Shown here: positions 1-64,000 of the stretch, piece by piece
Numbering within the stretch: the first letter of the stretch is position 1
Layout: the number at the start of each line of letters is the position of its first letter
NCBI GenBank assembly: GCA_015178975.1
Contig: WHVD01000060.1
Coordinates: forward strand, 310,001 to 374,000
Direction: 5' to 3'
Source of the DNA: Hysterangium stoloniferum
Lineage: Eukaryota; Basidiomycota; Agaricomycetes; Hysterangiales; Hysterangiaceae
DNA: 64,000 nt
Program-made: the position numbers and the translations under genes
Notes under the pieces: model-generated
Told to the model about the DNA's origin: nothing
The model's input: only the letters and a program-made list of their open reading frames with translations
Database searches by the model: none

Positions 1-932
1 AAGCATTCTTCTGTTGTTTCTCTCCTCAGTGAGGGGTATTCCCATTGTCAAATTCAACCTATGACTGGCCTGGGGAAGGGTACTATTGGCAGGATCAGTA
101 GGGAGGTAGAGAGGGATAAGGAAAATCATCCTGGCGGCCATTCTTCCAAGCCTTTCCCTTATGATAAACAGTCAATTATCTGTCAAATCAGCTCTGGGAA
201 GCTTGACAATGCTGTCCAAGCCACCCAATTCATAAATTCCATCATATCTACCTCTGTCACTCCTCAGACTGTTAGGAATGTGTTGAAGGAAGCTGGCTTT
301 AGGTCAGCAACAAAGAAGAAAGTCCCTATACTCAAGGGGTCTCATTATCAGCAACATCTAAAGTTTGCCCAATACCATAAAAATTGGACTATGGAGGACT
401 GGAAGAGGGTGTTGTGGACTGATGAGACAAAAATGAATAGGATTGGGTCAGATGGGAAGGTATATGTTTGGAAGCAACAAGAGGAACCAGTATCAGATGG
501 GACCACCACACCAACTGTCAAACATGGAGGGGGGAATAACTTGATGGTTTGGGGGTTGATGGGCTGGAATGGGGTGGGAAGCTGATAGAGATGCAGGGGA
601 ACATGGATGCAGTGCAGTATTGTGAGATTTTGGAGGAGGGAGTGGAGGAGAGCATTGAAAGTTTGGAGATGGCTGAGGATAAGTGGTACCTCCAACTGGA
701 CAATGATCCAAAACATACCTCAAAAAAGGCAGACCAGTGGTTTTCTGACAATAACATCATTCCCATGAAATGGCCTGCCCAATCCCCTGATCTAAATCCC
801 ATTGAACACCTCTGGCAACACCTCAAGGCCAAACTCCCACAATATGACATACCACCTAAAGGAGTACATAAATTATGGGACAGGGTGGCAAAGGATGGAT
901 TGAAATACCACCAGAGACATGCCAGAAGCTAA
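1..932 (+). pseudogene. Tc1/mariner transposase, 5'-truncated by window edge and frameshifted
   Basis: The frame is open from base 1, so the N-terminus lies outside the window. The first ~50 codons look like the helix-turn-helix and the GRPR-like hinge of Tc1 transposases. A DDE core follows: WTDE near base 420, DNDPKH near base 702, and SPDLNPIEHLW near 785-815, the usual DD34E layout. The frame shifts once near 565-580, between the segments ending GWNGVG and starting KLIEMQG, and again near 895, where the C-terminal tail continues in another frame. The copy is therefore inactive. It cuts and pastes DNA at TA sites in intact relatives. The right end of the element is at 1223. Confidence 0.85.
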
Positions 933-1004
933 TTGAAAGCATGCTAGAAGGATACAGCCAGTTTTAAAGGCAAAGGGGGGTCATACAAAGTATTAGATTG
1001 TAAA

Positions 1005-1225
1005 ATAATAGAGGGTCAAAAACTGCCCCAATGAGTGATTATTTCGTTTGATTTATTGAGCAATGAGTTTTGATTGGAATCACATGATTTCTTAAGTTGG
1101 TAGATAGCCAACATGTTCTAGTATATCATGTGAATTCTTCAGAATTTTTGCTGATGTCATTCTTCCACACAATATCAATCTTTCTAAAATGCACAAACAT
1201 TGGGGCAGTTTTTTGACCCACTGTA
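1005..1225. repeat. Right end of Tc1 element A with inner inverted copy of the terminal repeat
   Basis: The element ends with the terminal inverted repeat at about 1201-1223 (reading CAGTGGGTCAAAAAACTGCC on the minus strand) followed by the TA target. A second, inverted copy of the same ~22-bp motif starts at TA near 1005, just after the transposase tail. The two enclose about 180 bp. Confidence 0.7.
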
Positions 1226-1575
1226 TATGCATATACTGTTATTACACAGCCCAAAATTTCAATCATAATCAGTATGACACTTGTGCTGATTGGCCTCAGT
1301 TTCCTATCATTTCCTATCCAAAATAACAGTGAAGGTGTGATGGACAGATTCCTTGTGTCGTGTCGTGTAGGAATAGGCATGACTTTTGGTCCCCATGCCA
1401 TCCACACACAGTTTTTCAGCCTGACAATAAAATCACAATAATAGTGGGGTTAAATATATTCATAAGTTTGCCTTATTGTGGGCATAAATCAAAAAATCTG
1501 AGTGATGTGTTCATCAGTTCTGTTCATTTGGTGGAATGGTAGACTTGCCCAGTGTGGGACAATCCTAAATGCAAA
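1226..1575. other. No gene seen between Tc1 element A and the next LTR
   Basis: AT-rich sequence flanking the transposon. The one short open frame (1360-1542) has no recognisable motif and crosses the composition of the repeat DNA around it. Confidence 0.5.
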
Positions 1576-1580
1576 GTCTA

Positions 1581-1759
1581 TGTTAGAAGGATAGAATAGA
1601 AGGGGGATTGGGGCACAAAATAGTGACCTTATTGGATGAATAGACTACACACTCGGCCACAAACACACACTGGTTACAATAAGTAACCAAACTCAGACAA
1701 CCGCATGTTGGACAGGGAAACATGTGGGTACTTAGGGTTCTGAACCACAGATTCCAACA
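1581..1759. mobile_element. Solo LTR, family B, 179 bp, TSD GTCTA
   Basis: Starts TGTTAGAA and ends TTCCAACA, an imperfect inverted terminus with the canonical TG..CA. It is flanked on both sides by GTCTA (1576-1580 and 1760-1764). Related, inverted sequence is present at 45242-45426 and, in part, at 26885-27014. Confidence 0.8.
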
Positions 1760-1764
1760 GTCTA

Positions 1765-3218
1765 TTCATTCATCAAGACCTTATAAGCTTGGGCACATTA
1801 TCTCTAGATCAGATATAACAGTTGGCATCCCTAGGTGATATCAGATCTATCCATGTGATCTGGAGCCTTCCCCCCAAGCTCGCCCAGCATGTTTGTGATG
1901 GATTCCATGCTGGTGTCTCACTGGGCATTATACCTCTTATACCTTGGACAGTGCCAAAAGCCATAATGGTGCTATTTCTTTCCAAAAATTCCAGATACTG
2001 ATCTTCCTCTTCAGGTGGGTTGTGCAGCTCTGGAAGGTGGGGCTGGCTATGTTCACTTGTGTGAAATGTATGTCAGTTATTCCTATCCATATTAAACTAT
2101 TATGTAATTATTCTGTCAATCTGATCAATAAGTCATATTGATTATCTCTGGATTTGTTAAGTGGGCTGGCTGGAGAATGGATGACTTCTGTAATCCTGAC
2201 TGTATTACCACTTTGACCCCAATGCTGATTGCCCTATTATTACCTCCCGATCATCCCCCCATTGCTAGACTGACCAAAATGAGATCTATCATTTACCTCT
2301 CCTTCCCAATCTCTCTCTTGTCCCATCATACCTTATTACCACCATCCCATTGTTAATTGGAGGATATCTGAAAACTATTAAGTATACCAAATTCTAATAT
2401 ACTTGAAAGGTCATTTAAACATCTGGGATGTGATTCAAACATAATTTGGTTTTTAAAACTTTCAAAAAGTTTTAAACTCTCTCATACATTACAAACTAAA
2501 GAATCTTTCTGGACATGAGTAGACAATAAAAAAAATTAATAGTTTGAAACACTAATACTTTTAAAAAATAGATACCTTTAGATAGTCTATTCTATGCATA
2601 TGTATATCATTGGCACCTCTAAATACATATGTATTACTTTGGAATGGATCTGTCAATCTGAACAGATTTCTACTTGATTCAACATACCCAGAATATATAG
2701 GTGATTTCACCCAACTAAGAAAGCCACAGGACAAAAAAATTTCCAATGACATCTCACATATTTTACTGGGAAATAACTACAGTTTAGCTTTTAAAAAACA
2801 AATTACTAACAAAATTATTAGCAAGTATTTACATAACTTGGAAAACTATATACAATAGGTTCTATTAATTGACTCTGAATTGTTTAGGATATAATATGGA
2901 GAATTGTTTCTCATGGTTGGTGGTTAACAATAAAATAGTCTCAAAATAAATACTGCTATTTAAAGATGAAGTTTTGTAGCAATATTGCTTTTATTAGTAA
3001 ACATTTGATATTATAATGATTACGGACAACCTCCATTGTGGATATTAGAATGACCATAGCCCTCCAAGAGAAGGACAAATATATGTATATACAAAAATAC
3101 CTACCGACTTCTCTGTATCTAGATACCTCCCTTGCAATCAATGAACATTGTCCTGTCTACACCAACTGAGTGAGGTTGATACAACAACCTTTCAACTTTG
3201 AAGTCTACACATGGTCTT
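1765..3218. other. Repeat-derived AT-rich DNA, no gene
   Basis: No coding region with recognisable motifs. It includes a fragment (2356-2572) shared with the MITE at 40408-41184. The segment near 3130-3200 resembles DNA next to the LTR at 41.9 kb. Confidence 0.5.
2356..2572 (+). repeat. Internal fragment of the long-TIR MITE family
   Basis: About 215 bp closely match the interior of the 40408-41184 element (about 40780-41010 there), in the same orientation. The inverted termini are absent, so this is a relic. Confidence 0.7.
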
Positions 3219-3975
3219 TGTTGTGACCAGACTTCCCACCAGACTCTGGGCACTAACTTATATGCACCCACGCCCTATATGCACCAATTGTCAGTTTACC
3301 GGAATTCTCGCTGGACTCCATACGTCAGACTTGTCTACGTTCGACTTCATTACATTGTGTATCAGTCACCGGAATACCCACCAGACTCCATCCCTGTCTA
3401 TGTCCAACCTTATCCCACGCATCAGTCACTGGACCCCACTCAGAAAACCCATCATCCCTCTAACAGAGCCCCGTTCCCATTTTAGTCAAATGACCTATCA
3501 TGATTCGGACACCGCTCCATTCTGTCCTGTTCCTAACACCAAATTTGGTGTTTACTATTCTCGTTTCATGTTTTGCTAGTTTCATTTCATCATTACTGGA
3601 TTTGGTATGTCATTCATTCCACGGTCTATATAGTCTGGCAGATGTTGTATATACAATCCAGTCAGAAAATTGGCTTAGATTCCCCCCAGTAATCTAATAC
3701 ATTTTCTGCCCTAAACTCCTACTTGAATTACACCACTCACGCTAGTCGGAGCCCACGGGCTCTGGTGCATCTATCTCTCTTATTTATCTCAACCCATGAC
3801 CTCTGACTTACAACCCCTTGACCCACGAACCCTGCCCAGACTCCCCGGGATTCCTGTCCACCTGTCTGAAATTGGACAACACGATCTCATGAGGGCGCAG
3901 CCTATAAGCTGAAGCCAAGTCCTACCGGATATTCCGCGGGTTTCTCCAGAAACCTGCCATGTATGTACCCTAACA
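3219..3975 (+). mobile_element. Solo LTR, family A, 757 bp, TSD GTCTT
   Basis: Begins TGTTGTGACC and ends CCCTAACA. Flanks are identical five-base GTCTT at 3214-3218 and 3976-3980. A TATA-like tctatatag lies at about 3625-3640. Other copies are at 40195-41794 (opposite strand) and 61334-62281, and a decayed one at 11195-11706. No gag or pol lies next to it, so it is the product of LTR-LTR recombination. Confidence 0.8.
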
Positions 3976-4489
3976 GTCTTTCATGAAACAATGTGAAGGA
4001 ATAAATTTATTTGGATAATGTGGAACAACAAAACACCCCATGAAAACAATGATACAAGTGTGGCAATCCAGCCAAAGCATATTTATTAAGGAATATATTA
4101 AGAAGCTAATTAAGTTATCTGAGTTCATTCTGGACTGGTCTACTTGGATGGTTGATTTGTATGGCAGTGGTTGGGATGATATAATGAGCAAAATGACAAT
4201 TGGAATGGCTTGTTCAGATACCCTTTATGACAGCCAAATATGAAAAGTTACTGATGGTCTTCACATATACCCAATGAAAAAACTACAGAAGTCAGATTCC
4301 TGATGATGACAAGGCTATGTATCCAAGCTATATGTATTTCTGATCAAATAGAAAGTTAGCCAGACATGTTTGGAATGCAGAGCACACCACAAATGGTCTA
4401 TGAAACAAACCTCTGCCTCCAATTCTCTGCAAACTCTATCTTCCTCATCAGCTGTAATAAGAAAACAAGCCTGGGAACCCTTGCTACGC
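3976..4489. other. No gene seen
   Basis: AT-rich sequence between the solo LTR and the Helitron-related region. Short open frames overlap on both strands and lack recognisable motifs. Confidence 0.45.
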
Positions 4490-4507
4490 TGCAGGCTCCG
4501 GCTTGTT

Positions 4508-4534
4508 GGGGGGTGAAGCCCGCCAAACCCCCCC
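4508..4534. other. GC-rich hairpin, candidate Helitron 3' end signal
   Basis: Six Gs (4508-4513) and seven Cs (4528-4534) can pair around a 14-nt loop, in otherwise AT-rich DNA. It sits about 105 bp beyond the stop codon of the Helitron helicase, reading along its minus strand. Helitrons carry a short GC hairpin near the 3' end, so position fits, but no clear CTRR terminus was found. Confidence 0.25.
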
Positions 4535-4639
4535 GTGTCCATGACTCTTAAGTATTTCTGAGCATTTCTAAGTATTTACATATCACAATCACAGTTCAAA
4601 AAATTCAATTAAAACAAATTCAATAAATACATTAAAACT

Positions 4640-6771
4640 TCAATCTAATAATACATCTTTGTACACTATATTTGCTGTTCTCTTTGTCTCCTTTAATAAT
4701 ATTTTTATCCTATTCCAACTTCTTCCCCTTGAAAGTCCCACATACAATTGCCCATGTCCAAACACTGCCATTCTCAAATCTATTCCCACCACTTTCAAAG
4801 ACTGTCCCTGTGACTTGTTAATTGTCATTGCAAATGCCAACCGCACTGGACACTGAATACGATGCAGTTTAAATGGCAGTTGATCATCATTTGTAATTAT
4901 TTTGATCTGTGAAAGAAATGCCAGTTTCCCAGTACATGGTCCAGTTAGAATCTGCACTTGAAGCAAATGATTTTCCATCTTCACCAGTCACAATCGTGTC
5001 CCATTGAAAAGCCCCTTCTGTGGATCTATGTTCCATAACAGCATCAAAGGTACTTTTGGCTTCACCTCAAGTCGACTTGGTGAGAGGCCACCAAAATTCA
5101 GGCTGTTCAAATACTCTACAGGATACATCTCTGTCTCACTATCTCCCTCTGCAGTATCAGCACTATGGTACACACGACTCTCTCCAGGGAATTTATTCAG
5201 AAGTTCTGAATTAATCTCATCTACTTCTGAATTCCTTGGACACAGAATTGCCCGGTCTAAGAAGTCTTCATCTTGCCAATCTCTTTGGTCTCTATCCACA
5301 TGGATGTCTGGATATATCTCTGCAATTAGATTAGACATTTCTGGACCATAGATCATATGAGGAGGGATATCCATTGTATGATCCAAAGGTAAATCCTTCC
5401 CATGGCTTATATCCAATAGCCACTGAGCAAACTGTTGACTGTCTGGATCATCCTGGTCCACCTGCATATTCTTTTTCAAGAACAGTACCTTAATATGCTT
5501 CTACAGTTCGGATTTCTGGATACATTGTCCAATGATCTGTTCTTTTGAACCCTTTGGTACAACAGGCAAAGTCTGCTGAAAGTCACCTCCCCAGGCAACA
5601 GGAATCCCTCCAAAGGGAAGATCCTCCTTGTCTAATAAATTTCTTAGGGTTCTGTCAACTGCCTCACATGTGAAATGTGACTGCATTGGAACTTCATCCC
5701 AGATAATCAGTCGGGACTTTCTTCATGAGCTCTGCTTTTTCTGAACCCTTTTTGATATGACATAGAGCATCCTTCTCACAGGGAACAGGGATTGAAAATG
5801 TGCTATGAGAAGTGCGACCACCCTTGAGAATCATTGATGCAATTCCAGAAGATGCCACACAAAGCACAATATAGCCTTTGGCATGACATGCATGTGCCAG
5901 AGTATTCCATACAAAGGACTTGCCAGTACCACCTGGACCATTCACAAAAAAACAATTTGCCCTGCTGCTCCTCATCTACTACCTTCATGATAGTCTCAAA
6001 GGCAGCTCGTTGTTCAGGATTGCACTTTTCAAGATTAGCTTGAGCACTGGCATGCTCAATATCAACATCATAAATAATCTGTATATATGGTGCTAACTGC
6101 AAAATTGGTTGCTCCAGTTGAACAGATGCATTTCCCTGTACATGATGCCACCGAGGAGGTTGTAATGGTGGCAAAGCTCTATACTGATGATGTAGGTCAG
6201 CCACTGCATCAGAGCCAATAACTGTAGTAGAGCCACCTCCAGCAGAGCCACCTCCAGCAGAGCCACCTCCAGCAGAGCCACCTCCAGCAGAGCCACCTCC
6301 AGCAGAGCCACCTGCACCAGAGCCACCTGCACTAGAACTACCTGCACCAGAACTACCTGCAGCAGAACCACCTGTAGCAGAACCACCTGTAGCAGAACTA
6401 CCTGTAGCAGAACTACCTGTAGCAGAACTACCTGCAGTAGAACTACCTGCAGTAGAACTACCTGCAGTAGAACTACCTGCAGTAGAACTACCTGCAGTAG
6501 AACTACCTGCAGTAGAACTACCTGCAGTAGAACTACCTGCAGTAGAACTACCTGCAGTAGAACTACCTGCAGTAGAACTACCTGCAGTAGAACTACCTGC
6601 AGTAGAACTACCTATAGCAGAACTACCTATAGCAGAGCCACCTACCAAAAATGGATCATCAGATTGATCTGCACCACCAAGGCAAAATGGGAATGGTTGA
6701 GGAGGTGGTGGTATAACATAATTATGCACAACTAAACGTCGATGGCGGTCAGATGGAGATGTCATTTTCAA
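4640..6771 (-). pseudogene. Helitron-type PIF1-like helicase, broken
   Basis: Pieces in three frames make a PIF1-family helicase. From N to C these are a low-complexity Gly/Ser/Ala tract, a segment ending near 5975, Walker A GPGGTGKS (near 5930), GGDFQQTLPVV with a Q-rich motif III (near 5570-5600), and the C-terminal motif AMTINKSQGQSLK followed by HGQLYVGLSR (near 4740-4830). This C-terminal pattern is typical of the helicase domain of Helitron rolling-circle transposons. Lesions include frameshifts near 5960 and 5700, an in-frame TAG near 5500 at an expected Trp, and TGA near 4990. No Rep/HUH domain was recognised upstream. Confidence 0.8.
6229..6650 (-). repeat. Coding minisatellite, about 29 units of 15 bp (GSSTA-type pentapeptide)
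   Basis: Near-perfect 15-bp units read on the minus strand as GSSTA, GSSAT or GGSAG. Sub-arrays are homogeneous: about twelve identical GSSTA units sit next to five GGSAG units, the pattern left by local slippage. The frame stays open across the whole array although the flanking helicase frame is broken. Confidence 0.9.
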
Positions 6772-6989
6772 TTGTGCTCTACACTGCCTTCGCTCCTCTT
6801 CCCAATCACACTCAGGTGTTCAATCCATAATAATTCAAACCACGGCAGCAGCAACAGACACAGAAAACCTGTAAAAGAGAGGGAAAGGGAAGAGAGGAAG
6901 AGTGTCCAAATGAATTAGGCTAAAATCAGTCAAAAATGTGAAAAATAAAGTATGAATATTTTTTCATGATATGAGACAAAGTATGAATA

Positions 6990-7560
6990 CCAACTGGAGG
7001 AGATTTATATCTCCCAGAGGGGATAGAAATAGCAATAAAGCCAAAAGGCCACACAATAGGTCAAAGTCAACTATATGAATTATTCTTAAGCAAAAAAAGG
7101 TGAAATGAAATACAGGGACAGGACACACCTTCAATACTCCCCTTATACTCACAGGGAGTACTCACAAAAGCAATGGAGAATGTTAGGACAAAAGAATTCA
7201 GACAAATGGGTCTAAAATAGTCCAAAAACACAAAGAATCAAGCATAAATAATTTAAAACAACATGAGAGAAGGTATCAATACTGACCTGGAGGTGTTTTA
7301 TATCTCCCAGGAGAAATAGAAACAACAATAAACCTAAAAGGCCACAAAATAGAGGGTAGGATCAATTTCACTGTATAAATAATTCTTGAGCAAAGAAAAG
7401 TAAGGTTAATTACAGGGACAGGACTCACCTTCAATATCTCACTTATACTCACAGAGAGTACTCAAAAACGCAGTGGGAAGTGCCAGGGAAAAGAAATTGA
7501 GACAAATAGATCTACAATAGCCCAAAAAAGGGAAAAATAAAATATCCATAATTTAAAACA
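6990..7560. repeat. Tandem duplication, unit about 295-300 bp
   Basis: Landmarks such as TATATCTCCCAG (7006 and 7299) and TACAGGGACAGGAC (7111 and 7411) recur at this spacing. A partial third unit ends near 7570. It lies just upstream of the Helitron helicase and has no coding potential that I recognise. Confidence 0.8.
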
Positions 7561-9080
7561 ACATGAGAAAGCCCAAAACACACCTGGGATTATAGAGAAG
7601 CCTTCAGACTGTGGATCTAAAAATTATAAATGAGAAGAACTGCTGAGACAGAGCAATTTAACTGAAAATGAAATATTTAATCATTAAAAAAAGTGAAAAT
7701 TGATTAATAATAAGTAGAGCTCACTACCCCTTTGATGTAGCCCCAAAAGTCCAGAAATACCTCAGAGAAGATCCACCTCTAATATGGGGAGTAGAGGGCC
7801 AGAAGGGAGGCTGATTCTGTCAGCATGATATCATGACAATAAATATTTAATTTGTTAACAAAGTGAAATTAAATAGGAGTAAATACAGTCCTCAACACAC
7901 CTTGATAAGGTCTAATATTTTGAGAAATAATTCCAGATGCCATCCTTTAGGAGGAGAGTCCTGGGTGAGAGGGGGAAGGGAGATAAGAGTGGCAGCCTCG
8001 AGGTTTGACAGTGGGCATCCAGTACTCCTGCACCAAAATACTCCCGCAATGTCACAAAGCTCCCACAGTATCACAAAGAACCTGTGGCAGTACAAAATAC
8101 TCCTGCAAGTGCAGAAATGCTCCCATGCTGACACATTCATGGTGCTAATTGATGGTACCTTTTACCTGCCTAATCGGGATTTCCTGATGGTACCTTTTAC
8201 CTGCCTTATGGATTTTCCAGCATCATTTCATGCCCACAACCCACCAAGCAAAGTTCATTTATATGGATGATTATCATTGAGATCTTGGATTCTGAAGTGT
8301 TGCTTTTCATCCATGTTTATGAGGAGTTGCTTCACTGCGGGATCACTTTCAGATGGTTCTGGTCACAAGAATGTTACAAGGCTTAAAGGAAGAAAACTAC
8401 CTCACCATTTGAGCAGCAGGCCTAGGTTTTGATAAACATATCAGCCCCCGAATTTATTATACAATAGTAGATGGTCAATGCTTCTTTCCTTTGATGGCCT
8501 TCATTGAAGGTGACCACTACAACAGCCCCCTGCTTTTCCATCTGATGCCACTTGCTATTGCCAAATGCACTTCAAACTAATATGGAGTGGTGCCAGAATT
8601 GAAGGGATGCCACCTAGGTCCTATATAAATATTGTGACAACTCATCATTCAAGGCATGTTTCATCACATCTCCCTTCCTCTCCAAAATGATTATCCTGCA
8701 ATGGGTCCTCCTATCTACTATGATCTCCACATTATTCGACTCTTCAGGGTCTAATGTGATTGCATATCATCCTGAGATGTATATCTCACTTCTGTTCTGT
8801 GAACCATTATTTCTCCCAGAATGATCCATCTGCTAGTGACATGACCTGATGGCTGGAGACAAGGAGGCATGACTTTGACCTATAGGAAATCTGTTAAGAT
8901 GTGGCTGTTGTGCTCTTTCTTCTCGTCAGCACCACTTCTATTTCAATTTAATTCTCAAGGACCAAGGCTTTTGATGCTTCCATGTTACATATCAAGGCAT
9001 ATACATAAATTCAAACTGTCCATCCACTTTCTGCTTATGTTGCTAATTGAAACATGTTTCTCCTGGGGACATATAGTCTC
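7561..9080. other. Degenerate repeat DNA, no gene
   Basis: Short direct repeats occur (for example GATGGTACCTTTTACCTGCC twice near 8145-8205). Open frames are short and motif-free. Confidence 0.45.
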
Positions 9081-9740
9081 AGTGTCAGTTCTGGAAGATT
9101 CTGGATAGCTTCTTATCATTTTTCTCAGCTCTCACGATTAAGCTTTCATTGAACAACAATGGCCTCATTTGACACTCAAGTGATCTGCTTCTTATGTTTG
9201 ATCTATAATGCTCATCATCTTGTATGCCTTTTCTCTGACATGCTCTTTCTTCGCTGGACTGCTGAGCCAGGTGGGTGGAGGCCAAAACCTACTGGTTTTG
9301 GTACTGATGGCTCAAGCACTGCAAAATTTACATTTGTGGATCCAGTTGCCTTGAGATATCAGCATTGTGCATGGCATCCCATTACTATTGCAAGGTGGAG
9401 TCACTGATTCCCTCTCGGTGTCAGTTCTAGACAATTCTGGATAGCTTTATTATCATTTTTCTCGGCTCTCATGATTAGACTCTTCATTGAACAACAAGGA
9501 CCTCATTGCTTTTTATGTTTTGATCTATAATGCTCATCATCTCATATGCCTTTTCTCTAACATGCTCTTTCTTCACTGGACTGCTGAGCCAGGTGATGGA
9601 GGCCAAAACCTACTGGTTTTGGTACTGATGGCTCAAGCACTGCAATTTTTGTAAATCTGGGGGTCCCAGTTGCCTTGTTATATAACTGTTGCACATGGCC
9701 CCCATCACTATTGTGAGGTGGAGTCGCTGGTTCCCCCCAT
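9081..9740. repeat. Tandem duplication, unit about 336 bp
   Basis: Two diverged copies, 9081-9416 and 9417-9740, share GTGTCAGTTCT starts, GGACTGCTGAGCCAGGTG and CCAAAACCTACTGGTTTTGG blocks. The minus strand of the first copy has a 66-codon frame with no known motif. Confidence 0.8.
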
Positions 9741-10719
9741 ATGAAACTCTTTCACAAGGTCAAGACAGCCACTAATGTGAAACTTCATATGCTCCCTTGA
9801 CCCTTGACCAGGTGACTGGCCATGTGTATGGTGGAAGCAAGTAATTAAAGGTTTAACATAGAGCCAATAACAAGAGTAGTAACAATTGTTATCCACCCTG
9901 GAAGCTCTCATAGGAACCAACAAACTCAGGGTGATGAGTTAATGCACTATGCCCATATGTTATATGACCTTTATCTTGTTTGGAAGCTAACTGCCAAATG
10001 CTGAAAAAAAAACCCAACCTGAAGCACACCACATTCAATGCATGAAGCATTCTCACCAGCTTTCAGACACAACAGAATTTTGAAGGTAAATTGTTGCAGA
10101 ACATTGCATTGGCTGGGTGAGACCATATGAGACTGCAGAAAGAGAAGATACTGGGCCTCCAGATTAAGGTGTGATTTCAGCATGTCACACTCAGCTCAGG
10201 TGTTCATTTCCCCCTCCACACAATATTACTATATTTTCTCTTCATTAAAATTTACTACTAGCACTGGTTGTTCTCATGTAAATTACATTTGCAATATTAA
10301 AAATAAAACAATAGTACTAACTTAAACATCAGTAACAAGTCAGAGAGTATTATCTAGTAAACTATAACTAACCTCAGTCTCAAAGCAATGATTGTGAGAA
10401 CTGAGGAAGGACTTCCTAACTTAGATCAATAGCATATATAGCTTTTTGACATTGCATACCCAACCATGTTGTGAATTGTAGTGGATCCAAACACCATTAG
10501 ACATGTCACACTATATTCCAACACATAATCAAGGCCCAGAAGCCTATAAGTAACAAGCTCCCCCATCACAACTTTCCCCTGTGTCAACAATTCTAAGTAT
10601 TTGTCAGGGCATTTAATCTAACTCAGAAACTTATTTAAAATTTATTAATTATTTATATTCTATACTTTCATATATACTTTTGAATTCATTGAACCTAAAA
10701 CACATAGATAAGTCTGTTT
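9741..10719. other. No gene seen
   Basis: Low-CpG, AT-rich DNA with scattered short frames. Probably part of the decayed Helitron or other elements, but nothing diagnostic is visible. Confidence 0.4.
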
Positions 10720-11000
10720 CTCTTTGCAATTAGCCCCAGATACTTATTTATGGGTCAATACTAATGTCCTTAAATACTACATCAGCAGTCATATCTGTGT
10801 CTTGCAATAGGATTTTCATTCTGTCTCAATTTCTTCCTTTTGAAGCATCAACATACATAAAACTGTTCATGTGAGAAGACAGGAGTGTGCAGATGCCAAT
10901 CCCACTATGTATCAGAGATTGACCTCTCAACTTATCAATAGGTCAGATTCTCTGAACCAACCTGGACACTGCTGACAACACAATTCAAATCACAATTGTT
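10720..11000 (-). pseudogene. Second, heavily decayed Helitron helicase C-terminus
   Basis: The minus strand carries a stop-ridden segment with VFSHEQFYV followed by a basic tail, which lines up with VFGHGQLYV and the tail of the better preserved helicase at 4640-4830. The surrounding DNA also resembles that copy. Too short for more than a family guess. Confidence 0.45.
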
Positions 11001-11194
11001 TTGGAATTGGAAGAGTTGTTATTCAAGGGATGAATGCCAGTTCTATAATCTTCACTCAAAAAAAAGTAATCTCTGAGGTATTTTTTTTCAGGCACTCCAA
11101 ATATCCTTCCACAATCATTATTCATCCAGCATCCTGACATTGGCCCCCCTGATTGTGGTATTTTTGTCAATAGTACCTTACTATTTGATCACAT

Positions 11195-11706
11195 TGTTAT
11201 GACCCATTCCCAGATACTTCAATCTTCTGTAATTATCTGTAACTTCTGACTCAACTTCCATTCATAGAATATTTCAAGTTACCATACTTCCAAACCCAAT
11301 CCTTGTTCCACATTTGGTAACTTGTCCATTGACAAGTATTCATTTGTTTGCTTGTTGTATTTCCATTTCAGAATACCTTCCCTTATTGTGATCCTAGTTT
11401 GTAGTACAAAAATGAAAGAACTTATATTAGTGTCTGTGCATTTGTACTCTACCTTAGATCTGATATTGACTTAGTTTCTTATTCCTTCTTTCTTTCTGTT
11501 TGTTTGATATTTGGAACTCTTTGGAACTCTGAATATCCATAATCTCCTGGCATAAATCTCTTCTATGAAATCAAGGACATCCCAAGCATTTGCATAGGGG
11601 TGCAGCACATAAGTTGAAGCCAACATCCTGATGATATCTGGAAGTTCCCAAGTTCCCAGTTATTTTCTGATAGTTCTGGAATAAGTTCTCAACACAGCAC
11701 TTAACA
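11195..11706 (+). mobile_element. Decayed LTR of family A
   Basis: Starts TGTTATGACC like the other family A LTRs. Contains a block matching the GCAGCCTATAAGCTGAAGCC region of the 3219-3975 copy (near 11605). Ends CTTAACA. Flanks are CACAT and CACTT, one mismatch from a duplication. Confidence 0.45.
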
Positions 11707-12596
11707 CACTTAACTTTTGTGTGACCTTCCATTTTGGTCTGACCATGCCATCATCAGGTATTTTCTTCCACATTGGACTTCCATCTTCCCATGTGGTTGT
11801 GTTTGCCCTTCCCATGTCATATTGAGGGCTTCTGCACATTCCAGCTCCCCATTCATTCTTATTCATACTCACATTCCCTTCCTCTCCACTCATCTGTCTG
11901 TCATTGAATATTTTAGTATAAATTATTGTCTTGTATTCTACTAATATCTGGTTCAAATATTGATTTAGAACCTTCCTGTTAAGAACCATGCATCAAGCTT
12001 GGGGCTTATGGGCAGATGACTGATAACCTGGGGAAAGGCCATGGAGGTTCAGAGGATGGCACTCTTGCACAATTGTCAGATCCTAACTTCGGGCAGATGG
12101 GTATGGGTATCCTGGGGGAGTTAATAAGTCAAAGTCAGAAAGCCCAGGCTCTGAAAATATTCTGGTGCAAGTTGAGACAAATGAGTAGATATTAGTGACA
12201 AGGGCAGATACTAAGTTGGTACTAAGTCAATGCTAAGTTGATATTCTGATCAGATTGTAAGAATAACAAATCCTAGACTATATAGACTGAGTGATTATTA
12301 TACTACTGATCCAGCAAAACAAAAAGATGAAATGGGCAAATAAAAAATGATACAGGGTAGACCATAGTAGGACTAAGGATCAAGATGAAATAGGAACAAG
12401 TCCAGGGGAAACAATAAGCAAGTGCATGAATGGATGTCATACAGACTCAGGGGCAGATTGAAACAGAGAAATTCATTTTTCCCCCCTTCATACACAAGTA
12501 AAATACTGTAAAAATGATGTAGCACATGACCCATGGTAAGCATCCGGATAGCCACTCGTAATGGGGACTAAAAATGAGTCTAATTTAGCTCTGGAC
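11707..12596. other. Repeat-rich border zone, no gene
   Basis: CpG dinucleotides are rare up to about 12.55 kb and become common just after it, marking the edge of the gene island. A 109-codon frame on the minus strand (11660-11989) has no known motif. Confidence 0.4.
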
Positions 12597-13370
12597 TCAT
12601 GAGTAGGGGCGTGTGAGCTCTTCAGCAGCGAAGTATAGTACCTTGTCGTGGCGCTGCCACTTAATGCTCACACCATACATCGACCGTTCACCTTCATAGC
12701 GTCGCATAAGGGTCGTCTTTGACAGCGTGAGATAACTAAAACTATACAAGGTAGATCTGTACCGAGAAGGCCCCCAGAAACCCACTCAACCTCTAAACTG
12801 TACAGACGGAAGGAACATGGAAGCTAGGACACTACTCTACGCTGCGTATCTCACCAATATAGCTCACTGCTAGAGCAAGCCTTAGCAACTCAGGATGGTA
12901 GCACTGACCTTGTTGGTCATGCCCTGAACGAGATGTAGGCTGAGCAAGTGGTATGCACTCACAGTCATAAAACGCATTGGCCACAGGAGTGATGCTATAA
13001 AGATAGATCCTCCGCCGAGGACATTGACACCTGGAGTTAGCTTGAATATAGTGTCAATGAGATCGGCTTGTAACAAGTTCTTTATGAGCTCCGTAGAAGT
13101 GGCTAAGAGAAAAGCCGTTTTCTCGAGAAGGCGGCATTCCATAGGCACGCATTCAAGTTGAGCGCTGAACCTCATCTGCAGATTAAAACGAGGGATAACC
13201 ACGGCATGTCAATGGGCACTGGTGCATCATCGGTTCCGGAGCTGTGATACCAGCCATGGCCCGTGTGTAGTGAGAAGGAGAATGTGGCCCAGATGCAGGA
13301 ACAGATGCTAGTGCCCAGGAGAGCTGAGAACGTCTATCACGCAACGTGATGGGTCTTGCAGTAAAACAAG
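12597..13370 (-). CDS. Unrecognised multi-exon protein gene
   Basis: I do not recognise the family. The 3' exon encodes a basic tail ending in EELTRPYS before a TGA at 12597. A central frame (12882-13202) encodes about 90 residues that are rich in Leu and Met, with LLEKTAFLLATSTELIKNLL and a hydrophobic FIASLLWPM stretch. Likely introns are GTCAGT..CTAGCAG just below 12890 and GTGAGA..GTACAG near 12800-12860. An upstream frame to about 13370 contains a possible Met start followed by TAPEPMMHQC. CpG content matches the neighbouring genes. Exon joins are uncertain and the start is not fixed. Confidence 0.4.
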
Positions 13371-13730
13371 ATGCTACCGCTTCTCTAGCTTGTTACCCTA
13401 GTCCCTAAGGTCGTCTTGTCATTTCAACTTACATACGGGGTGATCGACGCAACTCCTTGCCTCGAAATATTAATATTAGACGACACTCAGATAGCGTCTA
13501 GAGTACTATGCTTTATATAAATTCAAAGACTGCCGGGCAATGTCCAAGAAAAATATATAATTGACTTGTGATATTACAAATCTACAGTATGGTGATGTCT
13601 ATAATGATAAATAAGAGAAAACTGTCAGTGCAACAAGACTTTAAGTAATGAAGGTGTATGCCAGTAACAACCCCGCGGCAACGTCCAAAGGTGCAGCTAC
13701 ATCAACATGCAACGAGTCCACGAACTTTCT

Positions 13731-15798
13731 CTAGAAACCTTTCCCACTAGGCTCAAATCCTAATTTATACATCACCGGCTCAAAGTCCCGTAATCGGTCG
13801 TCATTTTTCCAGTCTGCAATCTGAAAAAAAAAAATTAATCCGTAAGTCTCAATTCCAAACAAACTCGCGCAAAAAAAAAAAAAAAGATAAAAGTGAAATA
13901 AAACCGACCTCTAACGGGCTCTTGGTCCAATCAATCCCCAACATCATCGGCTCACGCCACCGCCCTTGCTCCCCTGGCGCATCAGGAACCCGCGGATCCT
14001 CCCACCTCATATCAATACAAAACGCCGTATTCCCCCCGCCATGGAAGAACGGCCGTATCCCCCTCTCCAGCGCCGCCCGCCTCCTGACCTCCTCGTCCCC
14101 GGGATATATCGTCCACCCATTATCGTCCGCATTCGCGAGCATGTCCGCCTCCACGTCGTCGCCGCCGCGCAGCACCGGATCGGGGTAGTACGGCACGCGG
14201 CCCGTCGCGTTCCAGTCCATGGGCGGGAGCGACGGGAACGAGGGGTACGCCGCGACCTGCTTCGTGCGGCCCCACGTGAAGCCGAGGTACACGCCGGAGG
14301 GGATCTGCTTGAGGAGGTTGTAGTGGATGAACATGGGCCGCCCCGCGTGGTCGTACTGCTGCATCGTGTGCGCGCAGAAGTCGCCGGATAGCGTGCCGCG
14401 GGGGAGGCCGCCGCCGCCGACGTAGCGGCCGGGGAGGGCCCATCGTTTACGCAGAGCGAGCATGGAGAAGCTAAAGGGAGGTGAGGGTATAAGAAAGGGG
14501 AGAAAGGGTCGATTAATTATCGTACCGGAAAACATCCTTATCTCCATCGCTGAAATAGAACCAGTATTGCCAGTCGATGAGCATGTATAGCGACAGCAAC
14601 ATCGCGTCCAGGTGTCGTCTCTTGTCGATGACAATCTGCCCAGCTTCCTGCTCCCACTCATCTCTGCACTGCACTCCCAGGATATGCCAGATCGGATTAC
14701 TGGCAGACGTCTTCCAATAATCGGGGGTAAAGTAGACGCCTAGTCTTTTATACCCTGGACCGTCGAACAACTCCTCCGGATTTGCGGCAGGAAGATTATC
14801 CGAATCGAGATAGATAACTTCAGCCCATTCAGACTCGACAATGCTCTGCGCTTTCAGATGGTAGTTCTTATTGCGAGTAGGATCGCGTTCTCTTCCCGTG
14901 GCTTCGACAAGCTTCGCGTCGAGTGTGGCAAGTTCGCTGACAAGCGGGGAGTAGGGATCAGGGCGCTCGGAGGGAAAATGGAAAATGGCGGCAGGGAGGG
15001 TGCACTTGAAATGCTTGCGAAGAAGACGGAGCGTTACGACTACACGAGAGAGCGTGTCCTGATAGAACAAAAGTCAAAAAAAAACGCATATAATCGATCA
15101 TTGCTCGACTCACCGCATTTCCGGCTGTAAATACGATTCCTCGACCCTCGCCCACGAATCCTCGTCCGCCTTTCGCCACGTGAAGAGACTCGAATGCACC
15201 AGCAGCTTTTTTTCCTTCTAAGAAACGAGCCATTTTTTCTCTATGATAAATAATAGACGAGGAGTTCAGGGAACCCCAGACAAGGCTGCTTTTAGCAAGT
15301 AGGTCTTTATTATGATTAGGAACGACATTTGAGCACGTCTAATAAAAAGTAAGCCTGGGCATGTGCAAGCGTGGGAATAAGGAAACACTACCTCGAGATT
15401 CCATTGGACAAAGTTGGCAGGTTCCCATCCTAATCCTGGCGCATTCCGAAAAGCATGTAGACGTTCTTCAAGGGTCGCATTCAACGGTAGAGGGTGTAAA
15501 TGGTTCGGAGGAACCTGAGATGGACTGTCGATCGTATTTGGGGTCTTGGTTTTACGATACTGTGACATCGATAATCCCGACTTTTTTTTCATTGTCATTT
15601 AGTACACTGCTAGCTAGCATTTATGCACTGAATACGACGACTCACAAATAAGGAGAGGTTGGACACGACCAGCATGCACAAGATGACGAGAAAAAAGAGA
15701 AAAAAAGCGCGTTTTGCTAGGCCATTTCCGGCAGCCACTGAGACTTTGAAAGCCTGTTGGAAGTTCTTTTGCGTTGAGTGAAGTGGGAGAATAGCCAT
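13731..15798 (-). CDS. GT71-type alpha-mannosyltransferase (MNN1/MNN2-like), type II membrane protein
   Basis: Six exons join without frame breaks: 15646-15798, 15392-15559, 15114-15338, 14526-15058, 13909-14470, 13731-13820, giving 576 residues. The N-terminus has a short basic segment and one membrane span (FFLFFLVILCMLVVSNLSLF), the Golgi type II layout. The core has EVIYLDSDNLP, where DSD is the expected metal and nucleotide-sugar motif, then PEELF and a YFTPDYWKTSASNPIW block typical of fungal GT71 enzymes, which add alpha-mannose to N-glycan or other mannan chains. Donor sugar and linkage cannot be told from the sequence. All introns are 54-88 bp GT..AG. Confidence 0.8.
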
Positions 15799-16814
15799 GA
15801 AAGCTTAAAGTCTGGATGAGCCTTCGTCGAGGCGATCACGGTCGACGTGGCAGGAAGGAGAGAAGAGACAACGGGGATGCACCGCTCCATGTTAACTTCT
15901 ATAGAAATTTTGCACCCTTGACGTAGTTTTCAGCCCGGGTTCGCTAAAATAGAAGTACATATTCTATATTTGTAATCACGGCCCCACCCCCGCAAATAGC
16001 CACAAATACCCAGACTAAATAATTATATAAAAATTAATAAGTAAAGCTTAGCAGATTTTAGCATCCTATCCCATTCAAGCCGTTTCGCGTGGCAGTGAAC
16101 ACTGGTGAATTTTTTCTTTTTTTGCATGTTTACCCGGCGCAGCAGGCCCGACACTCGGTAGCTATGGGTATTCTGGCCGTTGATGTGATATCCCGCAGTT
16201 CCTTTATCACATCTATCACCGTCGCTAATAGTGCATTCTAATTATAGGAAAACATAAATTTAGATGCTTTAAATATAAGGTCTATGTGGAATTTTGTGGA
16301 GAGGAGAACAGTCATTTGCCGGTCCAATACGTATTTCAGGAAAAGCCAGCTACAAACTAAACCAGAATTATCAGATTGGCTGAACCGTGTCTCAATGGTC
16401 TCTGCCATTGAGAGGTTCCCAATTGCTTTTTTAATTGCAATGTTGCCTTACAAATGATAGACACTACCTGTACTAAGATATTGTCTCGTAACTATGTCGG
16501 TTGTGTAGAGGCTGTGACATAAAACATAACGCTAATAATTTTTCAAAATCATCCTGTGGTTCTTTGAGATTGTCAGAGACTTAGTCTCACTTGCCTTGCA
16601 TGTGTGCTGAAAAAGCAGTCAATCTGTCAGTGATAAGATCTATCAACGACTGTAGCCTGTCACGTAAGCAGATTAATCTTATCCTTGAAGTGAACCGTGC
16701 CTTCATAATGCTCAAAATCTCCAAAGATGACCGCTTTCACTCCAGGTACAGGCACAGCATCACCCTCAGCGGTCAGTTGGTGATTATTTCGCCGGCTTAG
16801 AGAAACAAACGCTT
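15799..16814. other. Intergenic, no gene
   Basis: Contains the upstream region of the mannosyltransferase gene and the 3' flank of RRP46. The 69-codon frame at 16591-16800 has no motif and lies in AT-rich DNA. Confidence 0.5.
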
Positions 16815-17688
16815 TTAAGACGTGTCCATTGTATCATCTGCAGTAACATTTAATACAACCCGTCCCCCTTTATGTTTCGGCATCTTTTTTGGGTGAGTCT
16901 CCGTCTCCATACCAGTATTCTCAATCGATGCCCGTAGTCGATCACGGATGGCATCGTACACTGCCCGCGCACCAATTTTTCCGAGCCTAATAAGCGCGTC
17001 ATAGTCGGACTGTAGGGGAGCGCCCTGAAGAGACGACCAAACCATCTCTCCTCCGAGTTCGTCCATTGAATCGGGCGAGGATTTAAACATAACTGCTATG
17101 CAGCCAAACGCGTCGCACCCTGACATTTCTTGATCTGTCGGGTCCAATAAAAGTGTCCCGGGTTCATTGTTGGACTGTTTAACCCTTCCTACTGCAGCTG
17201 AACAAACAACTCCGACCATTGGGAACGAAGAAGCTCGAAGGAGGGCTAGAGTGGAGGCATTTATGAGGGCAGCCGTAAGGGAAGGGTATGTGAAAGGGGT
17301 GGGGGTGGGGCTCAATGATTGGACAACGAGTTGAATCAATGTCCGAGGGTTTTGTGTGAGGATCAGGGATGGAACCAGTGATGACCGGAGTACCGCAGCG
17401 AATGATTTCGAATCAGTACCTAAAGAGTATATGATTACGTTTGTGGCTCTTATGAACGAATAATTCCAACTTACCAGGAACACCTGATAAAGGTCTCACA
17501 GAAACTTCAAACGTAGCCTTTGAAGGCAATTCAGCAGCAAGGCGAACCTGAATAGGTCCCGAAACGGATGCCAATGCTTTTATTTGTCCAAAAGCAAAAG
17601 ACGCTGATCCATCCACTCGATCTAAAGTCTCCAGAACAATCTCCAAAGGGCGTAGAGCTGAAGCTGAACGACCATCTGAACGCGACAT
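16815..17688 (-). CDS. RRP46: Exosome complex component RRP46 (RNase PH fold)
   Basis: Two exons, 17475-17688 and 16815-17419, joined across a 55-bp intron, give 272 residues. The N-terminus RPLEIVLETLDRVDGSASF and the block VRLAAELPSKATFEVSVRPL match the start of the RNase PH fold in Rrp46/EXOSC5. The segment LTQNPRTLIQLVVQSL fits the family helix. Rrp46 is a non-catalytic ring subunit of the nine-protein exosome core, which holds RNA for 3' decay and processing in nucleus and cytoplasm. It is longer than yeast Rrp46, mainly by a C-terminal tail containing a Lys-rich patch (PKKMPKHKGG). Confidence 0.8.
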
Positions 17689-17743
17689 TTGGCCAACCGG
17701 TCAAGAAGCGCCCAAAAAAGGTAAAACTCCGCTACATCCTCCC
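17689..17743. promoter_or_regulatory. Compact bidirectional promoter between RRP46 and EMC4
   Basis: Only 55 bp separate the two divergent start codons. Any 5' leaders must overlap or be very short. No TATA box is evident. Confidence 0.5.
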
Positions 17744-18422
17744 ATGGCCACAACAACGCTCGACTACAGTTCTATCAGGGATAATCGGTATGCCTTATTA
17801 ATCACTTAGGAGAAATCCATTTTAATAATTTTCAATTATAGATGGAAATCAATAGCCCACCCTCCGGGGTTCACTCACTCCCAATCACAAGCCGGCACAA
17901 GATCGCCGAAGGAGATTGCTGAGTCGTACGCTGCCTTGAAGCAAAAACGCGCTTGGGATCTCGCCATTTCGCCTGCAAAATCGCTTCCCATGCAAGCCTT
18001 CATGCTCTACATGTCGGGTGGAGGCGTCCAGATTTTTAGCATGGGAATTGTGGTTGTGCTGCTCTCAAGTCCATTCAAGGCGCTTGCAGCCATTAACACA
18101 AGTTCGTTCATAAGACATTATACTTTGGAAAGTAACTAAATTATAGTGAATTAGCATTTGCGCCATTCGCTCCCAAGGGATCCAATGCACACGCACTATC
18201 TACACTACTTCTTCAAAAATCAGCTTTCTTGTTTTGCAATATGCTTCTAGTGGCTCTGGGTGTATGGAAATGTAAGAGCATGGGTCTACTTCCCACAGGC
18301 ACAGCAGATTGGTTGGTGTTTGAGACAAGAGGACAGGTACAATCCGGCTTTAGACATGTTTCTCTCACATGTTTCTCACGACCACCCATTTTTCTTAGCC
18401 TCCCGAAGTGTTCTTAGCATAA
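17744..18422 (+). CDS. EMC4: ER membrane protein complex subunit 4 (EMC4/TMEM85)
   Basis: Four exons (17744-17787, 17842-18101, 18155-18336, 18399-18422) give 169 residues. The motif RAWDLAISPAKSLPMQAFMLYMSGGGVQIFS is the signature of the EMC4 family (old name DUF1077), seen here in consecutive residues of exon 2. Two membrane spans follow, and the end reads GLLPTGTADWLVFE and PPEVFLA. EMC4 belongs to the conserved insertase that places tail-anchored and multipass proteins into the ER membrane. The gene starts 55 bp from RRP46. Start choice is supported by in-frame splicing of the short first exon. Confidence 0.9.
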
Positions 18423-19334
18423 TATGTGTAGTGAGTTAATTTTTCTTCTTGATTTCCCCCTTTTTTCCAATCCTTATCTCTCAATAGATATCAATATATT
18501 ATCTATTAGTCATAATCGCCTACACAACATGATTGTGTCGAATGTATTCTCTCCCTTTCCTAGAACCGTATCGTTATCTCTGCAAGCGTTGCGTATGTCT
18601 CTTTGGAATCAAAATGTTCTTAGTAGCTTCAGTTCGTACCCTTGGTCCTAGGATGGATGGTATGGTGGATAACTTCCAATGTGTCTCACTCGGTGCTGAT
18701 CTTTTATGTAACATTCGTGAAGAAATACGAACTATCATTTCTAGAATTGTTGGCAGCATACCACAATAGCGCCTTATGAGGATGTAATTCTCATATAAAA
18801 GGATCAGGACCAAAACACCCTGACTATTCACCAGACATCACGTCTTAAAAATTTCAAACAGCTTAACTCTGATAGATATCCTGTATGGGCATCTCTCGCC
18901 TTCGATTCTCTACACATAATGGCGTCGTCTGTGTCCAGCGAGAAGGTGTTTTCGGCTGATTACACCCGTACGGCGAACAGCACTTTAGCAGTTTCCGAAT
19001 ATATCACTCATTGCCAATATATTCTAACTACAAATATATTCTATTGGTTCAGTAGTGTGATGGTTTTGGATATATATTGAGTCTATTATCTCCCGGTTCA
19101 ATCCCAGCTGTATTTATTTATTTATTTATTTGATCCCATTAGCCATCAAGAATTTCGCCGACTACAACTCATCCGCTTGAGACGAAAAATAAAGTGTAAT
19201 ATATGTGACCTCAGATTTCAAGCTTTACATTAGATTGTTTGCAATGATCACTTATATTTGAAAGATGACAATAATATAACAGAGTAATTGTAAACAAAAT
19301 CTCGTCGAGTGACTTGACTCTGTGTGGCGTACCC
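18423..19334. other. Intergenic, no gene
   Basis: AT-rich 3' flank of EMC4. A 78-codon frame at 18533-18769 has no motif and starts inside probable 3' UTR. A short TATTTATTTATT run lies near 19110-19130. The tRNA-like boxes near 19046-19110 are treated under rejected items. Confidence 0.5.
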
Positions 19335-19740
19335 GTGATCTCCAAAACATCTAATTTCAGAAGATGATGAAAAGAATAAAGATTAAAAAGCTGATATATC
19401 AACTTCAATTCTCTCTCGCTTGTTTCTCAGCACAAGTTCTGGTGTCTGGTCACAGAGCGTATGAAGCAGCACTTGTACATTTAAGTGAATTGCGTACAGG
19501 CTCACAGCGTGTGAGTCTCTCTTCGTTCAGATAGATGCCGATGCGAAAAGGTCACCCCGCTTTATTGATCAGGGGCAATTAAAACTAAGTATGCGTTTGT
19601 GTTTTGCAGTGCTGGTCACCCCTACATCCATCCGCTCCTCATTCAAGGCAGACCACTTACATTTCCTGTGAATAAACCTGCCCTCCAGATCATCATTCTC
19701 CATATCCATCTCAGAGTTTACAGGAAAAGGTTCTTAACTG
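19335..19740 (-). pseudogene. GT90 fragment with flanking repeat
   Basis: Minus strand 19615-19740 reads as a GT90 exon 5 piece (MDMENDDLEGRF..SALNEE.MDVGVT), which matches LENDGPEGGL..SALNEKWMDVGM of the intact GT90 genes. The DNA at 19335-19450 resembles the sequence at about 33000-33120. Only ~125 bp of coding homology remain. Confidence 0.65.
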
Positions 19741-20082
19741 GAAAGAACTCTAAACTGACGGCGTCTCTCGTTGAAGCTGGTGTCTGTCTCCAAACCATCC
19801 AGGCGATATCCATCCAGTGTTGGAATTGCAAGCCTGCGCGTATTCCGTTAATCGATTACCAAACCAGGTTGTATAAACATGTATTACCATTTATGCTCAT
19901 TTCGTCATTCGCTCCAATTATCTCATATACATAGCATGACATATATCTTGGAGCTGTATTGTACGTATATATACCTCAGTTCTTGTATTTCACAATAACT
20001 AATAAACCCAAAGCATTACTTTGTCTACTTAAACTTCGCGTGCACTCTTTGTATTTAAACTAAAAAATCCAGCTCGAGCAAG
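19741..20082. other. Upstream region of the DUF2235 gene
   Basis: No gene. It includes AT-rich DNA and presumably the promoter of the gene starting at 20083. Confidence 0.4.
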
Positions 20083-23000
20083 ATGGCCGACAACCCAAGG
20101 TCAGTAATATACTAATAGTGTCAATCATTGATGTTCCACTTAGTGTTACTCGCTCATCATGTAGTGAAAATCCCGAAGGAACTCGATGCGAATGTAAAAC
20201 CCCACCTAAGGGGAAGACTGGCAGAAATTTGATCGTCTGCATTGACGGTACCTCCAATCAATTTGGAGAAAAGGTAACTTCATATATCTTCCAGAAATTT
20301 TGCAATGTCTTACACTTGGCTCGGCAGAACACTAATGTTATCGAGCTATACAGTCAGCTCGTTAAGGATGACGGGACACAACTCACTTACTATAACAGTG
20401 GTGTTGGTACTTATGCCAAACCGTCTTGGAAGTCTTGGAGTTACCTGAAACAAGTTATTAACAACAAAATCGATTTGGCGATTGCCTGGTATGTCAACAT
20501 TGTGTCTAGCATGTAGTCAACTAAACACCGCATCTCCAAGGAATTTTGAGAAGATTGTGATCAGTGCATATCGGTGGTTGGCCGATAATTACCAAGATGG
20601 CGACAAGATTTATTTGTTCGGTGAGGTAGAACAGATTTGGTGCTTTATGACACTCGTTAAATGATCACACCCGTGTATGATAGGATTTTCACGTGGCGCT
20701 TATCAAGTGCGCGTTTTGGCCGGAATGATTGACAAAGTAAGGCATTACGCCGTATTAGCCATCTAAAGATTCTACGAGATCTTGATATGATTAGGTTGGT
20801 CTCATATACAAAGGGAACGAAGAGCAGATTCCATTGTGAGATGGGTTTCCTCATATCAATCCCAGGAGGCTACTGAGGTCATATTAGTGCATACGAGTTA
20901 TATGCAGATCCAAAGAGCGATGGAACCACGCCACCTAGCGGTCGCTTTTCAAGACTGTGGAAAAGGAGGTCATCTCTCTTAAAGGAACCTATTAAAGAGG
21001 CACATCAATCGAATGACCCGTCTCGGGAATTGAATCGTTCTGAGGGAACACCTGTTCTCAAGGATAAGGGACTTTTCAAATCTGGAATGTTTCGAAAATA
21101 CCTCAAGAGATCACCACCGCCCTCATCACCATCAGAGCCCCTGAACTTGGCAAAACGTTTCAAGGACACCTTTTCGAGAAAAGGTGTACGAGTGCATTTT
21201 ATTGGGGTCTGGTACGATTCATTACCTGGTTGGTCGGACCCCTATTAATAGTGACCCCTATGGATTATCAGGGATACCGTCTCTTCCATCGGGATTGTGA
21301 GAGATCGGAATCTTCCCGGCACGGTCAAATTGGATCATACTTGTTATTTCCGCCATGCATTGGCCCTGGATGAGCGACGAGTTAAATTCCTTCCCGAGTA
21401 CGCGTGTGGTGGAGTCATGCTTGATGAAAGTAAGTCGTTGCATAACAGCATGGATTTGTTGTAACTACTTTTCGCAGAATCATCGGAGAATCCGCCGCAA
21501 CGTCCTCCGCATAACGACCCGACCGCTCCAATCCCTCACACTCCTAGGGAAAACCCTACCTTGCCGAAAAATACACACCAAACACAGAAAATCCCACACA
21601 TCAAGGAAGTGTGGTTCCCTGGAACCCATTCGGATATGTCAGTCTATTGATGTTATCTCTTCAATGTACTCACTGCTAACTCACTATGATATGCAGAGGT
21701 GGAGGGAACGTTGTTAATGGTAACCTAGACCGCAGACACCCGTCTTTCTTATGGATGTCCTTTGAAGCTGTGTGGGCCGGTCTGAAACTAGACCGTTCCA
21801 ATGTAGCGTGGAACTGGGATGAGCTAGGCTCAATGCGTGAATCCCTGACACTTCCTTGGCAAATCCTGGAGTATCTACCTATTAAACAACTATCCTATCA
21901 GTCAGCCGGTAGTGTCACTTGGTGGTATGCACATGGGGACAATATGAGATGAATATACTAATTTTTCCAACATACAAGGCCCCATCGTCATCGGGGACGC
22001 AAAATCCAACCTGGACAGAAGGTGCACGTCTCCTTGGCATATTGTGTAAGACCATATTTGCCCAAGGCCCTTCTGCCTGTGAGCAAAGGAACATGGTCCG
22101 AGTACGTGAGCCCTTATAAGCGGGCCGCCGAGTATGATCTCCCATGGCGAATTGAGGCCGACGAGAATGATCTATTCGAACTTGATATATTTGATGCCGA
22201 TGCCACGGAGCACATCCTGAAAATGATTGAAAGCGCAGCTGACCCAACGGGGGGGCTGCACCGTCTGAAAATTATGCTCAAGTCATGTTCCTAGATTCAT
22301 TTATTATATCTTCCCAACGCATACTAATCTGTATGTTGTAGACAAAGGGCGAGAAGCTCTGTGCTCTGTGGACAACGCCGGGGTTCACTTGGCGTCACTC
22401 ATGCCACACTTTCCTTCACAGCTTAGATTGACCATAATCCATCATCTTGCATATTATCCCCAGAGCATCCATCGATTCTTCGATCCCTGGCGTCATTTTG
22501 ATAGCACAGATGGCGATGCTGACTCATCCACAAAGTGTCTTACGGAGATTCTCAGCACGTGTGACGAAGCATTTTTTAAGGAACTTCTAGCATACCCACA
22601 GCAATCAAAAGTCGATTTACATCCATCTAATTCTACTCAAGGGGACTTCCGGAATTGGTCGCCTGCTGCACTAAAAGGTGTTTTAAACAACGGTAAAGCT
22701 GGTCAACGGACAGAAATAGTAGATGTTAACTTGTATGATAGATGCCGTCCGCCGTCACCTGATTGACGCAGGCATTATTGAGTCCATTTTATCCTCGCTC
22801 TCCGATCAGAACAAAAGGGTCCGCATGCTTGGCACAGAATTTGCAGCGCGCTTGGCTTTCGATGGTACAGTGCCTTAAAATATCGGTGATAAGCTGTTCA
22901 TGTCATATAGATGAGATCTGCGGCAGGGTTGACTGGGGACAATGCCTTGCGTTCCTCCGAGATGGGGTGGGAGACGACGATGACAACATTCGAGAGTGCT

Positions 23001-24097
23001 CCTGGAGGTCAGTAGCATATCTTTGTGCAAGTGGTACGCCAAGTGCATTCCGTGTCAGAGTCATCAACTAAATAATATCAGTTGACCTGAGGCGTTTCCC
23101 GTTGGCATCGGATTTCATTGAAATTGCTTTGGATACGATGGTTTTTCGGTCGCGGGCTGATGAGTGGAGCAGTGATTCCTTCATGATTAGTCGGACCTTA
23201 GACGCGATGGCGCGAAATGGTAAGCGCCGTACAATATACGCTGATTTAACTTAATCAACGACAGACGAGTTGCGAAGTCGAATCTTGTCTTCTCACGTCG
23301 TTAAGCATTGTGTAAGCGTTCTCTCAGCGGATCGCTTCTGGGAAGATCCACTTTTTGATTTTTCATTGCCTGTCTTTTTGATTTGCACCTTCTTGAAATA
23401 TGGTTAGTAATGGTTCGACTTGACGTGTTTGTACGATATCTGAACCCCACCTCAGATGATGGACGCAGAGAAATTTTGTCGTCTGGTATTTTCGACGCTG
23501 TTGCCAACCACATTTTCGTTAACGAGAACGCTGGGAGGTACACTCTGCGTCAGTTATCTTTTTGGGTGTCAGTCCTTGCCGACATGCTGGAATATGGTAA
23601 TACACAATAATATTTCTAACTAACTCCCTAACGCACTTATCGGGTACAGACGTATTTGGAGCTCGGATGAAGACATGTGACTTCAAAAGTTTTTTCAAGT
23701 CCGTCCTGAGCAGCATAACCCACGGATACGTCGATTATAGGCGTGTTAAAATCCTAGAGCGACTTTCGGTATTCGGTGAGTATCTCCCCATTGACATATG
23801 TTAAGATATTTAGTGCCTCTATAGACGAAGTTCGCTCCCAAATTCCCCCTCAAGAAACTCACACCTTGATAGGACGGTTTCTGAAAAGTGACCAGCAATA
23901 CATCCGCGAATACGCTCAACGGCTGGAGGCGGTTCTTGCACGATGTGGTGTGTCGATATCATACAGAAATTTTTTCTATTTTTTTTGTGTCCTGAATCTT
24001 AACTTAATTAGATGAACCCCAGACCAGCAGTAAAGGAAACGACGGTCCACCGGGGGTCCCGGGGGGTATACAAAGTCTGGAGGAGCAAATCCTATGA
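20083..24097 (+). CDS. DUF2235 alpha/beta-hydrolase with helical-repeat C-terminus
   Basis: A gene of about 15 exons. The first five are 20083-20099, 20144-20273, 20328-20488, 20541-20620 and from 20684, and later ones splice in the same way to a TGA at 24095-24097. The N-terminal half is a DUF2235 catalytic domain: NLIVCIDGTSNQFGEKNTNV at the start, YYNSGVGTY, the nucleophile elbow GFSRGAYQVR, VHFIGVWDTVSSIG with the Asp, and VWFPGTHSDIGGG with the His. Family members act as esterases or phospholipase-like enzymes, but most fungal ones are uncharacterised. After about residue 480 the protein becomes a set of short exons with HEAT/ARM-like helices (for example SILSSLSDQNKRVRMLGTEFAARLAF). No signal peptide was seen. 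Confidence 0.85.
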
Positions 24098-24826
24098 GGG
24101 AGAGCAAATCATGAAGTGAGAGAAATAAATGGCAGTTTTCTGACTTGAATGTTGGGCCATCGCAGCGTCAGCTCAGATTCATTGCCGCCACCACCAGATT
24201 CAAAGACTACCTCAATACCGCCCCCGATTGATACGTTCCAAACATCTGCACCGCCATGCAGACCTCTGCCTCTACAGACCCATTGCCATTGCCCTACTGC
24301 CTCCCATTACCCTGGTCGCTACCCTCCCTAATGCCGCTACTCCCATCCTCACACGCCAACGCTTGTCTCTCGCCGACATCCCCTCCCTAACCCGAAACAA
24401 CTTGTTTCCTCGCTTCCCTGACCCACACTCCAGTCTCTCTGCCACACCCTACTCCCTTTCCAGACATCTCTACCAAAGTTTGTCCTTCATGCCCATACTG
24501 TAACCCATCTGGATGCGCTCTGTGCTGGAGATACGGGCAGTTTTTACCACTACTGGATCCCTCTGTCGCAAGAGAATGAGATCTCCGTGGTTCGAAGAAC
24601 CGAAATGGATGGCAGGTTTAGAACCGTATCTCCAGCCTCCCCCGAAAGGCCAGGCACATCCCACCGGCATACACATTTCTCCCTTGTCTATCTATCTCTA
24701 AGCGAAATCTTCTTACGGACAACCTAGGCTAGCCCATGTATAGATAGTATAATTACGGTGCACCATAAGCGCACCTAAATTGAATCTCTATCTGTCTCTT
24801 TTTACTTCATCCATCTCATCCGACTC
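24098..24826. other. Intergenic, promoter-like CT-rich stretch at its end
   Basis: Overlapping Pro/Ser-rich frames at 24149-24700 look like chance translation of CT-rich DNA. Bases 24790-24826 are pyrimidine-rich and directly precede a good start codon, as in many basidiomycete promoters. Confidence 0.45.
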
Positions 24827-24920
24827 ATGTCCAATGTCCAAGTCGCTCAAGCCCCGCGTCTTCATGCGAAATTCAAGGTGAAGTCATACTATCACTCTCG
24901 CGAAACCGAAACCAGTACTG
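24827..24920 (+). CDS. Orphan first exon of an unknown gene, cut off by repeats
   Basis: ATG after a CT-rich leader opens 31 codons ending ..YYHSRETETSTG, then a clean donor GTATGT at 24921. The next recognisable sequence, from about 24985, is LINE DNA on the opposite strand. No second exon was found, so the gene is probably interrupted or lost. Confidence 0.4.
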
Positions 24921-24999
24921 GTATGTTATTTCAACGTGATTCTGCTCACAGTGCACTCTGCCCTATCCTTCTCCTTGAGTAGCCCTCTTATCGAATGTC

Positions 25000-25540
25000 G
25001 ATGGTGGGGTAAATGGGAAGCCAGTGTTGCGAGGAATGAGTAAGATTAGTGTTAGGAAAGGTGTGGGGTTCCTGTATTAGTATAATGTCCCAGTCAGCTG
25101 GGTTAGTTAAATTGAGAAGGGATAATGTTACATCTTTGGACCTCCTGCAGGTCTGTTGTTTGATACGGAGATGCTGCAGATCCATGAATGTTGACTCATT
25201 CATGGACAGGCGAAGTTTCCGGGATGATATTCATCAATGGGCTGCCTGGAGGTGGTCACAACCGGTGTCTGCCTGTGCTGGGGAGGGTCCGAGTCGGGCT
25301 GGCGGGGGTGGGGTGTGCAATTCGTATCGTCCAGTATGATATTCGTGGGTGCTGTCTGTGTTTCGAAGGTGGCCTTGGTGCTAGGACAGCTGCAGATCCA
25401 ACTAGTGTATTCACCTTGACAGTTGGAGCATCTGGGGCTGTCAGTGCATTCACCCATATGGTGGCATGTGTGTTAGGAATGTGTGAAGGATTGGTTGCAA
25501 ACAGCACTGTTAGAAATCAAGACCCTAAATGTAACTAATA
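25000..25540 (-). pseudogene. LINE (Tad-like non-LTR retrotransposon), 5' part only
   Basis: Minus strand, reading leftward. The first part has a zinc-knuckle-like Cys cluster (CSNCQGEY..CSC, near 25410) from the end of ORF1. The second is the start of an apurinic-type endonuclease (LRIKQQTCRRS..DWDIILIQEPH, near 25060-25170), whose LIQEP motif holds the catalytic Glu. Frames differ and a stop separates them. Reverse transcriptase and 3' end are missing. Confidence 0.7.
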
Positions 25541-25568
25541 AACATTTGATACATAACAATCTTTACTT

Positions 25569-25603
25569 ACCTCAGTCTCGTTTATTGTATAATGGACTGA
25601 GGT
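25569..25603. repeat. 35-nt hairpin, copy 1 (stem ACCTCAGTC, 17-nt loop)
   Basis: Perfect inverted repeat with 9-bp core stem, extended to 11 bp by flanking TT/AA. Same core stem and loop length as at 26330 and 38993, but with a different loop. Confidence 0.75.
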
Positions 25604-26759
25604 AATACTCCTGTAGTTTCAGATTATATACTTGACTGTATATATTGCTAGGCACCACTAATGGCATGTTATGGATACTGTGTGCCTATGTCCGAGGTTA
25701 GATGGTCTTGAGGTCAGTCAACTTGGGCTGCATATATTTCGATGGTGTTATTCAACAAGTGCAATACTCCAAAAGGGAACTGAGTATTACTTTGATTCTT
25801 TATTTTTTTCTATATTTTATATTATTTTTCCTTCACTCCAAACATGAGATATATCTTGCATTAGTGTGAAGGTCCATGTATGCTTGTGGGTGCTCATGCA
25901 CCCACAAGCCCACAATAGTGACACTTTTAACCCTGACAACCACCACCTGCACTATGCAAGTATTGGTCTGGGGTTCTGTCTCAATAATGTTTGCATCACC
26001 ACACTTATATTTCAATTGTGAGCAAAGGTTCATACTGAAATAGTCGAAGCTTGCTCACTACTACTCAACTCATCTTTGAGGGTAAGACTCGCTACAACAG
26101 AACACATCTCTTGAAGCTATTCCATTCCTTTCTGTTGAATTTTAGGCTCTTGCACTCTGACTTATTAAGGTTGAAAAAATGGCTACTCCACACCATATCC
26201 AGATATACCACACCATACACAGTTACACCAAGCTGCATTATCCCCTGTCAAATATACCATGCCTTACTACCATCATCTCTACATAATTTAGACATTTTAC
26301 TATTTAGCCTCAAATGTTTCAAGACCTATACCTCAGTCAAGTCACTATTTGTGTTGACTGAGGTACATTATCACAACTATATCTTGCCTTCACACTCTTA
26401 CCTTGATGTAATGTAGCATATTTCTTACAGGTAGTAAATATTAGTTGAGTCACTATTTGTGTCAACTGAGTGTATTTCTTACACTTTTCCATAGTGGTGA
26501 CACTTCTCCTACTCTCTCTCTCTCATTCTATAAGTAATCCTTAATTGTTTCTCTAAATCAATTCACCCAATTAGCATCAGTCCAACTGCACCTTGAGGTT
26601 GATTTCCATCCTTAGGTATTCTGTCCTATCAATCACACCTTGAAGGTTGATTTTACTTCTATGATTATAATAGTAGACTATAATATCATTCAGCTATTAC
26701 TATTCTAATAGGTTGATCTCATTGTTGCACTGTTACATGTCAATATTGCTCACACATTG
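25604..26759. other. LTR-like repeat DNA, no gene
   Basis: Contains segments resembling the family C repeat (for example GTGGGTGCTCATGC near 25885) and hairpin copy 2. Open frames are short and low in CpG. Confidence 0.45.
26330..26364. repeat. 35-nt hairpin, copy 2 (stem ACCTCAGTC, 17-nt loop)
   Basis: Stem of at least 10 bp including flanking T/A. Loop sequence unrelated to copies 1 and 3. A damaged variant lies near 26445-26472. Confidence 0.75.
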
Positions 26760-26885
26760 AGTGGTAACTTACTTGACTCTTCACAGGATGTATTATGTGG
26801 GCTGCCACACTTTCCACATTTAACCACCCAGGTGCACTCCATCATGTGGTGCCCCCAGTCTTGGCACCAATAGCATTGGTTATGT
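26760..26885 (-). pseudogene. Retroelement Gag fragment with two zinc knuckles
   Basis: Minus strand reads CYWCQDWGHHMMEC, a perfect CX2CX4HX4C knuckle, then CGKCGSPHNTSC, a shorter CCHC variant. Paired knuckles like these occur in LINE ORF1 and LTR Gag proteins. No polymerase is nearby. Confidence 0.65.
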
Positions 26886-27014
26886 CCACCATACAGTCAT
26901 CTGAGTTTGGTCACCTCTGGTGACCAGTCTGTGTCTGTGTCTGAGTGGTGGTCCACTTGTCTACTGGTCACTATTTTGTATCCCAATCCCCCTCTTCGTT
27001 CTATTATTCTAACA
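26885..27014 (+). repeat. LTR family B relic, 3' part
   Basis: GTCCACCATACAGTCATCTG through TATTCTAACA match the second half of the 45242-45426 LTR. The left end is not visible. Confidence 0.55.
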
Positions 27015-27099
27015 AGATTGGCTTTCATTAGAATGGAATCTACCCAGTTCCACAATCCTTGTGTAGTGGACCAGGTTACTACAAGAGTTTCCCAGGTTG

Positions 27100-27750
27100 T
27101 GTGAGAGGTACTGCAAAATATACCCTGAAATATAGTCCGGACGAGCCCATACTATATTTCCATTATTATTTCTATTTTTCTCTCTATTTTATTATGCACA
27201 TATATACATATATCTAGTTCAATGACCTATGCATTCAGTACATAGACTCTTGTGGGTGTGTATGCGCCAGACCCATGTATTCTAGCACCTATAGTTAGAA
27301 CTCAGATACTTTTTACCCTGTAACCTCAATTTGCTCAGATACCCACTTAGTGTCCTGCAAGTTGTGATTGGGGTATCGTCTCGACCATCACAGATGGGCC
27401 TTAACTATCAGTGCAATCACAGTTTTGAACTATACTAGTCGAAACTCGAACCATTATCTCAATCCGTGTGGACTACATTCACACTACTCTGTTGTTTGGC
27501 TATCTTGTTATTTCCTTATTCACTCGAGCAGTCACTCAGAATCACACTTCAAAGTCGATTCTCTTTCAGTCATCTTAGCTATCTATTCTACTTAAGATAG
27601 CTAATTCTTTCAACCATATTGAACTAGATAGTCAATACACGTTTTGGTCTGTATTAGACTTAGATAGTCAATACATCATCGTGTCATACCTAAACGGTTG
27701 ATATTCTTCATATATAGAATGGTTAGAACTTCCACCACTCTTCATGGGTT
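27100..27750 (+). repeat. LTR-like repeat, family C, copy 1
   Basis: Starts TGTGAGAGGTAC and shares long blocks with 42000-42650, such as AGACTCTTGTGGGTG, GATTGGGGTATC and GGTTAGAACTTC. No exact target duplication was found. Confidence 0.55.
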
Positions 27751-28562
27751 GACTCTGATGCAAGAATTGCAACTTTTTGCAAGCATTGCCAAGGAGCACT
27801 CACCTTGTGATTTGGTGCAGTACAGCTTGATACTAAACTCATTGGGGTAATTGTTAGACAGTTGAACCACTGTCAAAGAGAAGGTATGTACATCCCTTAA
27901 TCCTTTCTTCATCCACCTGCCTTGATTCATCCTGCACTTCCATTAATTCATCTTTCACTTTCACCTGCCTGAATTTATTATTCACCTGCCTCTCTCAATT
28001 TGAAGCCACCTGCACTTCCATCTCTTGTAACTTTATGGAAAGGGTGCAGACCTACAGAACTAGATCACAGCTACTGTACTGTGAGATGGTGTTGTCACGA
28101 ATGCACAAGCTCAAATTCTGATAATATTCAATTCGACTTTCCTTTGACATTTCTTTGACAATCTCAAATATCTTCAACTTGTCTCAGTTTGACATCATTG
28201 ATGATTTCACTTTGATATCATATTATCATCATAGGTAAATGTATATAGTATAAAAGGGCAATGATAGGAGTGAGGGAAGTCAGTCAGAAAACCTGTACAA
28301 TAATTATATTATTAACTGTATTACATAATCATCAAACTTTTCTGAGACCTTCTTCAACTTAATTATTTGTGAGCCTCTGTGTTCTATCTTGCTTCATGCT
28401 TTATCAACAGGACAAATTAATACTTCATTGAATGAGGTATTTGTACTTAATATTGTTAAATATTCTTTGATTGTTTATTCAACTTTATTGAGTAAAATTT
28501 GATTCATGTCAGGTGTGAGGTAGAGAATACTTTATTAATAATGCACTCCCTGGTAAACATAC
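27751..28562. other. No gene seen
   Basis: AT-rich repeat-derived DNA. Two TTCACCTGCCT-type short repeats near 27910-28020. Confidence 0.4.
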
Positions 28563-28749
28563 TGTTAAGTTTTCAGTGGCACTGTTCTTAGACTGTATAA
28601 CTTTCCATTTGTCTGAGTAGGTGATAGTTAACTCGTTGTAAATGGATGAGTACTACTATACATGACTCATCCTTATATAACCCGCTTACTAATACCCCTG
28701 TATGGTTTGAGTCCTTGCCGCTCATTTACCAAGTTCCCAAAAGTTAACA
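28563..28749 (+). mobile_element. Solo LTR, family D, 187 bp, TSD CATAC
   Basis: Starts TGTTAAGTTTTC, ends AAAGTTAACA, with CATAC at 28558-28562 and 28750-28754. Relatives lie at 38420-38596 and, inverted, at 57806-58011. Confidence 0.8.
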
Positions 28750-30184
28750 CATACAACATTGGATCACAATAGCATAATAACTAGCCAAGCATCAGAAAGA
28801 CAGGCCATGGTCTTCATCAAGTAATTCTTGATACTGCAGTGACACAATCTGAGAGACCCTTGGACAACCCTCTGGTGCCCAGTCACCACATGGCCTGTAC
28901 ATATATGAAAGATGGATTGTCTCCAAGTTTGAGTACAGGCTGGTTGTCACCCATGGATTTTACATTTTGCTCTATCAGTCAATGCACTCAATCCATAGCA
29001 CAAAGAACCTCTTAGGTCAAAAAGTCAACATTTCACGAATTTAGTACTACTGGGAAATCTCCACCCCATAATCATTGCAGATGTGTTCAAAAAGCCTCAA
29101 ACTGTGTTTCTTGCTTATGCAACTGTGAAGTTGTTGGGTACCTTAAAGGAGATGCTCATGGAGCATTTGCTCTAAGTGGCCTGGTAGATTAAAAGTCCTT
29201 CATTGAATGAGCCGTGCCATTTGCCTGGAGGGTTTAACAGGCATTCCATCTCAAACAAACTTGGTGGTCATGAAAACCAGACCAGCTTCATACAGCTGCA
29301 TAACTGGTATTTGGACCATAACAGCTGGGAGTGATCATTTTTTCCTATACAATTACATGTCCAATAAAATATTATGATCTTATTCAATTTGGTGTAGCAG
29401 TTGGCTCACAAATGAGTTCACAAGCTCAAATGGACTCCAATTGTAGGAAACATGCTACAGGTCAAATTTTGGAGTTGTAACATGATAATTTAAGATATAT
29501 TGTTAAAAATATATATACAAATTTATAAGGTGATCGGTCAACATTTGAAAGTTCGCAATTCTCACGCAATATATTCGGGTATTCTAGCGCGCGCCTTCCA
29601 TAATGCAACCTGCCGTAATGAATTTTTTAAATAGGCATCTGAAGTGGCATTGTGTTGTGGAATAAATATATCGAAAATGTGTACAAAAAAGAATAATGCT
29701 AACTTAAAGAACTCAAGTCTTTTATACAATATCGCCATTGAAACAGAAGCGCGTCGCGATGCATCACGTGATCTGAATTTTTTTTTGTTATATTTGTATC
29801 CCGCTTCAAGCAACAATGGCTAACTGCGGCTCATGTGATCTGATTTTTTTTTTGGTATATTTGTATCCCGCTTCAAGTAACAAGGACTAACTGCGGCCAG
29901 GGGCATGGTGTCCCCACTAAACTATGCTACGGAATTACGAAGTGCCGAGTGAGCTACATGGGTATGAGGGATTTTGGTGGGAGGGAAGCAGTCTGGGTTT
30001 TCGGTGTGAGGTGGGAAGTGGGGGTTGTACGCACAAAAAGAAAGAGGGTAATACAAGCATGCGAAGGGGATAGTACGCGAAGTCACGTGATCTGAATGAC
30101 GGACGTTCCATATTGTATGGATACCAGGTCAATTATATGGTGGAGTGAAAGAAGTATGCAGTCGCCTTTTCGTTCTGACTCCCG
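28750..30184. other. Repeat border and GT90 upstream region, no gene
   Basis: 28750-29520 is low in CpG and has no recognisable protein. From about 29540 CpG content rises. Two related blocks (TTTGTATCCCGCTTCAAG at about 29795 and 29865) repeat at 70-bp spacing upstream of the first GT90 gene. Confidence 0.45.
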
Positions 30185-32469
30185 ATGGCACTCCGCCGTG
30201 ACCGTGTCCAGCAGATATTGCTGATTTTCGTAGTAATTGGGACGCTTTACTACTTCCATTCGAGGTGGATTCATGACGGCATTGATGGTGGAGGTCATGG
30301 TCCCCAAAAGGAACCCACGCGCCATGTTTTAAGAAAGGACGGGCTTCTCGAAGTGAACATGACTGGCCGACACCCTGTTCGTGAGCTAATGGAAAAAGCA
30401 GAAAGGACTTGGAAGGAGATGCATCAGAGGTGTGTTACACAATGTCGTCTCCGGTGTGCAAACAATAATTAACGTTACGTGATTCCAGACAGAGTAGAAC
30501 ATTAGAGCAAGCCGTGGAAGAATATATCAGAAGGAATGGATATGGACCTCCTGCTGGCTTCGACTTGTGGTGTGTATAATGATTTTTCGGCGAAGTCACT
30601 TGGTTGAGGTCATTCATGCCCAGGTGGGACTTTGTTCAGAAACACGAAGTCAAGCTTGTAGATGAGGTTTGTTGCCTTCTTCTCAAAACGACTGTCCATC
30701 TTGTTAAAGGATCGTAGTTCGACCAAATAAATTACGACATTACTCCTTTCCTTGCCATGCCCCGAGAGACGTTGCGGCAACGCATTGACACCCTCGACAA
30801 CCCTAATGCATCTTATCATTTCAACATTACCAATGGTAACTTTGGTGTGTACGGTCCTCGATGGTGGCGTGGAAACGAACGTCGGCTTGGAAACCTTATC
30901 CTGGCCTTCTCGCGTGCGCTGCCAGATTTGACGGCTCATGTACACGAGCGGAGCCGCGGGGAAGGGTGGATATCCGAAAACTTACGAAGAGAAGCAGCTA
31001 AGAAAGTGCAGGCCGGAGAGTGTGAGCTTTTCCTTGCCCCTCTTACCGCTGCTTACAGTCCACTGACCTCACACGTAGACTTCACCGTCGATGAACTTGA
31101 ACGCCTTGAAAGTCGCGAACAAAATGCACACCGCGATCTCAAAAATGTATGTGCAGATGACGATGTCGTCTTTAACATGACCTCTCCAAAAAGTAAGATA
31201 CACTTCTAAAGCGAGAGACTGAGGTTCTGACCTACCGCGATCTCTAGCCGCTTTTGTTCAATCACAACTCAACCTGGTATCTCCATGTAAAAGTCCGACT
31301 ATTTACCGCGCTACCCCCTTGCTCTTCATGCATGATGCTCAATCTCTCACTCTCATTCCGAATTTCGTTTTCTCCAAGTTTCATCCTGGTTCAGGCTTTC
31401 TATTGCCTTTCAGCACCTTTCATTACAGAGACCCTCTTTTCATTACGCCACACCATTGGAACGATCGTAGTGACCCAGATTCACAGAAGCTTTTCTGGAG
31501 AGGAATTTCGGGCGGCGCGGGTTGGTTTAGGAACCAGGGTCGGCCAGAGCGGAATCTGACGTGGCGTGATGGCGCCAAAGCAAGCTTGTCGCTTCGCTTT
31601 GGCAGTGCGGTCTCTCCTGAAGAAGAGGTCGATGTGTTGCTGGAGAATGATGGTCCAGAAGGCGGGCTTGTTACAAGGAAATACAAGCGGTCTGCCTTGA
31701 ATGAGAAGTGGATGGATGTGGGAATGACCGGCACTGCGATTTCATGCAATAAAAAGGACGGCACGTGTGATGAGATGGACAAGGCACCGATGTGGAAGGA
31801 ACCATATCCATTCCACAGACTCTGCAGGAAAAGGTTCTGGGTCGATCTTGGTGGGTAAGATACATTTGTCGGGTGATTTATCTTCTGATTGCTGTTGTAG
31901 ATGATGCAGAGCCCAGTCCTGAGTTCCAGCAAAAGCTGAATTGGGGAGTGTAAGTAAATCTCTGCAGCAGCCATTGATCGAAGCTTACGCTCGTCTTGTT
32001 CAGCGTTGTCCTTAAATCAACCGCTTTTGCCGAATGGAACACACAATGGTAATCTCTATCTTATCTTGACAATGCCAGACATTAATGCATCTGTGCCTAG
32101 GCTAATACCCTACTACCACTACATCGTAAGGCATTCGGAACATCTCCGACATGACATCTATAACTCACATCACCAATGCAGCCCGTCCAGTCTGACTACT
32201 CAGACGTCTACAACATCATGGCCTTTTTCATGGGAGACCCGGAACGCGGGCAGGGTAACAACGACGCTCTCGCCGAACAGATCAGCAAGCATGCCAGTGA
32301 CTTTGTGAGGACTCACTGGCGCTGGGACGATATGCAAGCTTACGTAAGTCTAACGGTCAGTTCTTGTCGGTCTGTTGGACTTATTGTTCTCATGCAGATG
32401 TATCGATTGTTACTGGAGTATGCGCGGTTGCTGAGTGACGACAGGGAGGCGGCGACCTTCCATTTCTGA
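30185..32469 (+). CDS. GT90/CAP10 glycosyltransferase, copy 1
   Basis: Ten exons join cleanly: 30185-30429, 30489-30569, 30624-30666, 30718-31192, 31248-31850, 31901-31949, 32004-32048, 32101-32125, 32182-32343, 32398-32469, for 599 residues. An N-terminal membrane span (residues about 10-26) gives a type II Golgi layout. FDLWWDFVQKHEVKLVDEFDQI near the N-terminus and VVLKSTAFAEWNTQWLIPYYHY plus VQSDYSDVYNIMAFF near the C-terminus are typical of CAP10 proteins. In Cryptococcus, CAP10/Cxt1 relatives transfer xylose to glycans. The sugar used here is unknown. N-glycosylation sites such as NITNGN are visible. Confidence 0.85.
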
Positions 32470-32809
32470 TCTGCTCATATGTAGATTGAGGAGCCTAGTG
32501 GCTATTCTCTTTGTGGATACTAAGATGGACGTCACACTCTTTATCGGTCTACCTGTATGGTTACATAGTATCAGTCGACATGAAGAACGGAAACTTCAAG
32601 CCTCTTTGTTAAGTGTCAACCACGCATGCGTGTGCCCCAATGTGTTATGAAGCAATTCCGGATTTTAATCTCTTACCAAACAACTACGCGAGATGATGCT
32701 GCTTCCCCCATGAGGCATCCTGTAGAGCGATAGAGGGCAAAAGAAACTATCGATGTGGTGTCTGGCGATACTACTTCCTCCATCCCGACCAGAACGCCCC
32801 TCTGATGCT

Positions 32810-33640
32810 GTAAAATGTAGGCACGCGAGCAGCGACGACTGTTGCGACATCGCAACAAGAGTTTGATCGAACATAATAAATCTTGACATCAGTTTGAAGC
32901 CGTCTCTCAATGCTCTTTCTCCAAGACACCTCAGGATACTCTCTGTCTGCCTTGTTTGCTTGCCGTTTTGTTGCATTCCTACATTGTCAATCCACTTCAA
33001 ATTTAGTGTGCGTGCAGAGTTCCTATGTACAAGCAGTCAAGATACGGTTGCCACGTCCATGCATCAACATCAATTCTCTCCCGTTTATTTCTCAGCGCAA
33101 ACTCTCTAGTGTCTGATCACCAGGTATATAAGTATTAGCTTATTAGGCTTTAGGTTTATATAAATGCATATAGGACGACATTGATAAGGGTTCCGTTCCC
33201 GTTGAGAAAAAAACATTCAAAGCGGCATTTCAAGCCAATCTGTTACACTTAGGCCCAGTGATGCGTGACAAAGTGGCGATTGGAGTTCAAGTAGAGGAGT
33301 CGCGACGCGTGACATAACGTGTAGTCACAAAGACACAGCTTGGTCACCCACACGAGTACATTCTGTGTCAGTGTCCTGATGAACTATTCCGAAGCGATCT
33401 GAGGGATATGATTCTTCGGAAAAACCTGCGTCGTGTCTTCAAGATACTCAAGAAGTAGTGCCCAAGGAGGCACCTCGTCTTCCCGGCGTTTTGCCAGAAC
33501 GGCGGCACCATCCTGCAGCTCGGAAGCAAGGTCATACCTAGCCATAACAATCAATGGGGCACCAATCCCTCATCGCAGAGGCCAAAATAAGTAAGATTCG
33601 AATATGCTATCAATTCGAGAATGAGTCCATCAAGCCTGGT
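32810..33640. pseudogene. Rearranged kinase gene fragments after GT90 copy 1
   Basis: Plus strand 32815-32890 matches the last exon of the kinase at 37104 (AREQRRLLRHRNKSLIEHNKS then stop), so it is inverted relative to that gene. Minus strand 33370-33620 matches its exon 2 (the LPSCRMVPPFWQNAG frame and neighbours). Pieces are out of order and broken. They mark where the kinase sat in the duplicated unit. Confidence 0.65.
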
Positions 33641-34071
33641 ATCTTTCTCAGTGCCTGTATAGAATAATCACTTGTCTGGTGATGTAGACGCTGTATATTT
33701 TTATTGTGCGTCCATCGGCAAAACCTTGTGAATGAGACTGACGTTAGTGTCTCAAGTTTTTCCCCTGAGACTTGACTTGACTGTAATCACGTGATCTTAG
33801 AAATAGAGTCGTTATTCCACTACTCCCTTTCATCGGCATTAACTTGTTTAAGGATCCAATCTTTAATCAGGTATATACACACTGCCTCGGCAAAGGGTTC
33901 GAAAATCGTTTGCATTTGTGGCATTTTCTGGTGAGGAGCGATCCCTTGCGACCAATCACATGACCCCTGTGTGGCAGATTTCATAATGCCTGTCCCAGTA
34001 ACGCTGCGTACCTGTGTCGAAAATAAAGTTTGACACGAAAAGGATGAAGCCTCACTTCACTCTGACCATCG
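33641..34071. other. Upstream region of GT90 copy 2
   Basis: No gene. Includes presumed promoter of the gene at 34072. Confidence 0.4.
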
Positions 34072-36367
34072 ATGGCTTTCCGGTGTAACCGTGTCCAGAT
34101 ATTGCTGATTTTTGTAGTAGTTGGGACGCTTTACTACTTTCATTCGGGATCAACTCATGAACACACTGGTGGAGGACCCTATGGTCCGCCAGAGGCAGCA
34201 CCAAAGCACACGTTTGAGTCCCATTTTCTAAGAAAGGACGGGCTTTTCGAAGTGAATATGGCTGGCCGACATCCTATTCGTGAGCTAATAGAAGGTGCAG
34301 AAAGGACTTGGAGGCAAATGCATGAGAGGTGTGTTCCACAATGTCGTCTCCGGTATGCAAATAGCAACTAACATTACGCCATTCCAGACAGAGTAAAACC
34401 TTAAAGCAGGCCGTGGACGAATACATCAGAAGGAATGGATATGGGCCTCCTGCTGGCTTCGACTTGTGGTGTGTATATCAATTATCCGGTGAAGTCCCTT
34501 GGTTGAGTTCATTTTCATCCAGGTGGAACTTTGTTCAGAAACACGGAGTTAAGCTCGTAGATGAGGTTCGTTGCCTTCTTCTCAAAACAACTGTCCATCA
34601 TGTCAAAGGATTGTAGTTCGACCAAATAAATTACGACATCACTCCTTTCCTCGCCATGCCCCAAGTCACCCTACGGCAACGCATTGAGGAGCTTGATGAC
34701 CCTACAGTATCTTGTCATTTCAACATCACCAATGGTAACCTTGGTGTGTACGGTCCTCAATGGTGGCATGGGGATGAACGCGGGCTTGGAAGCCTTATCC
34801 TTGCCTTCTCGCGTGCGCTCCCAAATTTGACAGCTCACGTACACCGGTGGTCCCGCGGAGAAGGTTGGATATCCGAGAATTTACGAAGAGAAGCAGCCAA
34901 GAAAGTGCAGGCTGGGGAGTGTGAGTTTTTCCTTCCGCTCTTTACCACTGCCTATAGTCCACTGACCTGGCAATCAGACTTCACCGTCGATGAACTTGAA
35001 CGCCTTGAAAGTCGTGAACAAAATGCCCACCGCGATCTCAAGAACGTATGTGCAGATGATGATATCGTCTTTAACATGACCTCTCCAAAAAGTAAGATAC
35101 ACTTCTACACGGAGAGACGGAGGTTCTGACCCATCACGATCTCCAGCCGCTTTTGTTCAATCACAACTCAACCTGCTATCTCCGTGCAAGAGTCCATCTA
35201 TTTACCGCGCTACACCCTTGCTTTTCATGTATGATGCTCAATCTCTCACTCTCATCCCGAATTTCGTCTTCTCCAAGTTCCGCCCCGGATCGGGTTTCCT
35301 ACTGCCTTTCAGCTTCATTCACCACACTGACCCCCTTCTCACCACACCACACCCTTGGAAAGATCGTAGCCATCCAGATTCGCAGAAGCTCTTCTGGAGA
35401 GGAAATTCAGGCGGCGCGAATTGGTTCAGGTACCAGGGTCGACCAGAGCGGAATCTGACGTGGCGTGATGGCGCCAAAGCGAGCTTGTCGCTTCGCTTTG
35501 GCAGTGCGGTCTCTCCTGAAGAAGAGACAGAGGTGTTGATGGAGAATGATGGTCCGGAAGGCGGGCTCGTTAAAAGGAAATATAAGCGGTCTGTCTTGAA
35601 TGAGAAGTGGATGGATGTGGGAATGATCGGCACTGCAATGGCATGCAGTCAAGAGGACGGGACTTGTGACGAGATGAACCAGGAACCGATATGGAAGGAA
35701 CCATATCTATTCCACAGAATGTACAGGAAAAAGTTCTGGGTTGATCTTGGTGGGTAAGATACATCACCGGGCGACTTATCCTTCTCAATGCTGTTCTAGA
35801 TGATATCGAGCCGAGCCCTATGTTCCAGAAAAAGCTAAATTGGGGAGCGTAAGTAAAACTTTGCAATAGGACATTGATCGAAGCTCACGTTCGTCTTGTT
35901 CAGTGTCGTCCTTAAATCAACCGCTTTTGCCGAATGGAACACACAATGGTAATCTCTACCTATCCTGATAATACTAGACATTGATATATCTACGTTTAGG
36001 CTAATACCCTACTACCATTATATCGTAAGTCCTTCAAAATATCTCCGACAATGAAATCTACAACTCAAGCACCCATGCAGCCGGTCCAGCCAGACTACTC
36101 GGACGTCTACAACATCATGGCCTTTTTCATGGGAGATCCAGAACGTGGGCAAAGTAACAACGAAGCTCTCGCCGAAGAGATCAGCAAGCATGCCAGTGAC
36201 TTCGCGAGGACACATTGGCGCTGGCAGGACATGCAGGCTTACGTAAGTCTATCGGTCTGCTATCTCGATCTCTTGTACTTACTGGACTCGTGCAGATGTA
36301 TCGATTGTTGCTGGAGTATGCACGACTGATCAGTGATGACAGGGAGGCGGCGACCTTCCATTTCTGA
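34072..36367 (+). CDS. GT90/CAP10 glycosyltransferase, copy 2
   Basis: Ten exons: 34072-34328, 34388-34468, 34523-34565, 34617-35091, 35147-35749, 35800-35848, 35904-35948, 36000-36024, 36081-36242, 36296-36367, for 603 residues. Exons 2-10 have exactly the lengths of copy 1; only exon 1 differs, by 12 bp. No stop or frameshift was seen, so both copies look functional. Same type II anchor and same CAP10 motifs (WNTQW, IPYYHYI, DMQAYMYRLLLEYAR). Replacements such as HWRWQDM for HWRWDDM show moderate divergence. Duplication is old enough for the introns to differ. Confidence 0.85.
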
Positions 36368-37103
36368 TCTGATCTTTTGGACATTGAGTCGCCTGGCTGT
36401 TATCCTCTTTTTAGATCACGAGATAGACGTTTTAATTATTTATGGTCTATTTGAATAGTAACACAGTACTAGCCCACAAGAACAATGAAAATCTCAAGTT
36501 CAAGCCTCCTTGCTAAGTGTCAACTACGCACGCGGGCTCCAATCTGCTATGAAACCATCCCGTAAGCGTAATGATCAGTTATCGCGACCTGCCGTTGTAC
36601 TTTGATCTCATGCAGATATGACGGTTAATGCCTGAATATGGTAAATCTTATTAGCGCAGTTTTCAGTGAATGACAGAGGTAATGACCTTCCATTACATGG
36701 ACAAGAAGATTGTACCGCTTTTTTTGATGTGTGTCAAAGACAAACGCGGACTTCGTTTTAATCGCCCCGGATCAATAATGGAATACGACTGTTTCGCACC
36801 AATGAACGGTGGCATCTATTTGAGCGAAGAGAGACTCGAGCAGTTCGTTTAAATGCACAAGTGCTGCTTTACGCCTTGTGATCAGACACCAGAATTGGGG
36901 CTGAGAACCTCACGAGAGAGAATTGAAGCTGATATGGACGTGGCAATGGTATCTAGACTGCCGGTACATAAAAACCCTGCATGCACACTAGAGTTGAAAA
37001 TGGATTTGACAATGTAGAAATGCAACAAAACAGGAAGCAAACAAGGCAGACAGGGAATATCTGGAAGTGTCTCAAATTGAGAGTTTGATATTATATTAAA
37101 ATG
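36368..37103. other. No gene; inverted repeat with 32.8-33.1 kb
   Basis: 36870-37100 is an inverted, diverged copy of about 32890-33120 (shared blocks around GATCAGACACCAG and GCAAACAAGGCAGACAG). A 60-codon frame at 36670-36852 has no known motif. Confidence 0.5.
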
Positions 37104-38100
37104 TCAAGATTTATTATGATCAATTAATTTCTTGTTGCGACGTCGCAGCATTCGTCGTTGCTCGCGTGGCTGCAGGGAGTCACCGTTTACACAGTATTAG
37201 AAGTGCTTTTAGATCATGATGGAGAGTAGGCGCTCACCATATCATAATGCGTGAGATTCCAAATTAACGACATCTCGTAACCAGTCCGATAAATGATCCA
37301 TTCAGATTCCATCACTTCAGGAGGAAAAGTATAAGCATTTTCAAAGTCAATCTTAAAATATCGTCAGACTCTCGCATGTCAATGAGAAGGATGCGTTTAC
37401 CCAGAACGTTTTGCCATCAGGATGAACGAGTATGTTCCGTGTCACAGTATCCCGATGAATTATTCCAACAGAGTGGATCCGCTCTAGAGCACCAAGCACA
37501 GCTGAACCGATCGGAGGGGTAAAATTCTCCAAAGAAAGCTGCTCCGTGTCTTCAAGATATTCAAGAAGTAGCGCCCGAGGAGGCACCTCGTCTTCCCAAA
37601 TAGATGACATATTCGGATGGCGTTTTGCCAGAACGTCGGCACCATCCTGCAGCTCAGAAGCAAAGTCATACCAACCGTAACAATGAGGCACCAGTCCTTC
37701 ATCGCAGAGCCCAAAGTGAGTAAGATTCGAATATGCTACAAATTCAAGAAGGAATCCATCAAGCATGGTGTCTCTGTACATGGCTGGAACCCGATACTAT
37801 AAATGAAGAAAAATTTCATCCGAGTTCCACGACACTTCCAGTTGAACTTACCAGTTTCAAAACGGCCAGTTTCTCGATACCGTTAACTTTTGTATATACC
37901 TTCATTACTTCTGTGCTGTCATCCGATACAAACTCCTCAATAACCCTATACTCCAAAGAATCCAACTGTGGAATACAAGGGAATTGGGGACTCAATAAGA
38001 TCCAACTAATCCAATTGGGCTCATAAACCTGCTCGCACTCTTTCCAAGGATCAGAATTGAGAAGCTCTTCATCTTCCTCCTCGCTGGTAGAGTTAGACAT
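37104..38100 (-). CDS. Small protein-kinase-like protein
   Basis: Four phase-0 exons, 37852-38100, 37401-37796, 37238-37351 and 37104-37169, give 274 residues. LAVLKLY has the candidate ATP-binding Lys, LLLEYLED is the hinge, and GIIHRDTVTRNILVHPDGKTFWIDFENA holds the catalytic Asp and Asn with IDFEN in place of DFG (positions 37340-37460). No clear glycine loop is seen. It resembles the small kinase/APH-like proteins that are abundant in Agaricomycetes and of unknown substrate. ATG at 38100 was chosen because it begins an acidic leader directly continuous with the fold. An in-frame extension upstream exists but lies outside the expected exon. Confidence 0.7.
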
Positions 38101-38992
38101 GCAGTGCAAATATGAATGATCGCTGTGGTGTTTGGTGATAGTAATAGACACCGCGACAACGAACTTTCCCACGGTCCCAAACGACCAGCAATAACGGAAA
38201 ATTGTAAGTTGGCTCCCACACACAGCTCTAGTTGTTGAAGTTTTTGTGGTGCTGTGGTTGAGATTATTTGTGCAGTTCTAAATAATACTCTCAGTGAGTG
38301 ATAAACCTTCACTGAGAGGCTATGTGGTTGGTCTCTATACTATATAGTATCCATAAGCATAATGCAACTATACAGTTGCCCTACATTGTGTTCCAGCTTA
38401 TCAAAGGTAGCTTATGTAATGCTAATATTTCAACAGCTGTTCCTAGACCATATATAAGTTTCCATTTGTCTGAGTGAGGTTATGCTACTAAACAAATACA
38501 AATAGATCTTATGTAATGCAAAATATGCAATGATTCCCAAACCTGAACCCTAATGCTAGTAATCCCTTACTAACCCAAATCCCAGAAAAGTCAACACTAA
38601 CCTCTGTAGAAAACACCTATTTAACTCAACATTCTCACCTTTCTCCCCACCTGGGGGCCATCACCATGGCACTGTAGAAAATATACACAGTTCTATAAAG
38701 AATGAACTCAGTGATGTAGTTAATTGCTATGTTTTGAAGTGTCCTGTACCTATGTATAACAAATGTGTTAATAATAGCAAGTCTTCACATAAACCAAGAT
38801 CGCAATCAAATCCGCAATGACAAGTGTATGTGCATATATGCGCATATACTATAGTGCCATAAGGGGGAACTAACTCCTTATATATTTCTCCTTAATGATG
38901 CAATGGACTAGAAACTTTGAGTATTGAAATCCCTCCTTTTACTCCCCTAAACAATTAGAAAGTAAATAAAAAGTCGCAATATCTTGCCATAT
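38101..38992. other. Kinase upstream region and repeats
   Basis: 38101-38400 is the upstream flank of the kinase. From 38420 on CpG becomes rare and repeat DNA begins, including the LTR relic listed next. Confidence 0.45.
38420..38596 (+). repeat. LTR family D relic
   Basis: TGCTAATATTT start, TTCCTAGACCATAT block, CCATTTGTCTGAGTGAGGT and AGAAAAGTCAACA end match the family D LTRs. Flanking bases do not form a duplication. Confidence 0.55.
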
Positions 38993-39027
38993 ACCTCAGT
39001 GAAATTTATTCACTCACTCACTGAGGT
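38993..39027. repeat. 35-nt hairpin, copy 3 (stem ACCTCAGTG, 17-nt loop)
   Basis: Stem extends to 13 bp with flanking ATAT/ATAT. Part of it (CAGTGAAATTTATTCACTCA) is repeated directly near 39103. Confidence 0.75.
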
Positions 39028-39224
39028 ATATGTGCAATAATTTACTCTTGTTCTATTACTTACAAAACGCCTTATAGCTTCGTATTTAGGTATTATAATA
39101 TACAGTGAAATTTATTCACTCACTCACTGAGCTTCGTATTTAGACTCAATCCTTTTATATTCTTGTCTTCTACTCAACAAAATGAACTACAGGACATATA
39201 AGAACACATATGCTGAAAACTCAA

Positions 39225-39440
39225 TACTCCCCTTAAACTGAATGCAATCTGACAAATTCAGCCAAATGTGACATCTATGGCACCACCAGTGCTTTCATAA
39301 GCAGTAATTTCTCCTAAAAACATCTGAATCCATAGAGCTTCCTTTGCTGCTCAGGTGACTGTTATGTATTGAGCTTCAGTGGTGGATAATGTCTTCAAGC
39401 TCCAGGACACTGTACCACCATCTTGTTAGGGCAACACTAA
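39225..39440 (-). pseudogene. Copia RNase H end with polypurine tract
   Basis: Minus strand reads GGTVSWSLKTLSTTEAQYITVT, a stop, then AAKEALWIQMFL, the well-known Copia RNase H stretch. Downstream on that strand comes a polypurine tract AAGGGGAGTATTGAG near 39222, where a 3' LTR should begin. The rest of pol is missing. Confidence 0.7.
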
Positions 39441-40194
39441 CAAGGCTACCAAAACACAAGGAGGAAACAAGAGATAAGATGAGGATAAGGAGTAAAGGAA
39501 GAGAGATTCTAATGACTTAAGAATATCACAATTGTGTTTAGTGGAAATCCTAAGAGAATGATACTTGGGGTCTAGTTATGTATATTCTAAAGTATTTATG
39601 TATACTAAAGAAAAAACTAAAATAAAGTTTAAAAACTAAAGAAAGTTTAAATTTAATATTTTGACACATGTCTATTATGTGATGTCACATGTTGTTATGC
39701 ATGACATATGACTAAATAAATTAGATTAAACTAAAATAAAGACAAATTTAAATTGAGATAAAAACAAGACAAATATTTAGACCCCTGACACATCTATGAT
39801 GAAGATGTAGCTGGAGATTGAATGGCAATGGTATTGTGAGGTACTATTGGCATCCAAGAATCCTTCAAGTCTGACACAGTTCTTATGTTTGTTCTATGCC
39901 CAACTTCAACTACCACATCAGGAAAGTCAAAAGGGGGGATGTACAGTCCTGGATGGAGTGTCTATACTGCTCAGATGAATGTAATCCTGGTTGTCTTACC
40001 ACGCAGATCCCATGAAAAGATCACTTCAACATTATCTATTGTCCCTACTGCACAGCCTCAATTGTCCCTTTGTTGTCCTGCCAATCCAATCAAGATATAT
40101 TGTCCTCACTGTGCCACCTCAATTGTTCCCCTTATTTCCCTATTTCATTTATTGTTCTTCTCTCTCCCTTCATACACACCCTTCAGAGCCACCC
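39441..40194. other. No gene seen
   Basis: AT-rich, low-CpG DNA. The 123-codon frame at 39885-40256 runs into the LTR and has no motif. Confidence 0.4.
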
Positions 40195-41794
40195 TGTTAA
40201 GTGGTATGCAGAGCTTAGTGGAAGGTTTCTGGAGAAACCCATGGGAAAGCCAGTAGGACTTGGCTTCAGCTTATAGGCTGCACCCTCATGAGATTGTCTT
40301 GTCCAATTTCAAGCAGGCAGATGGGAAACCTGGGGAGTCCAGGTGTGGTCGACAGTCAATATGTTGACGCGGGAAACCCACGGAGATTGAGAGGTCGGGT
40401 GGTGATACAGTAAGCAAAAAAAGGGTTGCAATGTTCAGTAAATTTTAACTCAAATGCTTATAACTCCAGAAATAAATTAGCTAAAATTAGGAAAAAATAT
40501 ATGTTAGAAAGCCCTGTTTCTGAACTTTAACATGATGAACAAGTTTGTTCAAACATACATATTCACTCATTGTTGAAATATTAAACATTTTGTACAGAAG
40601 TATCATTGCAACCTTTTTTTTGCTTTCATTCTGTAGATGAAAGGGCAGGTTGTACTGGTATTTCTTATCCATTGATAGGTTGTATTTGATTGTGTAATCA
40701 TGTGACATGTTCAAAACATTCAACACATGATAAACAGACCACAACAGTCTTGTTGATTCCAACATACAGCCTCTTTCTAGGAGGATATCTGAAAACTATT
40801 AAGTATACCAAATTCTAATATACTCTAAATGTCATTTAAACATCTGGGATATGATTCAAACATAATTTGGTTTTTAAAACTTTCAAAAAGTTTTAAATGC
40901 TTTTGAAAGTTTTAAACGCTCTCATACATTACAAACTAAAGAATCTTTCCAGACACAAGTAGACAATAAAAAAAATTAGTAATTTGAAATGCTAATACTT
41001 TTACAAAATATTTAATATCTCAACAATGAGTGAATATTTTTAAACAAACTTGTTTATTATGTTAAAGTTCAGAAACAGGGCTTTCTAATTTATATTTTTT
41101 CCTGGTTTTAGCTAATTTATTTCTGGAGTTATAAGCATTTGAGTTAAAATTTACTGAACATTGCAACCCTTTTTTTGCTTACTGTAGCTCAGAGGGTCAA
41201 TATGTCGAGAGACCAGTCAGAAAGCCCATGGGCTCTGATGAGGTCAATAGCATTGTGAGATGGACTGAGTCTGAAAACTTAGTTGATTTTCTGACAGGAT
41301 TGTATGTACAATACTAGCTAGTTTATATAGACTGTAGAATGTATGCAATACCAAATCTGGGAATAATGAGATCCAAACAAGTAATCATAAAACAAGATAA
41401 GTAAACACCAAATTAGGTATTAGGAATGGAGGTGGAGTCCAAAACATGACAGGTCATTAGACCATAATGGGAATGGAGCTCAGTTAGAGAGCTGTCAGGT
41501 TATCTGGATGGAGCCCAGTGACTGGTATGTGGAACAGGGTCAGACATAGACAGGCTTTGACATGTGCAGGTCCCGGTGGGGTCTGGTGACTGATGCGTGA
41601 GACACAGAGGGTCAGGTGTAGACAGGCTTGATGTCTGGGTCCCAGTGGGTATTCCAGTTTGGCCGTAACTTGGTATAGTGAGTCGAGTGCATGCAGGATG
41701 CGGTCCGGAGCCTGGCAGGTATTTGGGTTAACTGATAACTGGTGCATATAGGGTGTGTAGTGCCCAGAGTCCAGCAGGTTTTCCTGTCGTAACA
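40195..41794 (-). mobile_element. Solo LTR of family A interrupted by a MITE, TSD CACCC
   Basis: On the minus strand it starts TGTTACGACAGG at 41794 and ends at 40195 with TTAACA. CACCC flanks it at 40190-40194 and 41795-41799. About 820 bp remain after removing the 777-bp MITE, close to the 757-bp copy at 3219. Confidence 0.8.
40408..41184. mobile_element. MITE of Tc1/mariner type, 777 bp, TIRs about 180 bp, TA target
   Basis: Ends CAGTAAGCAAAAAAAGGGTT and its reverse complement, with TA at 40406-40407 and 41185-41186. The inverted ends continue for about 175-185 bp with few mismatches, so the single strand can fold back. No transposase. A fragment of its interior is at 2356-2572. Confidence 0.85.
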
Positions 41795-41999
41795 CACCCT
41801 GTTATTGTTGATTGCAATATATACTAACCCTCCAGAAGACCTACAGATAGGATACTTACTTATACACACTGTCTACAAAAGAAGAAAACTTTGTCTTGTC
41901 TGTTATCTACTGAGTGAGGTTGATACCACAACCTTTCATCAGACCTTGCATACTTTAGGTCCAGTCAGAGAGTGTACCAGACCAAGTATCATTTCTTGG

Positions 42000-42650
42000 T
42001 GTGAGGGGTACCTCTCTCTGGGAAATATAACCTTGTATTTGTAATATATTTCCTATATTTTTTATTTTTCTACTATTTTTAAAGTATTTCTTCATTTATA
42101 TGCATTTTTATTAGTTCAAAGATCTATGTATACCTGTGGGTACATATGTAGACTCTTGTGGGTGCATACTTACCACTCTTATGTACACTAGTGGGTGTAA
42201 CTTAGAATTCAGACACTTTTTACTCCATAACCATGACTTGCCCAGGAAACCCTCTGAAGTGTCCTGCAAGCCATGATTGGGGTATCATCTCAGCCATCTC
42301 AAATGGCTACAAGCTATGTCTTGTCTTTTGCTTTGAGCATTGTATGTACTTACCATCAAAGCCCAGAATTCTCTACTTGAACTTGCCTTGCTCATTGTTG
42401 ATTGTGGCTCTTCATACTTTTCTATTTCTTTCTTGCAAACTACTTACTTATTTCCATTTCACTTGTTCCATCTGAATTGTACTGTAAGGGTGAATTCCCA
42501 TTTATGTATTATCATAATCATCCCCAGCTCCCTTACAGTTGCTTCCCTTTCCTACCTATATTGTACTGTAAACATTATCATACCTGGAAGGTCAATATTC
42601 TTCTCATATTGAGTGGTTAGAACTTCTATGGCTTTTCACAGTGGTGATCT
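42000..42650 (+). repeat. LTR-like repeat, family C, copy 2
   Basis: Begins TGTGAGGGGTACC and matches 27100-27750 in order. It may end at TTTTCACA near 42640. No exact target duplication was found. Confidence 0.55.
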
Positions 42651-43099
42651 GGGCAGGACCATTCTTTTCCTAAGAAGAGAAATTCTACTACATTATATTT
42701 ATCTCTAGGTAACCAAATGACTACAGATAAGGAACAGACTGCAAAGCTGTCAATCATGCTGAGCAGTTCTCTTCGACAATGAAGACTCCCTGTGCTTGAA
42801 CTGCCCAGCAATGTTACAATGAGAAAATCCTCATCAACTTCCTAAAGGCCCTGTTCTACTGTATCAAAGGTTCTCCTCAGATTGAAGCTAAGCAGTCAAC
42901 TAGCAATTCTGCTGGTCCATCAGAACAACACTTGTCATTACAATAGTCAAGCAATTCTGGAGTTAGCACACTGTTTGTAAGGGCTACCTCTGTCAGGGCC
43001 TGTGGTACTCACACAAGGCTAGCAGAGGGATATCCAAAGACTATTAGGTAGCTAATATATACAAGAAGGTCTGTCCACTATATGCAGAATTTGCTTTAC
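42651..43099. other. No gene; region left of Tc1 element B
   Basis: The left terminal repeat of the transposon expected here was not found, so the element may be truncated. Confidence 0.4.
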
Positions 43100-44374
43100 C
43101 CATTGCCCATCACTTGCCAAAGCACCTGGTGGCTGTCCATGCAAGCTTTCTTCCTCAGATATTCATTATTATATCCAACAAATCACTTCTCAGAAGGCAG
43201 AACATGCCACTGATGTTACGAAAATCCTTCAAAATATGACTGGAGAGTCCATTTCAGTGAAGACTGTTCATAGAGCACTCAAGAAGGCTAAAATGAGGGC
43301 TGTGGTGAAGAGAAAAAGCCTTTACTCACTAAGAGGCATAGGAAGGCAAGGATGGACTTTGCTCTGGCACACAAGGACTGGACTGTAGATGATTGGAAGA
43401 GGGTTGTTTGGTCAGATGAGACAAAAATCAATCATTTTGGGTTAGATGGGAGGAAGTGGGTGTGGAAAAGGGCAGGAGAGGGGCTCATTGATAGGCTGGT
43501 TGAGGGTACAGGCAAGTTTGGAGGAGGACATCTGATGTTGTGGGGCTGTATGTTGTGGGAAGGCCCAGGATATTCCACCAAGATTGATGGAAGGATGGAT
43601 GCTCTTTATGTTAGCATTCTGGAAGATGAATTTCAAGCAAGCATAGAGTACTATGGCAAGAACACTGAAGATGTGGTCTTTCAGCAAGACAATGACCCCA
43701 AACACAAGAGCAAGAAGGCCACCAATTGGTTTAAAGACAATGGATTTGTGGTCATGGTATGGCCACCTCAGTCTGCTGACCTTAATCCAATTGAACACCT
43801 CTGGTATTACCTCAAAAAGAGGCTGGGAGAGTATGAAGTGGCACCCAAGAGTATTTATGAGTTGTGGGAGAGGGTTCAGACAGAGTGGGAGAAGATCCCT
43901 GTGTAAGGGGACAAGTTCACTAACAATAGATCCATCCCCAACATCACTGGCTACCATTTGATGGGTCTTCAACCAAGTTGACTGTCAAACACTCTTTGAT
44001 GTCCCCATCAGGATCTTGTTCGCATTAGGTGGCCAAGGCTGTATGTAGGGGGTGTCTCAGGTATTGTGTAGTAGTTGATCAGTTTGATTGGTTGTCCAAC
44101 GTTTGTGTATTTAGCTTGGTAGTGGGTAGAGGGCTCCTTAGATCTTTTATCTTTGGATTCCCTCTACTAGGTGAGATGAGTTGTACTGCATCTTACCCAT
44201 ATAATATATTAATCTTTGGATTCCCTCTACTAGTGTCCCTACTTAGCCATAGCACAGGTTAGTGTGAGCTAGAGAGTTGCCCTTACACCCTGCCTCTACT
44301 CATCAGAACTTGATAGAGAGTATGCCTAAAGGGTTGAGACTGTTTTGAAGGCCAAGGGAGGCTATCCCAAGTAC
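43100..44374 (+). pseudogene. Tc1/mariner transposase B, frameshifted and split by a solo LTR
   Basis: Near 43125 the hinge reads GGCPCKLS, from the GRPR-like motif. After a frame break at about 43320, one frame (43352-43906) carries the DDE core: WSDETKINHF, QQDNDPKHKSK, SADLNPIEHLWYYLK. At codon IPV the gene is interrupted by the LTR at 43902-44287 and resumes with THQNLIESMPK and the family C-terminus ..KAKGGYPKY before TAG at 44374. Removing the insert with one target copy restores the frame at this join, so the gene was open there when hit. It differs much from transposase A. Confidence 0.85.
43902..44287 (+). mobile_element. Solo LTR, 386 bp, TSD CCCTG, inside Tc1 element B
   Basis: Starts TGTAAGGGGACAAG, ends TTGCCCTTACA, flanked by CCCTG at 43897-43901 and 44288-44292. 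Contains an internal direct repeat, ATCTTTGGATTCCCTCTACT, at about 44150 and 44213. Confidence 0.85.
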
Positions 44375-44399
44375 TAGATTGTTTGATTTGTGTTCTTTT

Positions 44400-44621
44400 T
44401 ATACCAGGGACAAAACCTTTCCAATGTGATTTTGTTTATTAATGTTTTGTTTATAGTGTGGGAAATACTAATGCTTATATCATAATATTTTAAGGGCATA
44501 TAGATAACATATAGACCTAACCAACCACCAAATTCCAGGTCTGTATCTACAGTGGTTCTTGAGTTATTCAAGAATCTTTGCACAACTAAAAATCATTGGA
44601 AGGGTTTTGTCGCTCACTGTA
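44400..44621. repeat. Right end of Tc1 element B with inner inverted terminal repeat
   Basis: Terminal repeat CAGTGAGCGACAAAACCCTT (minus strand, ending 44619) and TA at 44620. An inverted inner copy, CCAGGGACAAAACCTTTCC, begins after TA at about 44401. Same layout as at 1005-1225. Confidence 0.7.
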
Positions 44622-45241
44622 TATACCCTACTTCAGGATATTCTTAGAGAGTGTAATAGCTCTCTAAAAAATATGAGAAAATTACAGGAGACAATATAAA
44701 ATAACCTCTAAATTTTGGAATTCCCACCATGTCAAGTAATGCTTCAGTGTATGTACCAGGAACAACTGGTCTGCAATGAACCCACTAATGAGAAGTGGGA
44801 TATTTATTATGCCTCTTGAATCATTGAGGAAGAAGTAATGGACATCACACAAGATTACATGGCAAGATACAGTATCCAACCATGCCCACTATGATAGTGG
44901 CCAGTTGGATAGGTATCATGGTATTTTATCCACACAGACCCTATTTGCATGAGTAGGAACCCTGGATGACCTCACTGAAATGATGCCTGAATGGTCTGAC
45001 AAGTTTACAATTTTACTGGAAAAGAGAAGGAAGGCCATCAAAAGAGAGTTGTTCATTCAACTGGTTGATTTATTGAGTGTACACAATGACACACTACAGA
45101 TCTTGCATGTGTTGACAGGAGCTATGTAATTATAAGGTCAATTATTGCTACCTGTACATCCAGACATTAGAATGCTGTCTCTACTAAAAATTACCCAACA
45201 TACCATTTGTGTACTTCAGCCTCAGGTCCAGACTCATGTGC
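44622..45241. other. No recognisable gene; degenerate repeat DNA
   Basis: Nearly CpG-free. Short frames broken by stops. Probably an old element that can no longer be classified by eye. Confidence 0.4.
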
Positions 45242-45426
45242 TGTTGGAATATGTGGCTCGGAACCCTAAGTACCCACATGTATCCATAGTAGTCCTTATC
45301 CATGGCTTTGGTTCTGTCCACCGTGTAGTCAATCTGAGTCTGAGTCTGAGTTTGAGTGGTGGTCTATTCGTCCACTAGGGTCACTATTCTGTGCCTTGAT
45401 CCCCCTTCCCTTCCTTCATTCTAACA
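45242..45426 (+). repeat. LTR family B, copy at 45 kb
   Basis: TGTTGGAATATGTGG start and CATTCTAACA end match the reverse complement of the 1581-1759 solo LTR. Flanks TGTGC and TGCAA do not match, so the copy is recombined or decayed. Confidence 0.65.
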
Positions 45427-46185
45427 TGCAACCAAGAGAAACAAGAAAAAATGATGATGGAATTACTCCACACCTATGTATGAGGATATTGAAACAGTTG
45501 AATAAGGCTTTGCAGAACACACTGTGGGTGTGTGATTGGAAAGTAAACACTAAGGAGACTTTCCCACACCCACAGTGGAGTATTCTACTGGGTGCTTATC
45601 TAAGCACATAGGAGAGCTACCATATGTTTCAAAGTCAATCAGCTTATGGTTGCTGTTGAAATAATATAGATGCTAGACAGCTAGATAACAGAAAGTAATC
45701 TCAGTGTTTGCACACAGTAGCGGGGCTAAACAGCTGAGGTGCACTAGCTATAGATACTAAGTTTTTAAGGTATTGACATTCTATCTATGATCATACGTTG
45801 CGTATTTTGGAGGGTAAAACAGGAAGTAACTAAATAGAAAGGCGTATATATTATACTGTATCATGTGTACCTGCCTAGCTCGGTACTTTAGGTTAGGCTC
45901 CGAATATAGCGGGAGCAAGACTATATCGTGCTTGCTAATCCAACAGTTGCCATCCCTGGAGATTTAGGAAAACAAATTTTGTGGAGGTAGTAAGGACAGG
46001 AATGTGGGTGTGTTTGTTCATGAGGCACCATTTGCCATGTCAAACCACAGATGTTTGTCATGAGGTAGGACAGGTTTAATCATGTCATCCATGTCCTACC
46101 CAATCCCAATCATTCAAAGTTTTACCTCGATCCAATTATCACAACTGGTAAAGATATTTTCTAACTTTAACTGGGCTCTGAAAGG
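45427..46185. other. No gene seen
   Basis: Mixed-composition DNA. A 71-codon frame (45396-45611) lacks motifs. The AAAGG at its end is the target of the Copia insertion. Confidence 0.4.
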
Positions 46186-47612
46186 TGTTAAATATGGTAG
46201 ATGTGAACAAAGAATGTATTATAGATTACTAAGCAACTATACAGTAACACTAAATTTTGTACTTAGTTGGGAAATATAGAAACGAAAGAAAGTGAGATTA
46301 TTTCATGGAATATACTGTATTCTAACATACTCCCTTAATTGAAACTTTCGAAAATGTGTTCCTTAATTTGAATAATGGTACTGTGCTGTATGCTCCCATT
46401 GCATATTCTGGATCATTGCTATATTCGAAATTTTCGCCACTTTCAGCAATATTGGCATTTACAGAATCCTTAGGACTTGGACAGTCATTTTGATAAAATG
46501 ACCACGTCCACCACAGTTGAAGCATGTGACATTTAGTGGTCGCTTAGATATATGGTGATGAGTGGCAAAAAGGGCCTGAACTCCAGTATCATAACTTGCA
46601 GTTGGTAAAATACATACAAGGGGCAAGTTGACATGACTCCTCGTTCAGAAAATGGTTAATAACATACTCAAGGGTGAGTTGTTCTGGTGGTATATAATCC
46701 AAACTGACAACGAACTTGTCATATGATTCGTCAAGGTCATTGGTAAGTACCAGGATCATGTCTTTGTCTTCTGAAATTTTAAGCCAGTGGCAGGGAACAT
46801 CATTGTAGTCAGTTGATGGAGGACTGGTTGTGTGACTGAGGCATCATGAAACATGCTTCACATCAGCAATCCATTGCTGCATACTCTGCATGTCATCTTT
46901 CTTCATGGTTAGAAAATGATGATGAAGAGCAAGACGAGATGCAAATCCACAGGCAATATGGACTTGATGTAGGTTTTCCCAGGATTTAACAGAGTCCTCT
47001 TCATGAAGGTGGGGAAGTTGGTCTGGTTCAACACAGAGGATGATTTCGGATTGCACAAGTTGTTATTTTTTAATAAATGTAGCAAACCAATTTCAAAGAG
47101 GGGGAACCAGGTGGTTGAATTTCCGAACCGTCAATAATACTCCACACATCTTTGTGAGTGAGATATGCTTTCATATAGACACTCCACATACTATAGTTCT
47201 CCTCCCCTAGTTTTTGAAAATAATTCTCCTGGGTGGTGTCAATGTGGAAATATGAATAATGAACCAAAGAAATAAAACAAATAGTCACAGACCCCTTCCT
47301 GCAGGTTAAATATACCGCCCCGGAGCCCTTCCCGTGTGTGTACTGTGGCTTCTATTCCCTTTAATATGGCTGCCTCAAAGAAATTACAATGAGTAACAAC
47401 TCAAAGGAAATGAATGTTGTGCAGTGATGAATTCAAGTGATTATGCTAGTATTCTGCGGGGCCCATAATCTGTTAAATATGGTAGATACAAACAAAGAAT
47501 GTATTATAGATTACTAAGCAACTATACAGCAACACTAAATTTTGTGCTTAGTCGGGAAATATAGAAACTAAAGAAAGCAAGATTATTTCATGGAATATAC
47601 TGTATTCTAACA
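46186..47612 (-). mobile_element. Internally deleted Copia-type LTR element, 1427 bp, TSD AAAGG
   Basis: Two LTRs of 142 bp (46186-46327 and 47471-47612) lie in direct orientation and differ at about seven positions. AAAGG occurs at 46181-46185 and 47613-47617. In the minus orientation the ends are TGTTAGAATAC and ATTTAACA. A polypurine tract AATTAAGGGAGTA abuts the 3' LTR. Only Gag-type sequence lies inside, so it depended on another copy for transposition. Confidence 0.9.
46330..47300 (-). pseudogene. Copia Gag remnant inside the element
   Basis: Begins near 47288 with a Gag/UBN2-like start (FQKLGEENYSMWSVYMKAYL..DVWSIIDG). A helical part follows at 46844-47056, and a zinc knuckle CFNCGGRGHFIK at about 46490-46515. 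The knuckle's last Cys (NDCPSPK) is in another frame, showing a 1-base indel in an A run. No protease, integrase or RT. Confidence 0.7.
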
Positions 47613-47925
47613 AAAGGAAGCTCATTGCTGCCGCAAATGGACATCTAGAAGAGCTCCTTCAAATCGATATGAACGGACTTAGCGCTATAGCTTGCAGCAA
47701 TCGATCGTTTGTAATCGTTAGACATCCACCAAAATTTCCAGTGGCTGTTTAATAAATCAAACCGAGCCAATAACATTGAATGGTGTACAAGGGAGTGAAA
47801 AGGATTTGTGTGGTAAATACAAATAGCACAAGGTACCGAGTGCATATGGATTTGGCGTGAACCATGTATAAATGTGGGTAGAATTTTCACCGTTCAGCCA
47901 CTCCTGGACAAAGTATTGTGGGAGG
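47613..47925. other. 3' flank of the HEAT-repeat gene
   Basis: No gene. Its sequence is moderately CpG-rich, like the adjacent gene. Confidence 0.4.
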
Positions 47926-50900
47926 TTACAATGTTGTCAATAGTCCGTGTCTATCCATTTCCAGTATCAAGGCCCGAATACAATCAGAAGGAATATCACC
48001 CATGAAACGTATCATGAAGGACAAAATACGAGCAACTTCAAGAATGGTATGGCTTACAAAAGCTGGAAAGATTGGCATTCATGCGGCTAGAAGATGAAAG
48101 CACGTACCATCTTTCAAGAGGATTTCAATCAGCGTGCCACGGTGTAGGAGAGGTGGTTCAGGTAGGTAGAAGTGGCACAGTGCAATGAGGACGATCTGCA
48201 GCTTGATGTTGGAAAAGCAGCCTGAAAGACGGTAAAAGGAGTCAATGCTGGATACAATTAAACCATACCATATTTAGAAAAACCTGCAAACAATTTTACA
48301 CCGGATAAAACGAATTCATATTGCTTGGCAGCAACGAGGGATGCACAGTGATGTTCTAGGTTACAACGAGCAATTGGATCACGAAAGCAATCTTTGAAAA
48401 CATGGCTAAGAAGAAACTGTTGACTTGCGTCTCAAGACACGCACCGTGTGCTGCCAGATTGACGAGCAAGTCTACAACATCACTTGCATTGTATGGCTGT
48501 ATATCCTCCAAAAGTTTAACAATACTAGGAATAGCCCGCGTAATGGCAGATCTAAATTCAGCTATGGTCAAATGTCAGCTGGATTCCGATTCGATTATGT
48601 GGCACTGAACCTTGGGCTGAAAGCCTCCCCAGGGCCGATGAAACCTTTGGCCGATCATAGCACCAAGGGTCCTTCAAAAGTGCAACAATGTCGGGGATAA
48701 CACGCGACACGGCAGCTTGAAATTCGGCTGAGGACAATGTCACTCGGAGTCCCATCCCTTGATAATGCACCGCACCTTGCTCTGAAAGCTTGGCCAGGGC
48801 GAATACTCCATTTGATCGAACAATGGCAGAAGCGTCCTTCAAAAGTACAACAATGTCGGGGATGGCGCTCAAAATGGCAGGCCGAAATTCGGCTATGATC
48901 AAATGTCAGCTAGATTGCCATCCCATTATGAGGCATCGCACCTTGCTCGGAAAACTTGGCCAGGGCCGATGCTGCGCTTGAACGAAGAAAGTCGTCAGTG
49001 TCCTTCAAAAGTGCAACAATGTCAGGGATGGCAGTCGAAATGGCAGGCCGAGATGCGGCTGTGATCAAATGTCAGCAAGATTACCGTCCCAATATGAGGC
49101 ACTGCACTTTGCTCTGAAAGCTTGGCCAGGGCCGATACTCCGTTTGATCGAACAAAGGGCTCAGTGACCTTCAAATGTGCAACAATGTCGGAAATGAGAC
49201 CCGAAATGGCGGCCCGAAATTCAGCTGTGATAAATGTCAGCTGTGTTCTCATCCCATTCTCGAGGCACCGCACCATATTCTGAAAGCTTGGCCAGTGCTG
49301 ATCCAATACTTGATTCACCCCATGGGTCACGGTCTCGCAAAAGTATGACAATGTCGGGTATAGCATCCACAATGGCAGGTCGAAATTCGGCTGGGGTCAA
49401 ATGTCAGCTGGGTTCCCATCCCATTTTGATGCAAAGCACCTTGCTCTGAAAGCTTAGCCAGGGCTGATGCTGCGTTTAAACGGACAAAGACCTGAGTGTT
49501 CTTCAACAGTGCAACGATGTCAGGAATGGCACGCGACACGGGAGCTCGAAATTCGGCTAGGGTCAAATGTCAGTCGGATTCCCATCCCATTATGGTGCAA
49601 CGCACATTGCTCTGAAAGCTTGGCCAGGGCCGATGCTGCATTTGAACGAACAAAGTCGTCAGTGTCCTTCAAAAGTGCAACAATGTCGGGAATAGCATTC
49701 GAAATAGCAGGCCGAAATTCGGCTGTGAGCAAATGTCAACAATGTTCCCATCCCATTATGAGGCACTTCACAATGTTTTGAAAGTTTTGCCAGGGCTGAT
49801 ACGATATTTGATCGAGTATAGGACCTAGAGTCCTTCAAAAGTGGAGCCATGGCGGGAATGGCACCCAAAATGGCACCGCGAAATTCGGCTGTGGTTAAAT
49901 GTCAACTGGATTTCCAACCCGTTTATGATGCACCCCACCTTGCTCTAGAAGCTTGTCCAGGGCTAATACTGCGTTTGATCCAAGGGAGAGGTAGTGGTCC
50001 TTCAAAAGTGCAACAATGCCGGGAACGGCCCCCGAAATGGCAACTCGGAATTCGGCTGTGACCAATTGTCAGCTGGATTCCCATCTCATTCAGAGACACC
50101 CCACCTTGTTCTGAAAGCTTGGCTAGGGCCGATACTCCCTGGGACCGAACGGAGTCATCAGACTCTTTCAAAAGTATGACAATGTCAGGAATGAAACCGG
50201 CAATGGCGGTTCGAAATTTCTCTGGAAACCCATCAATTATGGCAGTCTGCAAAATGTCGGCACACTTACCAAACACATGGAGAGTCATCACCGCCTGTCC
50301 GAGAGCCAATTTTCCTTCACGCACTGTGAGATTGAAGGTTGGTAAGGTGAGGCCAAAATTGTGAGCTTTCAAGTAGTTTGGACATTGGGAAATGAACAAT
50401 ATACGAAATAACATATGAGGGCTCTTTACGTACATGCCATCATTATGTGTTGAAGGATCTTGATACCTTCATGACGCCAAATGCTGTGAGTACTCTGTAA
50501 AAGATCTATAGTCGACCAGAGACGGCTCGTCGCGAATTGGGAGATGTGGTGTGTGTCGGGCTTATTGACTAGATCGCTGTTATATGTATGAGTATGGGGT
50601 GGAGCAGAAGGGGGGATAGTCAAGCTTCGGAGTGGAGTTGAAGGGGGATTGTGCGGCGATGGCCGCATGTTGTCAGACAAACCTACAGCACCAAGTATGT
50701 GACCCCTGACAAGAGGGAGGAACTTCGCTATGGAGACTTAAGAAAAATGCTTCAAGAAGAATTATTGGACTACCTTTCTCAGATAACTTAGCAAGCAGAA
50801 ATGCTGCGCTTGGGCGAACGGGGGCATAAGGGTACTTCAAAAGCGCAACAATGTCAGGAATGGCACGCTCTATAGCAATTTGACATAGCGCTGTGTTCAT

Positions 50901-52757
50901 ATTTCAGCTGGATTCACAACTCATTATTGAGGCACCGCACATTGCTCTGAAAGCTTGGCCAGGACCGATACTGCGTTTGATCGACCGTGGGGGGAATAGT
51001 CCTTCAAATGTGCAACAATTGCGGGAATGGCATCCAAAATGGCAGGTCGGAATTCGTCTGGTAAAATGTTAGCTAGATTCCCATCCCACTGTGACGCATC
51101 CCACCTTGCTCTGACAGTCTGGCTAGGGCCGATACTCCATCTGACCCAGTGGATTCGACCCTTTCTCCTAAAAGTGCAACGATATCAGGAATTGCATCCA
51201 CAATGCCAATTCGAAATTCGGCCGTGGTCGAAAGGACAGTCCGAAATTCGACTGTGGCCAAATGTCACTTGGATTCCCATCCCATTATGTGGGACCGTAC
51301 CTTGCTCTGAAAGCTTCGCCGTGGCAGATGCTGTGTTTGACCGAACAGAGAACCTAGAGTCCGTCAAAAGTGCAGCAATGTCGGAAATCGCACTTGAAAT
51401 GGCAGCTCGAAAGTCGGCTGTCACAATTTCAGCTAGGTTCTCATCCCAATATGGGGCACCGCACCTTGTTCCGAAAGCTTGGCCAGTGCCGATACACCAT
51501 TTGAACGAACATCTTCGTGGGAGTCTTTCAAAAGTATGACAATGTCGGGCATGGCATCCACAATGGCAGGTCGAAATGTGGCTGGCGTCAAATGTCAGCT
51601 GGGCTCCCATCCAATTATGAGGCACCGCACCTTGTTCCGAAAGCTTGGCCAGTGCTGATACACAGTTTGATCGAACGGATGCGTCGGAGTCTTTCAACAA
51701 TATGAAAATGTCGGGTACGGCATCGACAATGGCAGGTCGAATTTCGGCTGGGGTCAAATGTCAGCTGGGTTCCCATCCCATGAGGAGGCGCTGCCACCTT
51801 GCTTGGAAAGCTTGGCTAGTGCTGATACACTATTTGATTGAACTTGTTTGTTAGTGTCTTTTAAAAGTGTAACAATGTTGGGAATGGCATCAGCAATGGC
51901 AGGCCGGAACTCGGCTGTGTTTAAATGTGAGTGGGGTTCCCATCCCTTTATGAGGTACCGTACTCTGCTCTGAAAACTTGGCTAAGGTCGATACTGCATT
52001 GAACGGAACAGTGTAGCCAGTGTCCTTCAAAAGTGCGACAATGTCGGGAATGGCACGCGAAAGGGCAACTCGAAATTCAGCTGTGATTAAATGTCAGCTA
52101 CGTTCACATCTTATCATGGGGCACCGCACCTGGTTCTGACAGCTCTGTCAAGGCCGACAATCCGTTTAAACGAACCAACTTGTCAGTGTCCTTCAAAAGT
52201 GCAACAATGTTGGGAATGACATCAGCAATCGCAGGTCGGAATTCCGCTGTGGCCACATGTCAGCTGGGTTCCCATCCCATTATGAGGCACTGCACCCTGC
52301 TCTGAAAACTTGGCCAGGGTCGATACTGCCTTTGAACCAACCCAGTCCTCCTTCAAAAGTGCAACAATGTCAGGAATGGTACGCGAAATGGCAACTCGAA
52401 ATTCGGCTGTGGTGAAATGTTAGCCAGGTTCCCATCTTATTATGAGGCACCGCACCTTGTTCTGAAAGTTTCGCCAGGGCAGTCACTCCGGTTGAACGAA
52501 CCCCGCTGTTAGTGTCCTTCAAAAGGGCAGCGATGTCCACAATGGCACCCGAAATCGCAACTCGAAATTCGACTGTGATCAAATCTCAGCAAGATTACCA
52601 TCCTATTACGAGACACCGAACCTCGTTCTGAAAGCTTCGCCAAGGCCGATGCTCCGTTATATCGAACGGTGTTGTCAGAGTCCTTCAAAAGTCCAAGAAT
52701 GTGGGGAATGGCCCCACAAATACCAGTTGGGAAATTCGCTGAAAACCGCTGCATATT
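47926..52757 (-). CDS. HEAT-repeat array protein: about 23 one-repeat exons
   Basis: Units such as CCGAATTTCG..GACATTGTTGC..CTGGCCAAGCTTTC recur about every 166 bp: 12 units from 52757 to about 50850, then 11 from about 50220 to 48440. Each exon (about 117 nt) encodes one ~39-residue HEAT-like repeat, IPDIVALLKDx4VRSxxxSALAKLSEQG. Introns of about 49 nt have GTGC starts, CTGAC branch-like sites and CAG or TAG ends. A Pro-rich linker (50440-50690, LSDNMRPSPHNPPSTP) separates the blocks. The C-terminus (CNLEHHCASLVAAKQYEFVL..LLHRGTLIEILLKDG..DRHGLLTTL) ends at TAA 47926. HEAT arrays form curved protein-binding scaffolds; the ligand is unknown. Probably one gene with the DUF6535 module upstream; individual exon ends were not all checked. 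Confidence 0.75.
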
Positions 52758-52995
52758 ATATCAAACTCCTTTTCCACTTCGCATACTCTTACCACATTTC
52801 ACCAGTAATAGTTCTCCGGGATCAGTTGTATTTTGAAAGCGGTTGGTCCTACATTGTGCTAGTCTCTTTATCCATTCGTTTCCTTTTCCGGTCGTGCCAA
52901 TACGTTAGCTAAGTGTATTTGCGTTCATGTAAGGAGGACAGTTCACCTGCTATAACACCCTTCCCTCCCAGCATTCTCTGGCAATCCTCTGTTCA

Positions 52996-54805
52996 TCAAT
53001 TAGTTTGTTTCCTGTAGCCATGACAAATGGCCTTACGAAGATGCCAATATGCCAATATTACCTCTTCGCAGCGTGCACGTAGGTCCTCTTTCTCTGACAA
53101 TGCTCCATCAATAGCAGCCATCATCAATGTCTGTCGCTCGTAAGGTGTTGCACCCAGAGTGATCAGAGTTTCGATGTCTGAGTATGTCGACACCCCTAGG
53201 TTACCCTCATCCAGGTTTACCTTAATACCAATAAGTACCGCCAACCCTAATGTCCTGAGGCAAGGCTCTAAGCTGTCCAACCGATGTAAGGGTCTCCCTA
53301 CGTGTATCAGGGTTTTGAAGGGGGTAAGGTACCCTGCATCTATCGGTCTGCCTGTTCGCGGCGACAGGAATCGTGACATTGCAAGGAGAGAAACTTCGGC
53401 AAGCTCTGCATCACGTACGGTGACCACGCCAGCGGTAACGTGAAAACAACTTTCAAATATTTTGCATAATTTTTCCGTTACGCCTCGTTGGCACAAAGCA
53501 ATTCGCAACTGTTCACATGGTTTCGCACCTGCTACAGCCCTCAGTGCCTCCTGAACTGCCTCCTCCGACATAGATCTTTCAATCACCCATGCCAGGACAT
53601 CAGCTTCAAGTTCGGCCCGTTGAGGCTTGCGTTGTGCTTCGACCAAGAACCGAGAGAGGCTTTTTAGCCATTCGGAAATTCTAGATGTATGTGCCCATGT
53701 CGATGAAACAGGACCAGGATCGTCTGATCCGGACGTCCCATACTTTGCGCCTGCAGAGACGACCGGGAAGAAGCGTGACATTGTTGTCTGAAAGGGACAG
53801 GCGGGTGAAAACAAGGGAAATAACGTGCCGAGTATATATAGCGCGATCCCGCATCCGGTCAAAAAAAGCATAACCACGCCTAAAGCTACGCTGCTATCCC
53901 AGGTGAATAAGACGAGACCTGCAGAAAAAAGAAAGAGAGCTAGTTGGATCAAAAGCGGGATGCCAGTAACAACTGACTCGAGGCGCCACTGCTGCGCTCT
54001 CTTAACACGAAGGAGACGTTCACATGCATCACTTGAGCGACTTCCTGGCGATACAGGAATATACTTCGCTAGCCATTCCCTTGCAAGTACAGCACAAAGT
54101 GCACTGAAGAGGGTCAGACCGAGACTACCGAACCATAAATAGTTAACAATAAGGGAAGATCTGGAGACTTCAAAAGACGGAGAGGTCGTCGCAGCGAACT
54201 GATTTTGGAGTGTGTGAAGGATTTCCTGAAGAGGATCTACCTGCAAATCCTTCCTACTTTCGATCAGGAAAGCGGTAAGAATCCCTCCAAACAATCCTGC
54301 CTGAGAAACTGTGAATTGAATTTCACATCAAAGGAGAATGAATTCAGTTTACAAATATGAGAAGCTCGTCGATACCAACTTGCAATGAATTGGCAAGTTC
54401 TTTGTCCTCTTTTTCGGCTTCCCTTAGATATAACGACCATATGGTTGAATCCGATTGAAAGTGTTTGGAATAGGGGTTGCCTTCCTCGCCATCTAGGCCA
54501 TTACCGCCACCGGATGCCGCCTTGGTTGGGGTTGAGGGAACTGTGGTAGGCCGCAGCGAAGGTTCACGATTGGTCGTTCCTGATGTTTCCGCTTGCGTTC
54601 AGTTTAGAAACAGCGTAAAATCTGATATAATACCTGCGGCAACTGGGATCTGTGATTCAGCGGAGCTACGGTCTCCTGCATACTGCGAAGACATCAGTTT
54701 GACTTAGGGTCAGTTGGGCGCTTCAAATACGAAGCTCGACAGGAGCGGGACCCATACCATAGCCGTAAGTAGCTTTCCCACAGTCTCAAGCCGCTTCGAC
54801 CCCAT
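52996..54805 (-). CDS. DUF6535 membrane module, N-terminal part of the HEAT-array gene
   Basis: ATG at 54805. Short exons splice to a region with LREAEKEDKELANSLQVGIDELLIF, then after an intron (about 54304-54355) AGLFGGILTAFLIES, the hallmark of the fungal DUF6535 domain. Four membrane spans are visible: GILTAFLIES, YLWFGSLGLTLFSALCAVLA, LLIQLALFLFSAGLVLF and VVMLFLTGCGIALYILGTLF (54300 to about 53810). A soluble helical region of about 250 residues follows to ARCEE at 53064. Two ends are possible: a 36-50-bp intron to a nearby stop at 52996, or a ~306-bp intron that joins in frame to the first HEAT exon at 52757. I favour the join, but cannot prove it. A broken copy lies at 59120-59606. Confidence 0.75.
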
Positions 54806-57805
54806 GATGAGTCCCGCACTCCCTGTAAAATCATATAACACAAATCATCTTTGTAAATAAAACATTAACCTTTAAAATTTATTTTATTCTTAATTTATCA
54901 TGAATTCACCAGCATAGCATTGGCCGTTACTCCTGTATTGGCACAAGAATTACAGAGTCTCATTCATCCACTCATTGCCATTGAAACGATTGCAATTCAC
55001 CACCGAAGAGTGCGTACCTGTTCGCGGGTGTGAACAAATACCTGCCAAGACTAGTGCGATCCTTCGTGAATTCGCAGTCATATTGCTTGCAGCTGGAAGA
55101 GGTCACAAAAAGTGGTTAAAATAAGGACTATAGACGCGAGTTTTTTTAACCATGCATGTACGTCTCTCCTGAGAAATGACATGTAGTCCCAAAAAATACA
55201 GGATGTGTGTGTTGGGGGGTTCATTGTAGTCCCTCATTCGTGATCTCACTCCCACTAATAAAACACCCCAATCACAGTCTTATATGACAAGTTCAGTAAA
55301 ATCACCATTTACGGCGAGTCAATAGTCTTACAAAGGGGTGAAATATGGTGAAGAAGAGATGGTTGACATTCTCGGTTAGTCTCACAACATGTAGCAGAAA
55401 AACGTATTACCGACGCTTTTGTGTCATCCCTTTATATAAGGTGTGTTTTCAATACCTTGAATGATGGTTCATCGTAATTTCGAACCTATGGTAACCATGT
55501 GACTGGTTGTCAGTGGCTGACACATGTTCACGTTAAACACCTTGCGAGCACTAAAATCATGTTTGAAATCTATAGTAGCAATCCCATCCCATGGAATCGT
55601 CTTGTTGCGAGCAGTCTGTATCCAGAAATGTAACTGTGTTCGTTTGTTGAGAATTTGTCCATCGCTTCCTACATGAGGTGACAGAATCCTGTTAAACATA
55701 AACTTGTAAATCTACACCTTCACGAGGCCAATCATATGCACTCAATACCGATATGAAATATGAAATGTGTGATCCTGACAGAACAGTGAATGGAGTAGCG
55801 AATAGGAAGAAGAGAATGAGCGTGGTGAACGAATTCTTCATAGGATCCAAACATGTATACGTCGTGGGCTGTGTGGTTTTGATGTGTTTTAACGTCAGAA
55901 TCATGGTGGTACGACAGATTATACGTGAATCCAAGACTCTCCCGGTGCGAGAAAATAATCGCAAACACACCTTAGTATGAGATTCACTAACGAAGAAACC
56001 ACACCCAGCTAGTCGCTGTGATCTGCGAATAATATCCTGTCTTTGAAGAAAGTCCCCAAGAAAGTCCCCAAGCCGTAAACGCTGAGAATATCTTCTGAGG
56101 GTGAATAACCTTCACGCGTGGGGGATGCGATGTCATTCATTATCCTTTCTACCACGACACCCAATATGTTCCCCGAAAAGGTTCTAAACCAAGGATTTTG
56201 ATTCACACAAAGCACAAAAAGGGGAATGCCACTATGCTAATGTGCTTGAGGATGCCCGTATTACTGTCGGTTGTGTCTGTGATGGTTGTTTCAGCACGAT
56301 GTAAAGATATGGTCGAGCAACACACAGTTGTACCCAGCCTTCAAAGTAGCCTCTGACGAGAGTGAGTTCCTCTACGGACAGCTGACGGTTGCGGCATCCG
56401 AATATTACAAAGCCCGAGAGGGGATTTACAAAGGATGTCAATTATCCGAGCAAGATAAATAGCGGGCGAGGGTTAAAGTGAATACAGATAGAACTTGACC
56501 CAAGGCAATGCGCAACAATGATTTGAGGGATGGCGTAATTGCAGTTGACGTATCTTGCCTCATCCATGGCAGAACAAGAAGGTATCAGTATTAGCCAACA
56601 AGGTGAAGTTCTCGCCTTCCGTGATTGGCTGCAAATCATCATAATACGACGCGTAATCTTCCAAAACCATCATCGCCACACCAGTCCATGCCATGACTGC
56701 CATATGGACCTGAGGAGACGAAAGGATAAATCGAGCATCGCGTTGTCTCACAACGTTGTACACTCACGAACGGTATGACGTTCATTGGAACCGAGCCATT
56801 GATCAGCTCTGAGGTGGTTTGGTCCAGTCGATCGCGAAGTGAACATCGGTATTCTTGATCCACTGGCCAGCTTGATATCCTTCGTATTCACACAGAGAGT
56901 GTGATGTTGGCTGAATATATCTTCGCACTTTATAGTCCCTTGGTCATCGAGTAAGAAACAAGGGTCGTTTTCGCGCTTTTACTTGTGTTCTAATGAAATC
57001 GGTCCAAAGTGGACAGTCGCTCCATTATCCTCCATCCCAATTAGATTACCTTCACATGCTATCAAACGGAACGAATAAAGCATCATTGAGTGTGGACCAT
57101 GGAGGACATACATTGATAAAAATGCCGTCTCCGTACTTGTAAAAGGTGCCTGAAGTTGCCCACATCATTCAGTATATAAGAGATGCGGCCGAAGTTAACG
57201 TCCTCAAAACCATCGAAGTCCGTGCTGTAAGGGCTATGGCAGATGACCCAGTTATACTGTGGCCACCTTTTCCTGCACTCCGTGACGGTGCTTGCGGTAA
57301 ATATTTTGCGATTCTAATGAATGAGTTGGGAAAAGCCTTTTTCAAGAAAGACTATTTTCCTACCGTGTCATCAGAGACGTCATCTGTCACTGTCAGACTG
57401 GCGTCAATTGCCGCCATGACCTCCTTTGGGGATGGTGCGGGTTTTCCACAGATTCGCTGACGACTCCTATTATACTATTGTTGAAAGGTGGCAAAATGAT
57501 CAAGCCTTCGCTGTGTTGTCGCACAACATTGCCGCTCTGAAGTTCATGTACCTGTTCCATGCCCCCTGGAAACGGGAATTGTAACCCCATTGTCAATTGG
57601 GATCACTGGCGGTCACACAAGTTGACAGGACCATGGTGTATTGTCTAGAACTGAGACGAGATACAGGCAAGTGCAGTGTATGGTAAGGTAAGAGAAGGAA
57701 AACTACCTAGGCTTTATATGCTGTGATCATGTGGTAGAACAAAAGGAGTGGAACAAAGGAGTGGAACAAAAGTAAGACTGGGGCACCAGGCTTACAGGAA
57801 TGTAG
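54806..57805. other. No gene identified with confidence in 3 kb
   Basis: Normal CpG content, so it may hold genes. Minus strand 56763-55470 has several frames of 60-92 codons with hydrophobic segments (VHMAVMAWTGVAMMVL near 56700, SFTTLILFFLFATPFTVLSG near 55800) that could be exons of a membrane protein. Joins could not be set. Plus strand 57146-57460 has a 104-codon frame without known motif. Confidence 0.3.
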
Positions 57806-58011
57806 TGTTGACTTTTCTGGGATTTGGGTTAGCGAGGGATCATGAGCATTAGGGCTCGGGTCGCTGCTGTTGGGAATTCACCGCATATTTTGGGTTATAT
57901 AAGGTATATTTGTAATTGTTTAGTCCTTATCCGTTTACAACGAGTACTGTCACCTCACTCAGACAAATGGACAGTTATACGGTCTAGGAACATCACCACA
58001 AAAACTTAACA
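57806..58011 (-). repeat. LTR family D relic, inverted
   Basis: Reads on the minus strand TGTTAAGTTTTTGTGG, TTCCTAGACCGTATAAC, CCATTTGTCTGAGTGAGG to AAAAGTCAACA. Flanks do not match. This copy keeps many CpG sites that the copy at 38420 shows as TpG or CpA. Confidence 0.65.
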
Positions 58012-58219
58012 ATTAACAATTACCGGGTTAAACTATAATTATTTAGTTACCTCATAGATATCGGTTGCAAACACTCCCTATTTCGGTAGCTCCGTCTCTA
58101 CTTCTGTGGTGGCACCACATCTGTTTCTGGACGGGGCGCCTGTATCCGCCGATATCTCGGAACGGGTGCTTCTTGTCGGGATGTCACCGGCATGCTTAAG
58201 CCGGTAGCAGTGAATATGT

Positions 58220-58961
58220 GGGTGACCTTATAAACCCACTCCGACGTGGGAATGTTACATTAGGCGACATTAGGCGACAGCACCCACATGCTTTGTAATA
58301 CACATTCGCATCCTTCGCATCGCGTTTGTTTGGTCACAATAAAGTTCATTTTCATCGTGAAAAAATTATCAAGTTGATTGTATTAATAAAAATTGTATAT
58401 TCTACAGTTATGGCAGAATATATATATATATCTCTTTTGGTTAATGCGGAGTAGTGCAGAGTCTCTGGCACATCCAGCTAAATTCGTGCCACTTTAATTC
58501 CATAAATCATGAACGGTAGATGAGAATGAGCTTCGGGTATAATGCGAATGGTTTAGTAGATGTGTGATTTTCTAAAATCGAGATCTAGGTGTAATAAAAT
58601 ACAAAGCATCCAGAGACCTATGTAACACACAACCCTTGCACCGGCCAAACTCTCATCAAATGTATTAAGATCAACTTGTCCATACAAAGTCATGTGCGTC
58701 CGAGGCACCCGCATCACTCACAAAGGTGTCTGAGAGTTGGAGGAGGAAGTTGACCCAGGAGGAGGAAAGTGCAGACAGACGTGGATGCTGGTGTTCCTGT
58801 AAGGGTAGTTGGGGGTGGGAGGGAGGATATTGAGTCATGGCTGGTGAGACGTTTGTTGATGCTGTGACCAGACGAATGTGTATTACAAAGCATGTGGGTG
58901 CTGTCGCCTAATGTCGCCTAATGTAACATTCCCACGTCGGAGTGGGTTTATAAGGTCACCC
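58220..58961. mobile_element. Mutator-like (MULE) MITE, 742 bp, 89-bp perfect TIRs, 9-bp TSD
   Basis: 58220-58308 and 58873-58961 are perfect inverted repeats starting GGGTGACCTTATAAACCC. Both sides carry the nine bases TGAATATGT (58211-58219 and 58962-58970). A 9-bp duplication with long TIRs is the pattern of Mutator-like elements. The interior is AT-rich and non-coding. Identity of the arms implies a recent insertion. Confidence 0.9.
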
Positions 58962-59119
58962 TGAATATGTAGTGAAGATTTGATTGAGCCATCGTTATAC
59001 TGTGAAGAAGCCATTTCCGCTGATTCAGCCTTGTTCAACATACAAGTGACAGGGCAATATATGAGACATCTCCACTTGAAAATCGATAAATACAAAATAT
59101 TCCTAAATTGCTTTTCAAA

Positions 59120-59606
59120 GATTTTGCATAATTTTTCCGTTACCGCTCGTTGGCACAAGGCAATTCGCAACTGTTCACGTGGTTTTGCACCTGCTACAAC
59201 CCTCAATGCTTCGTGAACTGTCTCCTCCGACATAGATTTTTCAAACCCATGCTAGGATATCGGCTTCAAGTTTGCTCCGTTGAGGCTTGCGTTGCGCTTC
59301 CAAGAAAGGCTTTCTAGCCATTCGGAAATTCTAAATGGATATGTCCATGTCGGTGAAAAAGATCCAGGATTGTCTGACCCGGATGTCCCATACGTTGCGC
59401 CTGCAGAGACGACCGGGAAAAAGCGTGACACTGTTGTCTGAAAGGGACAGGGGGGGGGGAACAAGGGAAATAACGTGCCGAGTATATAAAGCGCGGTCCT
59501 GCATCCGGTCAAAAAAAGCATAAGCACGCCAAAGCTACGCTGCTATCCCAGGTGAATAAGATGAGACCTGCAGAAAAGAGAAAGAGAGCTAGTTGGATCA
59601 AAGCAT
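59120..59606 (-). pseudogene. Fragment of a DUF6535 gene
   Basis: Homologous to 53452-53950 of the intact gene, sharing the stretches around EQLRIALCQR, FFPVVSAGA and the fourth membrane span. Frames are interrupted by deletions (59241-59310) and a run of nine Gs near 59450. Upstream and downstream parts of the gene are absent. Confidence 0.8.
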
Positions 59607-59990
59607 TTACGATCCCGAGGATCCCCACAAGGGCTTGTACGATCTTGAAGACCGGAACACAATCATCACCTTGACCGATTGGTATCACGAGTCTGCCAAG
59701 AAGTTCGGAGACGATTGGATTAACGACAAGACTATTGAGCCTATCCCCGATTCCACCCTGTTCAATGGTGTCGGTCATTACCTGGGTGGTCCCCTCACAC
59801 CCTATCCTGTCATCAACGTTGTTCAGGGCAAGAGGTATAGGTTCCGGTTTGTCCACATGAGCGCGATGGTTCCATTCAACCTCACCGTTGAGGGCCACAA
59901 TGTGACTATAATCGAGGCGGATGGTGTCAACCACCGACCATACGAGATGTCTTCAATCGGAATTTCCGCTGGTCAACGTTACTGGCCGTG
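59607..59990 (+). pseudogene. Laccase / multicopper oxidase fragment
   Basis: One open frame of about 125 codons contains YDLEDRNTIITLTDWYH, STLFNGVGHYLGGP, INVVQGKRYRFRFVHMS and FNLTVEGHNVTIIEADGV, then IGISAGQRY. These are consecutive conserved blocks from the first and second cupredoxin domains of fungal laccases. No start, no copper-binding C-terminus and no introns. It stops at TGA 59990. Confidence 0.85.
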
Positions 59991-60465
59991 AGGGAGGTGC
60001 CGACGCTCAGGAATGATCCTGTCACCCTTTTGCTAGTGCATCAACTCTCATTTCTGGACTCAAGCCTACTCAATGCCACCTACCTATTCTATGATTTTGA
60101 CAGTGGATATCTATCATCCGCAGCATCCTCTAACCCAGCGCGGGTGGACCCATACACGCTCCTTGCCCCTGAGCTTCGCATGTACGACACCGAGCCTTTT
60201 GTGAATAGAACCGGGCAGGGCCTGTACACCTTCTAGTCCACACTCCCCTCAGAGATCTCGTTGCCGTATCCGTTCAGGCATATGGCCGTCGTGAAGGTAT
60301 AGTTCTCGGATCGCACTTTGTCCCTCTCGGGCGTTATTATGTTGAAGTTCGATGTCCGTTGGACAACATACTATCTCCCCCCTGTACAGAGGATGACAAC
60401 CGTGGAGTGACGGATATACTGTCGATGATACCGATTCTAGTGCACTTAACGCAAGTGCTACTGGA
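59991..60465 (+). other. Unassigned segment between gene fragments
   Basis: A frame at 59988-60236 contains LNATYLFYDFDSGYL and could be another captured piece or shifted laccase sequence. I do not recognise it. Confidence 0.35.
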
Positions 60466-60740
60466 ATGGCTGGTTTCGGTTTCCCCGTAAATACCGGCTG
60501 TAAAACGGAGTACTGCGAATTCCCCGATATCAAAGCCCTAATGGGTAGTGCCCGTACAAAGATGCAGCGTGAAATATATCGTGGCACATGCTATCCTCTC
60601 GACTTCCGCCGTTCCGAGTACACGGGCAGTCACCAAATCATAGTCCACACGTGGTCCCACCCTCTCTTACTACCTCCACAAATGAACAGGTCATTGTAGA
60701 GTTTGACTTGTTTCCAAAAATTATCAGACATGTCTTTGTT
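60466..60740 (+). pseudogene. Chitin / polysaccharide deacetylase fragment
   Basis: EYTGSHQIIVHTWSHP (about 60613-60660) carries the HTWSH metal-binding motif of the NodB fold. The next motif continues in another frame as [14 protein letters not shown], so there is a frameshift near 60665. The catalytic TFDDGP motif is absent. Intact enzymes deacetylate cell-wall chitin. Confidence 0.7.
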
Positions 60741-61333
60741 TATTGACAACATTTTCTGTTTCACACGAGCTGGTTCGGAAGCGTTTGCTCTTCTCAGTCG
60801 TATCCCGTCCGCTGTCCATTACCAACCCACTCTTTCAACTGATATGGGTGGCATGCAAGAGTGTATTACCACCACCAAGAAGGAGTCTATCACCTCCATG
60901 CAAGCCATCTATGTACCTGCCAATAGATTTACTGTCAGATGTGCAACCAGATTTCCCCCTCACTGTCTCCTTTATGAGACAGCCTGTCATGCCCCTTAAC
61001 TCATTGAACCTGTTCTGGTTTCAAGAAGAGCAGAACTCTCAAATTGAGAAGGAATTAAATAGAGAAATGAAACCCTGATATATGTAGGATAGTTTGAAGT
61101 TAAGTTCAAGACTAAAGATGGATCTTACATTTGCTTGGAACTTGATGGCATTATTTCCAAACATGGTGTGGCCACTTCTTGGCTTCCTCCTTATCATTCA
61201 TGTGATAATACTCCTGTCCTTCCTGAGAAGTGTCTGGTTGAGGCAAGTTCTGATGGCAAGGAGAATATGAATTGTAACATAGAAGAGCTAACTGTCTGGA
61301 AGTTATGGACATGGGACCAGTGGAGAGTGTAAC
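60741..61333. other. No recognisable gene
   Basis: Two overlapping frames (60703-60999, 60743-61078) and one at 61135-61332 lack known motifs. CpG content falls after 60.8 kb, which suggests repeat DNA. Confidence 0.35.
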
Positions 61334-61693
61334 TGTTATGACCGGAATTCCCACCAGACTCTGGGCACTAACTTATACACACCTGCACCCTATACACACC
61401 AATTGTCAGTTTACCAGAATTCTCACTGGACTCCATATGTCAGACTTGTCCACATTCAACATTCATTACTTCATGTATCAGTCACCGGAATACCCACCGG
61501 ACTCCATCCTGAGCCCCATTCCCATTATAGTCAAATGACCTGTCACGATTCAGACTCCACTCCCACTCCGTTCCCGTTGTGGTTTTACGACCCGTCACAA
61601 TTCGGACTCCACTCTGTTCCGTCCTGTTCCTAACACCAAGTTTGGTGTTTACTTATCTTGTTTTATGTTTGTTAGTTTCATTTTCATTATTAC

Positions 61694-61828
61694 TGTAAGG
61701 ATATGCAACGGGTTTTCATGTGGGTGAGGGGATGACAAAGTCCCTACCGAAATACATGTGATGACTAAGCTACTGTAAAGTACGAAATAGCCGAGCATCG
61801 ACAACATGCAATACTATGACTTCTAACA
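61694..61828. mobile_element. Solo LTR, 135 bp, TSD ATTAC
   Basis: Starts TGTAAGGATATGC, ends ACTTCTAACA. ATTAC occurs at 61689-61693 and 61829-61833. The empty site is visible in the copy at about 3585-3600. Confidence 0.85.
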
Positions 61829-61853
61829 ATTACTGGATTTGGTATGTTATTCA

Positions 61854-62249
61854 TGTTAGAATAGCAAGCACGCAATAGTCCCTTTATGGTAAGGTCATGA
61901 CATACCAGCCCATAAGACAAAAGCCTTCCTTTGTTGTACTCCTTTATTGTTTCCTTTTGTCACATGAAAATATTTCTCCAGAACATTCTAGTACACATTC
62001 CATGCTATTGTTCTCATTTTCTCTTTGTTCCGAGTTAGCTTAAATACAAGCCATCCCAGTCAACTTCACCTCAGCTATTTGGCATACAGTGTGCAAATAC
62101 TGAGGTGAGATACTTACTACTATGCATTCCTAACTCTTTTACTTATTACCATTACCTTAGTATTGTTCTTTCACTTAGGTAATCAATAACCAGCTATTTG
62201 GCATACAGCATGCAAATACTGAGTATTGTTCTTTCACTTAGTTCTCACA
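61854..62249. mobile_element. Solo LTR, 396 bp, TSD ATTCA
   Basis: Starts TGTTAGAATAGC, ends TAGTTCTCACA, flanked by ATTCA at 61849-61853 and 62250-62254. The interior has a repeated block, CAGCTATTTGGCATACAG, at about 62073 and 62191. The empty site is in the 3219 copy. Confidence 0.85.
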
Positions 62250-62281
62250 ATTCATTCCACAGTCTATATAGTCTGGCAGAT

Positions 62282-63597
62282 GAATTCAGGTGGTCCTTTC
62301 CACTTGAGAGTTTTTCTTCCAGTTTCTGTGGACGAAGTCATTGCGGAGCTAGAGTGAACGGTTAGGCGCCCATAATGGCCACAGGAAGATAGCTCCGCTT
62401 CTTGTTCTCGAACTCTCGTCTTGCCTATCTTGTTCCCTAAACCCAACCCCCACACACATTTCACTACACCCCATCGCATGAGTGTTCATAACCTCAAATC
62501 TTATGGTTAGTTGCAGCTGCCTAATTTTTCCATATATCAACCATGTTGACCCGTCGCCTCCCCTTAATCAAGACCTGTTCACGCATGAAGGCGACCCCTT
62601 GGAGAGTCAAATGATGTCGGGTCGCAGCAGAATTACACTCATATGTATTCAACAGAGGAACAGCCGAAAGACGTTGACGACATTGCAAGGCTTTCCCAAA
62701 GATGTGTGGCATTTGTAAGGGTTCCGCTATGAAGATGTAGCGTAATCCCTCAGAGAGCTCTTGCAAAAGGGAACGAAATGAGTAGGACTAGGTTCCTCTT
62801 CGAAAGGGACTATCGTAACCATACAAGATATCTACCTATTTATGATAATAGTAGTAGAGCCCTGGGCAACAAGTCAAAACCCCGTGAAACAAACACAATA
62901 GTATTCTAAGACACCTCCGGTCATGCGGGCCCAACAGCCCGATGCCAAGTCTTCCCTAACCCAAGTCCGCTACCGTTACAGCGTTTTATCTCATCGGTCC
63001 ATCAACCCACAATGACAAGAATTGCTCAGAGTATGACCCTAAAATGCTCCTTAGAGCATTTAAGAAGGTATTAATTCATCCTATACCACCCATGTTAAAA
63101 GACCCATCTTTTTATATCAGCAATTTGCCTGCAATGGGTCTCTTGTCGACGACGAAGAACTCGGCCAAGTCATCCAACTTCAGGGGGATCAGAGACTCAA
63201 GATATCCACTTTCCTCACGGAGGAGGGAATCCCTAAGAGCACGATCAAGTTGCATGGATTCTGATTTCAGGAACGGCGAGGAGTTGAGGTGCTGCTGTAT
63301 GCAGACGAACATCTTTCATCGACGGTTGCTCATGTCTTATCCAATCCATTCCGCTCGAAATTTTCGTACTTTATTGCAACATGTCATGGACGAATGATAT
63401 ATATTCTCGCACCATCTATCTAACATCAAACACATAAAGGAATGACAACAGACTCCATGTTCATTTGATTTTGTCCAGGGGTCTGTAGTAAAACGTTAGA
63501 TGGATGACGGTGGATTAGTAGGTACGGCACACCGATTGAACCCTCCATGGCTGAAATAATAAAAGTTCTGGGATCAGCATTTCGATATACCTTGTGT
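62282..63597. other. Intergenic or unrecognised genes
   Basis: Minus-strand frames at 62521-62766 (81 codons) and 63112-63312 (66 codons, SESMQLDRALRDSLLREESGYLE) have gene-like composition and CpG content but no known motif. They could be exons of one gene; no safe joins were found. Confidence 0.3.
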
Positions 63598-64000
63598 TTA
63601 TGCGTACCGATTCATATATTGCCGCCATGTCCGCTGGTTCTTAATCTCTACCCCTCCTTCCTGATTCCCTATGACCGGCTTACCCTGAACATTCGAGTTA
63701 GGTATCACATCACTCCCCCAACCGGGAATTTCACCTTTGTGGCACCGAAACCACCGAAACCCATGGCAGCCATCATATCCTCCTCTCCGCCCTCCGCTTC
63801 CATGTATTCAGGCTCCTCGCCGGGCTCTGGCTCCATATCTTGGAATCCCTCATCCATATTCGGCTTTGGCAGCTGAGGTCTCGACGGAGAGACAGAACCT
63901 ACCGAGGAATGCATGATGTCGCGAATATACATGGCATCTGGTCCTCCTTACCTGCCTTCGTTGCAGCTTCGCGCTCGTCACTCCTGGATTTATCGATGTC
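63598..64000 (-). CDS. U4/U6.U5 snRNP 27 kDa protein (SNRNP27-like), 3' part
   Basis: The gene enters from the right edge. Exon 63735-63872 encodes PKPNMDEGFQDMEPEP..EEDMMAAMGFGGFGATK. After an intron of 50 bp, exon 63598-63684 gives GKPVIGNQEGGVEIKNQRTWRQYMNRYA and a stop. The MMxxMGFxxFxxTKGKxVxGN and RQYMNR patterns are the conserved C-terminus of SNRNP27, a tri-snRNP protein that helps position the 5' splice site. An upstream exon with KSRSDEREAATKA, typical of the RS-rich N-terminal part, lies at 63951-64000; its join is not resolved. Confidence 0.75.

Follow-up and report, generated by a model that had tools for sequence, protein, structure and literature searches.

A one-repeat-per-exon DUF6535–HEAT gene family in Hysterangium stoloniferum as a candidate set of diversifying recognition proteins

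Analysis of the window, a stretch of 64,000 nucleotides of the Hysterangium stoloniferum genome, revealed on its minus strand one predicted gene (54694 to 47926), which is probably (about 60%) a member, to all appearances intact, of an extensive fungal family of membrane-anchored alpha-solenoid recognition proteins. The host fungus carries dozens of such genes; they are candidates for recognition proteins of an undescribed kind, and their sequences are best read as a diversifying family devoid of a nucleotide-binding domain that would act like the hypervariable repeats of fungal NLRs. The hand-built gene model comprises 33 exons and 32 introns, all of the latter GT...AG, and encodes 1,720 residues arranged, in order, as a DUF6535 domain containing some four hydrophobic segments, a first array of 12 HEAT exons, a two-exon linker, a second array of 11 HEAT exons and a C-terminal domain; its non-HEAT junctions were picked for an open frame and by visual comparison with relatives. 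The parts are as follows.

47926..54694, minus strand: whole gene model, 33 exons, 1,720-residue open frame.
54353..54694, minus strand: exons 1-2, with start codon (54694-54692), N-terminal tail and beginning of DUF6535; relatives have a similar start region.
53037..54300, minus strand: exon 3, remainder of DUF6535 (PF20153) and hydrophobic segments, then a further stretch (Pfam profile, hydropathy).
52793..52988, minus strand: exons 4-5, short connector to HEAT unit 1 (by eye; like arrangement in loci L019, L020 and L022).
50774..52738, minus strand: HEAT array 1, 12 one-unit exons (ten of 117 nt, one of 111, one of 147) with introns of 46-50 nt (wraparound alignment, gene model, Pfam HEAT families).
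50270..50727, minus strand: two linker exons between the arrays, 294 nt (50727-50434) and 96 nt (50365-50270) (gene model; recurs in the family).
48445..50221, minus strand: HEAT array 2, 11 one-unit exons of 117 nt each, the second half of the last unit diverged (wraparound alignment, gene model).
47926..48391, minus strand: exons 31-33, C-terminal domain with stop codon (47928-47926) (gene model; no Pfam match).
48491..52676, minus strand: hypervariable triplet, unit residues 22-24 (9 nt, positions 63-71 of the 117-nt exon), from 52676-52668 in unit 1 to 48499-48491 in unit 23 (divergence counts).

The DUF6535 profile (PF20153) matched protein residues 68-230 with an E value of 1.6e-44 and 152.3 bits, against a curated cut-off of 23.9. 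When six units of array 2 were scanned, the HEAT families PF02985 and PF13646 (cut-offs 23.5 and 27.7 bits) scored 66.6 and 59.8 bits, respectively; the piece comprising units 2-12, the linker and the start of array 2 gave 94.0 and 102.1 bits. The first linker exon, scanned singly, matched no Pfam family. Neither NACHT nor NB-ARC occurred among the Pfam families listed for three pieces jointly spanning the protein (25 of 27 for one piece), and a sequence-profile scan of residues 1-600 with an E threshold of 0.01 listed no HeLo or HELL domain. Part of exon 3 weakly resembled HlyIII (E 0.026, 14.7 bits), under the cut-off of 26.2, and the fold model of this exon obtained from a single sequence was unusably poor (mean pLDDT 45.6). 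The original prediction of a four-pass DUF6535 module upstream of the repeats agrees with the gene model, which places this domain and its hydrophobic segments in the same gene. The N-terminal domain is probably seated in a membrane, and the two linker-joined HEAT arrays would form a long curved surface.

Tandem Repeats Finder located 166-bp arrays at 48528-50218 and 51242-52712, and wraparound alignment together with the gene model resolved them into 12 + 11 = 23 HEAT exons, in accordance with the about 23 units expected. The anticipated unit of 117 + 49 nt, with exon lengths divisible by three and in the same phase, was also recovered: 21 of the 23 exons measure 117 nt, all 23 are in phase 1-1 and none contains a stop. 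The repeats had been described as running in tandem over 48440..52757; they do lie there, but two non-HEAT linker exons stand between units 12 and 13, the last unit ends at 48445 and the gene model continues to 47926. The claim of near-identical introns was not borne out, since over 22 scored units the mean pairwise identity was 0.742 for introns (0.57-0.88) and 0.695 for exons; near-identical units were found in relatives instead. Identity between units at the DNA level averages 71% in the window gene and 79-88% in a second clade of the family, and with units only about 70% alike, collapse or over-expansion during assembly is unlikely in the window gene.

The genome search listed 65 places with DUF6535, 45 of which have the linker downstream, and the first linker exon had 70 matches. 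In five of the 20 linker copies that have no DUF6535 partner (L033-L037), reading by eye recovered neither DUF6535 nor any recognised domain in the open frames. Phage records yielded no match to a two-unit protein query, and none of the 24 pattern matches of the DUF6535 exon in viral contigs was confirmed. Nineteen sampled loci provided 441 HEAT exons passing the score filter, 440 of which are free of stops in the predicted frame, whereas the alternative sense frames leave 27 and 73 of them open. Likewise, 440 are divisible by three and 421 measure 117 nt, 19 of the other 20 differing by whole codons. The introns begin with GT or GC and end with AG in 428 of 441 cases and are divisible by three in only 31, so that, taken with the open frames, the exon pattern is not due to chance.

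Within the unit, variation is concentrated at residues 22-24, which show 168 distinct triplets in 400 units, compared with at most 81 for the 12 other residue triplets. Divergence was tested in the window clade of eight genes on the five whose arrays align almost unit for unit (ten gene pairs), and in the second clade on eight genes (28 pairs); the distances are uncorrected counts under forced collinear alignment, from unit pairs that share history and are not independent. In the window clade, intron divergence was 0.119, dS 0.104, dN outside the triplet 0.094 and triplet dN 0.262, i.e., 2.21 times the intron value (jackknife s.e. 0.19); the corresponding second-clade values were 0.102, 0.099, 0.083 and 0.362, with a ratio of 3.55 (s.e. 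0.51). The 12 control triplets, passed through the same pipeline, reached maxima of 1.16 and 1.94, respectively, the latter at residues 34-36. Weighing against the recognition reading, the remainder of the HEAT unit is only weakly constrained (dN/intron 0.79-0.81), unlike the DUF6535 exon (dN/dS 0.36-0.40; dS 0.137 and dN 0.049 in the window clade). Counting methods thus point to diversifying selection at fixed positions of the repeat, less separably from a mutational hotspot in the second clade.

The best surviving alternative, although rather unlikely, is that the protein serves an ordinary cellular role as a HEAT scaffold anchored in the membrane, and that its A-B loop (residues 22-24) is merely free to vary. 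Loops between HEAT helices tolerate change, residues 22-24 presumably lie between the two helices according to the HEAT motif, and the constraint on the remainder of the unit is weak. Relaxed constraint, however, lifts dN to neutrality at most, whereas triplet dN amounts to 2.2 and 3.6 times the intron divergence, the other triplets not exceeding 1.16 and 1.94; moreover, residues 23-24 are enriched roughly eightfold in aromatics (F/Y/W) relative to positions outside the triplet (28.2 versus 3.6%). Slightly less probable still is a local hotspot of mutation or recombination that would generate triplet diversity independently of selection. It draws on the second clade, where synonymous change reaches 0.358 in the triplet versus 0.099 elsewhere and the nonsynonymous to synonymous ratio from one-base codon differences is 1.21 versus 0.86; the signal there may partly reflect older triplets kept amid homogenisation, or a mutational hotspot, although the synonymous count is blurred by the many codons with two or three base differences. 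In all eight genes of the window clade, by contrast, one-base synonymous change is not raised in the triplet (43/2070 possible changes, 0.021, versus 1142/34830, 0.033), whereas nonsynonymous change is (0.049 versus 0.025), giving ratios of 2.38 in the triplet and 0.77 elsewhere.

Under the preferred reading of a diversifying recognition family, residues 22-24, together with residue 28 and, in one clade, residues 34-36, would be located at, or adjacent to, what is probably the binding face, and a changing partner would drive their change. The artificial alphaRep binders consist of HEAT repeats of 31 residues, shorter than the fungal unit. By spacing, residues 23, 24, 27, 28, 31 and 35 of the fungal unit correspond to alphaRep positions 18, 19, 22, 23, 26 and 30, and they align with between-repeat variable columns of a solved designed chain; residue 22 falls outside this set. 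These six positions are the variable ones in alphaRep, those aligned with residues 23 and 24 being randomised in the designed binders, and proteins A3 and bA3-2 contact each other via their concave faces (PMC3754942). The fungal repeats are likewise variable at their residues 23, 24, 28 and 35, but the two further variable positions of alphaRep, 27 and 31 here, are conserved in the fungal family. Independent support for the suggested role in nonself recognition, first offered as inference from architecture only, comes from the concentration of diversification at residues 22-24, while the role itself, like ligand binding, remains putative.

The coincidence of each repeat with one exon in phase 1-1 means that gain, loss or swapping of units keeps the frame, and recombination at matching repeat positions, within or between genes, may add, drop or exchange units. 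Among the paralogues of this one genome, unit number ranges from 18 to 34 strictly scored exons (17 loci, L012-L028; the strict filter overlooks one or two units per gene). Internal duplications, scored by direct counting, are recent and at whole-unit offsets in seven of eight second-clade loci, the largest extending up to 660 bp with six mismatches. The proposed change in length is seen between paralogues and in relatives but not as recent unit turnover in the window gene, for which recent length change is unsupported: similarity among its units is only about 70%, each of seven paralogues can be aligned collinearly with 15-21 of the 22 units scored, and no 166-bp window recurs with three mismatches or fewer. 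A copy at C512:396951 (L010), considered as a case of length change, was rejected as a partial copy (98.55% identity over 5,035 bp, five gap positions) with no adjoining DUF6535 match.

The uniform phase of the 23 HEAT exons would equally allow exons to be skipped in frame, as with cassette exons, yielding many protein lengths from one gene; we regard this as improbable. Even less probable is the separate gain of introns by introner-like elements entering an older HEAT array: the 20-base 3' end of the intron matches 828 places with at most one mismatch (0 in the reversed control), but the repetition of exon and intron follows a single register, the two being similarly informative, and all four regions fetched around matches outside the known genes contain remnants of HEAT exons next to the intron. 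A reading as satellite-like or decayed repeats, or as an artefact of assembly, is similarly improbable and, for the window gene, already contradicted, as the damaged copies (L010 with a 116-nt exon and stops, L015 and L026 with one exon each off-frame or with a stop, and a relic array on C13) contrast with a window gene open over 1,720 residues and with the almost complete set of open filtered exons.

In the literature covered here, NLRs and HET-domain genes dominate accounts of fungal immunity and allorecognition (PMC10197012). The Podospora HNWD NLRs (het-d, het-e and het-r) and other fungal NLRs are likewise large repeat proteins, with hypervariable codons under diversifying selection within otherwise conserved repeats, concerted evolution and changes in repeat number (PMC4986451, PMC12222747); ANK and TPR repeats are likewise reported to be under positive selection, and HEAT is among the repeats of the P. 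anserina gene set (PMC4986451). The window protein differs in carrying DUF6535 and hydrophobic segments in place of any NACHT or NB-ARC match, in having repeats that appear not to be highly conserved, unlike NLRs with high internal repeat conservation, and in giving every repeat its own exon and every unit an intron; the word intron is absent from the texts of PMC4986451 and PMC12222747. A family as large as this, probably anchored in the membrane, lacking a nucleotide-binding domain and under selection focused on what is probably a binding face, would represent a separate receptor design. Our fuller proposal, at somewhat under even odds, is a new receptor class in which DUF6535 anchors bear some 20-35 HEAT units, each a single intron-bearing exon whose three-residue hypervariable patch makes one contact, with new combinations arising by in-frame exchange. 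With an intron in every unit as a neutral yardstick beside the hypervariable patch, diversification of recognition repeats becomes directly measurable.

The statement that no described system has this exact design has to be qualified, as the Tetrahymena, Cryptococcus and Podospora cases each match one aspect of it. The Tetrahymena LRR genes with 90-bp exons are similar in their long arrays of one exact exon length and one symmetric phase, in their family expansion and in the unequal crossing over proposed for them, and their authors were in 2019 unaware of equally uniform exon/intron features in other eukaryotes (PMC6564038). The ciliate genes encode LRRs in 90-nt, phase 2 exons, whereas the fungal units are HEAT repeats of 117 nt in phase 1, each exon being a whole repeat; the uniformity of the fungal exons nevertheless places them among unit-exon arrays of this type and, if true, would make them a second, independent strikingly uniform case with a different fold. 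Cryptococcus CNN00420, also from a basidiomycete, has a tandem repeat containing a whole intron in strain-variable copy number, but its unit of about 107 nt consists of exon ends and one intron and differs from the HEAT units; the text contains neither the word HEAT nor the word domain, and its available passages give no family or selection signal (PMC2395259). Within a literature search limited to open-licence PMC papers, no description of the DUF6535-HEAT family and no published function for DUF6535 were found. Pfam assigns PF20153 no function, and the fused HEAT arrays lie outside its model, the domain itself being shared at scores over the curated cut-off; one paper names DUF6535, where it is tabulated among genes down-regulated in Flammulina.

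All of the repeats fall within one minus-strand gene, for which a model was built by hand. Its 33 exons are separated by 32 introns, all of them GT...AG, and its open frame of 1,720 residues has a single, terminal stop. The borders of the HEAT exons were set by aligning to the repeat unit; the non-HEAT junctions were picked by frame, splice-site appearance and by-eye comparison with relatives, so the open frame of the non-HEAT part is no independent evidence. The predicted protein consists of a DUF6535 domain with hydrophobic segments, an unassigned stretch, 12 HEAT units, a linker encoded by two exons, 11 HEAT units and a C-terminal domain:

54694-47926, minus strand: DUF6535-HEAT gene
residues 68-230: DUF6535 (Pfam, E 1.6e-44)
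residues near 93-111, 151-169, 210-228 and 234-252: hydrophobic segments (Kyte-Doolittle score)
53038-54300, minus strand: exon 3; over a hydrophobic part, Pfam gives a match below threshold to HlyIII (haemolysin-III related; E 0.026)

The predicted structure of exon 3 was of too low quality to use. Scanned alone, neither the first linker exon nor the C-terminal domain gave a Pfam match, and no nucleotide-binding domain was found among the Pfam families listed for pieces jointly spanning the whole protein. Each HEAT unit corresponds to one exon, 21 of the 23 being 117 nt long, one 111 nt and one 147 nt; all 23 are phase 1-1 and are followed by introns of 46-53 nt. The original prediction had called the introns near-identical, a description that does not hold for this gene, in which introns are on average 74% alike (57-88%) and exons 69%.

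The gene belongs to a large family within the same genome (111 Mb, 554 contigs), of which the window is C512:310001-374000. A 361-base query from the end of the array gave 409 matches genome-wide, and a protein search with the unit yielded 1,837 first-look candidates, 150 of which were scored. DUF6535 is matched by Pfam at 75 places, some of which are parts of one gene; matches to the linker number 70. When all but the last ten DUF6535 places (65) were compared with 64 linker matches, omitting five weak matches and the second piece of one linker, 45 of the 65 had a same-strand linker 1.5-5.4 kb downstream; 20 of the 64 linkers had no such partner, and the five of these inspected by eye look like truncated copies. 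Strictly scored HEAT exons number 18-34 per locus in loci L012-L028, 18 in L010 and 7 in L011; the same scoring gives 21 for the window gene, where the true count is 23. L028 has no linker row. Locus L010 (C512:393700-403699), about 38.5 kb away, is a partial copy of the window gene (98.55% over 5,035 bp) with one 116-nt exon and without a DUF6535 match. In L018 (minus-strand coordinates 5478-5730), a short alanine-isoleucine-proline-rich stretch of one HEAT exon is expanded in frame, and a self-match at a 42-bp offset spans the expansion. L032 (C13:642000-646200) is what remains of a HEAT array: it contains stops and intervening sequence, and its introns are still recognisable.

The exon pattern was examined in 20 stretches of 10 kb picked from the search hits, every unit being aligned to a 166-position profile made from 306 strict units of these loci. 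The alignment gave 540 rows, including linker rows and partial units; with the near-copy L010 left out, 441 exons passed the full-length and score filter. Exon length is a multiple of three in 440 of them, exactly 117 nt in 421, and 19 of the remaining 20 are off by whole codons; intron length is a multiple of three in just 31. The predicted frame is stop-free in 440 exons, compared with 27 and 73 for the other two sense frames; the exceptions in length or stop are confined to L015 and L026, with a single exon in each. Of the antisense frames, one is open in 301 exons, from which nothing is concluded. Introns begin with GT or GC and end with AG in 428 of the 441 cases. The support for splicing of the units is evolutionary, coming from this sequence pattern.

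Variation among units is concentrated in residues 22-24. Entropy over 399 units is highest at residues 23 (3.44 bits) and 24 (3.31), followed by 28 (2.42) and 22 (2.32); 400 units carry 168 distinct triplets at residues 22-24, against 26-81 for 12 other triplets, and the aromatic residues F, Y and W account for 28.2% of the amino acids at residues 23-24, compared with 3.6% outside the triplet. Of 19 triplets counted in the window gene, 18 are distinct; locus L019 has 9 triplets in 32 units. Rates were compared between units that occupy corresponding places in a pair of genes, selected with the triplet masked, in two groups of paralogous loci (the window clade and a second clade, eight loci read in each). 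In both clades (409 and 586 unit pairs) residues 22-24 had a higher replacement rate than any other of the 39 positions, and in each clade 28 of 28 gene pairs were more diverged in the triplet than in the introns. Since this selection relied on introns and on an identity cut, and so lowers intron divergence, the comparison was repeated on exon-only alignments, with the triplet masked and no cut; L016-L018, whose arrays do not align one to one, were left out, leaving five of the eight window-clade genes.

Divergence of the triplet at residues 22-24 in the repeated comparison (s.e. by jackknife over genes)
Window clade (ten pairs): triplet dN 0.262; intron 0.119; DUF6535-exon dS 0.137; triplet dN/intron 2.21 (s.e. 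0.19); 12 control triplets, same procedure, at most 1.16
Second clade (eight genes, 28 pairs): triplet dN 0.362; intron 0.102; DUF6535-exon dS 0.129; triplet dN/intron 3.55 (s.e. 0.51); 12 control triplets at most 1.94 (residues 34-36)

Single-base codon differences in the first-selection pairs give a nonsynonymous/synonymous ratio of 2.38 in the triplet against 0.77 elsewhere in the window clade, where silent change is no higher in the triplet than elsewhere. The second clade separates selection from a mutational hotspot less well, because the corresponding ratios are 1.21 and 0.86 and the triplet has more silent change than the other residues (0.038 vs 0.024).

In a sequence search of solved structures, the top match was the synthetic fusion protein 9sah (E 5.3e-19), followed by named alphaRep proteins. 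Residues 23, 24, 27, 28, 31 and 35 align with 9sah columns that differ between its repeats and, judged by spacing, would correspond to alphaRep positions 18, 19, 22, 23, 26 and 30, given as the variable positions in the available text of PMC3754942, which also describes mutual binding of the alphaReps A3 and bA3-2 via their concave faces. Of these six, residues 23, 24 and 28 vary in both clades of the present family and residue 35 does so in the second clade, whereas residues 27 and 31 are fairly conserved; the patch therefore probably lies on or beside the binding face.

The two clades also differ in how alike the units of one gene are. Within-gene unit identity is about 70% in the window clade, where a unit is mostly matched best by one from a similar position in a sister gene (another locus for 21 of 22 window-gene units), and 79-88% in the second clade, where the best match lies inside the same gene for 30 of the 34 comparable units of L019 and 22 of the 28 of L025; most units of L023, L026 and L021 match other genes best. 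Direct counting of 166-bp windows repeated with at most 3 mismatches in 20 loci found them in nine, mostly offset by roughly a whole number of units. The nine are seven of the eight loci of the second clade, L016 of the window clade (one short case) and L028. The longest duplication (L019) covers 660 bp with 6 mismatches at a five-unit offset; the window gene has no such repeated window. Because the anchors of L022 and L026 are near-identical at silent sites (DUF6535-exon synonymous difference just 0.019) while their arrays differ (27 vs 24 scored units; intron difference 0.109), the comparison suggests that the arrays evolve faster than the anchor does, or else that the anchor exon recently underwent conversion.

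Most likely, a membrane anchor would carry a long HEAT solenoid, each repeat contributing a small variable patch to the inner face. Selection for new patches would come from a partner that itself changes, and their order would be remade as units are duplicated, lost and exchanged, which the phase 1-1 exons allow without loss of frame; the membrane location, the partner and a nonself role are what we infer. This proposed mode of action resembles that of the HNWD proteins of Podospora: in the portions available of PMC12222747 and PMC4986451, concerted evolution keeps their WD40 repeats similar, yet some sites are hypervariable and subject to diversifying selection. The window protein, however, is not an NLR by defining domain. 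Uniform unit exons are described in the Tetrahymena LRR genes (about 72,000 of 90 bp, >96% flanked by phase 2 introns; available text of PMC6564038), and an intron-bearing repeat whose copy number varies between strains in Cryptococcus (available text of PMC2395259). The main text of a fungal review (PMC10197012) does not contain the word HEAT. Among the open-access papers listed by our literature searches, one mentions DUF6535, in a table row for Flammulina, and none was found to describe the DUF6535-HEAT unit-exon combination with this selection pattern.

Two further elements were seen in the window:

46186-46327 and 47471-47612: 142-bp direct repeat, 94% alike, flanking minus-strand frames just past the 3' end of the gene
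5803-6771, minus strand: 322-aa open frame in which a 15-bp repeat (A-G-S-S-T type) occurs about 27 times

By eye, the frames between the direct repeats resemble pieces of a copia-type gag, and the whole is probably a short LTR element. The end of the 322-aa frame resembles, also by eye, the start of a PIF1/Helitron helicase.
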